Positions 1-64,000 of a stretch of 64,000 bases of DNA are shown here, in pieces (positions within the stretch are counted from its first letter, which is position 1; every line of letters begins with the position of its first letter). The translations under genes were made by a program, and so were the position numbers. Source of the DNA: Phycisphaerales bacterium Planc_01 (GTDB taxonomy: Bacteria; Planctomycetota; Phycisphaerae; Sedimentisphaerales; Anaerobacaceae); the NCBI GenBank assembly GCA_001603075.1, contig LVBB01000016.1, forward strand, positions 456,829 to 520,828, given 5' to 3'. Below the pieces are notes generated by a model. That model was not told where the DNA came from, searched no databases, and saw only the letters and a program-made list of their open reading frames with translations.

Positions 1-303
1 CCACGCCGTGAAGGTCGTTCCCACATTGGCTCCGAGGACGACGCAGAGGGCTTGCCGCAACGTCAACAGCCCGGCATTGACGAGCCCGACGGTCATCACC
101 GTCGTGGCCGAACTGGACTGGACCAGGCACGTGACCAGCGCGCCCATCAGCACCGCGACAACGCGGTGTTTCGTCAGAGCTTCGAGCAGGCTCTTGAGTT
201 TCTGTCCGGCGACCTTCCGCAAGCCGTCGGTCATCAACCCCATGCCGAAAAGGAACAGCCCCAGCCCGCCGACGGTTCCAAATACCATGTCTTTAATGTC
301 CAT
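1..303 (-). CDS. Na/Pi cotransporter family protein (N-terminal part, cut by window edge)
   Basis: Only the first 101 residues lie in the window; the frame is open through position 1. The start MDIKDMVFGTVGG closely parallels the start of the next gene upstream (MIKDMIFYSVGG), so this is a tandem paralogue. It carries the first QSSSATT signature of the SLC34/NptA family, followed by LVNAGLLTLRQALCVVLGANVGTT, typical of the first inverted half of these sodium-coupled phosphate carriers in the inner membrane. It lies 82 bp downstream of the complete paralogue on the same strand and probably shares its transcript. Whether it also ends in a PhoU-like domain cannot be seen. Confidence 0.85.
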   Translation of the reverse strand, partial: MDIKDMVFGTVGGLGLFLFGMGLMTDGLRKVAGQKLKSLLEALTKHRVVAVLMGALVTCLVQSSSATTVMTVGLVNAGLLTLRQALCVVLGANVGTTFTAW

Positions 304-385
304 TCACGTTCCTCGGACCTTTCGGCTGTGGATTGTGGACTGCGAATTTCCGACTGAAGGATACATCGGCAACGGGCACTTCCGG

Positions 386-2101
386 TCAGTCAACCATGTG
401 GGGATTCTGGGCAATCTTGGGCTCGACGCCGGCCCATTGGAGACCCCCGATGACCGCTTGGGCAATGTTGGTCAGATGGTCCCCGATCTTCTCGATGTTG
501 TCGACCAGATCGATAAAGATCAGGCCGCCCTCCGGTGTACAGAGTCCCTCGCGCATGCGATCCACATGACTGCGACGAAACTCGACCTGCATTCGATTGA
601 GGTGCTTCTCATTCGTAAGGGCCGACTTGGCCTGCTCCACGTCACTGTTCTGGAGGGCCCCAATGATATAATCGAACATCTGGTCGACTTCCCGCTTCAA
701 GCGGTCGGCTTCGGCCAGCGCCGAGTCTGTGAACAGGAGCTTCTGATCCATCTTCCGCTCGGCGATTTCCGCAATGTTGACCGCATGATCGCCGATGCGT
801 TCCAGATCGTTGACCGTGTGCAGAAGCACGGGCAATTCGATGGAAACCTCCTCGGAGAGATGTCGGCTCGACAGGGCCGACAGGTAAGACGTGATCTCCA
901 ACTGGAAACAATCGATGAAATCTTCGATCTCCCTGACGGCGGCCAGCTTGCGCGCATCGTTCTCGGCGATGCCGGCAATCGAGGCGCACAGCGCTCTCTT
1001 GGCGGTCTTGGCCATGCGCACGATCTCGCGTTTGGTCTGCTCGAGGGCGATTTCCGGCGTGTCGAGGAGGTGCTTTTCCAGCATGATGGGCCTCATGGCC
1101 GCATCGCCGGGCCGTTCGCGGACCACACGGACGACGAAACGCTCCAGCAGCCCGGCCATCGGCAGCCAGACGGCGGCGTCGGCGAGCTTGAAGACGGTGT
1201 GGGCCACCGCAATGGACATGGCGATCGTGGTCGGCCCCAACGTCCAGGGACATACGGCGGCGACAAACGTCCCGAACCATCCCCAGTGAACGAATGGGTA
1301 CCCCATGACAACCCCGGCGACGTTAAACACCGTGTGCGCCCAGGCGGCCCGCCGGGCGCTGACGTTGGTCTGGATCGCCGCGAGCTGCGCGGTGATGGTC
1401 GTGCCGACATTGCTGCCGAGCACGAAAGGAATGGCGATGTTCAATGCCACGTGCCAATCGAGGCCAAACGCCCCGCCGAGAGCCAACAACTGGACGATCG
1501 CAATCGCCGCCGAACTGCTCTGCAACAGCATCGTGATCCCCGTCCCTGCCAGAATCGCCAGGAAAGGTCGATGGCCGAGCGAAACGAAAAGCTCCTGGAC
1601 CCTGCGACTGTGCTCCAGGGGCTCGAACGCATCCTTCATGAACCCGATGCCGACGAACAAAAGGCCGAAACCGAGGAAGATCTGCCCCACGCTGCGGACC
1701 TTTCGCGTTCGTCCGCCCACATGCATGAGGAATCCCAATCCGACGGCCGGCAAGGCGTAGGCGGTGATCTTGAAGGCCCCGAGCCCCGAGATCGACACGA
1801 GCCAGGCGGTGGCGGTGGTGCCGACGTTGGTGCCGATGATAACGCAAATGGCCTGCTTGAGAGTCAGCAGGCCGGCATTGACGAAACCGATGACCATCAC
1901 CGTGGTGGCCGAACTCGACTGGATCAGCGCCGTGATGCCCGCCCCGATGGCGAAAGCGACAAACGCCTTCTTCGTCATGGACTCAAGCACACTCTTCAGA
2001 CGCCGACCGGCACAAGCCCTCAGACCCTCCGACATGAGCTTCATGCCAAAGAGGAATAGACCCAGACCCCCGACCGAGTAGAAAATCATGTCTTTGATCA
2101 T
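386..2101 (-). CDS. Na/Pi cotransporter with C-terminal PhoU-like domain
   Basis: 571 residues, the usual length for bacterial Na/Pi cotransporters fused to a PhoU-type helical domain. Two QSSS repeats are visible (LIQSSSATTVMVIGF and LLQSSSAAIAIVQL), each followed by a G(T/S)NVGTT motif; these form the two inverted repeats of the SLC34/NptA transport core. From about residue 340 the protein becomes polar and helical, with the paired 'NDLERIGDHAVNI' and 'DNIEKIGDHLTNI' signatures of PhoU domains. It imports inorganic phosphate with sodium across the inner membrane. Its position after a PhoB-type regulator and before a second cotransporter points to a phosphate-responsive locus. Confidence 0.93.
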   Translation of the reverse strand: MIKDMIFYSVGGLGLFLFGMKLMSEGLRACAGRRLKSVLESMTKKAFVAFAIGAGITALIQSSSATTVMVIGFVNAGLLTLKQAICVIIGTNVGTTATAWLVSISGLGAFKITAYALPAVGLGFLMHVGGRTRKVRSVGQIFLGFGLLFVGIGFMKDAFEPLEHSRRVQELFVSLGHRPFLAILAGTGITMLLQSSSAAIAIVQLLALGGAFGLDWHVALNIAIPFVLGSNVGTTITAQLAAIQTNVSARRAAWAHTVFNVAGVVMGYPFVHWGWFGTFVAAVCPWTLGPTTIAMSIAVAHTVFKLADAAVWLPMAGLLERFVVRVVRERPGDAAMRPIMLEKHLLDTPEIALEQTKREIVRMAKTAKRALCASIAGIAENDARKLAAVREIEDFIDCFQLEITSYLSALSSRHLSEEVSIELPVLLHTVNDLERIGDHAVNIAEIAERKMDQKLLFTDSALAEADRLKREVDQMFDYIIGALQNSDVEQAKSALTNEKHLNRMQVEFRRSHVDRMREGLCTPEGGLIFIDLVDNIEKIGDHLTNIAQAVIGGLQWAGVEPKIAQNPHMVD

Positions 2102-2221
2102 AGAATCCGCTTATGAAACAGGCGACCGGCAAATACCCCTGACGCAACGGCCTTTGTATTGGTTTCTGAAGGATCGGTCAACAAGCTTTTCCTCAAACAC
2201 GTGCCCTCCGGGAATCCCAGA

Positions 2222-2905
2222 TCAGTCCATAAACCGATATCCGACGCCTCTGACCGTTTCGACGTACTTCGCGCAGGAGCCCAGTTTCTTGCGGAGAGAA
2301 ACGATCTGCACGTCCACGGCCCGATCGGTCACGAGATAATCGCTGCCATGGATGGCATCCACAATCTGATACCGGGTGAAGACCCGGCCGGGCCTTCTGG
2401 CCAGCGTGTGAAGGATATTGAACTCCGTCGGCGTCAGCACGATCGCCCGTTCGCCGAGCAGAACCTCATGACGGCTCGGATCGATGGTCAGATCGTGGAT
2501 TCTCACGACGGCCCGCTCGTCGCCTTCGTCGCGCTGCTTGCGCAGCAGCCGCCGCACGCGAGCCACGAGAACCTTGCCGCTGAAAGGCTTGGTCACGTAA
2601 TCGTCGGCGCCCAGCTCCAGGCCGGTGACGATGTCCACTTCCTCGCCCTTGGCCGTCAGCATCACCACCGCGATCTGCTGGGTCTTGGGATCGGCCTTCA
2701 GTCGCCGGCACACCTCCAAACCGTCGATTCCCGGCAGCATCAGATCGAGAACGACCATGTCGGGCGTCTTGGAGGCAACTCGATGCAGGGCCTGCTCGCC
2801 CGTTTCGCACGTCAGGACCTGATACCCCTCGCGACGCAGGTTCAACTCGACCAGCTCCCGGATGTCCTCTTCGTCGTCAACGACAAGAATCGTCGGTTTC
2901 GTCAT
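2222..2905 (-). CDS. PhoB-type OmpR-family response regulator
   Basis: 228 residues. The receiver domain (about 1-120) has the acidic pair in VVDDEED, the phospho-acceptor Asp in VVLDLMLPG and the KPF lysine. The C-terminal winged helix (about 130-225) ends in VETVRGVGYRF, as in PhoB/PhoP. I place the start at the ATG giving MTKPTILVVDD because GGGAG lies six bases upstream; a second ATG at 2911 gives two more residues but leaves no spacer. No partner histidine kinase is adjacent. The gene precedes two Na/Pi cotransporters and follows an array of 11-bp-spaced motifs, so control of phosphate uptake is the likely role; PhoB identity is inference. Confidence 0.9.
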   Translation of the reverse strand: MTKPTILVVDDEEDIRELVELNLRREGYQVLTCETGEQALHRVASKTPDMVVLDLMLPGIDGLEVCRRLKADPKTQQIAVVMLTAKGEEVDIVTGLELGADDYVTKPFSGKVLVARVRRLLRKQRDEGDERAVVRIHDLTIDPSRHEVLLGERAIVLTPTEFNILHTLARRPGRVFTRYQIVDAIHGSDYLVTDRAVDVQIVSLRKKLGSCAKYVETVRGVGYRFMD

Positions 2906-3053
2906 TGCCATCTCCCGAACCGCAGGGCCGGCCCGAATTCCCAGTGACCCCAGGCCGATTTCGCAGGTGATTATACGGCACCATCGGACGAGGGACACGC
3001 AAGTTTTCGCCAGCGGCCGGACGATGCCCCCGACCACCCCGCGAAGGCCGATT

Positions 3054-3135
3054 CTAACACAATTCTAACGGAAATCTAACACTTCGCTAACAGCCGCCTA
3101 ATCCCGCCCTAACGTCTCGGCCGTACCTTTCTAAC
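3054..3135. promoter_or_regulatory. Phased CTAAC array with 11-bp period (Pho-box-like operator)
   Basis: CTAAC begins at 3054, 3065, 3076, 3087, 3109 and 3131, with the near-match CTAAT at 3098; every interval is 11 bp or a multiple of it, and only the 3120 register is empty. Tandem half-sites with 11-bp period are how PhoB and Bacillus PhoP bind DNA, placing successive dimers on one helix face. The array lies between the PhoB-type regulator (minus strand) and a small plus-strand gene. A TATAAT at 2970-2975 on the minus strand is a candidate -10 for the regulator operon, about 80 bp from the array, so which side is controlled is unsettled. Confidence 0.75.
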
Positions 3136-3216
3136 AACAGGCCTTCCTCCGTGGACGGGCAGAATCGGCAAGGTGGATTCGAGGAGGTCTTTGGCGACCT
3201 TTTCAGGGGTGCAACG

Positions 3217-3450
3217 ATGGACAGCATACTTACAGACAGCCTGTGCATCATCGGCATGCTCTACCTTATCCTGCATGTGCGGCGCTCCGTAGGCTCGCTC
3301 CGTGAAGGCATCGCAGGTTCCATCGGATCGCCGCAACAGGCCCTGGGGCCGTCGAGGCCGCATCTCTGGAACTCGCAAGAACGTCCCGTCGTCGGCGCCG
3401 GAATGAGTGCGCCTACCGCAGGCAATCACAGAAGGCCCGAGCGATCCTGA
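3217..3450 (+). CDS. Small putative membrane protein, unknown function
   Basis: 77 residues starting MDSILTDSLCIIGMLYLILH, with one short hydrophobic stretch at about residues 8-22 and a polar, low-complexity remainder. AGGGG lies seven bases before the ATG, a good ribosome binding site. It diverges from the PhoB-type regulator, with the CTAAC array between them, so it might be phosphate-regulated. I recognise no family. The C-terminal half could be non-coding sequence read through. Confidence 0.35.
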   Translation: MDSILTDSLCIIGMLYLILHVRRSVGSLREGIAGSIGSPQQALGPSRPHLWNSQERPVVGAGMSAPTAGNHRRPERS

Positions 3451-3458
3451 TCGCGGCA

Positions 3459-3484
3459 CCGCGCGGGCGTCGACACCCGCGCGG
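3459..3484. terminator. GC-rich hairpin between convergent genes
   Basis: A perfect 9-bp stem, CCGCGCGGG (3459-3467) with CCCGCGCGG (3476-3484), closes an 8-base loop. It lies between the end of the small plus-strand gene and the end of the minus-strand receiver gene, so it may terminate both. There is no T-run on either side. Confidence 0.45.
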
Positions 3485-3500
3485 GCCGCGCCGATGTCGA

Positions 3501-3890
3501 TCACGACTTGCGGATGTGCTCGTCGATCGCTTTGAGCAGGACCTCGGGTTTCACAGGCTTCTCCAGCACCTGTTTGACCGGCAACCATGCCTCGTCGGGC
3601 TCGAAGCCGAACGGCAGATTCATTTCCCGTCGAATCCCCGTCATCATCAGGATCGGCGTATCCTTGGCCTTCGGATCTTCGTGCAGCTCCCGCGCCACGT
3701 CGAAGCCCTCGTGCTTGGTCGTCATCATCACGTCGAGCAATATGAGATCCGGGTCCTCCGCCTTGGCGAGCGCCACCCCGTCTTTGCCGTTCGAAGCGGT
3801 ATGCACTTCATAACCCTTGGCATCGAGCAGGTTCGAGATCGCATCGACAAATTCCGGATCATCATCAATCATCAGCACCTTCTTCGCCAT
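3501..3890 (-). CDS. Stand-alone response regulator receiver protein
   Basis: 129 residues forming a single receiver domain and nothing else: MAKKVLMIDDDPE supplies the acidic pocket, LILLDVMM the phospho-acceptor Asp (about residue 53), LMMTGI the switch Thr and LEKPVKP the conserved Lys. AAGGAG precedes the ATG at good distance. It is the last gene of the hydrogenase operon, 29 bp after hydE. Because the operon also encodes a histidine kinase with no output protein beside it, this CheY-like protein is the natural candidate partner, but nothing in the sequence proves pairing and no DNA-binding output is present. Confidence 0.9.
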   Translation of the reverse strand: MAKKVLMIDDDPEFVDAISNLLDAKGYEVHTASNGKDGVALAKAEDPDLILLDVMMTTKHEGFDVARELHEDPKAKDTPILMMTGIRREMNLPFGFEPDEAWLPVKQVLEKPVKPEVLLKAIDEHIRKS

Positions 3891-3919
3891 TGCGCACTTC
3901 TCCTTCACTTGGCTGAATC

Positions 3920-5005
3920 TTACTTGCTTCGTATTGCGATTGGGCCCACCGCCGATCTCGACTTCAGGGAGTGGCCCTTGTCCAGATCGACGAACCGGCC
4001 CAGGGCGGTGACCATCTGCCCCATGCAGCCCGGACAAGCGCCGGGGTCTTCCGTCACACACCGCTTGTTCGGATAGATCTCGTATTGCTGTCGATACGGC
4101 GCCGGGGTGAAGTTCGGCATCAGCACATTGGCGCCGACGCCGAGCGCCCGGGGCCGCTCGTCCCGACCGCCCAGCGATCCGATCGCCGTGGTGGCGGGGA
4201 TATGGGCGTTGCGGCTGACGATCCGGGCCAGAGCCGTCATCTTCAGGGTCATCGCCAAATCGCCCGCCGGTTCGTCCGCCAGGGGCGTCTCGGCGTGCGC
4301 GATGAACGGACTGACGCTGATCATGTCGAAATCGCCCTTCTTGAAGAATACGATGTCGCCGGCGAGAGACTCGACGGTCTGACCGCGCAGACCGACCAGG
4401 TTGCCGGAGCCAGTCTGGTATCCCAGTTCCGCCAGGTCCTCCAGGCATCTGATCCGATTGGCGAAGCTCATTCCAGGATGCAGCTCTTCGTACAGCGCGG
4501 GGTCGGAGGTCTCGATCTTGAGCAGATAGCGATCCGCTCCGGCCTCTTTCCACATCGCGTATTCCTCACGATCGCGTTCTCCCACGGAGAGCGTCACCGC
4601 CACATCGAGTCGCGATTTGATCTCTTCGATGATCCGCGCGAACCCGTCGGCGTCGAGATTATCCTCTTCGCCACTCTGCAAGACAATCGTTTTCACACCG
4701 GCGCGCCGGATATTCTCGGCCGCCGTCAGGATCTCTTCGCTCGTCAGGCGATAGCGCCTCAGCCGGCGGTTGGCCGCCCGCAGTCCGCAGTACGCGCAAG
4801 CATTCCGACAGAAATTCGAGAATTCGACGATCCCACGCAGCAGCACTCCGTCGCCGACGTACTCCCGGCGGACCACGTCGGCGAAATCGAACAGCAACTG
4901 AACGTGCCGCTCGTCATCCAGACGCAGAAGGTGCTCGATATCCGCCCGGTCGGGAACGTCGGCGGTAAAGACCCTCTCCAGTATGGTCTGTGTCCGCGAG
5001 AGCAT
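3920..5005 (-). CDS. hydE: [FeFe] hydrogenase maturase HydE (radical SAM)
   Basis: 361 residues, full length for HydE. The radical-SAM cluster motif CRNACAYC is present at about residues 67-74, followed by the HydE-like GLR segment and the later GNLVGLRGQT and MPNFTP segments. HydE acts with HydG and HydF to build the diiron subcluster of the hydrogenase H-cluster. The stop of hydC (TGA) is followed directly by GTG then ATG; I use the ATG at 5005, and the GTG at 5008 would add one residue. It is translationally coupled to hydC. hydF is not in this window. Confidence 0.93.
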   Translation of the reverse strand: MLSRTQTILERVFTADVPDRADIEHLLRLDDERHVQLLFDFADVVRREYVGDGVLLRGIVEFSNFCRNACAYCGLRAANRRLRRYRLTSEEILTAAENIRRAGVKTIVLQSGEEDNLDADGFARIIEEIKSRLDVAVTLSVGERDREEYAMWKEAGADRYLLKIETSDPALYEELHPGMSFANRIRCLEDLAELGYQTGSGNLVGLRGQTVESLAGDIVFFKKGDFDMISVSPFIAHAETPLADEPAGDLAMTLKMTALARIVSRNAHIPATTAIGSLGGRDERPRALGVGANVLMPNFTPAPYRQQYEIYPNKRCVTEDPGACPGCMGQMVTALGRFVDLDKGHSLKSRSAVGPIAIRSK

Positions 5006-5008
5006 CAC

Positions 5009-5527
5009 TCACTTCTTGGCCTGCTTGCGGTATTGGTTGAGGATCTGGACCATTTTCTTGGGCGTCAGATCGCCGTGAATCTTGTCGTCGATCATCACGA
5101 CCGGGGCCAGGCCGCAGGCGCCGAGACACCGCGCCGGCTGGAGAGAGAACAACCCGTCCTCCGTCACCTGCCCCACGTCGATCTTCAGTTCGTCCTTGAG
5201 CGTCTGGAGAATCTGTCCGGCCCCGCGCACGTAGCAGGCCGTCCCGAGGCAGATCGAGATCACATGCTGGCCGGGAGGCGTCAGATTGAAGTAGTGATAG
5301 AATGTCGCGACACCCCAGATGTGCGCCGTGGGAATCCCCATCGCCTCGGCGACTTCATCCATCACCGGAACCGGCAGATAGCCGTAAAGCTCCTGCGCCC
5401 TGTGCAAGACGGCGATCAGGAAGGAGTCGGGATGCTCGTCCTGCCGCGTCTGCGCGATGAATTCCTTCAACTGTGCGAGTTTCTGTTCGTCCGGTGCGAC
5501 GGCGTCGTTCGCCTGGGTCGTTGCCAT
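5009..5527 (-). CDS. hydC: NAD-linked hydrogenase subunit, NuoE-type [2Fe-2S] protein
   Basis: 172 residues, NuoE/HndA family. A helical N-terminal region (YGYLPVPVMDEVAEAMGIP) is followed by a thioredoxin-like fold binding a [2Fe-2S] cluster through CLGTACYVRG and ARCLGACGLAP. It relays electrons between the NuoF-type flavoprotein and the hydrogenase in trimeric, often electron-bifurcating, enzymes. I choose the ATG at 5527, preceded by GAGG nine bases upstream, over a TTG at 5545. A 175-bp inverted-repeat element separates it from hydG; without it the spacing would be about 25 bp, so the two genes were probably adjacent originally. Confidence 0.92.
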   Translation of the reverse strand: MATTQANDAVAPDEQKLAQLKEFIAQTRQDEHPDSFLIAVLHRAQELYGYLPVPVMDEVAEAMGIPTAHIWGVATFYHYFNLTPPGQHVISICLGTACYVRGAGQILQTLKDELKIDVGQVTEDGLFSLQPARCLGACGLAPVVMIDDKIHGDLTPKKMVQILNQYRKQAKK

Positions 5528-5551
5528 GTCCGATGTCCTCGTCAAATCTCT

Positions 5552-5746
5552 TGTCAGAAATTAGGGTTCTGAAAAATGGAGGTTAGGCCTGCTTATGGGA
5601 GAAAAAATCGGTGTCTTGATTTTTTCTCCCATAACCGTAACCCCGCAGATATAGTTTGTTGTCGTAATTGCTCAAGGAAATCAGAAGAACGATTTCCTTG
5701 AGCAATGTAGGCCTAACCTCCATTTTGCAGAACTCCTGTCAGAAAT
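5552..5746. mobile_element. MITE-like inverted-repeat element with 10-bp flanking direct repeats
   Basis: Terminal arms at 5566-5590 and 5709-5733 are inverted copies of one another (24 of 25 positions); including a one-base offset the similarity runs to the flanks. Inside lie two perfect hairpins, each with an 8-base loop: a 17-bp stem (5593-5609 with 5618-5634) and a 16-bp stem (5667-5682 with 5691-5706). TGTCAGAAAT occurs on both sides (5552-5561 and 5737-5746), as expected for a target duplication. The right-hand copy contains the hydG stop codon. No transposase is encoded, so any movement would be in trans. It could instead be a structured RNA element of the operon. Confidence 0.7.
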
Positions 5747-7262
5747 ACAGGTCTCTGTCGCCGGCCTGGGTCTTCTCGTAGTAGCGCATGAACTGTTCGA
5801 AGATTTCCGGCATCTTCTCTTTGACTTGCTCGATCTCCCGCTCAATCACCTTTTCGCCGACCGCGATCGTTTCGGGGCTGCCGAAATCATCGAGCCATTC
5901 CCGGAACGTGATGACGGCGTTGAGCTTGCAGAACTGCCCTTCCTTGCCGCTTCGCAACAATCCCATGATCTTCTGCCCGGTTCGCCCGCAGCGATACCCG
6001 GCGGTGCAGAAGGACGTGATGCAGCCGGCCTCGGCCAGCTCCCGGACCACGGTATCGAGCGAGCGGGTGTCGCCCAGGAGGAACTGCTGACGATCGCCCT
6101 GCTGGTCGCCGTCGGCCAAATCGGCGTAGCCGCCGATCCCGATCCGGCTGGATGCGTCGGTCTGGGTGCAGCCCAACGACAGGACCTCCCGCCGCAATTG
6201 GGCGTCTTCCCGTGCGGTGAGGATCATGCCGGTGTACGGAACCGCCAGCCGAATCACCGTGACGAGCTTCTTGAATTCCTCGTCACCGACGGCGTATCCC
6301 GGGTTCTGCGTCAGCGGCGTGTTGTGCGCCGGTTCGATTCGCGGGAACGAGATCGTGTGTGGCCCGATGCCGAACTTCGTCTCCAGCTCGATAGCGTGAT
6401 AGAGCAGCGCCATCACCTCGAACCGCCCGTCGTACAGCCCGAGCAGCGGACCGATCCCGACGTCGTCGATGCCGGCCTCCATCGCGCGATGCATGGCATA
6501 GAGCCGCCAGAGATAGTTGCCCTTTATGGTGTTCTGCGGATGCAGCCGCTCGTAGGTCGGTCGGTGATATGTCTCCTGGAACACCTGGAACGTGCCGATG
6601 CCGACCTCGTTGAGCATGGCCAGCTCTTCGATCGACATCGGGGCCGCATTGACGTTGCATCGTCGGATCTGGCCCCAGCCGCGTCGGGTCTTGACCTTCA
6701 CATCCGCAATGGTCTGAAGCGTCGAGGCGATGTAGTGGACATCGGTGGCCGGGTGCTCGCCGTAGACAACGATCAGCCGTTTGTGGCCGATCTGCCCGGC
6801 CAGAACCTCGATCTCCCGCCGGACCTCGCCGAGGGTCAGCACGCGACGTTGCTCCGAGCAGTTGCTGCTGCGGAAGCCGCAGTACGCGCAGTTATTGACG
6901 CACAGATTGCCCAGATACAGCGGGGCAAACGTCACGATGCGATTGTCGTAGACCTTGATCTTGACGGCATGCGCCGCCTGCCGCATCTCGGCCAGCAGCT
7001 CGGGATCGTCCACGTGGATCAGGCAGGCCGTCTCCTCCGGCGTCAGCGTCTCGATGGCCAGCGACTTCTGCAGGATGTCTCTGACCCGCTTCGGATCGGG
7101 ATTCCTATTGGCATTCAGAGCCCGCTCGATGGCCTCGGCGTCGATGAAGCATCGCCCGTCGTCGAGATACTTCTCGATCTGCTCCGGCTTGATCCGATCT
7201 CGGATCCAATCGGCCACGCCGGCTCTCGTACGCTCACACTGGTTAGATGCCACGGCCGTCAC
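5739..7262 (-). CDS. hydG: [FeFe] hydrogenase maturase HydG (radical SAM tyrosine lyase)
   Basis: 507 residues, close to the usual HydG length. The radical-SAM motif CVNNCAYCGFRS lies at about residues 122-133, followed by a ThiH-like barrel. Near the C-terminus SFCTAGYRCGRTG and a later Cys (EGQFCKL) supply the second iron-sulfur cluster that makes CO and cyanide ligands from tyrosine. The start is GTG, preceded by a G-rich Shine-Dalgarno (AAGGGGGG). It follows hydA by 10 bp. Its stop codon lies within one of the direct repeats flanking the inserted element. Confidence 0.95.
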   Translation of the reverse strand: MTAVASNQCERTRAGVADWIRDRIKPEQIEKYLDDGRCFIDAEAIERALNANRNPDPKRVRDILQKSLAIETLTPEETACLIHVDDPELLAEMRQAAHAVKIKVYDNRIVTFAPLYLGNLCVNNCAYCGFRSSNCSEQRRVLTLGEVRREIEVLAGQIGHKRLIVVYGEHPATDVHYIASTLQTIADVKVKTRRGWGQIRRCNVNAAPMSIEELAMLNEVGIGTFQVFQETYHRPTYERLHPQNTIKGNYLWRLYAMHRAMEAGIDDVGIGPLLGLYDGRFEVMALLYHAIELETKFGIGPHTISFPRIEPAHNTPLTQNPGYAVGDEEFKKLVTVIRLAVPYTGMILTAREDAQLRREVLSLGCTQTDASSRIGIGGYADLADGDQQGDRQQFLLGDTRSLDTVVRELAEAGCITSFCTAGYRCGRTGQKIMGLLRSGKEGQFCKLNAVITFREWLDDFGSPETIAVGEKVIEREIEQVKEKMPEIFEQFMRYYEKTQAGDRDLYF

Positions 7263-7272
7263 GATACCCCCC

Positions 7273-9051
7273 TTAGACGATCTTCAACTCGGGCGATACA
7301 ATGCCCCTCGGCAGTTTCGCCTTGTAGTGCGTGTGCAGCAGTTCGTGCGATTTCTCGCTGAGCGGCCGCCCCAGAAATTCCCGGTACAGCCTCTGCACAT
7401 CCGGGTTCTCGTGACTGCGACGGATCGTCTTCTCGCGATCGAGACCGTAGAGCGCCTGGGCGCGCAACTTGAGACATTCCTCATCCAGCGGGATCGAATT
7501 GACCAGCGGATAGGGCTGGCCGCCGCCGCCGATGCACCCGCCGGGGCATCCCATCACCTCGACAAAGTGGAACCGACTGCGATCCTTGCGCACCATTTCG
7601 AGCACCTGGTGCGCGTTGCCCAAGCCGTGGGCCACCGCCAGGCGCAGCTCCTGGCCGTCCAGCATCACCTTGGCTTCCTTGACCCCCTTGAAGCCGCGAA
7701 TGTCGTTCAGCTCGATGTCGATCAGCGTTTCACCGGTATAGAGTTCGTAGGCCGTGCGAATCGCCGCTTCCATCACACCACCGGTGACGCCGAAGATGGC
7801 GCCGGCGCCGGAGGACAGGCCCAGCGGCTCGTCAAACTTCTCCGGCTTGATGTTGACGAAGTCGATGCCCGCCGACTTGGCCATCCAGACCAGCTCGCGC
7901 GTGGTGATGACGATATCGGTCGTCCGCATCCCGCGCACCTCCAGCTCCGGCCGGGCCGCCTCATACTTCTTGGCGGTGCAGCACATGAACGCCACGCTGA
8001 GGATCTTCTTGGGATCGACCTTGATCTTCTCGGCGAAGTACGTCTTGATCATCGCCGAGGCCATCGACATCGGCGACTTGGCCGTCGAGATGTTCTCGAT
8101 CAGGTCCGGGTAGAACTGCTCCATGTACTTCATCCACGCGCTGGAGCAGGAGGTGATCAGGGGCAGCGGGCCCTTGGACTGAACGCGTTCGAGGAATTCG
8201 CTGGCCTCCTCCATGATGGTCAGATCGGCGGAGAACTGCGTGTCGAAGACGTAGTTGAAGCCCATGTGCCGTAGCGTCGCGGCGATCTGGCCTTCCATGT
8301 TGCGTCCGGGCGGCAGGCCGAAGCCTTCACCGATGGCCGCGCGAACCGACGGCGCGACCTGCGCAACCGTGATTAGGTCCGGATCATTGAGCTTCTCGAA
8401 CAGGTCCTGGGTGTAGTTCTTCTCGACGAAGGAGGCCGTGGGGCAGACGTTGATGCACTGGCCGCAGGCTGTGCAGACGCTCTCGGCGAACGGCAGATTG
8501 TAGGCCGGCATGACGACTGTGTTGAACCCGCGATGGGCCTGCGTCAGGCAGTGGACGCCCTGGATTTCCGAGCACATCCGGACGCAGCGCCCACAGAGAA
8601 TGCACTTGTCCGGGTCGCGAATCACGCTGGTCGAGGACAGGTCCTTCTCGTAGTGCTTGCGCTCGCCCTCAAAATGCCGCTGCCGAATGCCCATCGAGTA
8701 GGCCAGCCGCTGCAATTCGCAGTTGCCGTCCCGATCGCAGGTGTGGCAGTCCATCGGGTGGTTGTCGAGCAGCAGTTCGACGATGTCCCGCCGAGCCCGG
8801 CGCAGCTCCTTGGTGTTGGTGTAGATCTTCATGCCGTCCGCCACAGGGTAGGCACAGGACGCCACGTAGTTGCGGACACCTTCGATCTGGACGATACAGA
8901 CGCGGCACGCCCCTTCGATCGACAGTTTGGGGTGATAGCACAGTCGCGGGATGCGGTATCCGCACTTGTCGGCCGCCTGCATGACCGTCTGTCCCGGATC
9001 GACCTTGTATTGCTGATCGTTTATCGTAATCGTGATCTTGTTGCTGTCCAT
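7273..9051 (-). CDS. hydA: [FeFe] hydrogenase catalytic subunit of an NAD-linked trimeric enzyme
   Basis: 592 residues. An N-terminal [2Fe-2S] domain (Cys 38, 49, 52, 66) is followed by the His-Cys cluster segment NHPMDCHTCDRDGNCELQ (98-114), two ferredoxin clusters (CILCGRCVRMC 150-160; CTACGQCINVC 193-203) and the H-cluster domain. H-cluster motifs are TSCSSAW (300-306), FMCCTAKK (355-362) and EVMGCPGGCIGGG (498-510). The first two deviate from the textbook TSCCPxW and MPCxxKxxE; the third is normal. With the NuoF and NuoE subunits in the same operon, the enzyme should couple NAD(H), and perhaps ferredoxin, to hydrogen. Bifurcation is inference. Confidence 0.95.
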   Translation of the reverse strand: MDSNKITITINDQQYKVDPGQTVMQAADKCGYRIPRLCYHPKLSIEGACRVCIVQIEGVRNYVASCAYPVADGMKIYTNTKELRRARRDIVELLLDNHPMDCHTCDRDGNCELQRLAYSMGIRQRHFEGERKHYEKDLSSTSVIRDPDKCILCGRCVRMCSEIQGVHCLTQAHRGFNTVVMPAYNLPFAESVCTACGQCINVCPTASFVEKNYTQDLFEKLNDPDLITVAQVAPSVRAAIGEGFGLPPGRNMEGQIAATLRHMGFNYVFDTQFSADLTIMEEASEFLERVQSKGPLPLITSCSSAWMKYMEQFYPDLIENISTAKSPMSMASAMIKTYFAEKIKVDPKKILSVAFMCCTAKKYEAARPELEVRGMRTTDIVITTRELVWMAKSAGIDFVNIKPEKFDEPLGLSSGAGAIFGVTGGVMEAAIRTAYELYTGETLIDIELNDIRGFKGVKEAKVMLDGQELRLAVAHGLGNAHQVLEMVRKDRSRFHFVEVMGCPGGCIGGGGQPYPLVNSIPLDEECLKLRAQALYGLDREKTIRRSHENPDVQRLYREFLGRPLSEKSHELLHTHYKAKLPRGIVSPELKIV

Positions 9052-9060
9052 GTGGAATCC

Positions 9061-10851
9061 TCAAACCTTCACAATGGCGTCAAACTTGCAGGTGTTGAAG
9101 CACATGCCGCACTTGACGCACTTGTCCTGATCGATGACGTGCGGCTTCTTCGCAGCGCCGGTGATCGCCCCCACGGGACAGACCCGGCGGCAGGCGCCAC
9201 AACCGACGCATTTCTCCGTGATTTGATACGTCACGAGATTCGTACAGGCCCTGGCCCGGCATCGTTTCTCGTGGATATGCTCCTCGTATTCCGCGCGGAA
9301 GTTCTTGATCGTGCTCAGGACCGGATTCGGGGCCGACTGGCCCAGACCGCACAGCGATGCCTTCCGGATCGTGTCACCCAGCCGTTCGAGCTTCTCGATG
9401 TCGCCCGCTTGGCCCTTGCCCTCGGTAATACGCGTGAGGATCTCCAGCATGCGCTTGGTGCCCTCGCGACACGGCGTGCACTTGCCGCACGATTCGTTCT
9501 GCGTGAACTCCAGGAAGAACTTGGCGATATCGACCATGCACGAGTCTTCGTCGATGACGATCATGCCGCCCGAGCCCATGATCGACCCGGCTCGCGCCAG
9601 GGAGTCGTAGTCGATCGGCGTATCGAGATACTCCTCCGGCAGGCAGCCGCCGGAAGGGCCGCCCGTCTGAACGGCCTTGAACTTCTTGCCGTCCGGGATG
9701 CCCCCTCCGACGTCATAGACGATCTCGCGAAGCGTCGTTCCCATGGGCACCTCGATCAGGCCCGTGTTGACGACCTTGCCCGCCAGGGCGAAGACCTTCG
9801 TCCCCTTGCTGGTCTCCGTCCCAACCGTCCGGAACCAGTTGGCGCCGTCCAGAATGATGACGGGGATGTTGGCCCAGGTCTCCACATTGTTGATCAGCGT
9901 AGGCTGGCCGAACAGACCTTTGACCGACGGATACGGCGGCCGCGGGCGAGGCATGCCACGCGCCCCTTCGATCGAATGGATCAGCGCCGTCTCCTCACCG
10001 CAGACGAAGGCGCCGGCGCCCAGTCGGATTTCGATATCGAACGAGAAGTCGGAACCCAGAATGTTGTCGCCCAGCAGGCCATGGGCCCGGGCGTCTTTGA
10101 TGGCCTTGGTAATCCGCTTGATGGCCAGCGGATACTCGGCGCGGATGTACACGATCCCTTTGCTGGCGCCGACGGCGTAACCCCCGATGGCCATGCCTTC
10201 GACAACCGTGTGCGGATCGCCCTCGATGGCGCTGCGATCCATGAACGCGCCGGGATCGCCCTCGTCGGCGTTGCAGATCACGTGCTTGGGCGTGGCCTTC
10301 TGGGCCGCCGCGAATTTCCATTTCAGTCCGGTCGGAAAACCGGCGCCGCCCCGGCCGCGAAGCCCGGACGTTTCGACTTCGGCCACCACCTGCGCCGGCG
10401 TCAGATCGGTGACCGCCTTGGCCAGCGCTTCATAGCCGCGAAGCGACAGGTAGTCGTCGATGTTCTCCGGATCGATAATGCCGCAGTTGCGAAGCGTAAT
10501 ACGCATCTGCTTGCCGAAGAACTTGGCGTCGCCGAACACGCGAAAGAACCGGTTGTACAAATGGTCTTCCTGGATCGCCAGCCGGGCCACAGGCCGACCA
10601 TGCACCAGATGCTCTTCGATGATCTCGGGAATGTCCGCCTCGGTCACGTGACCGTAGATCGTATAGCCCGGATTGACCACCACGATCGGACCCTTGTCGC
10701 ACATGCCCAGACAGCCCGACAGATGGATCGCCGCCTTGTCGTGCAGGCCGTGTTTGTCCAACTGCTCCTGCAACGCCGAGGTGAGCGTTCGCGCCCCGCT
10801 GTTGATGCACGGGGTGCCGTCACAAACAATGATTCCGTAGGTTGTAGCCAC
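9061..10851 (-). CDS. hydB: NuoF-type NADH-binding flavoprotein subunit of the hydrogenase
   Basis: About 596 residues with the fused layout of HydB/HndC: an N-terminal thioredoxin-like [2Fe-2S] domain (HLSGCLGMCDKGP), the NuoF core with the FMN/NADH-binding GLRGRGGAGFPTGLKW and FVCGEETALIHSIEG segments, the ESCGKCTPCREG cluster motif and two C-terminal [4Fe-4S] motifs (CVGCGACRRVCP, CVKCGMCFNTC). It oxidises or reduces NAD(H) for the complex. I use the GTG at 10851 with AGGGA seven bases upstream; a TTG at 10878 would overlap the preceding stop codon. Confidence 0.94.
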   Translation of the reverse strand: MATTYGIIVCDGTPCINSGARTLTSALQEQLDKHGLHDKAAIHLSGCLGMCDKGPIVVVNPGYTIYGHVTEADIPEIIEEHLVHGRPVARLAIQEDHLYNRFFRVFGDAKFFGKQMRITLRNCGIIDPENIDDYLSLRGYEALAKAVTDLTPAQVVAEVETSGLRGRGGAGFPTGLKWKFAAAQKATPKHVICNADEGDPGAFMDRSAIEGDPHTVVEGMAIGGYAVGASKGIVYIRAEYPLAIKRITKAIKDARAHGLLGDNILGSDFSFDIEIRLGAGAFVCGEETALIHSIEGARGMPRPRPPYPSVKGLFGQPTLINNVETWANIPVIILDGANWFRTVGTETSKGTKVFALAGKVVNTGLIEVPMGTTLREIVYDVGGGIPDGKKFKAVQTGGPSGGCLPEEYLDTPIDYDSLARAGSIMGSGGMIVIDEDSCMVDIAKFFLEFTQNESCGKCTPCREGTKRMLEILTRITEGKGQAGDIEKLERLGDTIRKASLCGLGQSAPNPVLSTIKNFRAEYEEHIHEKRCRARACTNLVTYQITEKCVGCGACRRVCPVGAITGAAKKPHVIDQDKCVKCGMCFNTCKFDAIVKV

Positions 10852-10870
10852 CGCAGGTTCCCTTCGTACT

Positions 10871-11227
10871 TTAGTCAATGACCCACTCTTGAATGACCTG
10901 GCCGTTCTTGAGGTGTCGTTCGATGATCTGCATCGCCCTGTCCTTGTCCACCTTGCCGTACTTGACCGGACTTTTTCCCGATTCGATCACTTCGACCGTC
11001 GGTTCGAGGTTGCATCGCCCGGCGCAGCCCTTCTGGCTGAGGTAGACATCGGTCAGCCCGAGACTGATCGCCTTCTGGAAGACCTCCATGACATCCTTGG
11101 ATCCGGCTGCGATCTCGCAGGTGGCCATCCCAACGTAGACGCGTTTGGTCGAGAGATATCCCTTCCCGATGATCCGACTGACCGCTTCGGCCCGTTTCTT
11201 CTTGATGAGGTCCAATGGAGTCGGCAT
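10871..11227 (-). CDS. (2Fe-2S) ferredoxin-like protein of the hydrogenase operon
   Basis: 118 residues in a thioredoxin-like [2Fe-2S] ferredoxin fold, with the ligand Cys spread over MATCEIAAGS and KGCAGRCNLEP. Proteins of this type sit just upstream of hydB in many NAD-linked [FeFe] hydrogenase operons and probably serve as an extra electron carrier or accessory subunit. The ATG at 11227 begins MPTPLDLIKKKR; the longer open frame upstream lies inside the kinase gene and is not used. It starts only four bases from the end of the kinase gene, consistent with a single transcript. Confidence 0.88.
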   Translation of the reverse strand: MPTPLDLIKKKRAEAVSRIIGKGYLSTKRVYVGMATCEIAAGSKDVMEVFQKAISLGLTDVYLSQKGCAGRCNLEPTVEVIESGKSPVKYGKVDKDRAMQIIERHLKNGQVIQEWVID

Positions 11228-11231
11228 TGTG

Positions 11232-13091
11232 TCAGTTCCTTTCGATCTGAAAAACGAACGAGTTGCCGTGTTCTCGAGGCTCGACCCGGATGCTGCCGCC
11301 GTGGCGCTCGATGATCTGCTTGGTGATGTACAGGCCCAGTCCGGTGCCTTTGACTTTCTTCGTTTCCGGGCTGTCCAGCCGTGAGAACTTCTGGAACAGC
11401 CGCGCCCTCTGCTCTTCGCTGATGGGCGTCGAGTCGTTGTAGACATCGACCTCAACTTTGCCGTTGACCGGTCGAGCGGTCACGCTGATCCGCCCGGCGT
11501 CCGGACTGTATTTGATCGCGTTGCTCACGAGATTGTTGGCCACGATCTGCATCAGGTCCGCGTCGGCCTGAACCGCCAGATCCGGGTCGATCTCGTTCGA
11601 AATGTTCAGCTTCTTGCGCAGCGAAATCGCCGCCAGGGAGTGAATCGACGCATCGAACACATCTTTCTTCAGACTGAGCGACGTCTTGTGCACGTCGAGT
11701 TCGCCGCGCTCGACCCGCCCGAGGTTCAGGAACTTCTTGACGGTCGCATCGAGATAATCCAGGTTCCGCGTGACCGAATCGAGCGCTTTTCGCTGTTTGA
11801 AGTTCACCATGCCGAGATAGCCGTCGCGCACCGCGTAGGCGTTCATCACCGCCGAGGCCAGGATGCCCTTGAGCTCGTGGGCGACGAACCCGATGAGGTC
11901 CACATAGCTCTTGTTCATCGCCGCCAGTTTCTCGTTGGAAACCCGCAGACTCTCCTGGCGTTCCTTCAAGCCGATGGCCATCGCATTGAAGGCCTCGGCC
12001 ATGCTGTTGATATCCTTGATGGACGTATTCGCGGTCACCTGGCAGCCCCAGTCACCCGAGGCCAGGCACTCGCTGGCGTGGACCACCTGCGTCAGGGGTC
12101 TGGAGATCGCACCGGCGAGAACGAACGAGAACAGCACGGCGATGAGGGTCACCACACCGACCGCCAGAAGGAAGATCACAAGCACCTGTCGGGCCATGTC
12201 GTAAAACGGCTGTTCGAGGGTCCCGACATAGAGGATGCCGATGACCTCGCCCTGGATGTTCTTGATCGGCTCGTAGGCCGTTTTGTACCAGTCCGTCACG
12301 ACAAATGCCCTGTCGTGCCAGACCTGCCCTTCCTTGACTACCTTCTCGTAAACCTGCGACGAGACCCTGGTTCCAATCGCCCGCTGACCGCTCTCGTCGG
12401 GGACGTTCGTCGATATCCTGACGTCGTCCTGGAAGATGGTCACGGTACCGACCGGTTTGCCGCGGTAGAGCTCTCTGCCATAGACCAGATCGCGGATGCG
12501 GTCGACGAACGTGTAGTCTCGATTGACGACGCGCCCGCCGTAGAAGACGCCATCCACCTGGCCCCTGCCGTTCATCACCGGCACGGCGTACTCCTTGACC
12601 ATCACATTGTCGAGCACCTCTCGCTCCGTCGGCCCGGCCATCGGAGTATCCTTGACCGGGATGGAACGTTTGCCCGCGAAGTCGCCCGGCATGGAGTCGA
12701 GTTCCTCGCGTGACATCCTTCGCGTCCCTCCCAGGGCCCGTCCGTCCGTGACGGCAATCCGCGCCAGGTCGCTCTGCAGACCCGCAAACTGCGAGGCCGC
12801 AACGTAACGCAGGTAATGCAGGTCCAGCCTCTGTCGCAACGCCTCGATGTCCCCCTCCGGAGAGATCAGTCGCAGACCCTGCCCGATTCGTTCGATTTCG
12901 GCGCTGTACACCATGCGGGCCACCTTCAGATCGTTGAGCACCTTTCGCTCGGCTCGTCCGAAGATGTCGTGCATGACGACGTAGTACCCCAGTAGCGCGA
13001 TCGACACCGAAAGCGTCAGGACCACCACAAGAAACGAGATCAGAATCCTCGTCTTGATCGACACCGGCGGCAATATCTGGCTATTTCCCAT
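11232..13091 (-). CDS. Sensor histidine kinase with periplasmic Cache domain
   Basis: About 619 residues. One transmembrane helix lies near residues 15-40 and another near 305-330; the roughly 260-residue segment between them contains VFYGGRVVNRDYTFVDRIRD, a single-Cache signature, so it probably binds a small extracellular ligand. A HAMP segment, the H-box GFVAHELKG and a GHKL ATPase domain (NNLVSNAIKYSP; GTGLGLYITKQIIERHGG) follow. It overlaps the end of rex by a few bases, so the two are translationally coupled. An orphan receiver protein ends the same operon and may be its partner. The ligand is unknown. Confidence 0.92.
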   Translation of the reverse strand: MGNSQILPPVSIKTRILISFLVVVLTLSVSIALLGYYVVMHDIFGRAERKVLNDLKVARMVYSAEIERIGQGLRLISPEGDIEALRQRLDLHYLRYVAASQFAGLQSDLARIAVTDGRALGGTRRMSREELDSMPGDFAGKRSIPVKDTPMAGPTEREVLDNVMVKEYAVPVMNGRGQVDGVFYGGRVVNRDYTFVDRIRDLVYGRELYRGKPVGTVTIFQDDVRISTNVPDESGQRAIGTRVSSQVYEKVVKEGQVWHDRAFVVTDWYKTAYEPIKNIQGEVIGILYVGTLEQPFYDMARQVLVIFLLAVGVVTLIAVLFSFVLAGAISRPLTQVVHASECLASGDWGCQVTANTSIKDINSMAEAFNAMAIGLKERQESLRVSNEKLAAMNKSYVDLIGFVAHELKGILASAVMNAYAVRDGYLGMVNFKQRKALDSVTRNLDYLDATVKKFLNLGRVERGELDVHKTSLSLKKDVFDASIHSLAAISLRKKLNISNEIDPDLAVQADADLMQIVANNLVSNAIKYSPDAGRISVTARPVNGKVEVDVYNDSTPISEEQRARLFQKFSRLDSPETKKVKGTGLGLYITKQIIERHGGSIRVEPREHGNSFVFQIERN

Positions 13092-13704
13092 CTTCCGAAG
13101 CATTGACGAAGTAGATCAGGTTCTCAAGTTCGCTTTCCAGATTGATGTTGTTGACGACGCACCCCTCGGGCGCCTTCAGACAGATCGGCGCGAAGTTCAG
13201 TACCCCCCGGATCCCGGCCGAAAGCATCAACTCCAGGACCTGCTGGGCCGCATAGTCCGGAACCGCGATGATCCCGATGACAACGTTGCGGCTCCCGACG
13301 AAAGCGACGAGGTCCTCCAGGGGCAGTACAGGCTGAGGCGAGTCCCTGTTGAACTTGACGGGGTCGATGTCAAACCCGGCTCCGACCTTGATCCCGCTCT
13401 TCTCCAGCCCACCATAATGAAAAAGGGCCTTGCCAATATTGCCCATGCCGATAACGACCACTTCCTGAAGCTGATCCTTGCCGAGGATCTTGTTGAGCTG
13501 TTCGCTCAACTCATCCACTTTATACCCGCCCCGACGGTTCCCCGTAATGCCAAAAAGCGAGAAATCCTTGCGGACCTGCGCCGCTGTGACCCCCGCCGCA
13601 TCGGCGAGATTGTCGGAGAAGACGCGCACGAAGTTCAGCGTCTTCAAACGATTCAATGCGTTCTTGTACCGGGACAGCCTGATGATGCAGCTTCTGTTGG
13701 CCAT
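13081..13704 (-). CDS. rex: Redox-sensing transcriptional repressor Rex
   Basis: 207 residues from the ATG at 13704 (MANRSCIIRLSRYKNAL). The N-terminal winged helix (about 1-80, with AAQVRKDFSLFG) binds DNA; the Rossmann domain contains VVIGMGNIGKAL for NAD(H), and the C-terminal swap helix ends the protein. Rex represses fermentative and hydrogen-metabolism genes when NADH is low and lets go when NADH is high. As first gene of the NAD-linked hydrogenase operon it most likely autoregulates the whole unit; a candidate operator lies upstream at 13837-13854. Confidence 0.95.
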   Translation of the reverse strand: MANRSCIIRLSRYKNALNRLKTLNFVRVFSDNLADAAGVTAAQVRKDFSLFGITGNRRGGYKVDELSEQLNKILGKDQLQEVVVIGMGNIGKALFHYGGLEKSGIKVGAGFDIDPVKFNRDSPQPVLPLEDLVAFVGSRNVVIGIIAVPDYAAQQVLELMLSAGIRGVLNFAPICLKAPEGCVVNNINLESELENLIYFVNASEDGK

Positions 13705-13799
13705 AGCGATCAACCCGACCTGAGGAGCTTATGCTATCGGCCTCGCACGTGATCGAGGCACATCGACAGTATTAACTACGCCCAAAGACAACATCTCGC

Positions 13800-13854
13800 A
13801 TTGTCGGCGAAACATAAGCACCAGTCAAGCATTTTGTTGTTATTTATGTCACAT
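13800..13854 (-). promoter_or_regulatory. Candidate promoter and Rex operator of the hydrogenase operon
   Basis: On the minus strand TTGACT (13823-13828) and GACAAT (13800-13805) are separated by exactly 17 bp, a plausible sigma-70-type pair. Just upstream at 13837-13854 the minus strand reads ATGTGACATAAATAACAA, which matches the Rex consensus TTGTGA-AN4-TTCACAA at about 10 of its 14 specified positions. The operator would sit at or upstream of the -35 box. The match is by eye. Confidence 0.5.
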
Positions 13855-14655
13855 TTATATACCCACCAAGACCACACAAAAGTAAGTCTCTTCACAAGCA
13901 TGACTTACGAGATAGCCCTCTCAAACACAGAGCCCCCAGATTCACACTTCTCCGCACAGATGCGCCCAGAGACCGGCGAATATCCGACCACACCGGCACG
14001 CCGGGACGAAGCTCCTTGCCGTCGCTGCCGCCCCGGGGAGTACTTCCTCACCGTCATTGCTCCGTGCTGATCTCATACGTTTCCCAGGCTCATACACCAT
14101 CGCGACTCGCTTGTTCCGTCAGCCCGAGGGGATTTCTGGGATAGACACGCGTGGCTACAGGGGGCACGAACGACGAGTCCTGATCCGATGCACACACGCC
14201 GAGCCGCGGATCGCCGGCACAGAGCAGGCACGCTGGCGTGGACGCGGGAAGAGCGCAAAAGGAAAGCCCCTGCGGTGCGGAGGGAGAGGAAGCGAGACTA
14301 CGCAGGGGCTTTAAGATGCTCTTAAGTTGTCAGTTGTCCCTTGTCGGGACCGTTCTTCTCTGTCCTGGCGTTACCAAACCTACGACCCGGCAAAACCTCG
14401 TGTTCAAAAAACCGGCCTCAAATTGTCCAAACGACCACCGGCTTGCCAGAACTCCACCGGCCAACATCGACCGCTGCTCATTTTGGATATTCGACCCACC
14501 CATAAAAGAAGCAACTATAGTATATGGCCGGTTCCCAACATGTGTCAAGTCGAATTCCGGCGCATTTCCAAAAAATAGCTCCCAATGGCCCAAAAAACAA
14601 GAAAAACGTTCGCCAGGCCCCTACAGGGCCGGCGCGTCCTTCCGTTTTCTTCGGA
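13855..14655. other. Intergenic region with one strong hairpin
   Basis: About 800 bp with no convincing gene. Short frames exist on both strands but lack ribosome sites and family features. At 14263-14274 and 14301-14312 a perfect 12-bp inverted repeat (AAAGCCCCTGCG and its complement) encloses a 26-base loop. No T-run follows, so this is a structured element rather than a clear terminator. The part from 14320 to 14600 is poorer in G+C than its surroundings. Confidence 0.5.
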
Positions 14656-15153
14656 TCAACGCCTTTGGAGCATCAGTTCGAGGTCTTCCTGCAACGCCTG
14701 GAGATCTTCTTCGTGCTCGACCTCCTGCTCGATGATTTGCAGGGCGATATTGTACGTAACCGGGTCGGCGGTGAGCGTCTTCTGCATCAGTTTCTGATAC
14801 GTGCTGATGGCGCACTGCTCGCCCTTGATGTTCTGCTCGAGGATCGTCTGCACGTAGGGGTCGTCCGGGGCATCGTAACCGCAGTTGGTCCACTTGTACC
14901 AGGCTTGGGGGGTCGTGATCGGGGTCCCGCCCAACTGGATAATCCGGTTGGTCAGCATCAGGGCGTGGTTCAACTCCTCCGTGGCGTGCTGCTCGAGCTC
15001 GACGATCACGGCGTCTTTCATCGGCCCTTTGACCACTTTGGCCCCCAGCCAGTACTGATAATAGGCCAGCCACTCATCACAATAGGCCCGATTCAGCAAC
15101 TCCAACAGCTCCTTGACATCCATTCCGACGATTTCGGTGCCTCTGGTTCCCAT
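14656..15153 (-). CDS. Ferritin-like (bacterioferritin/Dps-type) protein
   Basis: 165 residues forming a four-helix ferritin-like bundle. Iron-ligand residues can be seen in YCDEWLAYYQYW, EQHATEELNHALML, EQNIKGEQCAISTYQ and IEQEVEHEEDLQAL. A perfect Shine-Dalgarno (AAGGAGG) stands before the ATG at 15153, so the longer open frame is not used. It likely stores iron or detoxifies peroxide in the cytoplasm. It is divergent from a rubrerythrin-like gene, and the two probably form an oxidative-stress pair in an anaerobe. I cannot decide between a Dps-like and a bacterioferritin-like assembly. Confidence 0.88.
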   Translation of the reverse strand: MGTRGTEIVGMDVKELLELLNRAYCDEWLAYYQYWLGAKVVKGPMKDAVIVELEQHATEELNHALMLTNRIIQLGGTPITTPQAWYKWTNCGYDAPDDPYVQTILEQNIKGEQCAISTYQKLMQKTLTADPVTYNIALQIIEQEVEHEEDLQALQEDLELMLQRR

Positions 15154-15503
15154 CGTTTGCCTCCTTAACTTGTGTGCCTGCAAGCACATGTTCCAACCCT
15201 GTCCGTGTTGCGAGAAGCGGCGCACCTTCCGGCAAAACCGAGGAGATCGCATTCGCCTTCGGCTCTATTTTTGCCGCAGACCGCCGCAAGTCAAGTGCCC
15301 AATCGAAACATTTCGGTTTCTCAGAACATAAGGCCCGTTCGGCAGTAGGACTATGTCGTGTCACCGAACAGGCGACGGCACGGCGAGCATCGAGATGCTG
15401 TATCCCGGCGACCCGGATACCTCTGGAATGTGCGGCGGACCAGCAGGTTGCGAAGCCCCTGGCTGCCATGCGGCTCTCACGTCAGTTGTTGAAAGGAAGG
15501 TCA
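15154..15503. other. Divergent intergenic region between ferritin-like and rubrerythrin-like genes
   Basis: 350 bp that must hold the promoters of both genes. I see no clear -35/-10 pair, no Fur-box or PerR-box palindrome and no repeat. Only the two ribosome binding sites at its ends are evident. Confidence 0.4.
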
Positions 15504-16004
15504 ATGGACATATTTGAATTCGCAATGGAGAAGGAAACGTACGCCGAGCAATTCTACCGGGAATTGGCCGACCGGACCGACAGCACGGGACTCAAGAACA
15601 TACTGAACATGCTGGCGGAGGAGGAAGTCAAACACTACCGGACGGTGCAGGCCATGCAGACTCAGGCGGGCGGAAAGCCGACCTCCACGCCTGTGCTCAA
15701 GAGGGCCGAGGAGGTGTTCGACAGGATGAGGGACGGCGCGGAGAGATTCGATTTCGGCGGCGGCGAGGTCAATCTGTATCGCAAGGCCTGCGAGATCGAG
15801 AAACAAAGCCGGGATTTCTACTCACAGAAGGCAACCGAAGTCCGCAACGACGACCACAAAGCGATCTTCCAGCAACTGGCCGAGGAGGAGAACAAGCACT
15901 TGACGCTGGTCCAGCGGCTCTGCGATTTCGTGGCCAGGCCGGAGACATTCCTCGAAGACGCCGAGATGTACCACTTCGACGATTACGTGGAGGGAGAGTT
16001 CTGA
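15504..16004 (+). CDS. Rubrerythrin-family (ferritin-like diiron) protein
   Basis: 166 residues, start MDIFEFAMEKETYAEQFYRE with GGAAGG upstream. Two helix pairs carry the diiron ligands: EKETYAEQFY with LAEEEVKHYRTV, and CEIEKQSRDFY with LAEEENKHLTLV. There is no C-terminal rubredoxin domain, so this is a rubrerythrin-like ferritin domain protein rather than a classical rubrerythrin. Such proteins reduce peroxide or handle iron in anaerobes. It is transcribed away from the ferritin-like gene. Confidence 0.88.
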   Translation: MDIFEFAMEKETYAEQFYRELADRTDSTGLKNILNMLAEEEVKHYRTVQAMQTQAGGKPTSTPVLKRAEEVFDRMRDGAERFDFGGGEVNLYRKACEIEKQSRDFYSQKATEVRNDDHKAIFQQLAEEENKHLTLVQRLCDFVARPETFLEDAEMYHFDDYVEGEF

Positions 16005-16067
16005 GGCCAGAGGGCCGAAAGACCCTGGATCGGCCTCAAAGCCTCCGTGACAGCGGCTCAATGCGTT

Positions 16068-16622
16068 TCACACCGGCAACGGTCGCGGCTGGTAGGAGCG
16101 CAGTCGCCGCTGAAGCGCCTTGCCGTCGCCGACAATGGCGTCAAGCGCCTGCCAGAACTGCCTGCTGTGGTTCTTGTGCCGCGTGTGGACCAATTCGTGG
16201 AGGATGACGTAGTCCCTCAGTTCCTCCGGAAGGCGGGCGAGATTCACGTTCAGATTGATGTTGTTGTGGGACGAGCAACTGCCCCAGAGGGTTCTTTGAC
16301 TCTTCACGAACACTTTGTTGTACGCGAAGCCATGCTGTTTCGCCAGGTGTTCGAGGCGTTCGACGAGCTGCCTGCGTGCGTGGACGCGGTCGAGCCGGGG
16401 GTCGGCCTTCTCGGCGTGGACCTGCCGCAGATGCTTCTGAATCCAGTCCTTGCTCTTCAGGAGAAGCCCCCTTGCCTGGAGCAGAGAGGCTCGCCTGGGC
16501 AGAATCAACTTGACGGCACCGTCCCGGCGAATCGTGATCCGCGCATGACGGGCCCGGTCGGAAACCGCCACGGCCACCGAGCCAATCCCCGGAACCTCCC
16601 AGGTCTCAACTACCGTATTCAA
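16068..16622 (-). CDS. YgjP-type zinc metallopeptidase (M48-like, DUF45)
   Basis: 184 residues. The zinc-binding HELVHTRHKNHSRQFW contains the HExxH catalytic motif, and SQRTLWGSCSSHNNINLNVN is the characteristic upstream segment of the YgjP/WLM family. It has no signal peptide, so it acts in the cytoplasm; the substrate is not known. The start is TTG at 16622, supported by GGAAGGA seven bases upstream. It ends close to the divergent Gfo/Idh gene but nothing suggests a functional link. Confidence 0.88.
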   Translation of the reverse strand: MNTVVETWEVPGIGSVAVAVSDRARHARITIRRDGAVKLILPRRASLLQARGLLLKSKDWIQKHLRQVHAEKADPRLDRVHARRQLVERLEHLAKQHGFAYNKVFVKSQRTLWGSCSSHNNINLNVNLARLPEELRDYVILHELVHTRHKNHSRQFWQALDAIVGDGKALQRRLRSYQPRPLPV

Positions 16623-16655
16623 GAGTCGATCCTTCCTTGCGCGCTCAGACTTCGT

Positions 16656-17813
16656 TCAGCGTGATACGGGGACTGTCTTGCCGCCGGCTTGGGATTCGAG
16701 GGCGGCGGTGAACAGCCTGTGCCACAAAGCCGTTTCCTCCGGCCGGGCGCAGCCGGCAAAGCGGCTGAGAGGCCGGCCGGCGTGGAGTTCGTAAAGGTAC
16801 GCCGCCCACATCTGGAGGATCGCGTCACAGACGCCGAACTGAGCCAATTCCTGCGTGATCGACCGAAACGCGGTCTCCTGTCCCATCTCGATCCGTCGCC
16901 ACTGCTGCTCGGCGCCGCCCTGGTACTCCAGCACCTCCAGCGTGTTGGCCTGCCTGAGGCTGTATCGAGCGGAAGCGGCCGTCCCGAGGATCTCGATGTA
17001 CCAGTTGTTTCGCTGGCCCGGCGAGATGCGATGGGCCCGAAGCGTCAGCGGGAACCGCTCGCCCGAGTCGGTGACTTCCATCTCGCACAGCAGCGTCGCA
17101 TTGTCCCAGGTCTCGCACGGAACGACGCCGCCCTGCCCATCCGGGCGCGACGGGATGATGTTCGAAAGCACCGCTCGCACGTTGCGCGGAACCCAGCCCG
17201 CCCGGAAGGGCAGCGTGCAGACGTGAGGCCCGAGGTCGCCGAGGCAGCCGTAGTCGCCGTTGAACTGGCGCGTGCGCTTCCAGTTGATCGGCTTGTCCGG
17301 ATTCAGGTCGCTGCTATGGAGGAACCCCACGTTGACCTCGATGATCTTTCCGAAGGCCCCTGCTTCGATCATCCGCCCGATCCTCTGGGCTGCGGGAAAG
17401 AAGAAAAACTGCGAGGCACACCGGACGCACAGCTCCGGGTGCTTCCGGACGCATGCGAAGATCGCCTCATTCGCCTGGCGGTCGATGCCGAAGGGCTTCT
17501 CGCCCATCAGGTGCTTGCCGGCTTCCATCGCCTCCAGATAGATCTCCGCGTGCAGATGGTGCGGGACCGCGATATAGACCGCCTCGACGTCGGGATTGCC
17601 CAGAAGCTCGCGGTAGTCACTGGTGACCTGTTTCAGGGTCGGGATGTGGTCGCGGAACCAGTCGATCTTCGGCGTCGCGAGGGTGCGGTTGCAGACGGCG
17701 ACGATCTGTGGCCGCACCGTCATCTCGGGCAGGTGCAGCCAGCGAGCCGCCGCACTGGCGAACTCCCGCCCGATCATCCCGCAACCGATGATGCCAAATC
17801 GAACCGTACGCAT
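16656..17813 (-). CDS. Gfo/Idh/MocA-family oxidoreductase
   Basis: 385 residues from the ATG at 17813, which has GGTGGAGG seven bases upstream. The Rossmann domain begins VRFGIIGCGMIGREF (GxGxxG for NAD(P)), and the family EKP motif appears in MGEKPFGIDRQ. The C-terminal alpha/beta domain includes GCLGDLGPHVCTLPF. Members oxidise or isomerise sugars or inositols. The neighbouring divergent GH43 gene suggests a role in plant- or algal-polysaccharide sugar metabolism, but the substrate cannot be read from the sequence. Confidence 0.9.
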   Translation of the reverse strand: MRTVRFGIIGCGMIGREFASAAARWLHLPEMTVRPQIVAVCNRTLATPKIDWFRDHIPTLKQVTSDYRELLGNPDVEAVYIAVPHHLHAEIYLEAMEAGKHLMGEKPFGIDRQANEAIFACVRKHPELCVRCASQFFFFPAAQRIGRMIEAGAFGKIIEVNVGFLHSSDLNPDKPINWKRTRQFNGDYGCLGDLGPHVCTLPFRAGWVPRNVRAVLSNIIPSRPDGQGGVVPCETWDNATLLCEMEVTDSGERFPLTLRAHRISPGQRNNWYIEILGTAASARYSLRQANTLEVLEYQGGAEQQWRRIEMGQETAFRSITQELAQFGVCDAILQMWAAYLYELHAGRPLSRFAGCARPEETALWHRLFTAALESQAGGKTVPVSR

Positions 17814-17984
17814 GGGCCGGCCTCCACCTCGGTTGACGTTCGCTCGCCGCACGCCGCGTGGGCGAAGAAACCGATCTTACAGAGGACCTTCCCTTCAGGC
17901 AAGTTCTCGACTGACTTCTTGGCGTCGCGAAGGTCCTCGGGTAGCATGGACATGACGGTGTAACCTTCATGGGAGGTCGTTGAA

Positions 17985-18908
17985 ATGCTGAACGCTGTAT
18001 TGAGCCTGGTCGTGCTGGCGTCGCTGGCTGGGGCGGCGGACAAGACCTATACCAATCCCATCATCGACGAGATTGGGCCGGCCGACCCGACCGTGATCTT
18101 CGTCGACGGGATGTATTATCTCTATCCCACCGGGGACAACGTCAGCTACCACGTCTACACCTCGACGGACCTGGTCCATTGGACCAAGGGCCCCCGGGTG
18201 TTCGAGCCGGGCCAAAGGAACGTCTGGGCGCCCGACGTTTTCCGCGATCCGAAGGACGGCAGGTTCTATCTCTACTACACGGTCGGCGAGAACATCGGGG
18301 TTGCCGTCGCCGATCGGCCCGAGGGGAAGTTCGTCGACCGCGCCAGGCTGTTCGACAACGCCATCGACGCCCATATGTTCTGCGACGACGACGGCAGGTA
18401 CTACCTCTATTACGTGCAGTTCCCCGGCTTCCGCATCCACGTCCAGCCGATGAAGACCCCGCTGGAGAAAGAGGGCGAGCCCATCGAGCTGTTCCATCCG
18501 ACCGAACCATGGGAGAAGATCCGCGGCGCAGTCACGGAGGGCCCGTGGATGCTCAAGCATCAGGGGACCTACTATCTGCTCTACTCGGGCACGGCGGCGA
18601 ACACGCTGGACTACGCCATCGGCTACGCGACCGCCGACAAGCCGACCGGCCCCTTCACCAAATACAGCGGCAACCCCATCGTCCGCCGGACCGACCAGGC
18701 CCTCGGCCCAGGCCATGGCTGCGTCGTCAGGGACGCCGCGGGCAACCTGTGGTCGATCTACCACCAGCAGAAGGACGATTCGGAGCCGTGGAACCGATTC
18801 CTCTGCATCGACCCGCTGTGGTTCGACGATGCAGGCGTCCTGCACGGCAAGGCCACCCGAGGCGTTCCCCAGCCGGCGCCGGTCACCACCCCGCAGAGGG
18901 AGCCATAG
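17985..18908 (+). CDS. Exported glycoside hydrolase family 43 enzyme
   Basis: 307 residues with a short signal peptide (MLNAVLSLVVLASLAGAA). The five-bladed propeller has the three expected acidic residues: Asp in IGPADPTVIF, Asp in AIDAHMFCDDDGRYYLYY, and Glu in VTEGPWMLKHQGTYYLLYS. The late GPGHGCVV segment is also typical of GH43. Likely activity is on arabinose- or xylose-containing glycans in the periplasm or outside. GGAGG precedes the ATG. It diverges from a Gfo/Idh oxidoreductase and precedes a large secreted carbohydrate-binding protein. Confidence 0.9.
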   Translation: MLNAVLSLVVLASLAGAADKTYTNPIIDEIGPADPTVIFVDGMYYLYPTGDNVSYHVYTSTDLVHWTKGPRVFEPGQRNVWAPDVFRDPKDGRFYLYYTVGENIGVAVADRPEGKFVDRARLFDNAIDAHMFCDDDGRYYLYYVQFPGFRIHVQPMKTPLEKEGEPIELFHPTEPWEKIRGAVTEGPWMLKHQGTYYLLYSGTAANTLDYAIGYATADKPTGPFTKYSGNPIVRRTDQALGPGHGCVVRDAAGNLWSIYHQQKDDSEPWNRFLCIDPLWFDDAGVLHGKATRGVPQPAPVTTPQREP

Positions 18909-19209
18909 TACCCCGAACGCGGGCCAGGTCCGGACAGATTCCGTTGCATGACAGGCCAGGATGTGATATAAGAGAGTTGGCGGTTGCGGGAGGTTCAGGG
19001 TCAGTCCGATGGATTGTGGACCCCCGAGTTCAGCATAGACGGGACGGAGGACCTGAGCCGATGTGTGGCAGTCCATATACTGTGCAGAGCGGACGTTCAC
19101 AGCACGATTCCTGCTGTGTTCCGGAGGCATGCTTGTACGGGCATATCTGTAGTGCGTCGGCACCCGACGCCAGCGCAGTTCCAGTGATCGATTCTGAAGG
19201 AGGATTACC
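18909..19209 (+). promoter_or_regulatory. Promoter region of the large LamG protein
   Basis: TTGCAT (18944-18949) and TATAAG (18967-18972) are separated by exactly 17 bp, a good sigma-70-like promoter for the gene starting at 19210. This implies a long leader of about 230 bases. I see no clear terminator for the GH43 gene and no coding sequence or known riboswitch in the leader. Confidence 0.5.
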
Positions 19210-22053
19210 ATGTTCAAGAGACTGATGGTTCTGATCTTGCTGTTGGCTGCCCTGTCGGCGGCCGCTCCGATAGCCCAGGCCCAGTTGATCACGGCCGTGA
19301 CGCATCGGAACACCGACACGGACGCCCCCGAGGACCCGCAGATTGCGCCCAATCCACTGGACGAGGGCGCGCTGACCTTCGTGGACCGGACCCACATCTA
19401 TGCCGACGTGCCGGAGTTCCTCATCGGGGCCGAGTACGTCATCCTGGCCAACGACAACAAGAACATGTCCGCCTATGAACTGGACATCACGGTGGCGAAG
19501 AATGCCATCGTCTACGTGTTCGTGGACAACCGCATGGGCGGTGCCGCAGGCGGCCTGGGTGTGGCCCCCAACATCACCGGCATGCCCTGGCTGACCAGCA
19601 TGGGCTTCGTCGATACGGGTATCGACATCGGCATTGACGAGAGCGCCGACGGCAGCATCAACCAGTACTATTCCATCTTCGCCCTCGAAGTCAAGGCGGG
19701 TGTCGTCACGATCGGCGGCTGCACCGAAGGTCATGGGGGCAACATGCTGGGCGTGGCGGTTCTGCCGGCGCCGACGAGCGAGACAGCGACGAATCCGCTG
19801 CCGGAGGATGCCGCGTCGGACATCGTGCGCGAAGCCGTTCTGGAATGGACGCCGGGAGAATTCGCCGTCACGCATGACGTGTACTTTGGAGTGGTTTTCG
19901 AGGATGTGAACACCGCCAGCCGGGCGAATCCGCTGGGTGTTTTGGTCAGCCAGGGACAGGACGCCGCCAGCTACGATCCGGCCGGCCTTCTCGAATTCGG
20001 CACAACCTACTATTGGCGGATCGACGAGGTCAACGGCGCGCCGGACAATACGATCTTCAAGGGCGAGGTCTGGAGCTTCACGACGGAGCCGTTTGCGTAT
20101 GCGATTGCGGGCGTCATTGCGACGAGCAATGCGACCTCCACTGCCGATTCGGGTCCCGAGCGAACCATCGACGGTTCCGGGCTTAACGCTGCCGATGAGC
20201 ATTCGACCGGTGCCTCGGACATGTGGCTGGGCCTGCCCGCCGGGGACGAGCCCGTCTACATCCAGTACGAGTTCGACAAGATCTACAAGCTCTATGAGAT
20301 GTGGGTCTGGAACTACAACGTCGAGTTCGAACTCGTGCTCGGGTTCGGGCTCAAGAGTGTGACGATCGAGTACTCCGCCGACGGAGCCGACTGGGTTGTG
20401 CTCGGCGAAGTCGAGCTGGCCAAGGCCAGCGCCAAGGCCGGCTACGCCCACAACAGCGTGGTGGACCTCCAGGGCGTGGCGGCCAGGTACGTCCGCCTGA
20501 CCGTCAACAGCAACTGGGGTTCGCTCGCTCAGTACGGCCTGAGCGAAGTCCGCTTCTTCCAGGTTCCCGTGCAGGCTCGCCAGCCGCAGCCCGCCGATGC
20601 CGCAACGGGCATCGTCCCGGACCCGGTCCTGAGCTGGCGCGCCGGACGTGAGGCGACCTCACACGAGGTCTACTTCGGCACGGACTCGGAAAGCCTGCCT
20701 CTCGCCGGCAGCGTCGCGCAGAGCCGCTTTATCCCGGGCGCGCTGAACTACGGCGCCACGTACTATTGGAGGGTGGACGAGGTCGGCGATGATTCCTTCT
20801 GGGCCGGCGAGGTCTGGAGCTTCTCGACGCAGGAGTACGCCTTGATCGATGGCTTTGAGACCTACAACGACGACATCGACGCCGGAACAGCCATTTTCGA
20901 CACCTGGCTCGACGGCTGGGTCAACAACACCGGCTCGACGGTCGGCTACCTCAACGCCCCGTTTGCCGAGCGGGCCATCGTCCACAGCGGCGCGCAATCG
21001 ATGCCCCTGACGTACGACAACACGGGTTCGGCATCCTATTCCGAAGCCGAGCGTCAGTTCGCCGAGCCGCAGGACTGGACGGCCAACGGGATCAAGAGTC
21101 TGTCGCTCTACTTCCGGGGCGAGCCCGGCAACACCGGACAGATGTATGTGAAGATCAACAACACCAAGATCGCGTACAACGGTGACCCGGGCGACATCGC
21201 CAGAACGGCCTGGCTGCCCTGGAACATCGATCTGTCTGCGGTCGGCAATCTGAGGAATGTGACCAAGCTGACGATCGGCATCGAGGGCTCGGGGTCCAAG
21301 GGGATTCTGTACATCGACGACGTTCGACTCTATCCGAAGACTCCCGAGTTCATCACGCCGACCGAGCCCGACGGCGCCAACCTGCTGGCTCTCTATGCCT
21401 TTGAAGGCAACGCGAACGACACGTCCGGAAACGGCTTGAACGGCACGATAACCAACGGGCCGTTGGTAGCTTCCGGCCGACCCGGTGGAGGCAGCGCCCT
21501 TCAGCTCACCCGGACCGGCAACGTCAACCTCGGCAATCCCGCGCTGCTCGATTTCAGCACCGGGGATTGGACGGTGAGCGCATGGTTCAAGACCGCCATG
21601 ACCGGCACGGGCGACGCCAACAAGGGAACCATCTATGCCAAGGGCGGAGACTCTACCGGCGGACATCGCTATTGTCTGATCATGAGCGAGACCACAGAAG
21701 GCGTTGTCTCCCTGGTCACCGACGACGACGTCACCAAGTACGTGATCGACTCCGCCAGCGTGACCAACAATGACGAATGGCATGCCGTCGTCGGCCAGAG
21801 AGAGGGCGCGGCCCTGCGGATCTTCATCGACGGGCAACTGGAAGCCACCGTGACGGCTACGCCGACCTACAATCTCTCCGGCACCTCTCAGCACAACGCC
21901 TATATCGGAGCGATCACCAACAACGCGGACGGCACTCTGTACAAGCTCTACGGCGGCCTGATCGACGACGTCCGGGTCTACGACAAGGCCCTGTCCGAAG
22001 GAGAAATCCTCTGGCTGGCCGGTCAGACCGAACCACTGGCCAAGCCGTTCTGA
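19210..22053 (+). CDS. Large secreted multi-domain protein with discoidin and LamG domains
   Basis: 947 residues. A signal peptide (MFKRLMVLILLLAALSAAAPIAQA) is followed by an uncharacterised beta domain (to about 195), a fibronectin-like module ending YYWRIDEVNG, an F5/8-type C (discoidin) domain (about 300-455), a second YYWRVDEVG module, a jelly-roll segment beginning LIDGFETYNDDID (about 545-715) and a C-terminal LamG/concanavalin-like domain starting LLALYAFEGNANDTSGNG. No catalytic motif is visible, so it probably binds extracellular polysaccharide. The architecture is common in Phycisphaerae. GAAGGAGG precedes the ATG. There is no PEP-CTERM or other anchor. Confidence 0.9.
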   Translation: MFKRLMVLILLLAALSAAAPIAQAQLITAVTHRNTDTDAPEDPQIAPNPLDEGALTFVDRTHIYADVPEFLIGAEYVILANDNKNMSAYELDITVAKNAIVYVFVDNRMGGAAGGLGVAPNITGMPWLTSMGFVDTGIDIGIDESADGSINQYYSIFALEVKAGVVTIGGCTEGHGGNMLGVAVLPAPTSETATNPLPEDAASDIVREAVLEWTPGEFAVTHDVYFGVVFEDVNTASRANPLGVLVSQGQDAASYDPAGLLEFGTTYYWRIDEVNGAPDNTIFKGEVWSFTTEPFAYAIAGVIATSNATSTADSGPERTIDGSGLNAADEHSTGASDMWLGLPAGDEPVYIQYEFDKIYKLYEMWVWNYNVEFELVLGFGLKSVTIEYSADGADWVVLGEVELAKASAKAGYAHNSVVDLQGVAARYVRLTVNSNWGSLAQYGLSEVRFFQVPVQARQPQPADAATGIVPDPVLSWRAGREATSHEVYFGTDSESLPLAGSVAQSRFIPGALNYGATYYWRVDEVGDDSFWAGEVWSFSTQEYALIDGFETYNDDIDAGTAIFDTWLDGWVNNTGSTVGYLNAPFAERAIVHSGAQSMPLTYDNTGSASYSEAERQFAEPQDWTANGIKSLSLYFRGEPGNTGQMYVKINNTKIAYNGDPGDIARTAWLPWNIDLSAVGNLRNVTKLTIGIEGSGSKGILYIDDVRLYPKTPEFITPTEPDGANLLALYAFEGNANDTSGNGLNGTITNGPLVASGRPGGGSALQLTRTGNVNLGNPALLDFSTGDWTVSAWFKTAMTGTGDANKGTIYAKGGDSTGGHRYCLIMSETTEGVVSLVTDDDVTKYVIDSASVTNNDEWHAVVGQREGAALRIFIDGQLEATVTATPTYNLSGTSQHNAYIGAITNNADGTLYKLYGGLIDDVRVYDKALSEGEILWLAGQTEPLAKPF

Positions 22054-22103
22054 GATCCGGTCACATGGGCAGGAAACCTGCTCATCCTGCACGAAGCACA
22101 CAA

Positions 22104-22130
22104 GGGGCTGGGATCATCGATCCCAGCCCC
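22104..22130 (+). terminator. Intrinsic-type hairpin after the LamG gene
   Basis: A perfect 11-bp stem, GGGGCTGGGAT with ATCCCAGCCCC, closes a 5-base loop and is followed by a weak T-rich stretch. It lies 50 bp after the stop codon. Confidence 0.65.
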
Positions 22131-22258
22131 TCGCTCTTTGGCCTGGGTGTGTCCGACGAATCATCGCCGGACAGAAATCAGCCGGCCTGCCAAGGATGCG
22201 GGAAACAATCGGCCGCCAATCCCGGTATACATGGTTGCAAGCTATGAAAGGGATAGCC

Positions 22259-23827
22259 ATGAACTGGAAGAGGCGTTTGGCAGCAGCCGGATCGGCTATA
22301 CTCATAATTCTCATAAGCACAGCATTTGTGGTGGCTTGGGGGCAACAAGATGGGCCGACAGACGCTCCGATTCGATCACCCGCAACCCCAGACAGACTGA
22401 TCGATGACTTCTCGGGCGATGACCAGGTCAGCTCGCTGGGAACCAAGTGGGTGTTTCGGACAAATCAGACCTCGGGCAACGCCGTGGCGAGGGCGTCCCG
22501 CCCTCGTGCCGAGAAGGCGCAAGGGCAAGATGCCCTCGCCACGAAGCTGGAATTCGTACAAGAGGATGGGCAGACGGTCCTGCACCTGAGCGGCTCCGTC
22601 GCGTCGGCCGACAGGGGTGGATTCGCTGAGGCCCAGTTGGCGCTCCACCCGCGAGGACGGAACTTCGACGCCCACGGCTTTACGGGTCTGAAGCTACGGG
22701 TCAGGGGCGATGGACAATCCTATTCCATCCGCCTGCGGACCAAAGACACCCGGTTCGCTACGCAGTATTATGAAGCAGTGTTCCAGACGAGCGGCCAGTG
22801 GCGGGAGGTCATGCTGCCTTTTGCCCAGTTCGTGGGCGTCTCGGTGCAGGCCCCGCTGGATCCGGCCGCCCTGCGGACCGTCGCGATCGTAGCGGCGGGC
22901 AAGGACCGTGATGCCGACGTCATGGTCGCCAACCTGTCCCTTTATCGAGAGCAGAGCATGTACAACCCACTGACCCCTGAGGAAGAACGCGTCATTCTCT
23001 ACAAGGGCACCGAACGCCCTTTCACAGGCAAGTACAACAACTTCTTCGAAACCGGCGTCTACACCTGCAAGCGATGCGGAGCCGAGCTGTTCGAGTCGTC
23101 GTCGAAGTTCCGCTCGGAGTGCGGCTGGCCCAGCTTCGACGATCAGATCCCCGGTGCGGTCAAGTGGCAGGGCGACGCCGACGGGATGCGGACCGAAATC
23201 GTCTGCGCCAATTGCGGTGGCCACCTGGGGCACGTATTCAAAGGCGAGCAACTGACGCCGAAGAACACACGATACTGCGTCAACTCGATCTCGATGGGCT
23301 TTCTCTCGGCCGACGAGCGAAACGCCCAGGCCGTTGCCAAGCCGAAGACCGAACGAGCCATCTTCGCCTCCGGCTGTTTCTGGGGGACCGAATATCACAT
23401 GCAGCGGGCCCCCGGCGTGCTCTCCACAACCGTCGGCTACATCGGCGGCCATGTGGACCGGCCGACCTACAAGCAGGTTTGCACCGACCGCACCGGCCAC
23501 GCCGAGGCGGTCGAGGTCCTCTACGACCCCAAGCAGACCAGCTATGAGACGCTCGCCAGGCTGTTCTTCGAGACGCACGATTTCACGCAGTTGAACCGCC
23601 AGGGCCCGGACATTGGACGGCAGTACCGCTCAGGCGTGTTCTATCTGACCGATGGGCAGAGACAAACCGCCGAGAAGCTGGTGCAGGTGCTCCGGCAGAA
23701 GGGCTACGACGTCAAGACCGAAATCACACCCGCCAGCACGTTCTGGCCGGCCGAGGACTACCACCAGGACTACTACAACAAGACGCAGAAGACACCCTAC
23801 TGCCACGTCTACCGGCGAATCTTCTGA
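22259..23827 (+). CDS. msrBA: Exported CIA30-like / MsrB / MsrA methionine sulfoxide reductase fusion
   Basis: 522 residues from the ATG at 22259 (AGGGA five bases upstream). An N-terminal signal anchor is followed by a CIA30-like jelly-roll (about 38-225, RLIDDFSGDD ... VMVANLSLY), an MsrB domain (about 230-360, zinc Cys in CKRC and CANC, catalytic Cys in RYCVNSISMGF) and an MsrA domain (about 365-520) with GCFWGTEYHMQ and the late DYHQDYY. The two reductases repair R- and S-methionine sulfoxide in exported proteins. The order B then A and the N-terminal sugar-binding-type domain are unusual. A palindromic segment is inserted in frame at residues 76-95. Confidence 0.93.
   Translation: MNWKRRLAAAGSAILIILISTAFVVAWGQQDGPTDAPIRSPATPDRLIDDFSGDDQVSSLGTKWVFRTNQTSGNAVARASRPRAEKAQGQDALATKLEFVQEDGQTVLHLSGSVASADRGGFAEAQLALHPRGRNFDAHGFTGLKLRVRGDGQSYSIRLRTKDTRFATQYYEAVFQTSGQWREVMLPFAQFVGVSVQAPLDPAALRTVAIVAAGKDRDADVMVANLSLYREQSMYNPLTPEEERVILYKGTERPFTGKYNNFFETGVYTCKRCGAELFESSSKFRSECGWPSFDDQIPGAVKWQGDADGMRTEIVCANCGGHLGHVFKGEQLTPKNTRYCVNSISMGFLSADERNAQAVAKPKTERAIFASGCFWGTEYHMQRAPGVLSTTVGYIGGHVDRPTYKQVCTDRTGHAEAVEVLYDPKQTSYETLARLFFETHDFTQLNRQGPDIGRQYRSGVFYLTDGQRQTAEKLVQVLRQKGYDVKTEITPASTFWPAEDYHQDYYNKTQKTPYCHVYRRIF
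22484..22542. repeat. Palindromic repeat inserted in frame in the Msr gene
   Basis: GTGGCGAGGGC (22484-22494) and its exact complement GCCCTCGCCAC (22532-22542) flank a 37-base centre that itself contains shorter inverted repeats (GCGAGGGCG/CGCCCTCG and GGGCA/TGCCC). It encodes the low-complexity peptide VARASRPRAEKAQGQDALAT, which looks foreign to the surrounding jelly-roll domain. The motif resembles intergenic palindromic repeats I have met in Planctomycetota; that recollection needs a genome-wide check. Confidence 0.6.
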
Positions 23828-23832
23828 TCGAT

Positions 23833-25605
23833 CTACCTCGTCCTCCCGGATGAGATCCAGATTCGATCGCGCGGCGGTATCGTGAGAGTCTGCCGGACTC
23901 CGTCGTGCGGCAATGTCAGGCTGACCTCGACGGCTCGATCGTTGAAGTTCTGGAGCACACAATCGCCCCGGCTCGCATCGGCAAACGGATGGTACGTGAC
24001 GCACGCCGGACCGTTGAGGGTCGGCGGTTTCCCACCGGCAAACGCCGTGCGGAATGCGGTCAGGGCCCGCTCATCCAGAGAGAGCAAACCGAGCGGACGC
24101 GGACAGAGCAACACCTCGCCCACCGCGTCGAAATCCGTCTGACTATACGTGTGCGTGTTGAGCAGAGAGATGTTGCCTGCCGTGCGCAACAACAGCAGTT
24201 GCCGAACACCATCCGCGCAGACGACATCACCCGTTCGTGGCGCAACCTCGATAGGCGCTTCGAGATCAATCTTGACGTCCCCGGTTTCCGTGCGATACGT
24301 CGCACGCAGAGGCGCCGAGGCAAAGTCAGGATCGATACCGACAACAGAGGTCAACTCCCTGCCTTGCGGCCATGCAATCAGCAGGTTCGTCGTCACGATC
24401 AGGTGCGCACCCCTCGCCCGTGACCTCTCGACATGCTCCGACAGCCCGGGATCAGCGGCCGCCTGAGCAGGCAGGAGGAGGATCGGCGCCTCGTGCGGAA
24501 ACTCGTGCACGGGGACCAGCGGGATGCCCAGCATACCGAGGAAATCCATCAGGTACATGTCGCCGGCCGGGTCGCTGTTCGGCGGCTTGTACGCCGGCAC
24601 ACCTGTGACAGGGTGCTTCCGCACGAACGCGGCCAGATCCGCCAGTTGGCCGAACCGGCTCGCGACCTTCGCATGATCCGGATGGCCTGCGACCACGTCG
24701 CCCAGATTGAAAAAGACCAGCTCCGGTGCTCCAGCCAGGACGCTCGTGTACGCTTGATCGAGAAAATCGTGCTCGGCGCAATCACCATGATCGAACCACG
24801 CCCCGCCGATCTTCTCGCCCGCAATGCCCGCCAGCCAGCGGTAGTTGATGAATCCCTCGTAAGGCTGCACGAAGCCGAACCGCTGCGTGTTGCGGCCCCG
24901 CGTCTCGGTGCCGACCCAGACCTGATCGAACAGACGCGGAAACGTCACGGTGTCGTACCCGAACAACTGGAACCGATCGTGCCACTGAGGGAACTTGACG
25001 ATCATGGTGATACCGGGATGAGCCTCCCTGGCCGGCCGCAGGAAGATCGACTGCGCCAGCTCCGTGAGCAATTCGCGGCGATACTGGCCCCAGGAGCGGT
25101 CGCCTTTGGCCTGCTCCGACTCAGCGCTGACGTCGCCCGTGCACAGGAAGTCGTCGACGATGAACGTATCGAAGATCGGAGCACTGGCGCGAATGATCCG
25201 CTCCAGGTCCCGCCGCGTCTTTTCGTTTTGCCAGTTGAACCAGCCGAGCGGCCCCTCTTGCCGCACACCCACGTCACCGCCCGGAACGGTGGCGATACCG
25301 CCGACCACGCCGATGTCCCGTTCGAGCAGCCAGTCGCGGACCTGTGTCAATTGCTCGGGCGGCACTGTATGGCCGCTGCGATAGACTTCGAGATAGAGCT
25401 TCGTGATCCCCATCCGCTCGACCGCCTGCCAGACGGCCGTCCGAAACCCGTCGTCCGTCGCCATCCGCTCGACGTGATGCGACGTCGCATACGACGCCAG
25501 CCGCAAGTCGCTCGACCGCTGCCGCGCCGTCTCCAGCAGGGTCCGCGCTGAAGCGGCATTCGCCACCACCGCCAGCACCCAAACGACCAACGCCCGTCTC
25601 AACAC
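23833..25605 (-). CDS. Secreted hypothetical protein, possible TIM-barrel glycoside hydrolase-like
   Basis: 590 residues from a GTG at 25605, chosen because AGGGAGG lies seven bases upstream and it yields a clean signal peptide (MLRRALVVWVLAVVANAASA). The segment MGITKLYLEVYRSG ... VRDWLLERDIGVVGGIATVPG and FDTFIVDDFLCTGD look like strands of a sugar-active (beta/alpha)8 barrel, with Asp/Asp near FIVDDF; KFPQWHDRF and GAWFDHGDC follow. From about 400 a flavodoxin-like segment (LLLPAQAAADPGLSEHVER) suggests a glutamine-amidotransferase-like domain as in some beta-galactosidases. I cannot assign a family; substrate unknown. Confidence 0.8.
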   Translation of the reverse strand: MLRRALVVWVLAVVANAASARTLLETARQRSSDLRLASYATSHHVERMATDDGFRTAVWQAVERMGITKLYLEVYRSGHTVPPEQLTQVRDWLLERDIGVVGGIATVPGGDVGVRQEGPLGWFNWQNEKTRRDLERIIRASAPIFDTFIVDDFLCTGDVSAESEQAKGDRSWGQYRRELLTELAQSIFLRPAREAHPGITMIVKFPQWHDRFQLFGYDTVTFPRLFDQVWVGTETRGRNTQRFGFVQPYEGFINYRWLAGIAGEKIGGAWFDHGDCAEHDFLDQAYTSVLAGAPELVFFNLGDVVAGHPDHAKVASRFGQLADLAAFVRKHPVTGVPAYKPPNSDPAGDMYLMDFLGMLGIPLVPVHEFPHEAPILLLPAQAAADPGLSEHVERSRARGAHLIVTTNLLIAWPQGRELTSVVGIDPDFASAPLRATYRTETGDVKIDLEAPIEVAPRTGDVVCADGVRQLLLLRTAGNISLLNTHTYSQTDFDAVGEVLLCPRPLGLLSLDERALTAFRTAFAGGKPPTLNGPACVTYHPFADASRGDCVLQNFNDRAVEVSLTLPHDGVRQTLTIPPRDRIWISSGRTR

Positions 25606-25660
25606 AATCGCACCTCCCTTGCCGCTTGTCACATCCTGGTACCGTCACGACCCGCACAGG

Positions 25661-25915
25661 CTAACTGGCCCGATGTCCTTCGCCCAATCTCGCCGCAATC
25701 TGCCGTCGGTACCGCCTCGCCGTCCGCTCCAGCGTCGCCATATGAACCTTGGCCCGCAGGCTGCCCGTGCCAAGACGCGCGCTCATCAACCGTTGAATGA
25801 TCCGCGACAGTTCCGATAGACGGTCCCGGAGCGTCACACCGTCACGGTCGCCCTCGAAGGCCTCACCGACGGCCGAGAGAAAACCCTGGATCGCTCTGAG
25901 TTCGTGTTTGTCCAT
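25661..25915 (-). CDS. Small helical hypothetical protein
   Basis: 84 residues from the ATG at 25915 (MDKHELRAIQGFLSAVGEAF), rich in Arg and apparently all-helical, without membrane segments or recognisable motifs. The peptide composition looks protein-like. An extended -10 box lies only eight bases upstream of the ATG, so the transcript should begin almost at the start codon. The function is unknown. Confidence 0.6.
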   Translation of the reverse strand: MDKHELRAIQGFLSAVGEAFEGDRDGVTLRDRLSELSRIIQRLMSARLGTGSLRAKVHMATLERTARRYRRQIAARLGEGHRAS

Positions 25916-25922
25916 TCCCACA

Positions 25923-25931
25923 ATTATACCA
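25923..25931 (-). promoter_or_regulatory. Extended -10 promoter immediately before the small gene
   Basis: The minus strand reads TGGTATAAT, a perfect -10 with the TGn extension. The predicted start of transcription lies about seven bases downstream, at or within one or two bases of the ATG at 25915. A -35 box is not evident, as is usual for extended -10 promoters. Confidence 0.55.
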
Positions 25932-25979
25932 CATCGCAGGCGTTCTCATTCGTGTAAAACAGAGCCGTTTTGCCATGTT

Positions 25980-27764
25980 TCAGGTCCGAGAACCATCGAC
26001 CGGCCCTTTCGGTCGCTTGTGGCCGACGAGCCAGCCCAGAACCAGGGTAATGGCGGTGCCGATGGGGAAGTGCCAGGGCCATGCGAGGGTGAAATACACC
26101 GGCATCCCGTCGAGGCCCCGCCCAACGGGAACCAGGCCGATCCACAGCAGCAACGCCACGGCCAGAGCGACGTAGACGATCTTCACCGGCTCGCAGCGGA
26201 GGTGCCGGACTGCCTGGACCAGCAGCACGACCGAGGCGACCACCACGATGGCCTGGGGGATCGGCTGGTGCCAGTTCAACGCAAAAACGGTCAGCATCGA
26301 CAGCGGCACGCCCCACATCAGGCCCCGGTCGTCGCGCCCAATGGGCAGGAAGGCCAGCAGGAAGACGCCCAGCAGGGCGCCGTAGGTATAGGCGGCCATC
26401 GCCAGGGCAAACTGGAGCAGGTCGGCATACGAGCGGGCGATCACATCGCAATAGACGGCAAAGGCCGTCAGCAGGACACCCCAGATCAGCACGATCACAC
26501 GCGACGCACGTACTGTCTGACGGTCCGAAGCGGTGGGATTGAGGTAGGGCTTGTAGAACAGTGCAATGGTGGACTGCGACAGGGCCGCCAGGAGCGAGTC
26601 GAGCGTCGAGATGGCGGCGGCGAAGATGGCCGCCATCAGCAGGCCCGACAGCACCGGCGGCATGACACCGACGATATAGACGGCGAAGACCTTCATCGAG
26701 TCGTCCGCCACCACCACCTGCTCGGCCGGCGAAAGCGGTACGCGCTGGTAGTAAACGTAGACGGCCGCACCGACGAACAGCAGCAGATACGTCAGCAGTT
26801 GCGAGAGGCCCGACCAGACGACGGCTTTGCGGGCGTCGGCGGCACTGCGGCAGGTGAACATGCGCTGCACCATGAGCAGATCGGTACCATGCGAAGCGAG
26901 CGTCAGGACGCCAAGGCCGATAACACCGCACCAGAGCGTGAAGGCCTCTTGAGGGTCGAAGCTGAGGTTGATCGTCCGCAGCTTGCCGGCGTGGCAGGCC
27001 TGTGAAACGATGGCAGCCAGGCCGCCGTCGATGGTCGAGGAGGCAAAGACCAACGCTGCAATGGCCCCGAACGTGAACAGCAGGCACTGAATCGCATCGG
27101 TCCAGATGACCGTCGTGATGCCGCCCATCACGGTCCACCCGATCGAGACGACGCCGATGATGACGATCGAGGTCGCGGTGTCGGTGCCCGTAATCACCTG
27201 CAGGGCCTTGGCGGCGATATAGACGCGAGCGCCCTGGGCGAGGATGCCGCCGATCATGAACAGGCCGGTCGTGATCTTCCGCACGCGGGGACCGAGTTGG
27301 TCGCCCATGTACTCGTAGGGCGAGTAGATCTCACGTCGATAGTAGACGGGAATGAAGAGGTAGCCGATCACGAAGCGGGCGATGATGGTGCCGAGGGCCA
27401 GTTGGATGTAGGTCATGTCGCCGCCCTGTGAGAAGACCAGGGCCGGCGCGATGAGGAAGGTCGCGGCGGACAGTTCGGTGGCGATGATCGAGCCGCAGAC
27501 GGCCGGCCAGGGCAGCTTGCGGCCGCCGAGAAAGAAGTCCTTCATCGACGCCTGCCGGCCCGCGAGCAGCCCGCCCAGGACGGTGGTGAAGGCGAGATAA
27601 ACCACGATGACCGCCCAGTCCCACGCCGTGAAGTTCCGAGCGATCTCGCGGAGCGCATCGCCGACCGACGGGACGTGCGCGTCCTGCCCCTGTGCCATGG
27701 CGACGGGCGCAGAAACAAGCACCAACAGCAGAACAAGGAGCCGAAGTTGCCTGGATCTGGGCAT
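25980..27764 (-). CDS. Sodium:solute symporter (SSS family), probable MurNAc or amino-sugar importer
   Basis: 594 residues with an N-terminal hydrophobic segment resembling a signal peptide and about 13 further membrane helices. SSS features include DFFLGGRKLPWPAV after the first core helix, YSPYEYMGDQLGPRVR and the long helix AAIFAAAISTLDSLLAALSQSTIALFYK, the family signature. Its ATG overlaps the stop codon of murQ by one base (TAATG), so the two are coupled. Given anmK and murQ upstream, the cargo is probably anhydro-MurNAc, MurNAc or a related amino sugar; sialic acid is another option, since some members carry it. Cargo assignment is inference. Confidence 0.9.
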   Translation of the reverse strand: MPRSRQLRLLVLLLVLVSAPVAMAQGQDAHVPSVGDALREIARNFTAWDWAVIVVYLAFTTVLGGLLAGRQASMKDFFLGGRKLPWPAVCGSIIATELSAATFLIAPALVFSQGGDMTYIQLALGTIIARFVIGYLFIPVYYRREIYSPYEYMGDQLGPRVRKITTGLFMIGGILAQGARVYIAAKALQVITGTDTATSIVIIGVVSIGWTVMGGITTVIWTDAIQCLLFTFGAIAALVFASSTIDGGLAAIVSQACHAGKLRTINLSFDPQEAFTLWCGVIGLGVLTLASHGTDLLMVQRMFTCRSAADARKAVVWSGLSQLLTYLLLFVGAAVYVYYQRVPLSPAEQVVVADDSMKVFAVYIVGVMPPVLSGLLMAAIFAAAISTLDSLLAALSQSTIALFYKPYLNPTASDRQTVRASRVIVLIWGVLLTAFAVYCDVIARSYADLLQFALAMAAYTYGALLGVFLLAFLPIGRDDRGLMWGVPLSMLTVFALNWHQPIPQAIVVVASVVLLVQAVRHLRCEPVKIVYVALAVALLLWIGLVPVGRGLDGMPVYFTLAWPWHFPIGTAITLVLGWLVGHKRPKGPVDGSRT

Positions 27765-28675
27765 TATGCCGATTCGATGGACTGTGCAATAGCCGGGCGC
27801 AACAATTCGTTGTTCTCCTTCAGAATCTGCAGGGCTTGCGCCAGAGAAACGTCGCGAAAATGCATGACCAGCGCCGCCTTGACGCGGCCCTCAGCTCGTG
27901 CCAACAGGGCCTTGGCCTTCGGCCGGGACAGGCCTGTGACCTCCATGACGATGCGAACGGAGCGGTCGCGAAGCTTGGCGTTGACGGCCTTGAGGTCCAC
28001 CATGAGGTTGCCGTAGACCTTACCGAGCCTGATCATGGCGGTGGTCGTCAGCGTGTTGAGCACGAGCTTGGTGGCGGTACCCGCCTTCATCCGGGTCGAG
28101 CCGGTGATCACCTCGGGCCCGACGACCGGGTTGATGACGATCTCGGCGGGGATCGACCCGACCGCTTCCGGCGCACAGGTGACGAAGACGGTCCCGGCCC
28201 CGATCTGCCGGGCGCGCCGCAGGGCGCCGTGAACGAACGGCGTCATGCCGCAGGCGGCCAAGCCGACCACGGTGTCCTTCGCGCTGACTCCTCTGGCGTC
28301 GATGGCGGCCGCGCCGTCCTCGGGGTGATCCTCGGCCCCCTCGATGGACCGCACCAGCGCCCGCCGACCGCCGGCGATGATGCCCTGGACCAGCGACGAC
28401 TTGACCCCGAACGTCGGCGGGCACTCGGAGGCATCGAGCACGCCAAGCCGGCCGCTGGTCCCGGCGCCGACGTAGAACAGCCGCCCCCCCGCGCGGAAGC
28501 GACCGACGATCATATCGACCGCCGCCGCGATGGACTCGCGCTGTGTCGCCACCGCCTGCGGCACAGTCCGGTCCTCGGCGCCGATCAGGTCCACAATCGC
28601 CTGAGTGGACAGGGTATCGACCGAGGCACTGTTCGGATTGCGTTTCTCCGTTGTCGGCAGCTTCTTGGCTCTCAT
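27764..28675 (-). CDS. murQ: N-acetylmuramic acid 6-phosphate etherase MurQ
   Basis: 303 residues, full length for MurQ. The SIS domain begins LFYVGAGTSGRLGVLDASECPPTFG, includes the family segment EGAEDHPEDGA, and continues with PVVGPEVITGSTRMKAGTATK and the helical tail NTLTTTAMIRLGKVYGNLMVD. MurQ removes lactate from MurNAc-6-phosphate to give GlcNAc-6-phosphate. The ATG overlaps the anmK stop codon (ATGA), with GGGGAG upstream. It is the second enzyme of the recycling pair encoded here. Confidence 0.96.
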   Translation of the reverse strand: MRAKKLPTTEKRNPNSASVDTLSTQAIVDLIGAEDRTVPQAVATQRESIAAAVDMIVGRFRAGGRLFYVGAGTSGRLGVLDASECPPTFGVKSSLVQGIIAGGRRALVRSIEGAEDHPEDGAAAIDARGVSAKDTVVGLAACGMTPFVHGALRRARQIGAGTVFVTCAPEAVGSIPAEIVINPVVGPEVITGSTRMKAGTATKLVLNTLTTTAMIRLGKVYGNLMVDLKAVNAKLRDRSVRIVMEVTGLSRPKAKALLARAEGRVKAALVMHFRDVSLAQALQILKENNELLRPAIAQSIESA

Positions 28676-29835
28676 CGTCTCCCCGGCACGATTTTGCCCA
28701 GCACGACCGGCTCGGCCGCCCCCGTGGCGCTGGGCACGTTGTTGGCAGTCCCCCGCATCGTGGCCCACGCCAGGATCGCGAAGGCAACCGCCTCTCGGGC
28801 ATCGACGTCGATCCCGAATTCATTGGTTGTGCGAATCTTAACGACCTCCAGTTCCCGCTGCAACATCCGCACGAGCGTTCGGTTATGGCCCCCCCCGCCG
28901 CCCAGGATCATCTCGTCGGGCATCGCCGGCAGGAACCGGCGATATGCCTCCGCGATCGTGCGGGCGGTGAACGCTGTAACGGTCGCGACCACATCCTCGG
29001 GACCCAGTGTCCGTCTCTGCGATTCGCGGCTGAACCACTCGCAATACGCCTGACCAAACTCTTCGCGTCCGGTGGACTTGGGCGGCTTGCGGCGCAGGAA
29101 AGGATGCTCGAGCATCTCGCACAGCAGGGTCTCGTCGATCCTGCCCTTGGCGGCCAAGGCCCCGCCGCGATCATACTGGCGCTTCCCGCCAGTAACCAGA
29201 CGGCAGACGCCGTCGATCACCATGTTGCCCGGTCCCGTGTCGAAGGCCAGAATGTCGTCCCGCTGGCACGCCCGAGGCAGGAAGGTCACGTTGGCGATCC
29301 CGCCGATATTCTGAACGGCCCGGCTGACCTTCGCGTCCCGAAAGAGCACATAGTCGGCATACGGCACCAGCGGCGCGCCCTGCCCGCCGGCTGCCATGTC
29401 ACGAGCCCGAAAGTCGGCCACCGTCGTAATGCCCGTGCGCTGGGCGATCACGGAAGGCTCGCCGATCTGCAAGGTCGAGCGGATCGTCCTGCCTCCGTAG
29501 CGCCCGCCCTCGGGCTGGTGCCAGATCGTCTGGCCGTGGGAGCCGATTAAATCGATCGATCCCAGAGCAACCCCACGCTTGCGGCACAGCCTGAGGACCG
29601 CGTCCGCAAACACCTCGCCCAGGACATGATTGAGATGGCAGATGCGGTCCACCTTCGCCGAGTCGGGATGACACAACGCGAGAATCTCGTTGCGAAGAGC
29701 AGGCTTGTACGGGAACACGTCGAACGCCACGAGCCGGACCTTCGCATCGCGGATATCCACGATAGCCACATCGATGCCGTCCACCGACGTCCCCGACATC
29801 AGTCCCGCCACTCGCGTCGTCTTTCTCCTGTGCAT
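28672..29835 (-). CDS. anmK: Anhydro-N-acetylmuramic acid kinase AnmK
   Basis: 387 residues. AGLMSGTSVDGIDVAIVDI is the AnmK N-terminal phosphate-binding signature; SHGQTIWHQPEGG, NIGGIANVTFL, FDTGPGNMVIDG and EMILGGGGGHNRTL follow in the usual order. It opens the anhydro ring of anhydro-MurNAc and phosphorylates it, giving MurNAc-6-phosphate for MurQ. The ATG at 29835 has AAGGGA nine bases upstream. It overlaps murQ by four bases, which fits sequential enzymes. Confidence 0.96.
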   Translation of the reverse strand: MHRRKTTRVAGLMSGTSVDGIDVAIVDIRDAKVRLVAFDVFPYKPALRNEILALCHPDSAKVDRICHLNHVLGEVFADAVLRLCRKRGVALGSIDLIGSHGQTIWHQPEGGRYGGRTIRSTLQIGEPSVIAQRTGITTVADFRARDMAAGGQGAPLVPYADYVLFRDAKVSRAVQNIGGIANVTFLPRACQRDDILAFDTGPGNMVIDGVCRLVTGGKRQYDRGGALAAKGRIDETLLCEMLEHPFLRRKPPKSTGREEFGQAYCEWFSRESQRRTLGPEDVVATVTAFTARTIAEAYRRFLPAMPDEMILGGGGGHNRTLVRMLQRELEVVKIRTTNEFGIDVDAREAVAFAILAWATMRGTANNVPSATGAAEPVVLGKIVPGRR

Positions 29836-29849
29836 CACGCTGCGTCCCT

Positions 29850-30881
29850 TCAATCCGCCTCGGGCTCGAACCGCTCGACGATGAATTTCTGATAACCGCA
29901 GGCCAGGACGGCCACGGTGTTCGCATCGGCGATGGCCAGGCCGGAGCCGTGGCGAAAGCTGGTCTGAAGCCCATGCATCGCGCGTCTCAAAACCTTCCGA
30001 AGACGCTTCCCGACGGGCACGGCGGTCTCCATTCGCAACTCGAAAACGTCCATCACATCCGCACCGCCGGTGTGCGCGAACCCGACCAGGAACACGCGTT
30101 CGTTCGTGTCGACCACGAGGTTGAGATTCTGATACGACGCATATTCGCGATCCGACCAATCGGATCGGTCGGCGCTTCTGGCGTCCCAGGTCTCGCGGTA
30201 GGCGAAGGCACACGCCGGGTCGTCCAATGCTTTCGCGTTGGAGAGGTAGATGTCGATCGTAGCCGAATCCCACGTGCCCACGCACAGCAGGTGCCGGTCT
30301 CCCACCCTGGCCATGGCAACCGCGCCGGCGGTGGCGCGTTGATAGGCGCCGGTTCGCTCGATCTGGACGAGGGGCTTCGGTCCGCCGGCCTGCAACAACT
30401 CCGCCGGCCGGAGGATCCACACGCGAGAGGCCATCTTGGTGTTGTCGTCCTCGATACCGACAGCCAGGTAATCGCCGCAGATCTGGAAGCCGCCGGCGTG
30501 CTTGAACGGGCGTGACATCAAGGGCTTGACCGCAACGACGCGTCCCATCGAGCCTTCGAGGGCTACCAGCGCGAGATAGGATTCGTCGCTCGCACTGCCG
30601 CTGAGCACGAGAAGCGGCTGCCCGTCGATCGTCGCCTGCTGGATCCCCTGAAGATGCCCGCCACGCGGAACGTCGAAGCGGCCGGAATCGCAGAGAATCG
30701 CACGGGACGTCTCTGAGACCCTTCCCAACGCCCCAAGAACATCCTCCACCTGCGGATTGCTGTCCGCCGGACCTTGTGCCGCACAAACAAGCCCCGCCCC
30801 GCACGCCAAGACTACGAGCACGCACGGAACACTCTCATGCCAGCGGGGTGCAACCGACCTGTCTCTATCACCGGCCTTCAT
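29850..30881 (-). CDS. Secreted hypothetical protein heading the MurNAc recycling operon
   Basis: 343 residues with a signal peptide ending near VLACGAGLVCAAQG. The rest is strand-rich with recurring patterns (LLVLSGSASDESYLALVAL, ICGDYLAVGIEDDNTKMASRVWIL, HLLCVGTWDSATIDIYL, NLVVDTNERVFLVGFAH), suggesting a beta-propeller-like fold of about five or six blades. I recognise no catalytic motif. It precedes anmK by 14 bp, so it is probably co-transcribed and may bind or process cell-wall material outside the inner membrane. Confidence 0.75.
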   Translation of the reverse strand: MKAGDRDRSVAPRWHESVPCVLVVLACGAGLVCAAQGPADSNPQVEDVLGALGRVSETSRAILCDSGRFDVPRGGHLQGIQQATIDGQPLLVLSGSASDESYLALVALEGSMGRVVAVKPLMSRPFKHAGGFQICGDYLAVGIEDDNTKMASRVWILRPAELLQAGGPKPLVQIERTGAYQRATAGAVAMARVGDRHLLCVGTWDSATIDIYLSNAKALDDPACAFAYRETWDARSADRSDWSDREYASYQNLNLVVDTNERVFLVGFAHTGGADVMDVFELRMETAVPVGKRLRKVLRRAMHGLQTSFRHGSGLAIADANTVAVLACGYQKFIVERFEPEAD

Positions 30882-30943
30882 ACCTCATAGCGTACCAGAA
30901 CCGTCGCCAGGAATCGAGCGTCTGCGGCATGAGGATATTGCCG

Positions 30944-30972
30944 TTTACACCATATGGGCGAGGTGCTATGAA
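30944..30972 (+). promoter_or_regulatory. Candidate promoter of the double-SIS gene
   Basis: TTTACA (30944-30949) and TATGAA (30967-30972) are separated by 17 bp. They lie in the 145-bp divergent region between the MurNAc operon and the double-SIS gene, about 55 bp before the latter's ATG. Confidence 0.4.
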
Positions 30973-31026
30973 TACGCCGAGGTTCGTGTGCACAGGCAAG
31001 TGGCCCGCTGATGCGAGGAGTGATCT

Positions 31027-32763
31027 ATGTCGGATGCCGTGGAGAGAGCCAGAGCGTTTCTGCGAGAAGAGAGGGCGTTTCGCCTCGGTCCGCTGTTGAC
31101 CGAGTCGTCGCATCCCAGGACGCGCCGGCTTTCGCAAACGATCCAGGCGGACGTCGCCGCAGGCATCCGCCAGTTGCTCTCGGTGGACGAGGACATCGCG
31201 ATTGCGGCCGATCGGCTCTTCGCTCAAGACGGCTACAACCGACTGATCGACGCGTTCCTCGGCGCCATGAACGCCGGCCGGCGGATCTTCTTCACCGGCT
31301 GCGGCGCGACCGGCCGGCTGAGCATCCTGCTGGAGGCCGCCTGGCGAAGATTCTGGGACGAGATGAAACCGCTCCCACCCGACGCGGCGAAGATGTGGCC
31401 GCTGTGCATCAGCGTCATGGCCGGCGGGGACTTCGCGCTGATCAAGTCGGTGGAGGGTTTTGAGGACTTCCCCAACTTCGGCCGGCATCAGCTCCGCGAG
31501 GCGGGCGTGCAGAGAGGCGACGTCGTCGTCGCGATCACCGAGGGCGGCGAGACCCCCTTCGTCATCGGCACCGCCTGGGAGGGCCTCGACCGGGGGGCCG
31601 AAGTCTTCTTCGTCTACAACAACCCGACCACTCTGCTGGCCGAGCACGTCGAGCGATCCAGGCAGGTCATCGAGGAGCCTCGCATCGTGAAGCTCGATCT
31701 GACGACCGGGCCTATGGCCGTGATGGGATCGACCCGCATGCAGGCGACGACCGCCGAACTGCTGGTGGTCGCCGCCGCGCTGGAGACCGCCATCGTCCGA
31801 TGGCTTCAGGACCGCCAGCCGCAGCTCGCGCGGGACTTGCGGCCGCCAGAGGAGTACGGGCGGCTGTTTCGAGAGCTCTTGAGCGACCTGTCAACTCCGC
31901 CAGCGGTGGACACCCTCTGTCGCGTGACGCAGTTCGAAGAGACCATCTATCGAAAGCACGGCCTGGTGACCTACGTCGCCGACAGCCTCCTGCTGGATGT
32001 CCTGACCGACACGACGGAGCGGTCGCCGACGTTCATGGTGCCGCCGTTCCGCAAAGATGGCGACACCCACTCGCCGGTATCGTGGGCATTCGTGAAGGAC
32101 CCGCACCGCCCAACCGAAGAGGCTTGGGAACAAATGCTCCAGCGCCCGCCCCGTGGCCTGCGATGGAAGCCGGAAACCTATCGGCAGTTGAACGCCCCGC
32201 CGCGAATCCAGGCCAATCCGCCCAAGCTCGACAACGCCGAGATTCACCGCTTCCGCATCGGCAACGAGCCGGACGCCTCGCGCACCGAGGCGGCGGCTTC
32301 GGCGCTGGTAGCCGTCGGTCTTTGCGACGAGGCAAAATGGGCCCATCCTGCGCCCATGCGGTTCGGGAAGACGGCGGCCATCACGATCGGTCCGGATCGG
32401 CACACCCCCGACGTGGACGAGCACTTCCACTTCGCGTGCGAGCTGCCCGCGTCGCCCCTGCACCTGTGGGAGCATCTGGCGATCAAGCTCGTGCTCAACA
32501 CGGTCTCGACCGCGACGATGGTGCGGCTGGGCCGCGTCATCGGCAACGCCATGGTCTGGCTGTCGCCCAGCAACAAGAAGCTCATCGATCGCGGCACGCG
32601 CCTGATCTCGCAGGTGACCGGGTGCAGCTACGAACACGCGTGCGAAATCCTGCACCAGGCCATCGAAGACGTCGCCTCCATCGCCCAGCGAGGCGAGGAA
32701 GCCCCCTCCCCCGTGGCCCTGGCCATCGAGCGCATCGCCGCGCCCGGCACACGGGAGGAATGA
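31027..32763 (+). CDS. Double-SIS protein related to MurQ and glucokinase regulatory protein
   Basis: 578 residues, about twice the length of MurQ. The first SIS domain (about 60-265) has RIFFTGCGATGRLSILLEAA and MGSTRMQATTAELLVV, matching the MurQ GAGTSGRL and GSTRM sites. A second SIS-like region (about 290-460) follows, then a helical tail, KLVLNTVSTATMVRLGRVIG and SPSNKKLIDRGTRLI, corresponding to the MurQ C-terminus. This two-SIS-plus-lid layout and the VLNTVST segment match vertebrate glucokinase regulatory protein (GCKR). GAGGAG precedes the ATG. Divergent from anmK-murQ, it may be a sugar-phosphate-binding regulator or an etherase variant. Confidence 0.85.
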   Translation: MSDAVERARAFLREERAFRLGPLLTESSHPRTRRLSQTIQADVAAGIRQLLSVDEDIAIAADRLFAQDGYNRLIDAFLGAMNAGRRIFFTGCGATGRLSILLEAAWRRFWDEMKPLPPDAAKMWPLCISVMAGGDFALIKSVEGFEDFPNFGRHQLREAGVQRGDVVVAITEGGETPFVIGTAWEGLDRGAEVFFVYNNPTTLLAEHVERSRQVIEEPRIVKLDLTTGPMAVMGSTRMQATTAELLVVAAALETAIVRWLQDRQPQLARDLRPPEEYGRLFRELLSDLSTPPAVDTLCRVTQFEETIYRKHGLVTYVADSLLLDVLTDTTERSPTFMVPPFRKDGDTHSPVSWAFVKDPHRPTEEAWEQMLQRPPRGLRWKPETYRQLNAPPRIQANPPKLDNAEIHRFRIGNEPDASRTEAAASALVAVGLCDEAKWAHPAPMRFGKTAAITIGPDRHTPDVDEHFHFACELPASPLHLWEHLAIKLVLNTVSTATMVRLGRVIGNAMVWLSPSNKKLIDRGTRLISQVTGCSYEHACEILHQAIEDVASIAQRGEEAPSPVALAIERIAAPGTREE

Positions 32764-32846
32764 TGCGCTTGCCGTTCCCGAACCATCCCCAAACGCTGCG
32801 CGTTCGGGGCTGCCACCCGTGTCGCACGAATCGGGTGCAGCGGCAG

Positions 32847-34133
32847 TCACAGATCGTGGAGCAGGCGGATGGACTCGCGGACTACGATGTCGGCGGCTTG
32901 GGGTGTGAAGCGGCTGCTGCGCACTTCGTAACCGCCCTCGACGTGGAGCTCGCCCGGGGCGAGATAGCCGGCGGCGCCGTTGCAGTGCGTAACGACGAAC
33001 GTGTGCCGGCACGGCGAGCCCGCCTTGATCGCCATGCCGATCTCGGTCAGCACTTCGCCGCCCAACCCCACGAAGGCGACGTCGCCCAGCCGTGCGACCG
33101 TGACGACGAACGGAGCGGTGGATGCGCCGCCTCCGGAAAGGACACCCGAGGCCTTGGCGGGAAGATCGAGGACCGCGAGATTGCCGGCGATCCGGGACGT
33201 CGCGACATTTGCGTCGATCGCCCGGCAGACGTGAACGACCTCCTCGCCCAGAAACGTTCCGAGCAGCACGGGCTCCGGCACCCAGCCGGGTTCGGCATTG
33301 AACTGCGGCAACACGCGAAACCACGGATCAATGTTGCCCGAAGCGCCCACAAAGGCCGGCGCGATGGCGCCGTCGCCTACGATCCTCTCGACGAACTGCT
33401 CGGCCAGGCCGATCACGTCGCCGCTGATCACGTAGTTGCCCGGTCCGAGGCAGGTGGCATGGGTCGCGTAGTCGAACGCCACCGCCAGCGGCGCGCCGTC
33501 GGGCCGGCTGACCTTCATCACGAGCACCTCTTTGTCCGTTGGCCCGTTGGGGTTGCGGCCCAGGACGATGGAGCTTTCGCCGGCCTGGTTGATCCGCAGC
33601 TCGCGGCGATTCGATCCCACCGGACACGAGCCGACCCCGATGCCGACGGCCGCAGGCTGCATCCGACCAAGCGCCTGACCGACAACCTTGATAAGATCGC
33701 CACGCAGCTTCTCGGTGTACTCGACGTTGTTCGGATGGCCCTTCTCCTTGTCGATGGTGGGCGTCGGCGCGCTGTGGGTGTGGATCGCACAGAGAAACAA
33801 CTCGGATGGTTCGAGATCGTACTCGGCCAGCAGCGCATCGCGAAAGTACTCTGCGGTGCCTCCGTAGAACCCGATGATGTCCACAGAGACGAGCACGAGG
33901 CGCTTGCCGCGGGCCTCGAAGGCCAGGACGCGGGCGGACAGGGGATCGTGCACGCCCGTGGACAGGTCCTTGCGGCTGGCGTAGCCGGACATCTGCACGG
34001 GCTTTTCCGGCGTGATGTCTGCCCGGGCGGTTCCCGCCCTCAGTACAGCAACCTCATCGGCACACCAGGCCACAGAGCCAGGTGACAAACAGACGAGCAG
34101 TGTGACGAACAGGATTCGGCAGTGCATTCTCAT
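32847..34133 (-). CDS. Secreted neutral/alkaline ceramidase-family protein (N-terminal domain only)
   Basis: 428 residues with a signal peptide (MRMHCRILFVTLLVCLSPGSVAWC). The family's opening VLRAGTARADITPEKPVQMSGYASR and the zinc-site region LFLCAIHTHSAPTP are clear; FDYATHATCLG supplies another His pair. Bacterial ceramidases run to about 650 residues; this protein has only the catalytic N-terminal domain, as is common in Planctomycetota, where the substrate may not be ceramide. GGAGGT lies six bases before the ATG at 34133. It is the last gene of an operon with the DHDPS-family and epimerase genes. Confidence 0.87.
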   Translation of the reverse strand: MRMHCRILFVTLLVCLSPGSVAWCADEVAVLRAGTARADITPEKPVQMSGYASRKDLSTGVHDPLSARVLAFEARGKRLVLVSVDIIGFYGGTAEYFRDALLAEYDLEPSELFLCAIHTHSAPTPTIDKEKGHPNNVEYTEKLRGDLIKVVGQALGRMQPAAVGIGVGSCPVGSNRRELRINQAGESSIVLGRNPNGPTDKEVLVMKVSRPDGAPLAVAFDYATHATCLGPGNYVISGDVIGLAEQFVERIVGDGAIAPAFVGASGNIDPWFRVLPQFNAEPGWVPEPVLLGTFLGEEVVHVCRAIDANVATSRIAGNLAVLDLPAKASGVLSGGGASTAPFVVTVARLGDVAFVGLGGEVLTEIGMAIKAGSPCRHTFVVTHCNGAAGYLAPGELHVEGGYEVRSSRFTPQAADIVVRESIRLLHDL

Positions 34134-34150
34134 TTCGCGACCTCCGTTGT

Positions 34151-35203
34151 TCACGCCAACCATTGGTCGGCGTTGGCCCGTACGAATTCGTTGTCGGTCA
34201 GGTGCGGGTATCGGCGGACGACCTCGTCGATGCGCTCGGCCTGGCCGAGCGAGAGCCGTTCGGACGGGTCCAGCGACGCGGTGTTGGCCAGCAGTCCCTG
34301 GCGCATCAATACGTAGGAGATGCCTGGAATGCACCCGACGAAACCATTGTCGGCGTCGAAGATCGCCTTGTTGGCCAGAGTCAACTGGCTCGCCAGCGTG
34401 AGCATCTCAGGCTCGACGGGCCCGTTCGCCTCGCGGATCTGCTTGATCGTCTCCAGATTCTCGACGGCCCGGCGCGTCCAGCAGGCCCACTGCCCGAGCA
34501 GCCCGCCTGCGATCTGCAGCGGCACCTCGCAGCGGCCGTCATGGAACATGTGCCGCGTCAGTAAATCGACGAGGATGTTGTCGTCGTTTCCGGTGTAGAG
34601 GGCGATGTCGTCGGCCCGGCCTGACATCGCGACCGCTTCGAGGACGTCGAGCGTCTGATAGCGGTGGAAGGGGGCGATCTTGACGCCCACGGCGTTCGGC
34701 AGCTCTACGAAGCGGCGCCAGAATTCCTGGGGAAGGATCATCCCGCTGATCGTCGTCTGGAGATAGAAGCCCATGACCGGAATCACCTCCGAGACGCAGC
34801 GGGCGTGGTCGATCAGTTCGCCGACGGATTTGCCCTTGAGCGCTGTCAGCGAGAGCAGGCCGATGTGATAGCCAAGCTCGACGGCAGTCTGCGCTTCGCG
34901 AACCGCCTGCTCGGTCGGGCCCAGGATGCCCGCAATCAGGATTGGTTTGCTGCCGGCCTCCTCGCGGGCGGCCTCGGCCGCCAGTTCGAGGACGGGGCGA
35001 TAGAGCCCGACCTTCGGTTCGTGGATGGCAAACTGGGTGGTGTGAACGCCCACGGCCAGGCCGCCCGCTCCGGCGGCGAGATAGTATCGCGTCAAAGCCC
35101 GCTGCCGACGCGCATCCAGTTTGTTCTGCGCATCCAGGGCCAACGGGTGGGCCGGGATGACACAGCCGGAACGAAGTTTCTGCAAGACAGTCGATTCGAT
35201 CAT
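34151..35203 (-). CDS. Dihydrodipicolinate synthase/N-acetylneuraminate lyase family protein
   Basis: 350 residues in a class I aldolase (beta/alpha)8 fold. The Schiff-base lysine is in NAVGVKIAPFHR, and the catalytic Tyr region is MGFYLQTTISG. The start MIESTVLQKLRSGCVIPAHPLALD and length exceed typical DapA (about 290), so it is likely a divergent aldolase that splits or forms a 2-keto sugar acid. It lies between an NAD-dependent epimerase-like gene (12 bp upstream) and a ceramidase-family gene (17 bp downstream). The substrate is unknown; I would not call it DapA. Confidence 0.85.
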   Translation of the reverse strand: MIESTVLQKLRSGCVIPAHPLALDAQNKLDARRQRALTRYYLAAGAGGLAVGVHTTQFAIHEPKVGLYRPVLELAAEAAREEAGSKPILIAGILGPTEQAVREAQTAVELGYHIGLLSLTALKGKSVGELIDHARCVSEVIPVMGFYLQTTISGMILPQEFWRRFVELPNAVGVKIAPFHRYQTLDVLEAVAMSGRADDIALYTGNDDNILVDLLTRHMFHDGRCEVPLQIAGGLLGQWACWTRRAVENLETIKQIREANGPVEPEMLTLASQLTLANKAIFDADNGFVGCIPGISYVLMRQGLLANTASLDPSERLSLGQAERIDEVVRRYPHLTDNEFVRANADQWLA

Positions 35204-35215
35204 GGGCGAGGACCT

Positions 35216-36223
35216 TCAGAAGTTTCCATCGCGAACATCGTATTTCGTCGGCTTGTTCAGGACCGCTTTGCCGGCGGCCACCCAATCGACGATGTGCGCG
35301 ATCATCTCATCCAGTGGCGTCGCCGGGGGACCGAACCGCTCTACGCACGAGGACGAATCGCTCAGCAGCGCTGTGGCCGCCTCGCGCGACGCGAATCGCG
35401 GCTCCTTGCCCAATCGACCGCCGATTCGCACGGCCAGATCGCGAACGCGAATCACTTCCGGCCCGGCGACGTTGAGGATTGCCGGCGGGCATGTCGCGAT
35501 GCTCAGCGATTGGGCGATGTAATTGTTGGCGTCGCCCTGCCAGATCACGTTGACGAATCCCATCGTCACGTCGATGGGCTCATCGCGGAGAATCTTGTTC
35601 GTCAGGTCCACAAGGATCCCATAGCGGGGCTCGTTGGCGTAGTTCAGTCGGATCAGCGTAGCCGCCGTGCCGTGGACCTGCGAGAAGTATTCGAACATCC
35701 GCTCGCGGCCCAGACACGATTGAGCGTATTCGCCCACCGGGCAGGGGGCATCCTCCTCGTGCGAGCCGCTGCCGTCAACGGGCGTGAACGGATAGACGTT
35801 GCCCGTGGACAGGGCGACGATCCGCGACCGGGCGTATCGCCGGGCCACCAGGGCCGGGACATGCACGTTCATCGCCCAGGTCAAGGGCTGGTTGCCGGTG
35901 GCGCCGAACTTCATGCCCGCGAGAAAGAACACGTTCGGCACATTGGGCAGGTCGTCACAGGCCGATTCGTCGAGCAGGTCGGCCTCGATCGTCTCGATTC
36001 CGTGCTCCTCGATGCGGGCCTTGACGTTGCGGTCGCTGTAGCGCGAGACCGCAAAGACCTTCCGGCCCGAGGTCGCCCTGCGAAGCATCATCGCCAGCGT
36101 CGGGCCCATTTTGCCCCCGGCGCCGAGAACGAGGAAATCCCCCTTCGTTTGGGCGAGGACTTCGCGCGTGCCCTCGGACGGCTCGCTGAGCATTTCCTCC
36201 AACGTTCGCTCGTCTACAATCAT
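35216..36223 (-). CDS. NAD-dependent epimerase/dehydratase family protein with altered YxxxK motif
   Basis: 335 residues of extended short-chain dehydrogenase type. The nucleotide-binding turn is FLVLGAGGKMGPTLA (GxGGxxG) and the strand ending in the active-site Ser/Thr reads IVALSTGNVYPF. Where the family has YxxxK the protein reads EYAQSCLGRE, so Tyr is followed by Cys rather than Lys at +4. It may use another residue or have lost oxidoreductase activity. It is the first gene of a three-gene operon with a DHDPS-family aldolase, suggesting a sugar or sugar-acid pathway. Confidence 0.87.
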   Translation of the reverse strand: MIVDERTLEEMLSEPSEGTREVLAQTKGDFLVLGAGGKMGPTLAMMLRRATSGRKVFAVSRYSDRNVKARIEEHGIETIEADLLDESACDDLPNVPNVFFLAGMKFGATGNQPLTWAMNVHVPALVARRYARSRIVALSTGNVYPFTPVDGSGSHEEDAPCPVGEYAQSCLGRERMFEYFSQVHGTAATLIRLNYANEPRYGILVDLTNKILRDEPIDVTMGFVNVIWQGDANNYIAQSLSIATCPPAILNVAGPEVIRVRDLAVRIGGRLGKEPRFASREAATALLSDSSSCVERFGPPATPLDEMIAHIVDWVAAGKAVLNKPTKYDVRDGNF

Positions 36224-36402
36224 CGCGCTGCTCCCGAACGGCGGCCTGTCACGCAGATACGTATGCCTCCTTTACTCCCGATGGCCCATGAAGTCAAGGG
36301 GTCGTTGACAGGTATAGCCGGGTGCTTGATAATCGGCGGGCAGAGGGCCCGTCTCGCGGGACCCTCCTCAGAGGTCCGCCGGCAACGGCAAGGAGATCGA
36401 CG

Positions 36403-37719
36403 ATGGCTCGCACACCAATCGCATCCACACTGTTCCTTATGCTCATCTTGTGCATCCTGGCCTCGCCAAAGGCGACGAACGCAACGACTGATTTCTCGCC
36501 CAGGGTGGAGGAACGGCAGCTTCCGACGGCTATGCACTCGGCGATGGACCGGGTGCCTCGTATTGCGGTCGGCCGGAAGGAGGCCGATCTTATCGGCGCC
36601 GACAACCGGGTCCTTCAGGCGGCGGTCGATTACGTCGCCGCTCTGGGCGGTGGGCTCGTCGAGGTCGGGCCGGGTGAATACCTCATGCACGATTCGTTGC
36701 ACCTGCGGCCCAACGTCACCGTTCGCGGCGTCAAAGGGCAGACCGTTTTGCGAAAAGCCCCCGGCGTCGTTTCGGCCCTCGTCCTGGACGGCGACTTCGG
36801 AGAGCAGCAGATTACCGTCGCGGACCCGAACGGTTTCGCCGTCGGTTATGGCGTGGCCGTCTGGGACGACCGCGCCGGTGGCTTCCACACCACAGTGGCC
36901 CGCATCACCGGACAGAAGGGCCATACGTTCGCGATCGACAAGCCGCTGATGGCCGACTGCATGGTGGGCAATCACGCCAAGGCGGCGACGGTCTTCCCCG
37001 TCGTCAGTGCCTACCACGCCCAGGGCGCCCGCATCGAGGACGTGACGATCGACGGCAACAAGGCAGAGAACGCAACGCTGAACGGTTGTCGAGGCGCCGG
37101 GATCTTCCTCTACGGCTCGCACGGCATGGTCATCCAGGGCTGCACGATTCGCGGATACAACGGCGACGGGATCAGCTTTCAGCAATCCAATGACGTCACC
37201 GTCAGCGACTGTCTCAGCGAGGACAACGCCGACCTGGGGCTCCACCCCGGCAGCGGCTCGCAGCGGCCCATCGTACGCCGCTGTATCGCGAGGCGAAACG
37301 GGACGGACGGGCTGTTCCTGTGCTGGCGGGTTCGGCATGGCCTGTTCGAGGACAACGTGCTCGAAGGCAACGGGCGGTTCGGCATCTCCATCGGGCACAA
37401 GGACTCCGACAATCTGCTGCGGCGCAATGTCGTCCGCTCGAACAAAGAGCACGGCGTCTTCTTCCGCGTCGAATCGCTGGGCATGGCGCCGCACCGAAAC
37501 CGGCTGGAAGAGAACGTCATCGAGAACAACGGCGGCGCCGAGATTCGCATCCGCGGCGAGGTCAACGATCTGGTGTTTCGCAACAACGTGATCCGCGACA
37601 GCCGCCCGCAGGAGCGAAACGTCGGAATCCAGATCGACGAGACCGTCGGGCCCGTTGTCCTGGAGAACAACACGATCGAGACCCAGACACCCATCGAGGA
37701 CCGTCGGGTCCCCAGGTAA
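36403..37719 (+). CDS. Exported right-handed parallel beta-helix protein
   Basis: 438 residues from the ATG at 36403, which has AAGGAG seven bases upstream; the first 25 residues form a signal peptide. After the pectate-lyase-type N-cap (VLQAAVDYVAALGGGLVEVGPGEYLMHDSL) the chain shows many beta-helix rungs with Asn ladders, for example VIQGCTIRGYNGDGISFQQS, VRRCIARRNGTDGLFL, FEDNVLEGNGRFGISIG and LEENVIENNGGAEI. This fold is used by polysaccharide lyases and C5-epimerases; no catalytic set is obvious. The next gene is an exported nitrilase-family enzyme on the same strand. Confidence 0.88.
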   Translation: MARTPIASTLFLMLILCILASPKATNATTDFSPRVEERQLPTAMHSAMDRVPRIAVGRKEADLIGADNRVLQAAVDYVAALGGGLVEVGPGEYLMHDSLHLRPNVTVRGVKGQTVLRKAPGVVSALVLDGDFGEQQITVADPNGFAVGYGVAVWDDRAGGFHTTVARITGQKGHTFAIDKPLMADCMVGNHAKAATVFPVVSAYHAQGARIEDVTIDGNKAENATLNGCRGAGIFLYGSHGMVIQGCTIRGYNGDGISFQQSNDVTVSDCLSEDNADLGLHPGSGSQRPIVRRCIARRNGTDGLFLCWRVRHGLFEDNVLEGNGRFGISIGHKDSDNLLRRNVVRSNKEHGVFFRVESLGMAPHRNRLEENVIENNGGAEIRIRGEVNDLVFRNNVIRDSRPQERNVGIQIDETVGPVVLENNTIETQTPIEDRRVPR

Positions 37720-37743
37720 GATCAACCGATACGGAGTGACATC

Positions 37744-38784
37744 ATGAGACAGTCCCGCTCTTCTCTCATCGTTTCAGCTTTGGTCTTGCTCCTGACATTG
37801 ACGGCCTTGTCGCAGGAAACCCAGGAAAAGGCTTCGCCCAAGAAGCGAGGTCACGTGCGGATCGCCACGCTCGGGTCCCGGCCGCCGTCGGTCGATGCGA
37901 ATACCGAGCCGCAGAGGATCGTCGAGCAGATGATCGGCCATTGGAGGGGCCGCTTCGCACAGGTGCTGCCCGACAAGCCCGACCTGATCGTCGTGCCTGA
38001 GGTGTGCGACCGGCCGGGGGGCCTGTCCAGGGAAAGATGTCTGGCCTACTACCGCGTGCGCAAGGACCAGATCCGCGACTTTTTCGCCCAGGTCGCCAAA
38101 GAGAACCGCTGCTACATCGTCTATTCGGCCACGAGGGAGATGGACGACGGCACCTGGCGCAACTCCAGCGTCCTGATCGACCGGGACGGCCGGATCGTGG
38201 GCGCCTACAACAAGAACCACGTCGTGATCGAGGAGACCACGGAGAGCGGCATCCTCTGCGGGCGCGAGGCGCCGGTGTTCGACTGCGACTTCGGACGGGT
38301 GGCGTTTGCGATCTGCTTCGACCTGAATTTCGACGAGCTGCGTCTGAAATATGCCAGGGCCAAGCCCGACCTGATCATCTTCTCCTCCATGTACCACGGC
38401 GGTCTGATGCAGGCATACTGGGCCTATTCGTGCCGGGCCCACTTCGTCGGCGCCGTCGCCGGTCTGCCCTGTGAGATTCGCGATCCGCAGGGCGATGTGA
38501 TTGCATCGAGCACGAACTACTTCGATTTCGTCGTGGCCGACGTGAACCTCGACTGCCGCCTGGCCCATCTGGACTACAACTGGTCGCGGCTGCGAGCGCT
38601 GAAGGCCACGTACGGCCCGAAGGTCACGATCAAGGACCCCGGCTTTCTCGGTTCGGTCCTGATCACCAGCGAGCACGAGACCGTCACCGCCAGCGAGATG
38701 GTCCGAGAGTTCGAGATCGAACTACTCGACGACTACATGGCCCGCGCGCTGGCCCATCGCCACACGCCGGGCAACATCGAGTAG
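37744..38784 (+). CDS. Exported carbon-nitrogen hydrolase (nitrilase superfamily)
   Basis: 346 residues with a signal peptide (MRQSRSSLIVSALVLLLTLTALSQ). The catalytic triad of the superfamily is visible: Glu in LIVVPEVCD, Lys in AYNKNHVVI and Cys in FAICFDLNFDELR. Most members are cytoplasmic, so export is noteworthy, although seen in several Planctomycetota. It would hydrolyse an amide or nitrile in the periplasm; the substrate is unknown. GGAG precedes the ATG, and the gene follows the beta-helix gene by 24 bp, so they probably share a transcript. Confidence 0.9.
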   Translation: MRQSRSSLIVSALVLLLTLTALSQETQEKASPKKRGHVRIATLGSRPPSVDANTEPQRIVEQMIGHWRGRFAQVLPDKPDLIVVPEVCDRPGGLSRERCLAYYRVRKDQIRDFFAQVAKENRCYIVYSATREMDDGTWRNSSVLIDRDGRIVGAYNKNHVVIEETTESGILCGREAPVFDCDFGRVAFAICFDLNFDELRLKYARAKPDLIIFSSMYHGGLMQAYWAYSCRAHFVGAVAGLPCEIRDPQGDVIASSTNYFDFVVADVNLDCRLAHLDYNWSRLRALKATYGPKVTIKDPGFLGSVLITSEHETVTASEMVREFEIELLDDYMARALAHRHTPGNIE

Positions 38785-38791
38785 GGCTGCC

Positions 38792-41700
38792 CTATCTCCG
38801 CGACTCGTCGCCCGCCTCAGGAGGCAATGGATCGCTCAGGTTGTATGTCACGATAGCCGAGCCGTCGAATCCCGTCGTGGCCAGAATCCAATCGACGCCG
38901 GCCACCTGCAACTCGTCGAGCGTCTCCTGCGGCAGACCCGGTTCCAGGCTCGGGTCGAACAGGAACCACTCGAAGAAATTGTGGTGCCCCGGCACATACG
39001 TCTGCGCGTAGTGGCCCGTGAGTGTAAACGGCTCGGTAGCCAGGCCGGAGATCGTGGTCTGGACCCATCGAACCAGTGGCGCCGTGTACCCGGCCGTCGG
39101 TCCGGTCGGATACGGCGGCCAGTAGAACGCGGTCTCGATCGTTATGCCGCCGCCCTCGATCCGGCGCGTTTGCCGAATGTCGTCGGGATCGTTCGCGGGC
39201 GGCACGCGGAGACTGACCCGGTCGCTTCTCGTGCCGATCACCTCGTCGGTCCAGTGCCAGTCGAGCACGGGCTCGTCGTATTTCACATCCAGATCGTACG
39301 AGAGGTCCGAAAGGAACAGGACCGGACAGCTCTCCGGCACCAGACCGTAGATACTGAACGACGTAGTCAGCGCGTACCGTCGCGGATTGTCCAGATGGTC
39401 GAGACGCCACGAATCGGTCGTCTCGAACCCCGCCGTAACGTAGCCGCCGAGGTCGTCCGACGAGATCGGCGTGTCGGGATCGCGTCCCAGCGGCTCTTGC
39501 ACGACAAACGCGTGCTGCGCCTCGGGCCAGGAAGCGGGCGAGCCCGACATCGTTCCGAAGCTGCCTCGCTCGTGGTACTCGACCGTCGCATCCTCGAACA
39601 GGCAGGTGCCCAGGTTTTCGGTCGTCAGCCAGCGGCTGGGGGCCTGGAGCTGCCAGTCGGATTTGAGACGATGCGCGCCGAAGATCGGGGCGTGCTCGCC
39701 CTGGAAGACGGAAAGACGGATCGAGCCGCCGGCCAGGAACCTGCGCTCGGCGGCGCCGCTCGACGGGTTGGGGACCTCGCGAATCTGCTTGACCACCAGT
39801 TCGCCGGTCGGCGCGATCTTCTTGTACTCGAAGTCGAGCTGATGCGGGGTCCGGCCCGTGTCTTCCTCGAACTGCGCCGCCGCCCGATCCAGCAGCCGGG
39901 CGAGAGCCTTGTAGTCGTCCTCCCAACTCAGCACGGTTTGCCCGAGCGGCACGAGATTGGAGTACCGCTGGACCCGCACGTAGACGAAATCCGAATCGCG
40001 CCCCGTCGAAGCGGAGACCTCCTCCGGGATCAGGCCGGGCTCCGGGTTGGCCACCGACACGGCGCCGGCCTGCGTAACAAATCGAATGGTCGAGCCATAG
40101 GTCCCGAACTCGAGCACCGCCACGCCGTTGGCCCGTTCGATCTCATCGGGGAACGAGTGGTGGACCAGGATCGCCATGCCGACCTCGTCTTCGGACAGGC
40201 CGTGACGCAGACGCTCCAGATAGGCGTTCTTGTTGTAGAAGCTGGCGAAGACCCGGCGGATCGCGCGGAAGACGCCGCGCTCCTTCGACTCGGCTGGATC
40301 GCAGTGGCACGGCCCGGAACTATCGCCGTCCAGGTCATCGGCCAGGCAGCCGCTGTAGCTGTCGTAGAGCCCGGCCCCGCTGAAGTGCTCGCTGTCCTCG
40401 ACGTTTGTGGAGCTGCGGAAGCGGATTTTCTGATAGGGATCGAAGCCATAGGCCGGATCGGTCAGCGCCTCGATCACCGCCTCCTCCAGGGCCGGCGAGA
40501 ACGCTGTTATCCGGTCGTCCTTGAAGAGGTCCTGAATCCGTTCGAGTTCGTACTCCAGCGCCGCGACCGATGCCGGCGGGAAGCTGAAACCCGATAGTCG
40601 CATGGCGATCTCCTCGCGCAGCGTCCGGCCGCCGGCGAGCGTCTGGTCGAGGAACGCGTTCCACAGGTCGAAAGAGAACGCCATCGCGACACGGGAGTTG
40701 CCGCCAATGGCCCGGCGAAGGATCGAGTAGTTGGCCGCCTTGCCGCCGAAGTGACGGATGTCGTCGGGACCGAGCGAATCGACCGGCGCGCTGTATCGGC
40801 CCAGCGCTTCGACGGGCTGGATCGCCAGCAAAGGGGGCTGCTTGAGCGCGAGAAACTCGGCCGCCTGCTCATCCGTCATCGTGTCGTTGGCATCGACCAG
40901 ATTCACGAGAAGCCTGCCGTAGCGGTCGTAGGCCCGTAACACGACCCGCCGACCCACCAGATCGAGTGCAAGCTCGCGATCGGCCTGCTCGGCCAGATGC
41001 ACGAAGGGAATGCCATAGGTGTTGGCCAGAATCGCCACGTGGCTGTTGGGCGTCGAGGCCGTCAGCGTGATGACGCCCGCCAGGACGGGGATCTCGGCGG
41101 GCACGGCGTCGGTCAGCAGGACGTCGTCGGCGCGCAGTTCGCCGCGACTGTAGGCCGAGTCGATCTTGTCCGGCGCGACGTACCTCAGGCGGCCCAACGT
41201 CCAGCCTTGCGAGTAGATCGCGTTGCCCCGAATCCAGCGAGACGGTGAACTGACCGGCATGCCCCGCTCGGCGAACCACTCGGCGTTGGCCTGGGCCACC
41301 TGTGATTGTTCGTAGGAGGGGAAGTAAAACGCCCGAACGTTTGGATCGCTGCTGACGGCCGCGGCCACCTTCGCGAACAGTTCTGCGATCTCCTCGCGGG
41401 TAAACGGGTCGTGCCGGACGAACTGTATCCCGTATTCCTGGATCGGGGCGCTGACGCCGAAACCGCTCGGCGGCGTGACCACCGCACCGAGGATCATCTG
41501 CTGGCCGTTGGCGTGCAGCGTGATGCGGTCAAACTCCTGCGGGCTGATCCCGATGAACGGGCCGAGACACTCGGAGGCGAAGTCATAGTGGAATGGGAAA
41601 TGCCCACTGTCCTGGAAGTACACGACGTTGGGATCGTGCGGCTCGGTCAGCAGTGTGAACTTGACCCAGCCCAGATTGGACATGCCTATGTATTGGCGAT

Positions 41701-41893
41701 GTTCGAACGGGTCATCCGGGAAGACGATCTGCGTCTTGCCATACTCGCACAGATCCAACGGCTCCGCCGGGGCCGGGCCGGACAACAGACACACCAGCAA
41801 GGCCAGAACCAGACCGCCAACTGAGCACCTCACCCGACGCCCCCCTGCCCCTTCCCTTCTTGCACCCTCTTTCACAAAAACAAGCCCACCCAT
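38792..41893 (-). CDS. Exported dikinase-like protein: phosphohistidine swivel domain plus PEP/pyruvate-type ATP-grasp
   Basis: 1033 residues. A long-n-region signal peptide (to about residue 43) is followed by an N-terminal domain (50-230), a swivelling phosphohistidine domain with TASTPNSHVAILANTYGIPF (His 285), and a PPDK-N-type ATP-grasp domain beginning HFGGKAANYSILRRA (381-395) with IRFRSSTNVEDSEHFSGAGLYDSY (490-513). A C-terminal beta-rich region (about 700-1030) is unassigned. The His-before-ATP-grasp order matches glucan water dikinase, not PEP synthase, and the PEP-binding barrel is absent. GGAGG precedes the ATG. Confidence 0.88.
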   Translation of the reverse strand: MGGLVFVKEGARREGAGGRRVRCSVGGLVLALLVCLLSGPAPAEPLDLCEYGKTQIVFPDDPFEHRQYIGMSNLGWVKFTLLTEPHDPNVVYFQDSGHFPFHYDFASECLGPFIGISPQEFDRITLHANGQQMILGAVVTPPSGFGVSAPIQEYGIQFVRHDPFTREEIAELFAKVAAAVSSDPNVRAFYFPSYEQSQVAQANAEWFAERGMPVSSPSRWIRGNAIYSQGWTLGRLRYVAPDKIDSAYSRGELRADDVLLTDAVPAEIPVLAGVITLTASTPNSHVAILANTYGIPFVHLAEQADRELALDLVGRRVVLRAYDRYGRLLVNLVDANDTMTDEQAAEFLALKQPPLLAIQPVEALGRYSAPVDSLGPDDIRHFGGKAANYSILRRAIGGNSRVAMAFSFDLWNAFLDQTLAGGRTLREEIAMRLSGFSFPPASVAALEYELERIQDLFKDDRITAFSPALEEAVIEALTDPAYGFDPYQKIRFRSSTNVEDSEHFSGAGLYDSYSGCLADDLDGDSSGPCHCDPAESKERGVFRAIRRVFASFYNKNAYLERLRHGLSEDEVGMAILVHHSFPDEIERANGVAVLEFGTYGSTIRFVTQAGAVSVANPEPGLIPEEVSASTGRDSDFVYVRVQRYSNLVPLGQTVLSWEDDYKALARLLDRAAAQFEEDTGRTPHQLDFEYKKIAPTGELVVKQIREVPNPSSGAAERRFLAGGSIRLSVFQGEHAPIFGAHRLKSDWQLQAPSRWLTTENLGTCLFEDATVEYHERGSFGTMSGSPASWPEAQHAFVVQEPLGRDPDTPISSDDLGGYVTAGFETTDSWRLDHLDNPRRYALTTSFSIYGLVPESCPVLFLSDLSYDLDVKYDEPVLDWHWTDEVIGTRSDRVSLRVPPANDPDDIRQTRRIEGGGITIETAFYWPPYPTGPTAGYTAPLVRWVQTTISGLATEPFTLTGHYAQTYVPGHHNFFEWFLFDPSLEPGLPQETLDELQVAGVDWILATTGFDGSAIVTYNLSDPLPPEAGDESRR

Positions 41894-41948
41894 CGTTTCC
41901 TCCGTTGTCTGATTCCTTGCAGAGGCACCAACCGCCCCAATACCATTT

Positions 41949-41957
41949 ATTATACCA
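41949..41957 (-). promoter_or_regulatory. Extended -10 promoter of the dikinase-like gene
   Basis: The minus strand reads TGGTATAAT about 55 bp upstream of the ATG at 41893. A -35 element is not evident. The same nine bases form the candidate promoter at 25923-25931. Confidence 0.55.
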
Positions 41958-42327
41958 TACCGATCCCGATTCTACGCTCCGGCCTCGATATTCGATCGCA
42001 AAGCCCCCGGAAATTGGCTTTGTTTTTCACTTCCTCGGCCCAGAAACCCGCCTGTGGCCCACCTGGCGCAGCAGCCCAAAACGAGGGGCAACAGATTCGA
42101 CCGATGGGAGATCGAGGTCGAGCTTGAAGGTCAGCCCCTTCGATCATCATTAGCAGACCAACGGGCGGGCCGTGACCTTGGATGGGGGCATGATGACTGC
42201 GTCGAACAGACCGGCGGAAGGCCGGCCGATCGCGGAAGACGTCGGTGGCGAGATGACCCGGAGAGTTGGCGGGCCGAGGCGCTGCGGGGTGCGGCTCGTC
42301 TATCCGAAATCGTGAATCGCAAGCGGC
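41958..42327. other. Intergenic region without recognised features
   Basis: 370 bp upstream of the dikinase-like gene and downstream of the autotransporter gene. Overlapping short frames exist on both strands but have no ribosome sites or family features. I see nothing in it that I can name. Confidence 0.4.
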
Positions 42328-42412
42328 GAGTGGGATGGCGGCGAGTGGGATGGCGGCGGGCCGGGAACGGGCGACGGACCGGGGCCGGGCGACGGACCGG
42401 GGCCGGGCGACG
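42328..42412. repeat. Short GC-rich tandem repeats
   Basis: Two exact 15-base units of GAGTGGGATGGCGGC (42328-42357) are followed by two exact 18-base units of GCGACGGACCGGGGCCGG (42371-42406) and a partial third. They are non-coding and lie just beyond the end of the autotransporter gene. Confidence 0.8.
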
Positions 42413-42416
42413 GGCA

Positions 42417-42449
42417 AGTGGACGGCCGCCTTATTCGCGGCCGTCCACT
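42417..42449. terminator. Strong hairpin after the autotransporter gene
   Basis: A perfect 13-bp stem (AGTGGACGGCCGC with its complement) closes a 7-base loop, 22 bp beyond the stop codon of the autotransporter gene. It lacks a T-run, so it may act as a transcript-stabilising end or a Rho-independent terminator of non-classical form. Confidence 0.55.
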
Positions 42450-42471
42450 TCCGCGTCTGTCACGGTTGGTC

Positions 42472-45400
42472 TTAGAACTGCATCTTGATGGACGCCTGGA
42501 GGGTGTGGGCATCATACCCGGAACCGAATTCGGCGTCGTACTGGGCGTAGAACATCTTGGACTTGTCGATCCGCCAGTTCAGGCCGGCCCCGACGCTGAA
42601 GACGTCGTTGACGACGGAGATTCCCGTGGTCTTGAACGAGGTCTCGGCGCCCGCCAGCCGTGCGATGTTGCTGGTCTCATCGCCGAAGTCGTGCCGCCAG
42701 GCGAACCGCAACTGGGGCGCTACGTAGCTGCCATTGTCGAAGACCCACGTCTTGCGGAGCCGCGTCCCCAGTTCGAGCGACAGGTTGTCGTCGGTATCGC
42801 TGTTGACCGACAGATTGGCGGCGTCGGCCCCTTTCTCGGTATAGCTTTGGTGACGGAAGTGCGTGTAGTTCAGGCCGGCGTACGGCTCGATCCCGAAGGA
42901 CTTGTACCGAAGCAGCTTGCCGACCTCCGGCGCGATCGAGATGGTATGCGCCTTGAAATCGCCCTTGGCACGGAGCCCGGCGAAACGCAGATCGCGCATC
43001 TCGTCGACGTTGTGATAGCCGTAGCCGACGGTCATGCCGAGATAGTAGTCTTGGTTGAACCACGTGCCATAGAGCGATGTCGTCAGCGAGTCCATATCCA
43101 TCGCGGACAGGCTGTCGGCGCTGTCCACATCCGTACGGCCATAGCCGATGGAGCCGCCGAGCAGTCCGCTTTCGCCGAGGAATCTCTCGGCGCCCAGAAG
43201 AGTGCCGTAGGTGTTGTAATCGTACCCGACGACACCGCCGGCGTCGTCTCGATCGCCCCATCGTCCGTATCCCTGGAGATACCCCTGCCAGCCGGCGTCG
43301 GAAGGATCGCGCGCCACCGTCGGCGACAGCGATGCCAGCAGCGGCCCGGTCGCCCGGTCGTTGAGACCCTCACGCGTGGCGGTACGGGCGTCCTGCATGC
43401 GCCGGCTCAGACTGCTGTTCACACTGGAGGTCACGCCGGACGCCGCACTTGAGACCGACGTCTGAAGCTGGTTGGTCATCTGGGCATACGCACCGGCGAT
43501 GTCGTCCGACGCCTGGGCCGCCGCCACGATATCCAGCAAGGCCTCGCTGGCCGTTTCGGCAAACGCCTCGCTGTCGAGCATGCCGCCGAAGCTCCGGACC
43601 GTGCGAGATCCGGTCGCGCTGAGAAACTCCGTATTGGAGGTGAAATCGACGCTCATCTCGACGATCTTGCCCGTGCCATCGACCACCAGTGAGGTGATGG
43701 TCGCCAGGTCCGTGTTCTGGATGAAATCGGCAAGGTTGGCATCCGCCGCCTGGTTGGCGCCGTCGACCTGGATGTAGCCGGCACCTTCGAGCGTAACGAT
43801 GTCATATGTTCCGTCGGCGGCATTGCCGATGGCCACGGCGACCACCTTGGCCCCGGTGACGAAGTTGGCGTTGCTGTCGTCGGTGATACGGATGCTGTCG
43901 TGATTGCCCTCCTCATCCACTTCGATATTCAGGGTCGCGCCGGCGCCGAGCACGAACTCCCCGCCGGAGACGGTAATCTCACCCGGCGATTGACCCGGAG
44001 CGAGAACACCGTTAGTGATTATCAGACCGCCCTGGAAGGAACCGCTGCCGCCGAGGGAGGCGTCGGCATCGTTGACGATCACGGCGCCCATGACAGTGCC
44101 GTTGATCGTGCCGGCGCCGGCCAGAATCACCGAACCGCCCAGCACGGCGTCTTCCTCGATCTCGACCTCGGCCTCGTCGTAGACCACGATCGTCCCTTCG
44201 TACGCTTCGCTGTCGCCGGTCAGTGCGACTTTGCCCTGGACGGCATGCACACCGTTGCCCCCGCTGAGGGTACCCACCTGCACGCCGGCACTGCCGGTTG
44301 TCAGATTGGCTGCCCCGGCGGAGGTGTCCAGCGTCCCGACGGCGACGGTATTGCCGGTGAACTGCACGTTCCCGCTGACGTTCACCTGCCGGATCGCCAC
44401 GTCATCGGCGGCCGCTTGTACGGTCGCGTTGGCCAGGGTCACCTGTGCGTTGCCGGTCGCCGCGGCGTTGCCCAACGTCAGCGTCGAGTCGGCGACGGCC
44501 AGCGTCGCCGTCTCACCCAGCGCAGCATTGCTCGAATTGATCGCCATCGTACCACCGCCGGTGACGTTCAACGTCTCGCCGGCATCGATGTCCAGCGCCT
44601 GGTTCACCTGCACCTGGGCGGCGGGGGCCACCTCAAGGGCGGTGTCTCCTTCCGTTCGGAGGGTCTGCACCGCAAGCGTGTTGCCGGTGACCTGTACGTT
44701 GCCGCTGACGTTGGCCTGCCGGATGGCCACCTCGTCGGCCGCAGCGTTGACGACCGAATTGGCCAGGGCGACCTGCGCGTTGCCCGTAGCGGCGGCACTG
44801 CCCAACGTCAGCGTCGAATTGCTGACCGCCACCGTCGCCGTCTCATCCAGCGCGGCGTTGCTCGAATTGATCGCGACCGTGCCGCCGCCGGCGACGTTCA
44901 ACGTCTGCCCGGCGCCGATATCGAGAGCGCCATTGACCTGCATTTGCGCCTCTTGCCCGACCTGAAGAGTGGCGTTGTCAGCGACCGTCAGCGTGTTGGC
45001 GGCCGGCACCACCACCGTCGATTCCCCGACCACTTGCACGGTCGAGCCCTCTTCGATCTGAATATCTTTCGCGATCTCGAGAGTCCCGCCCTGGGAAGTG
45101 GCAATCGTCGCGTCGGCCAGCGTCAGATCGTCGCCGTCGAGGGTGCCGAGATCGTCGTAGTAGTCCTCTTCCGAGGCATAGGCATTCGTCGTTTTGACGA
45201 TCGTTCCGGCGCCGGTGATGTCATCCATGTTGTGCGTGGGCACATCAACGATCAGCGTCGTTCCTGCATTGGCGGTGACGCCGCCACCGGCGCCGCCACT
45301 GGCCCATGCCTCATCGCCGATCAGGTAGAGCGTCCCGGCGTTGAGGGTAATCGTGTTGTCGGCCTGGTTGTCGAGATCGCTGATCGACGTGGTGTTCGCA

Positions 45401-47748
45401 CCCGTCTGGTTGATCGTGGCGTCGCCATCGAACGTCGGGTCGTCGAGAGTCAGCAGGCCGTCCGTGCTGTTGAGGATCACAGTGGCATCGGCGTCGACCG
45501 AGACGGCCGAGGCGACCAGACCGCCGGCGGCCGCCTTCAGTGCCGAGCCATCCTTCAGCTCGATATCCACCGCGCCGAGGGAAGCGGTGCCGCCGATCAG
45601 CGTGCCGGAGTTCTCGATCGCGTCGTCGTTGTAGAACTCCACGGCCCCGTTGAAGGCGGCGGTCGCACCGGCGGCGATGGTAATGGCCTGATCGGAGCCG
45701 ATATCGCCGTTGAGCATCAGCGTTCCGGCGTCCACCGCGAGAGACTGCAGCGACATATCCGAATCGATCGCGTGCGTGCCGCCGGCGATGATGACGTCCA
45801 GCAGGTTCTCGAAGGTCCCGTTGAACGCGCTCGTGCCGGCGCCGAGGGTCAGATTGTTGACCTGGGCATCGAGATGTCCCGACCCGTTCAGCGCCTTGAG
45901 GGTCTGGTCGGCGCCGAACTCGACGGCCGCGTCCTCGGCGATGGTCAAAGGAGCGGTCGCAATCGTGTCTTCGGCCTCCAGCGTGACGAGGCCTTCGTAG
46001 ACGTTCAGTCCGCCGGTGAAGGTATTCGTGCCGCTGAGGATCAGCGTTCCTTCGCCGACTTTGGTCAGTGTCCGGGCCCCGCCGGACTCGCCGATGTCAC
46101 CGGAGATCTCCAGAGTGAAGTAGTTGTCCGGCAGGTTCAGCGCGTTGACGGCGTCGGCCGGAACGTCTTCATCCACATCGAGCTCCATCGTGACCACCGC
46201 GATCTCGGTGTCGCCCACGAGTGTCGTCGCGCCGCTGATCTCGATGTGTGAGCCCATCATCGTCACGGGAACGTCATCCGCATCGTCGAACCAGTCGTCC
46301 ATCTCCACCATTCCGAGGCCGGCGACGGTGAACTTGCCCTGCATTTCGACGTCGTTGCCGATCTCGATGGTGCCGATGCTCCCATCCCAGGGATTATCAT
46401 CTTCGTCTTTCCACCCGTCGTCATAGTAGATCTCGGAGGGCTCGCCGATCAGAATGACCCTGGAAAAGTCGGAGGCATCGCCGTTGATGGCGAATGTCCC
46501 GGTGCCCAGCGTGCTGGTCCCGGCCTGGCTGGAATCGGCGGTCACGAGGACACCGCCGTTGAACTCCAGCCCGCCGGCGAAATCGTTCTCGGTGTTGAAC
46601 AGGCCCAGAAAGCCGGTGCTTTCGCTGGTGACGCGCAGGCCGCCGTCACCGGTGATCTTCGCCTCGATCTCGGCTTCGGCATACAAGGTCAGATTGTGCA
46701 TGACCCCGTCGCCCAGCAAGGTGATGGTCGAGGATTCGGGATCGTCTTCGTCCTTCAACTCGAAATCGATGATCAACTCATCGCCGTCCGTGGGATTGCC
46801 GAGGACCAAGTCGGCAGGCACGACGTCGATGGCGCCGGCGTAACCGAGAACGAAGTCGTTCAGGAACATCAGGTCACGGCCGTCGCCTTCGTTGAGGCCG
46901 GCCGCATACTGACTGATCGAGACGCCGTCTCCAAGAGAGAGCTGCGACGCGACATGTGCCGCGTCGATGGTAACAGGATCTCCGGAGGAGCCCCCGACGT
47001 GGATGGTCTGCATGGGATTGAGCATCTCATAGTCTTCGTCCAGATTGCCCGTCAGCGCCAGCGTGCCGCCATGGAGATGGATGTCACCCTCTCCCAGGGC
47101 ATTGCCGGTCGGGTCCTCATCCGGGTTTCCGTCGAAGCCTTCGACGACCAACAACCCGTCGTTGAGGACGACGTCACCCATGAACTCATTCATGAACTCC
47201 GATACGAACACCACGAGCGTGCCGGAGCCATTCTTGATCAAACCGCCGTCGCCGGTGATCGGGCCGTAGATGTAGGTGTCGTTGTCGCCGCCCACCTCGA
47301 GATCGCCGTTGAGCGTGATGGTCTCGGTATAGTCCGGTCCGCCGCCGGCCAGCACGATCGGCCCGGAATTGGCGAGAACGGACAATCCGCCGACCGGGGC
47401 GGTCAGGTCCGTCGCCAGGTCCAGCATTGTCCCCGCCGCCGAATCGTTGACGAGCGAACTCGTGGTCAGGGTGAACTGGCCGTAGATCAGCCACCGGCTG
47501 CCCGACGCATCCTCGGTGAGTTCCAGTCCGGCGATCTCCGTGTCACCGTCGAAATGCACCAGGTATGCCAGCGGCCCGAACTGCGCCGTGTCGGCGGCGC
47601 CGGGCACGCCCGCACTCCAGTAATCCGGATTGCTCCATTGGTCTTCGCCTGCCCCTTGTCCGGTCCAGACCGTGACGGCGGCATTCGCCGCAAGGACGGT
47701 CCACAACACTACACTTGCCACTACCAGAACCATTCGTTTCCTGACCAC
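42472..47748 (-). CDS. Type V autotransporter with long repetitive passenger and C-terminal beta-barrel
   Basis: About 1758 residues. I choose the GTG at 47748 because GGAGGA lies seven bases upstream and the product begins with a clean signal peptide (MVRKRMVLVVASVVLWTVLAANA). The passenger (about 25-1400) is built of autotransporter-associated beta-strand repeats such as GEGTLILSGTNTFTGGLNVYEG, very rich in Asp, Ala, Gly and Thr. Residues about 1480-1758 form a barrel (YLQGYGRWGDRDD ... GSGYDAHTLQASIKMQF), ending with the Phe expected for outer-membrane insertion. It is exported by the general system and threaded through its own barrel. Function is probably adhesion; no protease motif is seen. 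Confidence 0.92.
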   Translation of the reverse strand: MVRKRMVLVVASVVLWTVLAANAAVTVWTGQGAGEDQWSNPDYWSAGVPGAADTAQFGPLAYLVHFDGDTEIAGLELTEDASGSRWLIYGQFTLTTSSLVNDSAAGTMLDLATDLTAPVGGLSVLANSGPIVLAGGGPDYTETITLNGDLEVGGDNDTYIYGPITGDGGLIKNGSGTLVVFVSEFMNEFMGDVVLNDGLLVVEGFDGNPDEDPTGNALGEGDIHLHGGTLALTGNLDEDYEMLNPMQTIHVGGSSGDPVTIDAAHVASQLSLGDGVSISQYAAGLNEGDGRDLMFLNDFVLGYAGAIDVVPADLVLGNPTDGDELIIDFELKDEDDPESSTITLLGDGVMHNLTLYAEAEIEAKITGDGGLRVTSESTGFLGLFNTENDFAGGLEFNGGVLVTADSSQAGTSTLGTGTFAINGDASDFSRVILIGEPSEIYYDDGWKDEDDNPWDGSIGTIEIGNDVEMQGKFTVAGLGMVEMDDWFDDADDVPVTMMGSHIEISGATTLVGDTEIAVVTMELDVDEDVPADAVNALNLPDNYFTLEISGDIGESGGARTLTKVGEGTLILSGTNTFTGGLNVYEGLVTLEAEDTIATAPLTIAEDAAVEFGADQTLKALNGSGHLDAQVNNLTLGAGTSAFNGTFENLLDVIIAGGTHAIDSDMSLQSLAVDAGTLMLNGDIGSDQAITIAAGATAAFNGAVEFYNDDAIENSGTLIGGTASLGAVDIELKDGSALKAAAGGLVASAVSVDADATVILNSTDGLLTLDDPTFDGDATINQTGANTTSISDLDNQADNTITLNAGTLYLIGDEAWASGGAGGGVTANAGTTLIVDVPTHNMDDITGAGTIVKTTNAYASEEDYYDDLGTLDGDDLTLADATIATSQGGTLEIAKDIQIEEGSTVQVVGESTVVVPAANTLTVADNATLQVGQEAQMQVNGALDIGAGQTLNVAGGGTVAINSSNAALDETATVAVSNSTLTLGSAAATGNAQVALANSVVNAAADEVAIRQANVSGNVQVTGNTLAVQTLRTEGDTALEVAPAAQVQVNQALDIDAGETLNVTGGGTMAINSSNAALGETATLAVADSTLTLGNAAATGNAQVTLANATVQAAADDVAIRQVNVSGNVQFTGNTVAVGTLDTSAGAANLTTGSAGVQVGTLSGGNGVHAVQGKVALTGDSEAYEGTIVVYDEAEVEIEEDAVLGGSVILAGAGTINGTVMGAVIVNDADASLGGSGSFQGGLIITNGVLAPGQSPGEITVSGGEFVLGAGATLNIEVDEEGNHDSIRITDDSNANFVTGAKVVAVAIGNAADGTYDIVTLEGAGYIQVDGANQAADANLADFIQNTDLATITSLVVDGTGKIVEMSVDFTSNTEFLSATGSRTVRSFGGMLDSEAFAETASEALLDIVAAAQASDDIAGAYAQMTNQLQTSVSSAASGVTSSVNSSLSRRMQDARTATREGLNDRATGPLLASLSPTVARDPSDAGWQGYLQGYGRWGDRDDAGGVVGYDYNTYGTLLGAERFLGESGLLGGSIGYGRTDVDSADSLSAMDMDSLTTSLYGTWFNQDYYLGMTVGYGYHNVDEMRDLRFAGLRAKGDFKAHTISIAPEVGKLLRYKSFGIEPYAGLNYTHFRHQSYTEKGADAANLSVNSDTDDNLSLELGTRLRKTWVFDNGSYVAPQLRFAWRHDFGDETSNIARLAGAETSFKTTGISVVNDVFSVGAGLNWRIDKSKMFYAQYDAEFGSGYDAHTLQASIKMQF
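44341..44980. repeat. 330-bp tandem duplication inside the autotransporter passenger
   Basis: Anchor words recur exactly 330 bp apart: TTGCTCGAATTGATCGC near 44528 and 44858, GACGTTCAACGTCT near 44563 and 44893, and GGCCAGGG at 44431 and 44761. The unit encodes 110 residues (about 923-1136 of the protein), including TLTLG(N/S)AAATGNAQV and INSSNAAL in both copies. The copies have diverged at many third positions, so the duplication is not recent. Confidence 0.85.
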
Positions 47749-48195
47749 TGCAAGTCCTCCACAACAAACGGACTGTTGTTTGTCAACACTCATGTCACGG
47801 CCCCGGCGAAAGGGGTCCCGGGCCAATCGTTTCCGCCTTTCTCGGCAGCGGCCCGACGAATTCTTGAGAGATTATGGAGGCCATTCTTGCAGGTTTCGGA
47901 TACGGGATCCCGTCGGCAGGCAAGTCCGTCGCAGGCGTCGCCGTGGCGACTCCTGTGGTAACAATGCTGATACGTTGCACCCGTCTTTCGTTATCGGCCC
48001 GGCGACAATCCCCTGGTCAGCGGGCATCCTTTTTTTGCCAATCACGAGGTCCCACAAGGAATTGGGGCCGACCCGGAGGGTGCGGGGATCAGCCGGCACC
48101 GCGGCAAGAAGGCCCTCTCGCCGCGCACCGCTTCTGTGCCCCTTGCCGGATTTCGAGAAGGGCGGCGATCAGCGATGATTTTGAGGAAATCCGCC
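47749..48195. other. Intergenic region upstream of the autotransporter and tRNA genes
   Basis: About 450 bp that must contain the minus-strand promoter of the autotransporter gene. I see no strong -35/-10 pair on that strand, no named regulatory motif and no convincing gene. Confidence 0.4.
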
Positions 48196-48225
48196 TTGAC
48201 AGGGTGGCGGGCACGGCACTATACT
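48196..48225 (+). promoter_or_regulatory. Strong promoter of the tRNA genes
   Basis: TTGACA (48196-48201) and TATACT (48220-48225) are separated by 18 bp; tRNA-Met begins 20 bases beyond the -10 box. Confidence 0.8.
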
Positions 48226-48244
48226 GACCCGACTTGGCCGAAAC

Positions 48245-48318
48245 GGCGGCGTAGCTCAGTTGGTTAGAGCGTGGGATTCATAAGCCTAAGGTCGGTGGTT
48301 CGAGTCCACCCGCCGCTA
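48245..48318 (+). tRNA. tRNA-Met (anticodon CAT)
   Basis: 74 bases folding into a cloverleaf with D-arm GCTC/GAGC, anticodon loop TTCATAA and TψC arm GGTGG/CCACC around TTCGAGT. CCA is not encoded. The acceptor stem has a G1-U72 wobble, and the anticodon stem has an A-G opposition at its loop end (positions 31/39). It lacks the three G-C pairs of an initiator, so it is an elongator tRNA-Met or, if C34 is modified to lysidine, a tRNA-Ile2. Confidence 0.9.
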
Positions 48319-48331
48319 TTGGAGCTTTTTT

Positions 48332-48350
48332 CGCCCAACGGGCGTTTTTT
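48332..48350 (+). terminator. Intrinsic terminator after tRNA-Met
   Basis: CGCCC/GGGCG forms a 5-bp stem with a 3-base loop, followed by six T residues. Confidence 0.7.
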
Positions 48351-48381
48351 GACGAGTATCGCACGACGGCGCGTCTTTCGT

Positions 48382-48454
48382 GCCCCCTTCGTCTAGTGGC
48401 CTAGGATATCAGGTTCTCATCCTGGAGACAGGGGTTCGACTCCCCTAGGGGGTA
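48382..48454 (+). tRNA. tRNA-Glu (anticodon CTC)
   Basis: 73 bases; the body closely follows bacterial tRNA-Glu (CCCCTTCGTCTAG start, AGGGGTTCGA-type TψC arm). The anticodon loop TTCTCAT gives CTC. CCA is not encoded and the acceptor stem again ends in G1-U72. A T-rich stretch follows at once and may terminate transcription. Confidence 0.92.
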
Positions 48455-48506
48455 CTTTTTCACTTTTTGTTGATGATTGACGAGCGATTATAGGTCCATT
48501 CCCCCG

Positions 48507-49016
48507 ATGCTCGAGCTCAATGGTGAATCTGCGCGGACCGACCCCGACGAGCAGTTTATGCGCAGGGCGATTGACGCCGCGATGATCGCCGAGGAGAACG
48601 GGGACGTGCCCATCGGGGCGGTCATCGTCTACCGGAATCAGGTGATCGGGAGGGCCTGGAACCAGCGAGAGCAGCTCCACGACCCGACCGCCCACGCCGA
48701 GATCATCGCACTGACCCAGGCGGCCAGTTCCATCGGAAGCTGGCGGCTGCACGGCTGCACGATTTACGTCACACTGGAGCCGTGCCCGATGTGCGCCGGG
48801 GCCCTGGTGCTCGGCCGGCTCGACCGGCTCGTCTACGGCTGCCCCGACCCCAAGACGGGCGCCTGCGGCAGCCTCTACGACATCGTCCGCGACGAGCGCC
48901 TGAACCACCGCCTCGAAGTCACCTCCGGCGTCCTGGCCGACGCGTGCGCCGCCCTGCTTCAGGACTTCTTCCGCCAACGCCGCAGCAGCCGCAACGACAC
49001 CACCCAGGGCGAATGA
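48507..49016 (+). CDS. tadA: tRNA-specific adenosine deaminase TadA
   Basis: 169 residues from the ATG at 48507. The zinc and catalytic residues of the cytidine-deaminase fold are in TAHAEIIAL (His, Glu) and [14 protein letters not shown] (two Cys). TadA converts the wobble adenosine of tRNA-Arg(ACG) to inosine and is essential in most bacteria. The ribosome site is weak; a TTG at 48477 would add ten residues. It follows two tRNA genes, consistent with a translation-related cluster. Confidence 0.93.
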
Positions 49017-49136
49017 CCGCCGACGATCCACGGCCAACTCGGACCGCTCTCGTGCTGGCCCCCCTGGAACGGCTGACATTCCAAGCACCACCCTACCAGC
49101 CTTGCGTACAAACGGAATAACGAAAGGATGGATAGT

Positions 49137-50084
49137 ATGACTAAGACACCTCGCAAGGTCGTTGTTATCGGAGCCGGATCGGTGGGGACGACATATATCT
49201 ACGCCTTGTTGCCGACGGGTCTGGCCAGTGAGATCGCCCTGATCGACCTCGATGCCAAGCGGGTCGAGGGCGAGATCATGGACCTCTCGCACGGCTTGCC
49301 GTTCATCCCCCCCGTTGCCGTCAAGGCGGGCACGTACGACGATTGCGCCGACGCCCATCTGATCGTCGTCACCGCCGGGGCCAAGCAGACGCCGGGGCAG
49401 TCCCGCATCGAGCTGATCCAGAAGAACGCCCAGATCGTTCGGTCGATCTGCGAGCAGATTCGCGCATCCGGCTCGACCGCGGTGGTGCTCATGGTGACCA
49501 ATCCGGTCGATACGCTCACCCAGATTGCCCGGAAACACATGAAACTGCCGCGCGGCCGCGTCATCGGATCGGGCACCGTACTGGACAGCGCCCGGTTCAA
49601 GTACATGCTGAGCCGGCATTGCGGGATCGACGCCAGAAACGTCCATGCCTATATCCTCGGCGAGCATGGCGACAGCGAGGTGCCCGCCTGGAGCATGACA
49701 CATATCGCGGGCATTCCGATCCGCGAGTACTGCGAAATCTGCAGGGTATGCGACTACGCCAGACATCACGACGAGATCGCCCGGGAAGTCCGCGACTCGG
49801 CGTATCACATCATCGACTACAAGGGCTCGACGTTCTACGGGATCGGGCTCTCGCTGCTGCGGATCTCCGGCGCGATCCTCCGCGACGAGCACAGCGTACT
49901 GACCGTATCGACCTTGCTGGAGGGAGAATACGGCCTGAAGGACATCTGCCTGAGCGTTCCCTGCATCGTGGGGGAAAACGGCGTCGAGCGGATCATTGCC
50001 GCCCGCCTGCCGGCGGGCGAGCAGGAGGGCCTGGAGCGGTCGGCCCAGATCCTGCGCGGCGTTCTCGAAAGCATGTCGGCATAG
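49137..50084 (+). CDS. ldh: L-lactate dehydrogenase
   Basis: 315 residues from the ATG at 49137 (AAAGGA eight bases upstream). The NAD-binding turn is VVVIGAGSVGTT with the acidic end LIDLD; the active-site loop AGAKQTPGQSR carries Gln, favouring lactate over malate dehydrogenase; NPVDTLT and the catalytic His in LGEHGDSEVPAWS are present. It reduces pyruvate to lactate with NADH, a sink for reducing power that complements the hydrogenase elsewhere in the window. A terminator follows. Confidence 0.94.
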   Translation: MTKTPRKVVVIGAGSVGTTYIYALLPTGLASEIALIDLDAKRVEGEIMDLSHGLPFIPPVAVKAGTYDDCADAHLIVVTAGAKQTPGQSRIELIQKNAQIVRSICEQIRASGSTAVVLMVTNPVDTLTQIARKHMKLPRGRVIGSGTVLDSARFKYMLSRHCGIDARNVHAYILGEHGDSEVPAWSMTHIAGIPIREYCEICRVCDYARHHDEIAREVRDSAYHIIDYKGSTFYGIGLSLLRISGAILRDEHSVLTVSTLLEGEYGLKDICLSVPCIVGENGVERIIAARLPAGEQEGLERSAQILRGVLESMSA

Positions 50085-50120
50085 ACAGCCAACCCGCAAT
50101 TCGCCGCGGTTCTCGACATT

Positions 50121-50149
50121 GCCCCCGATCTCGTCAACCGGGGGCTTTT
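50121..50149 (+). terminator. Intrinsic terminator after ldh
   Basis: GCCCCCG and CGGGGGC form a 7-bp stem with an 11-base loop, followed by TTTT. Confidence 0.75.
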
Positions 50150-50243
50150 GCGTTTGTGGACCGGATGCGTTATGCTACGGCGGTTTCGTGACACGGGTCG
50201 GCACGGAGGCAGCATTGTGCCTTGGGATGTGGAAGGGGCGCCG

Positions 50244-51365
50244 ATGATGGCCATCAGGACGATGTGGATCGTGGCAGTGGCAGCCGGGCTGCTGGGCGGG
50301 GCGGCTGTGGCCGGCGATGTGCCGCTGCGGCCGCTGCTCGTCGTTGAGCCGAGCGAGGAGTACCCGCGTCATTCCGAGGGCGACATCCTCGAACTGAAAG
50401 ATGGGCGGCTATGCCTGATCTACACGCGGTTCACCGGCGGTAGCGGCGACCACGCCAGGGCCGATCTCGTCATGCGCGTTTCGAGCGATGATGGGGAGAC
50501 CTGGACCAAGCCGGAGACTGTGGTCCGGCGGACGGGCGGGCTGAACGTCATGTCCGTCTCGCTGTTGCGGCTGACCGGCGGCCGGATCGCCCTGTTCTAC
50601 CTGCACAAGATCTCAGAGGAGGACTGCCGCCCGGTCATGTGTGTCTCGACGGATGAAGGGCGGACCTGGAGCGAGCCGACCGTCTGCATTACGGATGAGG
50701 CGGGCTACTACGTGCTGAACAACGATCGGGCCATGCAATTGAAGTCGGGGCGGATCATTTTACCTGTGGCTTGGCACCAGGGCCCGGGCAAGCCGCGAGA
50801 CAGCGCCGGTGTGGTCATGTGCTATCTATCCGACGACCACGGCCGATCGTGGCGGCGCAGCAGGGACTCGTTCAAAGGCTACGATCCCGATGGCAATCGC
50901 ATCATCGTGCAGGAGCCTGGCGTGGTCGAGCTAACCGACGGGCGGCTGATGATGTTCATACGGACCGATGCCGGCAGCCAGTACGTCTGCCACTCGACCG
51001 ATGGCGGCGACACATGGTCGAAGCCGCGGCCCTCCGAACTGGCCTCGCCGCTGAGCCCCGCCTCGATCGAACGCATTCCGTGGACGGGCGATCTGGTCTG
51101 CGTGTGGAACGATCATTCCGGGCGTCACCCATACCCGGCCGGCCGACGCACGCCGCTGTGCGTGGCCGTCAGCAGCGACGAAGGCCAGACGTGGGGCGCC
51201 TCGCGCGTCATCGAGGCCGATCCCGACGGCTGGTATTGCTACACGGCGATCGCGTTCGTAAAGGATCGGATGCTTCTGGCCTACTGCGCCGGCGACAAGC
51301 AGGTCGGCGGACTGAACCGCCTCAAGGTCCTCGCCATCTCCAAAGACTGGCTGACATCGCGATGA
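50244..51365 (+). CDS. Exported sialidase-like (BNR/Asp-box) protein
   Basis: 373 residues with signal peptide MMAIRTMWIVAVAAGLLGGAAVAG. Five Asp-box repeats are visible: SSDDGETW, STDEGRTW, SDDHGRSW, STDGGDTW and SSDEGQTW, which mark a six-bladed propeller. The RIP-like and Arg-triad residues of true sialidases are less clear, so the substrate could be sialic acid or another glycan. AAGGGG lies five bases before the ATG. No sialic-acid catabolic gene is adjacent. Confidence 0.87.
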   Translation: MMAIRTMWIVAVAAGLLGGAAVAGDVPLRPLLVVEPSEEYPRHSEGDILELKDGRLCLIYTRFTGGSGDHARADLVMRVSSDDGETWTKPETVVRRTGGLNVMSVSLLRLTGGRIALFYLHKISEEDCRPVMCVSTDEGRTWSEPTVCITDEAGYYVLNNDRAMQLKSGRIILPVAWHQGPGKPRDSAGVVMCYLSDDHGRSWRRSRDSFKGYDPDGNRIIVQEPGVVELTDGRLMMFIRTDAGSQYVCHSTDGGDTWSKPRPSELASPLSPASIERIPWTGDLVCVWNDHSGRHPYPAGRRTPLCVAVSSDEGQTWGASRVIEADPDGWYCYTAIAFVKDRMLLAYCAGDKQVGGLNRLKVLAISKDWLTSR

Positions 51366-51432
51366 ACGCGTGGTCTGATACGGTAATGCCAAGCGTCACT
51401 GGAATTGAGACGTTCCGCACGGAGACTGAGAT

Positions 51433-52041
51433 ATGAAATGGATCGGCAAGCGCTTCGTTCATGGATTGATGGCGATTCTCCCCATCGCGCTGACGCTCTA
51501 TCTGATCTACTGGCTGGCCACATCGGCCGAATCCGTTCTCGGCGCGGTCATCCGGTACGCGATCGGAGACGCTTACGTTCCCGGCCTCGGCGTGCTATTC
51601 GGATTCCTCATCACGCTGGGCGTCGGCGTGCTCCTTCAGCTCTGGCTGTTCCGCAAGGTCTTCTCGCTGGGCGAAGCGTTGCTGCAGAAGATCCCCGGGA
51701 TCAAATCGCTGTACGGCTCGATTCGCGATCTGGTCGGCTTCTTCGACTCCTCGAAAGAGAAGGACTTCGACAAGACCGTCATGGTCGCCATCGGCGACGA
51801 AAACACCCGCCTGATGGGCCTGGTGACAAGGGAGAGTTTCGACGATCTGCCCGAGGGCATCGGCGACGACCAAACGGTGGCCGTCTATCTGCCGATGAGC
51901 TACCAGTTGGGCGGCTTCACGATCATGGTGCCGAAGGACAAGATTCATCCGGTCGATATGACGGTCGATCGGGCCATGCAATTCCTGCTGACGGCCGGCG
52001 TCTCCGCCGAAGGCAAAGCCGGCAAGACGCCGGCTCGATAG
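51433..52041 (+). CDS. DUF502 family membrane protein
   Basis: 202 residues. Two membrane helices at the N-terminus (FVHGLMAILPIALTLYLIYWLA and VPGLGVLFGFLITLGVGVLLQLW) are followed by the family's soluble part with KIPGIKSLYGSIRDLVGFF and AVYLPMSYQLGGFTIMVP. The family is widespread and of unknown function. It converges on the RNase P RNA gene 20 bp downstream. Confidence 0.9.
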   Translation: MKWIGKRFVHGLMAILPIALTLYLIYWLATSAESVLGAVIRYAIGDAYVPGLGVLFGFLITLGVGVLLQLWLFRKVFSLGEALLQKIPGIKSLYGSIRDLVGFFDSSKEKDFDKTVMVAIGDENTRLMGLVTRESFDDLPEGIGDDQTVAVYLPMSYQLGGFTIMVPKDKIHPVDMTVDRAMQFLLTAGVSAEGKAGKTPAR

Positions 52042-52061
52042 CACCTGCCGCCTGTCGTCGG

Positions 52062-52483
52062 TTCCGAGAGTGGGTCTGTAAGCCGAGTTCTGTACCCGCC
52101 GCGAGGGCGGGCGGCGATCATTTATCTGGACCGGCCGTTGCCGACCGGCTCTCCCGCCGAAGCGGGAAGCGACCTACCCACCGGCCGATCCGCCTGTGGC
52201 GGACTCGCACGCGGGCCACGTGCGGCCGAAGCCGACCGGCTGCTTGGTCTTGCAGGCGGTGGGGTTTACCCTGCCGACGACGTCGCCGCCGTCGCGGTGC
52301 GCTCTTACCGCACCTTTTCACCTTTGCCTCCGCCACAGGCGGATCGGCCGTGTCTTTTCTGTGGCACTTTCCCTGGGGTCGCCCCCGGTGGCCGTTAGCC
52401 ACCACCGTACCCTGCCCTGCTCGGACTTTCCTCTCTGCCTCGCACGAGACGACGCAGAGCGACCGCCCAACCCACTCTCGGAA
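52062..52483 (-). ncRNA. rnpB: RNase P RNA
   Basis: About 422 bases on the minus strand. The 5' end carries the invariant GAGGAAAGTCCGAGC (plus-strand 52419-52433) and the 3' part the matching TACAGAACTCGGCTTA (52079-52094), which together form helix P4. A perfect 13-bp P1 helix pairs 52062-52074 with 52471-52483 and fixes the ends. This is a type A bacterial RNA, the catalytic part of the enzyme that trims tRNA 5' ends. Confidence 0.96.
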
Positions 52484-52608
52484 TCGACGTGTTCACATCG
52501 ATGACTGATTCTTGATTATTGACGATCCAGCCAACACCCGTCTCTATTGTATCAACGCCCCCCAGTTTCTTCCAGCCAAAGCTCGGAGGGGCATGGAGGC
52601 GATCGTGC

Positions 52609-54270
52609 TCAGTTGCCCTTGACGATTTCGATGTGCTTCTGGAAATGCGCATCGTCCGTCTTGGGGTGGTCTACGCGGTAATGGACGCCCCGGCTCTCCT
52701 TGCGAAGCTGGGCCGCGCAGGTGACCAGCAGCGAGGCCGTCAGCATGTTTTGGCACTCCCAGCCCTCCGGCGAATCGAAGATCTTGTCCATCACGTAGCG
52801 GTGCCAGAATCGTATGATCTCCTCAGCCTCCGTCAGCGGCTGGGCGGTGCGCGTAATGCCCACGTTGCGCCACATCAGGGCGCGAAGGGAATTGCGCACG
52901 TCGGGAACGTCGAGTTGACTGCGATCCGAGTGCGGAATCTGATACCGGATGAGCGGGTGCTTCAGGCTGGTGGTGACATTGGCGGAGGTCTTCTCCGCCA
53001 CACACCGTCCGGCAATCGTTCCGAAAACCAGCCCTTCGAGCAGCGAGTTGCTGCCCAGCCGATTCGCTCCGTGCAGGCCCGTCGAGGCGACTTCGCCGCA
53101 CGCGTAGAGGTTCTTGATATTCGTCCGTGCCGATGCATCCGTCAGCACGCCGCCGACCATATAATGCGCGCTGGGGCGCACCGGGATCAGATCGTGGCTC
53201 ACGTCGATGTCGAAGCTCTCACACAGGTCGCTGATCATGGGGAACCGCTTGGCAAAGTACTCCTTCTTCAGATGCCGCACGTCGAGAAAGACGTGCGTCG
53301 ATTCGGTCTTGCGCATCTGGTCCAGGATCGCACGGCTGACCACGTCGCGCGGCGCCAGCTCGCCGGCCGGATCGTATTCGGACATGAACCGATGCCCGTT
53401 CGTATCGAGCAGGTACGCACCTTCGCCTCGCAGGGTCTCGGTGATCAGCGCGCGCGAAGCGCCGGCGATGTAGAGCGTCGTCGGATGAAACTGCACGAAT
53501 TCCATGTCGCGCAACACCGCGCCGGCCCGATAGGCCATTGCGATCCCATCGGCGGTCGCCCCGGGCGGATTCGTCGTCTCGCGATACAACTGTCCGCCGC
53601 CGCCGCTGGCAAGAATCGTGTTGGGGGCCCAGAGGATCTGCAATCCGCGATGCTGGTCGTATCCGATGATGCCGACGCAGCGATGCGCCTCGTCGGTCAG
53701 CAGGTCGATGGTGTAGAAATTCTCGAGCACTTTGATGCTCGGCGTGGTCCTGACCTTATCGATCAGGGCCTCGGCAATCGCCCGCCCGGTTTCGTCGCCA
53801 TGCCCGTGCAGGATCCGCGCGCAGGAGTGGCCCCCTTCGAGCGTGATATCGACCTGACCGTCGACGAGATCGAACGCGGTGCCCCACTGCTGCAACTGTC
53901 GAATCAACTCCGGGCCCTGCTCGACCACGAGTTTGACAATCTGCTCGTCGCAGATGCCGCCTCCGGTCTTGAAGGTGTCGCTGATATGCGCCTCGAAGGT
54001 GTCGTCCTTGCCGAGGACCGAGGCGATGCCGCCCTGGGCCTTCCAGGTATTGCTCTCTTCGAGGGTGCCCTTACAGACGACCACAACGTTGCGATGGCCC
54101 GCGGCCTCGATCGCCGCCCGCAGGCCCGCCAGACCGGCCCCGACAACCACGCAGTCGGTGAAGAGCTGGTTGGTCGAGATCGAGTCCACATCGACGAGAT
54201 ACCGCCGGGGCTCCCCGAAACGGACTCGCTCGGCTTCGGTCGTGCCCTTGCTCTTGTTGCTTTGCTTCAT
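52609..54270 (-). CDS. nadB: L-aspartate oxidase NadB
   Basis: 553 residues. The FAD-binding turn is CVVVGAGLAGLRAAIEA, and the flavoprotein signature WKAQGGIASVLG and the substrate-site HPTTLY and GGVLTDASARTNIKNLYACGEVASTGLHGANRLGSNSLLEG segments mark NadB rather than fumarate reductase. It oxidises aspartate to iminoaspartate, the first step of de novo NAD synthesis, and can use fumarate in anaerobes. nadA and nadC are not in the window. It reads toward rnpB on the same strand. Confidence 0.94.
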   Translation of the reverse strand: MKQSNKSKGTTEAERVRFGEPRRYLVDVDSISTNQLFTDCVVVGAGLAGLRAAIEAAGHRNVVVVCKGTLEESNTWKAQGGIASVLGKDDTFEAHISDTFKTGGGICDEQIVKLVVEQGPELIRQLQQWGTAFDLVDGQVDITLEGGHSCARILHGHGDETGRAIAEALIDKVRTTPSIKVLENFYTIDLLTDEAHRCVGIIGYDQHRGLQILWAPNTILASGGGGQLYRETTNPPGATADGIAMAYRAGAVLRDMEFVQFHPTTLYIAGASRALITETLRGEGAYLLDTNGHRFMSEYDPAGELAPRDVVSRAILDQMRKTESTHVFLDVRHLKKEYFAKRFPMISDLCESFDIDVSHDLIPVRPSAHYMVGGVLTDASARTNIKNLYACGEVASTGLHGANRLGSNSLLEGLVFGTIAGRCVAEKTSANVTTSLKHPLIRYQIPHSDRSQLDVPDVRNSLRALMWRNVGITRTAQPLTEAEEIIRFWHRYVMDKIFDSPEGWECQNMLTASLLVTCAAQLRKESRGVHYRVDHPKTDDAHFQKHIEIVKGN

Positions 54271-54597
54271 GATCCCATGGCCTTCCAGAATCAGCCGCCG
54301 CAGCGAGCGGCAGCGGGAACAAACGCCCTCACAGGCAAAGGCTGCTCATCATACCGAGAATCCCCGGCCCTGCAAGCCCGCAAGAAAACCAAGCGCCGCG
54401 GCGGCAATGCGACAATGGCTCACGAATGCCGACGAGATCGGCGGCCGGAGACTCCTTGGCGCCGCAAGAGAAGACGCAGGCCCCGATCACAAGAAAGGCG
54501 ACTCCAATCGACCGGGCAGGCCCCTGGACAACGGCCGGAGGGCCAGCCGGCGTGGGCGCGGTGGTTCAGCAACTACGGAGCGCGGACCCGGCGGTGG
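54271..54597. other. Intergenic region between nadB and the lipoprotein gene
   Basis: About 330 bp. I see no clear promoter for nadB, no terminator hairpin and no convincing gene; the open frames here lack ribosome sites and family features. Confidence 0.4.
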
Positions 54598-55233
54598 CTA
54601 TGGACGCCGCTCGAGGATGATCTCGTCGGCGAAGACGCGGTCGTCGTTGGCGTACCGCGAGACGAAGGCCTGCAAGTCCTTCGTCGAGGCCGTCAGGATG
54701 GGCCGATCCTCGACCGATTCGAACGCGATCGGGCTCGGCCGCGATTCGAGCAGGTCGTTCAGCTTGTCGTCGTTGGTCAGCCATATCGACATGCGGTTGC
54801 CGCTGAGGTTCACCTTGACGAACGTGTGGGCCCGCACAAAGAAGAAGGCGTTGTAGAACAGCTCCGCCTTCTCGGGATCGTCCGCCCCCGATGGCAGCAC
54901 ATCAGGGAAGATGTCCATGAAGACGTTGTTTTCGAGTTTGACCAGGCACACGAAGAACGACCCCTTGCGGCCCTCCGGATCGGTCAGGCTGAGGTGATAG
55001 ACCTTCTCGGCACTGTCTTTGAGCGCGTCGGGCAGCGTATCGGCGCCGTCCGGGCCCAGACGCGTGAACACCCATGCGCTGCGCATGTCGCTGGGGTTCT
55101 CGACCCACGTACCGAGCAATTGCTCGTCGAAAACAAGTGTGTCCCTCGTGAAAAGCGGCTGCAATGAGATGACCGGGACGCAGCCGCCAAGGAGGATCGC
55201 CAGACCGTAAAACAGGGCTTTCTTCGCTCTCAT
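54598..55233 (-). CDS. Putative lipoprotein of unknown function
   Basis: 211 residues from the ATG at 55233 (AAGGAG seven bases upstream). MRAKKALFYGLAILLGGC is a short lipoprotein signal with lipobox LLGGC, so Cys18 is probably lipidated. The mature part is a mixed alpha/beta domain (VFDEQLLGTWVENP ... VYHLSLTDPEGRKGSFFVCLVKL) that resembles lipocalin-like or DUF-type envelope proteins, but I cannot assign a family. Confidence 0.82.
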   Translation of the reverse strand: MRAKKALFYGLAILLGGCVPVISLQPLFTRDTLVFDEQLLGTWVENPSDMRSAWVFTRLGPDGADTLPDALKDSAEKVYHLSLTDPEGRKGSFFVCLVKLENNVFMDIFPDVLPSGADDPEKAELFYNAFFFVRAHTFVKVNLSGNRMSIWLTNDDKLNDLLESRPSPIAFESVEDRPILTASTKDLQAFVSRYANDDRVFADEIILERRP

Positions 55234-55315
55234 ATTCAGACTCCTTCGCTCGCTTGATCGCCGTTGGCTTTCGTTCCGAATGGCGGACACTACGCCGGCC
55301 CGAGCCATGACGGGT

Positions 55316-55344
55316 ATTGTACCACCCTTCGGCGCGATTGGAAA
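55316..55344 (-). promoter_or_regulatory. Candidate promoter of the lipoprotein gene
   Basis: On the minus strand TTTCCA (55339-55344) and TACAAT (55316-55321) are separated by 17 bp, about 80 bp before the ATG at 55233. Confidence 0.5.
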
Positions 55345-55400
55345 GTGGCTTGCGAGCGAGGGGCAGAACCGCTACAGTGCACGACCCACACACGGTGGAG

Positions 55401-55406
55401 TATAAT
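55401..55406 (+). promoter_or_regulatory. -10 box of the TauE-family gene
   Basis: A perfect TATAAT lies 24 bp before the ATG at 55430. No good -35 is seen at the expected distance. Confidence 0.45.
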
Positions 55407-55429
55407 AGCCGCTTATGCAGGAATAAGAA

Positions 55430-56170
55430 ATGCCCGAATTGGAGCCCATCGCATGGTTCGTGGTCACGCTCTCCGCCCTCATCGTCGGCATCTCCAAGAC
55501 GGGAATACCGGGCGTGGGCATCCTTCCGACGATCCTGATGGCCCTGGTGCTGCCCGCCCAGAAATCGGTGGGCCTGCTGTTGGGCATTCTCATCCTCGGC
55601 GACGTGTTCGCGGCGGCCTATCACCGACGTAACGCCGAGTGGTCCCACATGATCCGCCTGCTTCCGGCGGCTTTCGCCGGCATCGTGGCAGGGTTCTTCG
55701 CGATGAAGGTCATCAACGACGGGCAGCTCAAGCCGATCATCGGTATCATCGTGCTGGTCATGCTGGCCCTGAACTACTGGCGGACCCGGAACCGGAACGA
55801 AGACCTCCACATTCCGACGCAGTGGTGGTTTGCCGCCGCCCTGGGCTTCGTCGCCGGCCTGACCAGCATGATGGCCAACGCCGCCGGACCGATCATGGTC
55901 ATTTATCTGCTGGCCATGAAGCTGCCCAAGGTCGCCTTCGTCGGCACCAGCGCGTGGTTCTTCTTCGTCGTCAACTGGCTCAAGGTGCCGTTCAGCATGA
56001 ACCTCGACATCATGACGCGCGAATCGCTCACCCTCGACCTGATGATGCTGCCGGTCATCGCCCTCGGCGCCGTCCTCGGCATCTTCCTGCTCGGACGCAT
56101 CCCGCAGAAGGCGTTCAATGCCGTCATGCAGATGCTGGCCGCCGCCGCCGCGATCAAACTGCTGTTCTGA
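55430..56170 (+). CDS. Sulfite exporter TauE/SafE family membrane protein
   Basis: 246 residues with about eight membrane helices. The two family halves are visible: VGISKTGIPGVGILPTILMALVLPA near the N-terminus and LGFVAGLTSMMANAAGPIMVIYLLAMKLPK in the middle. These proteins export sulfonates, sulfite or related anions. AGGA stands upstream of the ATG. It is followed after 52 bp by pcm on the same strand. Confidence 0.92.
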   Translation: MPELEPIAWFVVTLSALIVGISKTGIPGVGILPTILMALVLPAQKSVGLLLGILILGDVFAAAYHRRNAEWSHMIRLLPAAFAGIVAGFFAMKVINDGQLKPIIGIIVLVMLALNYWRTRNRNEDLHIPTQWWFAAALGFVAGLTSMMANAAGPIMVIYLLAMKLPKVAFVGTSAWFFFVVNWLKVPFSMNLDIMTRESLTLDLMMLPVIALGAVLGIFLLGRIPQKAFNAVMQMLAAAAAIKLLF

Positions 56171-56222
56171 AACCAACGTAGCAACCAGATAGAAAGGGCC
56201 GACGCGGGCCGTCACGAATCGC

Positions 56223-56885
56223 ATGGACAAGCAACGCGAACAGGACATGGGGGATCAGGCCAGGCAGCGGATGCTCCGGAACGACCTCCGGGGCCGGGAT
56301 ATCACCGACCCGAATGTGCTGCGGGTGATGATGGAGATGCCGCGTGAGGCGTTCGTGCCGGAAGGATATCGCCACCAGGCCTATGCGGACGGCCCGCTGC
56401 CGATCGGGGCCGGCCAGACGATCTCACAGCCATATATGGTCGCTCTGATGACGCAACTGCTGCGGCTGGATCGCGACTGTACGGTCCTCGAAATCGGCAC
56501 GGGCAGCGGCTACCAGACGGCGATTCTGGCCCGCCTGGCCGCAAGGGTATGCACGATCGAGAAACTCGACGAGTTGTCTGTACAGGCCCGGGAAGTGCTG
56601 AGGAAGCTGGCGGTCGACAATGTGGACTTCCGGGTCGGCGACGGCAGCGCCGGCTGGCCCGAGCCGCGATTCTTCGATCGGATCATCCTTACAGCGGCTG
56701 CTCCGAGTCTGCCCGCACCGTTGGTGGCGCAGCTTGCCGAACGCGGCGTGCTCGTCGCCCCGGTCGGCGGCAGTTCGAGCCAGACGCTGGTCGTCGCGGA
56801 GAAGTACCGAGGCAAGCTGATCGAACGGGGCGTCTGTGGCTGCCGTTTCGTCCGACTTATTGGTATGCACGGCTTCCACCAATGA
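56223..56885 (+). CDS. pcm: Protein-L-isoaspartate O-methyltransferase
   Basis: 220 residues. The SAM-binding motif VLEIGTGSGYQTAILARL, the conserved QTISQPYMVALM segment before it and FDRIILTAAAPSLP after it are characteristic. It methylates isoaspartyl residues to start repair of aged proteins. There is no clear ribosome site before the ATG at 56223. Confidence 0.94.
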   Translation: MDKQREQDMGDQARQRMLRNDLRGRDITDPNVLRVMMEMPREAFVPEGYRHQAYADGPLPIGAGQTISQPYMVALMTQLLRLDRDCTVLEIGTGSGYQTAILARLAARVCTIEKLDELSVQAREVLRKLAVDNVDFRVGDGSAGWPEPRFFDRIILTAAAPSLPAPLVAQLAERGVLVAPVGGSSSQTLVVAEKYRGKLIERGVCGCRFVRLIGMHGFHQ

Positions 56886-56938
56886 GGGCAGGTCCCACTG
56901 GCTTGTCGTCGGCGAAGTCGATAAGATGACCGATCCCT

Positions 56939-59107
56939 ATGAAGGCAGGAGAACGCCCAGAAACGGAACGGACGGCGGCCCACGACGACAAGGGCATCGA
57001 GACCGTGCGAAACGATGCGCACGGTCACGATAGGGCTGCGATCTCACTTTCGACCCCCGTTCAATACGTCAAGGGGGTCGGTCCCGCCCGGGCCAGGACC
57101 TTCGCCCAGTTGGGCGTCGAGACCGTCGGGGATCTGCTGGAGTACTATCCGCGCGACTGGATCTTCGCGCCGAGCCCCGTGAAAGTCGTGCAACTGCGAC
57201 CGAACGAAACCGCCAGTATCATCGCTCTGGTCGAATCGACCGACTATCAGAACTATCGGCGTCCCCCGCTCTTCGAGGCGATGGTCAGCGACGACACGGA
57301 AACATGCCGAGTCGTCTGGTTCCACGGCGGTTACCTGCGCAATCAGCTCCAGCCGGGGCAGGTCGTCATGCTCTCCGGCAAAGTCACACTCTTCAAACAC
57401 CAGCTCCAGATGACCAATCCGAAGTTCATGGTGCTCGACGAGGCCCACGCGCAGCCCGATCTGTATTTCAGCGGCGGCGTCTATCCCGCCTCGGCCCACC
57501 TGTCCAGCGCCCAGATCAAACGCATCATCGTCCCGCTGCTCGAACGGCTCGACGATCTCGTCTGCGAGTTCTACGACGAAGGCTTCCGCAAGAAGAACCA
57601 CCTGATCGGCCGCAAGGAAGCCTTCGCATGGATTCACATGCCGCCCGATGAGGAGAAGCTCGCCCAGGCCAGGCGCCGGCTCAAGTACGACGAGTTGTTC
57701 CTGATGCAGCTTGGACTGGCCCTGCGTCGCTATCGCATCCAGCACTTCTCCTCGGCCGTCGCCTGCACGTGCTCGGACGAAGTGGACAGCCGGATTCGCA
57801 GGCGATTCCCCTTCCTGTTGACGGAGGACCAGAACGAGTGCATCGCCGAGATCGTCGCGGACATGGGACGCACCGAACCGATGAACCGTCTGCTCCAGGG
57901 CGACGTCGGCTCGGGCAAGACCGTCGTGGCGCTGTACGCCGCCCTGCTGGCGGTCGCCAACAAGACGCAGGTGGCCATCATGGCGCCGACCGAGATCCTG
58001 GCGTCACAGCACTTCATCAGCATGGAGCGATATCTCAAAAACAGCCACGTCCGACGCGTGCTGATCACCGGCGGTCTGACGGGCGGGAAGCGCACGGAGC
58101 TTCTCGAACAGATCAAGCGAGGAGAGATCGACATCGTCGTCGGAACGGTCGCCCTGCTCCAAAAGGACATCGGGTTTCACAGACTCGGATTGGCCGTCAT
58201 CGACGAGCAGCACAAGTTCGGCGTCCACCAGCGGGCAGACCTTCGCAAGGACGCCGCTCCGCACTGCCTGGTGATGACCGCCACCCCGATCCCGCGGACG
58301 CTGGCGATGACCGCGTTTGGAGATCTCGACGTCTCGATCCTCCGGCATGCCCCGCCCGGACGCGGGGCCGTCATCACGCGATGGGTCGATCCAGCCCACC
58401 GCCAGGAGGCCTACGACTTCATCCGCGAGCGTCTCAAGGCGAAAAGACAGGCCTACTTCGTCTATCCGCGCATCGCCGCCGTCGAGGAGACGGGCAAGGA
58501 CATCCGAGCGGCCACGGAGGCGTGGGAGGAACTGGCGGAGAAGGTCTTCCCCGAATTCCACGTCGCTCTGTTGCACGGGCAGATGTCCTCGGCGGACAAG
58601 CAGCGCATCATGACGGAGTTCCGCAAAGGCCGGATCGACGCCCTGGTCTCCACCGTAGTGATCGAGGTCGGTGTCGATGTCCCCAATGCGACGATCATGG
58701 TGATCGAAGCGGCCGACCGGTTCGGCCTGGCCCAGCTCCATCAGCTTCGAGGCCGTATCGGACGCGGGGAGTCCAAATCCTACTGCCTGCTCTTCGCCGA
58801 GACCGACAACGAGGTCGCGCGCAGCCGACTCGATGTGATGACGCGCACCCACGACGGCTTCGAGATCGCCGAGCAGGACCTGCGTCTGCGCGGGCCGGGC
58901 GAGTTGTTCAGCGCCCGCCAGCACGGATTGCCCGACTTGAAGATTGCCAACATTCTCGACGATTCCGAACTGCTGGTGATGGCCCGCCAGCACGCCTTCG
59001 CGCTGGCCGCTCGCGACCCTATGCTCGAGGAGGCCCTGCACCACCAGCTTCGTCGGACCCTGCTGGCCAAATTCGGCGATTCCCTCGGACTGGCCGATAT
59101 CGCGTAG
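56939..59107 (+). CDS. recG: ATP-dependent DNA helicase RecG
   Basis: 722 residues. An N-terminal wedge domain ([31 protein letters not shown]) and OB fold are followed by the helicase core: Walker [27 protein letters not shown] (the RecG DEQH box), [13 protein letters not shown] and motif [12 protein letters not shown]. RecG reverses stalled replication forks. An extra N-terminal tail of about 35 polar residues precedes the wedge, so the true start may lie a little downstream. Confidence 0.95.
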
Positions 59108-59463
59108 CCGGGACGGCGACTCCGCCAGGCGGATGCGACTCCGTGAACGGCTTCGGCGCGGGCGCGGTTCACGTTTGTAGGTAGATCCTGGGGGCTCTGA
59201 AATCGATTTTGTCATTCCGACCGGAGCGCAGTGGAGGAATCTGGCGGCGAATGGGACATTGCCTTATCCTCGGCCAGCTGATACAGCATGGGCTTAAGCC
59301 CATCCTACAGAATTCCTTCCTGGGCTTGGCAGGAACCTGCCTACAAGCACGCAGTGCACCCGGCTTCGGCGGGGCGGGGTTTTTGCTGGAAGTCCGTCGG
59401 GAAAAGGTGTAAAAGGCCGCTGTGAACTGATCGAAGACAAAGGCCGGGAACGAAGCGGCACCC
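59108..59463. repeat. Intergenic cluster of palindromic repeat-like segments
   Basis: About 355 bp between recG and ktrB. It holds the perfect 16-base palindrome ATGGGCTTAAGCCCAT (59288-59303), the 14-base GGCAGGAACCTGCC (59328-59341) and, at 59211-59252, a block starting GTCATTCCGACCGGAGCGCA. I recall both the block and the first palindrome from dispersed intergenic repeats of environmental bacteria; repeat status within this genome cannot be tested here. A long frame across the region lacks a ribosome site and family features. Confidence 0.5.
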
Positions 59464-61254
59464 ATGCGGATCGCATACAAGAACAAGACAATTGAGAAGA
59501 CCCTCACGATCGTCAAGGCGGTCACCTCCGCGATGGTCGTGGCGTCTTTTGTGATTCTCTTCGGGTTCGAGAAACCCTTCGTCCCCCTGCCGATTCTGTT
59601 CGGCTTCCAGATCGGCGCGTTGTGCATCTTCCTGGTCGGCAAGGTCATCCGTTTCTTCAATGCCGAGTCCAAAAAAGAGTACCTCCTCGCCAACTGGTTC
59701 GAGATCCCGATGCTCACGGCGTTGGGGATCGCCGTTCTCGGCTCGGGTCGATGGTTCAGCGAAACCGAACCGGATCGCGTGCGGCATCTGGCTGTGGGGA
59801 TCTATCTGATCGTCGAGGTCGTCGTGAAGGTCTGCATCACCTCGGTGAGTCTGGCCGCCTCGGGCAAGAACCCGACCCAGACCCTCGTGGCCAGCTTCGT
59901 GGTCCTGATCGTCACGGGCGGCGGCCTGCTCATGCTGCCGCGGGCCTCCACGGCCGAGCCCCTGAGTCTTGTGGACGCCCTGTTTACTGCCACCAGTGCC
60001 ACATGTGTGACCGGCCTGGTGGTCAGAGACACCGGGCGGGACTTCACCTTTATGGGGCAACTGGTCATCTTGATCCTGATTCAACTCGGCGGCTTGGGCA
60101 TCGTTGTCTTCGGAGCCGTTTTCGCCTTGCTGCTCGGGCAGGCCTTCAGCATTCGCGAGTCCGTCGCCATGCAGGACGTGCTCAGCGCGCAGACGCTCAG
60201 CCGGATCGGCAACATGATCCTGTTCATCTTCGTGGCCACGGTGGTGATCGAGGCCATCGGGGCCGTACTGCTGTATCCGATGTGGGCCAAGGTCCCCGGC
60301 TGGCAGGGCGACGCCCAAACGCAATGGTTCTGCAGCATCTTCCACTCGATCAGCGCGTTCTGCAACGCAGGCTTCGGCCTCTTCGACGATAGCCTGATCC
60401 GCTACAACCGGCAGTGGCAGGTCTATGCCGTCATCTGTCCGCTCATCGTCCTGGGTGGACTGGGATTTGGGGTCCTGTACAATCTGGCCAATATAGCCGG
60501 CAACCGAACCCTCCGATTCTTCAAGACCCATCTCGGCAAACCGCATCGGCTTCAGATGGAGGTTCCCAAGCGAATGCGCCTTCAGGCCAAGGTGGCCCTG
60601 AGCGTCAGTGGTCTGCTGATCGTCTTCGGCATGCTCACCATCCTGGTGTTTGAGAGGTATGCGGGCGATCCCTTCACCGGCCAACGACTCGATGTGCTGG
60701 GCGCTCTGTTCCAGTCGGTGACGGCGCGGACCGCGGGATTCAACACCATCGACGTCGCCACGATGACTCCGTCAAGCAAGATCGTGTTGATGATGCTGAT
60801 GTTCGTTGGGGGCTCGCCCGGCTCCAGCGCCGGCGGGATCAAAACGGTCACGCTGGCCGTCATCGTCATGACCGTATTCGCCACCCTGCGCAAGCGCGGG
60901 GAGGTCGAGATGTTTCGACGCAGCGTGCGGCTCGTCGTGGTCGGTCGCGCCATCACGGTCGCCCTGCTGTTCATCGTCGTCCTGTTCATAACCATGCTGG
61001 CGCTCAGCGTGACCGAGGGGCCCCTCTCCGGGGACTTCACCATGCTGGATATCATGTTCGAATCGGCCTCGGCGCTGGGAACTGTCGGGCTCAGCACGGG
61101 GGTCACTCCCACTTTGACAACGGCCGGCAAGCTCATTATCATTGTCGTCATGCTGATTGGGCGACTGGGACCGTTGACCCTTCTGGCGGCGCTGACGTTC
61201 AATCTGAAACCGATCCGGTACAACTATCCGGACGAGGCAATCATTGTCGGCTAA
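59464..61254 (+). CDS. ktrB: Potassium uptake protein, TrkH/KtrB type
   Basis: 596 residues with four pore-loop repeats, each with its filter Gly: [38 protein letters not shown] and [12 protein letters not shown]. The gating loop [16 protein letters not shown] is present. There are two extra N-terminal membrane helices (about 20-110), longer than classical KtrB. It forms the membrane pore of a K+ uptake system with the product of the next gene, 12 bp downstream. Confidence 0.93.
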
Positions 61255-61266
61255 GGAACGGATCGC

Positions 61267-61947
61267 ATGAGACGATTTGCCGTCATAGGGTTGGGCCGTT
61301 TCGGTCAGAAGCTGGCCATCGCACTGGCGATGAGCGGCTCGGAGGTCATCGCCATCGACCGGGACCGAAACGAGGTCGAGTTGATTCGGGACCAGGTCAG
61401 CCACGCCGTCCGTCTCGACAGCACCGATGAAGAGGCCATGAAGGCGCAGGGCGTCGACAAGGCCGATGTCGCCATCATCGCACTCGGCCAGGAGAGCTTC
61501 GAGGCCGCCATTCTGACCGTTGTGAACCTGCGCCAGATGGGCGTCAAACAAATCTACGCCCGCGCCGAGAGTCTCCTGGCGGGCGAAGTCTTCTCCAAGG
61601 TCGGCGCAACGGAGGTGATCTATCCGGAAATCGAATCGGCCCAGCGCTGGGCGTACAAGCTCATCGCCCCGCAGATCGGCGAGAAGATCGACTTCGGCCC
61701 GGGTTACAGTCTGGCGCGGATCAAGGCGCCGCCGAGCTTCGACGGCAAGACCGTGATGGACCTGCAACTGCGCCAGAAGTACAAGGTCAACCTGGTGATC
61801 ATCAAGCGCAGCGATGAGGCCAGGGCACAAAAGGATGAAAAGGATTCGATCTTCAACATCCCGATGCCCGACACGATCGTTTACGCCGACGACATCCTGA
61901 TGATCGCCGGCTCCGACAGCGACCTCGCCCGACTCCCGCAGGAGTAG
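61267..61947 (+). CDS. ktrA: Potassium uptake regulatory subunit, TrkA/KtrA type
   Basis: 226 residues. The RCK N-domain begins RRFAVIGLGRFGQKLAIALAMSG (GxGxxG, with DRD at the end of strand two) and a TrkA_C domain (about 140-226) ends the chain. It gates the KtrB pore in response to nucleotides. AAGGA precedes the ATG. Confidence 0.94.
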   Translation: MRRFAVIGLGRFGQKLAIALAMSGSEVIAIDRDRNEVELIRDQVSHAVRLDSTDEEAMKAQGVDKADVAIIALGQESFEAAILTVVNLRQMGVKQIYARAESLLAGEVFSKVGATEVIYPEIESAQRWAYKLIAPQIGEKIDFGPGYSLARIKAPPSFDGKTVMDLQLRQKYKVNLVIIKRSDEARAQKDEKDSIFNIPMPDTIVYADDILMIAGSDSDLARLPQE

Positions 61948-61980
61948 TCTTGCCGGAGAGCATCTGGCCGTCCAGGAAGG

Positions 61981-62967
61981 TCACAACGCACGGTGCCGAC
62001 GGAGGAGGTCGAGAGCCGTCTGCATGTCGGCCGGCAAAGGGGCCTCGAAGCGGACGCGCTGCTCGGTGGTCGGGTGGGTGAATTCGAGGGTCCAGGCGTG
62101 CAGGGCGCAGCGGCTGATGACGGGCTCCTCGACGGCCGGCTCCGCATCGGCGAGCTGCCAGGGATAGACGAGCTTGCCGCCGTACATGTCGTCGGCCACG
62201 ATCGGGTGCTTCAGGTGTGACAGGTGCACGCGGATCTGATGCGTCCGCCCCGTCCGAGGTTTGCAGTGGACCAATGAGAACCCGCGGAAGGCCTCGATCA
62301 CCTCGTAGAACGTGACCGCCTCTTTGCCCGTCTCGGGGCGAATCGCGTACTTCTCGCGAATCTTCGGATGCACGCCGAGCGGTGCATCGATCCGGTCGGC
62401 CGTCAGCTCGGGCGTGCCGTGGACGATGGCCAGGTAGCTCTTCTCGACCTGCCGCAGCTCGAACTGCTTGGCGACCTTCCACTGCGCGATGTCGTGTTTG
62501 GTCACCACCATCACGCCCGTCGTGTTGCGGTCGAGCCGATGGACGATGCCCGGACGGAACTCGCCCAGTCCGCTGGAAAGCCGCTCGGAGTAGTGCGCCA
62601 GGGCGTTGACCAGAGTCCCATGCTTGTTGCCCCGGGCCGGATGCACGATCAGATCGGGAGGCTTGTTCAGGATGATCAAATCGTCATCCTCGTATAGGAC
62701 GTCGAGCGGGATGTCTTCCGGCTCGATCTCCTTCTTTTCAGGCTCCGGCAACACGAACTCGATCACGTCGCGATGGCTGAGCTTGAAACTGGGCTTGACC
62801 GGCTGGCCGTTGACCTTGACCGCGCCGGCCTTGATGGCATTCTGGAGGAAGTGCCGGCTCAAATTGCGGAAACGGCCGTGCAGATACTTGTCGATCCGGC
62901 GCTCGCGCAGCGAAACGCCGACGTGAAGCGTCACCGGCTGACCGTAGACTTCGGGCAACTCGCACAT
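61981..62967 (-). CDS. RluD-family 23S rRNA pseudouridine synthase
   Basis: 328 residues from the ATG at 62967. An S4 RNA-binding domain (RRIDKYLHGRFRNLSRHFLQNAIKAGAVKVNG) is followed by the synthase domain with catalytic Asp in GIVHRLDRNTTGVMVV and the GRTHQIRVHLSH motif. It modifies uridines in 23S rRNA; the exact position (RluC- or RluD-like) is not settled. It begins ten bases after the TPR gene ends. Confidence 0.93.
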   Translation of the reverse strand: MCELPEVYGQPVTLHVGVSLRERRIDKYLHGRFRNLSRHFLQNAIKAGAVKVNGQPVKPSFKLSHRDVIEFVLPEPEKKEIEPEDIPLDVLYEDDDLIILNKPPDLIVHPARGNKHGTLVNALAHYSERLSSGLGEFRPGIVHRLDRNTTGVMVVTKHDIAQWKVAKQFELRQVEKSYLAIVHGTPELTADRIDAPLGVHPKIREKYAIRPETGKEAVTFYEVIEAFRGFSLVHCKPRTGRTHQIRVHLSHLKHPIVADDMYGGKLVYPWQLADAEPAVEEPVISRCALHAWTLEFTHPTTEQRVRFEAPLPADMQTALDLLRRHRAL

Positions 62968-62977
62968 GGCACGGCTG

Positions 62978-63781
62978 TCAGTGGCTCGCCGGCGCGTTGG
63001 CCTCGGGCGTCGTCGGCGCGAAGTACACGTCATCGGACGTTGCATCGGCACCGAGCGGCGTGATCTGAATCCGTGGCGTCGAGGCACTCTCCGGCTTGGG
63101 CTCCGGCGCCGGCTTGAACGTGACGGCGCCGCGGTAGTCATCCATCGTCTGGAGACGATTGGCGGCGGCGGCCTGCGCGGCCGTGCCGTCGTACTCGGTG
63201 TTCTGCGCCACCTTCTGGTAGAGCGCCTTGGCCTGGTCGAAGTTGCCCAACTCTTCCTCGCACAATCCCAGACCGAACTGCGCCGTGGCGGCCAGCGCCG
63301 GAACGTTCGACGCTCGGGTCAGCGCCTCCTGGTAGCTGTTCTGCGCCTGGACGATCTGTCTGGCCACGTCCTCGCCGGCGCCGGCACCCGGACGATAGTG
63401 CAGTTCGGCGCGGAGCGTCTCGGCGTGTTTGATCCACGCCAAGGCCGCCATGCGATCGTTGCGGCTGCCTTCGGCGAAGGCCTTCAACTCCTGTGCGATC
63501 GGAAGCAAAGCGATCGATTGGTCCATTCCCTGACTGGCGGCCCGCGCGACGGTCATCTTCTGCGCGGGGATCTGCGTCACCAGACCGGTCAACTGCACCT
63601 GATGTCGAACCGAGACCACGTCCTTCCGATAAAACCGCACGAAATACACGCCAATCACAAGAACGACAACGACACCGGCGCCGATCAGCGTCGTACGGTT
63701 CTCCTGTGCCCATTGCGGGAAGTGCGTCAGCCAGTCGGCCAACTCGTTGGTCTTCAGTTCATGCCGATGATCCGATTTCAT
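62978..63781 (-). CDS. Membrane-anchored tetratricopeptide (YfgM-like) protein
   Basis: 267 residues. One membrane helix (TTLIGAGVVVVLVIGVYFVRF, about 30-50) is followed by a periplasmic helical region with TPR-type pairs such as NVPALAATAQFGLGLCEEELGNFDQAKALYQKVAQN, and a Pro-rich tail. The layout matches YfgM-like proteins that assist secretion or assembly. GGAG precedes the ATG. It probably forms an operon with the pseudouridine synthase. Confidence 0.82.
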   Translation of the reverse strand: MKSDHRHELKTNELADWLTHFPQWAQENRTTLIGAGVVVVLVIGVYFVRFYRKDVVSVRHQVQLTGLVTQIPAQKMTVARAASQGMDQSIALLPIAQELKAFAEGSRNDRMAALAWIKHAETLRAELHYRPGAGAGEDVARQIVQAQNSYQEALTRASNVPALAATAQFGLGLCEEELGNFDQAKALYQKVAQNTEYDGTAAQAAAANRLQTMDDYRGAVTFKPAPEPKPESASTPRIQITPLGADATSDDVYFAPTTPEANAPASH

Positions 63782-63866
63782 TATCGTTCTCCATGTCCAC
63801 GCCTGGGCACACCGGCCCGGTTATCGGGCCATCCAAAACACAAGCCCTTATGGTAACAAATTCGGC

Positions 63867-63895
63867 TTGCAATGCAACCTTCGTGAAGGTAGAAT
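63867..63895 (+). promoter_or_regulatory. Promoter before the window-end leader
   Basis: TTGCAA (63867-63872) and TAGAAT (63890-63895) are separated by exactly 17 bp. Transcription should begin near 63902. Confidence 0.65.
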
Positions 63896-63901
63896 TTTGC
63901 G

Positions 63902-64000
63902 TTGCTACTCATTGAAAGGATGCACATGCTGGGGATGGACGCAAAGCCACGCCAGAACGTGAAACGACTCGCCTGTCTCGGCCGACATCACGGGGTAGTG
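63902..64000 (+). promoter_or_regulatory. Structured leader, candidate GEMM-I (cyclic di-GMP) riboswitch, cut by window edge
   Basis: The leader contains GGACGCAAAGCCACG (63937-63951), the most conserved stretch of the GEMM-I aptamer. GCTACTC (63904-63910) can pair with GGGTAGT (63993-63999) as a closing helix, and CGTGA (63958-63962) with TCACG (63988-63992) as a second helix stacked directly on it, giving the expected three-helix junction. The first internal hairpin lacks a clear GNRA loop, so it is a divergent member at best. The downstream gene is outside the window. Confidence 0.45.

Follow-up and report, generated by a model that had tools for sequence, protein, structure and literature searches.

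A probable MITE family with three covarying stems in one order of Phycisphaerae, inserted between two hydrogenase genes

The junction between hydG and a NuoE/HoxE-like gene in the window (the whole 64,000-nucleotide stretch of DNA analysed) is occupied by a strongly palindromic segment, which raises the question of whether it is a mobile element that has landed between two hydrogenase genes or a structured RNA element that belongs to them. Its features are listed in Table 1. The terminal arms are 25 nt long and 96% complementary (24 matches, one mismatch), and the stems of the two hairpins that they enclose (17 bp, 5593–5609/5618–5634; 16 bp, 5667–5682/5691–5706) are both 100% complementary; recomputation thus reproduced the initial annotation, which had described arms with 24 matches around two perfect hairpins with 8-base loops. 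The predicted RNA fold of the element has a free energy of −104 kcal/mol (z = −12.5), a stability reached by none of 200 shuffled sequences, and the fold as DNA gives z = −13.7. There is no open reading frame of at least 80 aa within the element, in agreement with its annotation as non-coding. A scan for terminator-like or promoter-like sites on the element found none, and a search of Rfam gave no match at the gathering score, the best scores being far under the cut-offs.

Table 1. Features of the element and of the adjoining genes (window coordinates)
Feature	Position	Strand	Basis
Whole MITE-like non-coding element, 175 bp	5562..5736	.	Fold and arms; further copies; empty sites elsewhere
Left terminal inverted repeat, GTTCTGAAAAATGGAGGTTAGGCCT	5566..5590	+	Arm pairing; kept in family alignment
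Right terminal inverted repeat	5709..5733	-	Arm pairing; family alignment
Internal hairpin A, perfect 17-bp stem, 8-nt loop	5593..5634	.	Pairing and covariation
Variable unpaired spacer separating hairpins A and B	5635..5666	.	Pairing and family alignment
Internal hairpin B, perfect 16-bp stem, 8-nt loop	5667..5706	.	Pairing and covariation
Left target-site duplication copy, TGTCAGAAAT (core 9 bp, GTCAGAAAT, at 5553-5561)	5552..5561	.	Single copy in the G002 empty site
Right target-site duplication copy, TGTCAGAAAT (includes the hydG stop codon)	5737..5746	.	
hydG, [FeFe]-hydrogenase maturase, upstream gene	5739..7262	-	TIGR03955, 429 bits, above cut-off
NuoE/HoxE-like gene, HydC-type subunit (hydC of the initial annotation), downstream gene, ATG at 5527	5009..5527	-	NF005722 (NuoE), above cut-off

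Both flanking genes are intact around the insertion. The top match of the NuoE/HoxE-like gene (hoxE below) is NF005747, under that model's cut-off. The hydG stop codon is a TGA on the minus strand (5741–5739). It is separated from the hoxE start codon by 211 nt, and removal of 185 nt (the element plus one duplication copy) brings the two to within 26 nt, matching the spacing of about 25 bp that had been proposed for the uninterrupted junction. The element sits just upstream of the hoxE ribosome-binding region. The minus strand between 3920 and 13713 of the window carries an operon-like cluster of hydE, hoxE, hydG, a group A6 [FeFe] hydrogenase and a NuoF-like subunit, with a Rex regulator further upstream.

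Sister genomes contain both the filled and the empty form of this junction. The site is filled in the window's genome (G000) and in G001, and is empty in G002, G003 and G005. In G002 it reads CAAATCTCT-CTCAAAAAT-ACAGG, where the window has CAAATCTCT-TGTCAGAAAT-element-TGTCAGAAAT-ACAGG. HydG identity to the window's genome falls from 95% in G001 through 93% in G002 (partial) and 90% in G003 to 80% in G005; given this order and the three empty sites, the simplest reading is that the copy would have been gained after the split from G002. Two other copies of the window's genome likewise have empty orthologous sites: the L002 site is unoccupied in G001 and G002, and that of L004 is unoccupied in G002 and G003, so that filled and empty alleles are known for three loci. 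Copy L003 is common to the window's genome and G001. At the L003 site, G002 (locus L323, contig C534) retains just an arm stub, GGACTTCTGCAAAA, the remnant of a lost copy. The initial annotation had proposed a search for empty sites and had named two outcomes that would speak against a mobile element: a cis-acting RNA structure conserved at this site, or a single-copy element with no empty alleles. Neither was found, as the element is multi-copy and the junction is empty in three sister genomes. Compensatory changes in its stems are spread over copies at many unrelated sites and hence belong to the element, not to the hyd operon.

With the element as query, the window's genome yields four copies that are nearly full-length, a fifth that has diverged more and a miniature, all at unrelated loci; the proposed BLAST check for further copies thus recovered several in this genome and many in relatives. 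Within the GTDB family, copies were found in 23 of 89 genomes by BLAST and in 24 of 89 by a covariance model. Sampling 397 genomes of the class added just two positive genomes from beyond the family, both in other families of the same order, which we take to be Sedimentisphaerales, and the covariance model detected no copies in the sampled genomes of other orders. Viral contigs, searched with one pattern, and plasmids gave no match to the element. Copy number can be high: about 60 copies are estimated from 117 arms in G041. Arms and end types are kept across copies, and a subfamily in G075 has the same architecture with very different arm sequence.

Decayed and altered copies are also present, and truncated copies retain either side of the element. 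In one-armed copies of G041 (L162, L163, L165) and G079 (L172–L175), an arm or part of a hairpin abuts unrelated sequence, and some one-armed copies in these two genomes lie directly before the ribosome-binding site of a gene. Two miniatures of about 35–43 bp, L018 (1505–1547) and L168 (168–202), consist of arm sequence only, without the internal hairpins, and L168 is flanked by a 7-bp repeat. At the other extreme, L133 of G041 is 225 bp long (167–391) and within its spacer lies a foreign GTCATTGCGAG...CTCGCAATGAC-type repeat; L137, L156 and L167 are of similar length.

The copies are flanked by direct repeats more often than expected from controls in which flanks were re-paired. Among 91 copies, the repeat score is at least 8 in 40% (1.6% of controls) and at least 7 in 54% (6% of controls), and about half of the copies show no clear duplication. 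Duplication length varies between about 7 and 14 bp, with ATAATAAATTCAAT, TTATTTTCTGTAA, TAAATGTTCA and TTCATAA as examples. In aligned copies, the most frequent spacing between the duplication and a conserved TTCTGC is 5 nt at both ends; for the window copy and its G001 orthologue this means a core duplication of 9 bp, GTCAGAAAT. The duplication of 10 bp annotated earlier is present on both sides as TGTCAGAAAT, with its core narrowed by one base; the first T of TGTCAGAAAT would then be the final base of the element's right end. In four copies (L100, L135, L022 and L116) the direct repeat continues into the terminal bases of the element, and the target beside the duplication matches the element end by about 5 bases, through chance or target homology.

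Insertion sites are also non-uniform with respect to genes. Among gene starts preceded by a Shine–Dalgarno-like motif in the scanned flanks, 39 of 46 lie 15–44 nt from the TTCTGC anchor. At 14 operon-like low-GC sites the mean relative position is 0.26, start-ward of uniform (Wilcoxon p 0.005, KS p 0.03; values that are indicative only because the sites were hand-picked). The analysis was confined to these two sets because a simple gene caller is unreliable in GC-rich genomes, where it produces shadow ORFs. Copies tend to lie just 5′ of Shine–Dalgarno sites, in a target zone that is AT-rich; targeting is not proven by this pattern, since selection against gene hits contributes. End type and gene direction follow no consistent rule across copies. 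Copies near ribosome-binding sites could form part of a 5′ untranslated region and change gene expression.

The most conspicuous property of the family is the covariation of its three stems, which was analysed over 57 pairs in 43 diverse copies. The paired state is kept in 96% of cells, and 30 of the 57 pairs have changed on both sides. Double changes occupy 183 cells, as against 46 in shuffles and 24–34 when the partners are slid, although the rows are related and these counts do not represent independent events. Mismatches read on the A-first strand are G-U in 74 cells (33 columns) and A-C in 52 cells (31 columns). Selection on one RNA strand should favour G-U, and the near-equality of the two classes indicates that no single strand is clearly selected; the pattern suggests that a palindrome is maintained at the DNA level more than one functional RNA strand. 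In some G041 copies, including L132, L134 and L136, the interior is inverted relative to the end types, as could arise through template switching or through recombination of one arm with the other. Over 166 positions, the orthologous copies of G000 and G001 show 8 differences (4.8%), with one compensatory change from A-T to G-C, whereas four-fold sites of the neighbouring genes have diverged by 20% (hydG), 11% (hoxE) and 13% (hydE), so that some constraint on the element is possible. The two loops differ in composition across the family, with pyrimidines prevailing in loop A and purines in loop B. Their complementarity within copies is weakly above that of shuffles (reached by 8 of 500), a lead that would be consistent with a kissing contact or with the relic of an ancestral palindrome. 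The loops of L248 and L251 in G075 are perfectly complementary, TCTTGGTTC and GAACCAAGA.

Two explanations of this covariation differ in whether the fold itself is selected. In the mutational one, which would be added to the MITE reading to account for the covariation only, template switching between inverted arms corrects the stems and occasionally flips the interiors. The wobble pairs without strand bias and the few copies with inverted hairpins both argue for it, and such a process has been described at inverted repeats and hairpins (PMC8794818; PMC8604942); the low divergence of the G000 and G001 copies relative to four-fold sites suggests that constraint acts as well, and we give this account slightly less than an even chance. 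Alternatively, the folded three-stem form, as single-stranded DNA or RNA, could itself be the substrate for mobility, with covariation arising from selection on the fold and not on a sequence bound by a transposase. The machinery would then recognise the three-stem fold and not the end sequence, arms and hairpins would co-evolve freely, and insertion would be targeted 5′ of Shine–Dalgarno sites. The extent of pairing and of two-sided change, the persistence of the architecture in the G075 subfamily despite its different arms, and the variable duplication length are all as such a substrate predicts. The lack of a clearly selected strand and the retention of either side in truncated copies are not, the target duplications point to double-strand cuts made with a stagger, and the two miniatures hint that the hairpins may be dispensable; a folded substrate is accordingly considered improbable. 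A retroelement origin through target-primed insertion, raised by the variable duplications together with truncation, was rejected because truncation occurs on either side.

The remaining explanations concern what the structure does at the hydrogenase junction and how it moves. A cis-regulatory RNA of the hyd operon, attenuating, stabilising or processing the hydG–hoxE transcript, would fit the very stable fold and the presence of the structure at the junction in two species, where it has diverged less than four-fold sites and acquired a compensated pair. Its absence from the junction in three sister genomes, the occurrence of copies beside many unrelated genes with both hairpin orders, and the lack of an Rfam family or terminator-like site make this explanation very unlikely. 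Still less credible is a REP/REPIN-type palindrome moved by a Y1 (RAYT) transposase. Such repeats are also multi-copy intergenic palindromes with hairpins, but target duplications and 25-bp terminal repeats disfavour this class, and the conserved GTAG/CGTC tag is absent, the flank of hairpin B being GTAG in the window and ATAG or ATAT elsewhere.

We infer that the feature is very likely one copy of a multi-copy family of non-autonomous DNA transposable elements (MITEs) found in one order of Phycisphaerae. It is under 500 bp and non-coding, with terminal inverted repeats, dispersed copies, a target-site duplication, and filled and empty alleles, and the earlier description as MITE-like is borne out. 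Conserved ends, the AT-rich target and the decayed copies also count in favour of a MITE. On the other side, duplication length varies, unlike the fixed stagger of many DDE transposases; about half of the copies lack a clear duplication; strong covariation of internal hairpins is not needed by an ordinary cut-and-paste MITE; and no autonomous partner turned up in searches of a few draft genomes with two Pfam transposase families and with the arms. The transposase families were PF01609, searched in four genomes, and PF05598, searched in five, and neither led to an element with matching ends. No long element with matching ends was present in larger stretches around 20 G041 arms, and a listing of the G075 arm pattern yielded no autonomous partner.

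In the mechanism that we propose for the MITE, a DDE-type transposase acting in trans would recognise ends of about 30 bp, cut the target with a stagger and paste the element, and repair would create the duplication. The perfect hairpins may be kept because the transposition complex or the host requires folded or palindromic DNA, or because template switching during replication re-copies one arm from the other. Within the hyd mRNA, the element is predicted to fold into three stems.

The family is apparently undescribed, with no match in Rfam, plasmids, viruses or the literature searched, and in uncultured Phycisphaerae it is still active or was so recently. At the window locus the element has inserted cleanly between neighbouring hydrogenase genes of a single operon-like cluster, and sister genomes supply both the filled and the empty allele. 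Strong, strand-neutral covariation in mobile DNA cautions against reading compensatory changes as a sign of a functional RNA, and the many copies of this family allow correction by template switching to be compared with selection.

The element belongs to a known kind, within which it forms a new family. The closest known systems include Chunjie, a MITE of Geobacter uraniireducens. QMITE2 of Coxiella burnetii is the nearest described element in its size, the length of its ends, its variable duplications and its fold, as judged from descriptions and not from sequences (PMC5896051; PMC10969869). QMITE2 is 150–190 bp long, with inverted ends of 23–29 bp, direct repeats of 7–11 nt that are unique to each copy, a very stable transcript fold, and full and small versions; its linkage is conserved between strains, with one recorded inversion (PMC5896051; PMC10969869). 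QMITE2 has a GTAG REP and is mainly located in 3′ untranslated and intergenic regions, whereas the planctomycete family has no conserved GTAG tag, contains two internal hairpins and has a tendency to sit just upstream of gene starts. ERIC/IRU, Correia (NEMIS) and RUP elements are likewise small non-autonomous repeats of about 105–155 bp that are often intergenic, and the folded transcripts of ERIC and NEMIS influence the stability or processing of mRNA (PMC2229807). By description, RUP inserts at TA, in contrast to the flanking repeats of about 7–14 bp seen here. These elements belong to other hosts, and the planctomycete family has three covarying stems.
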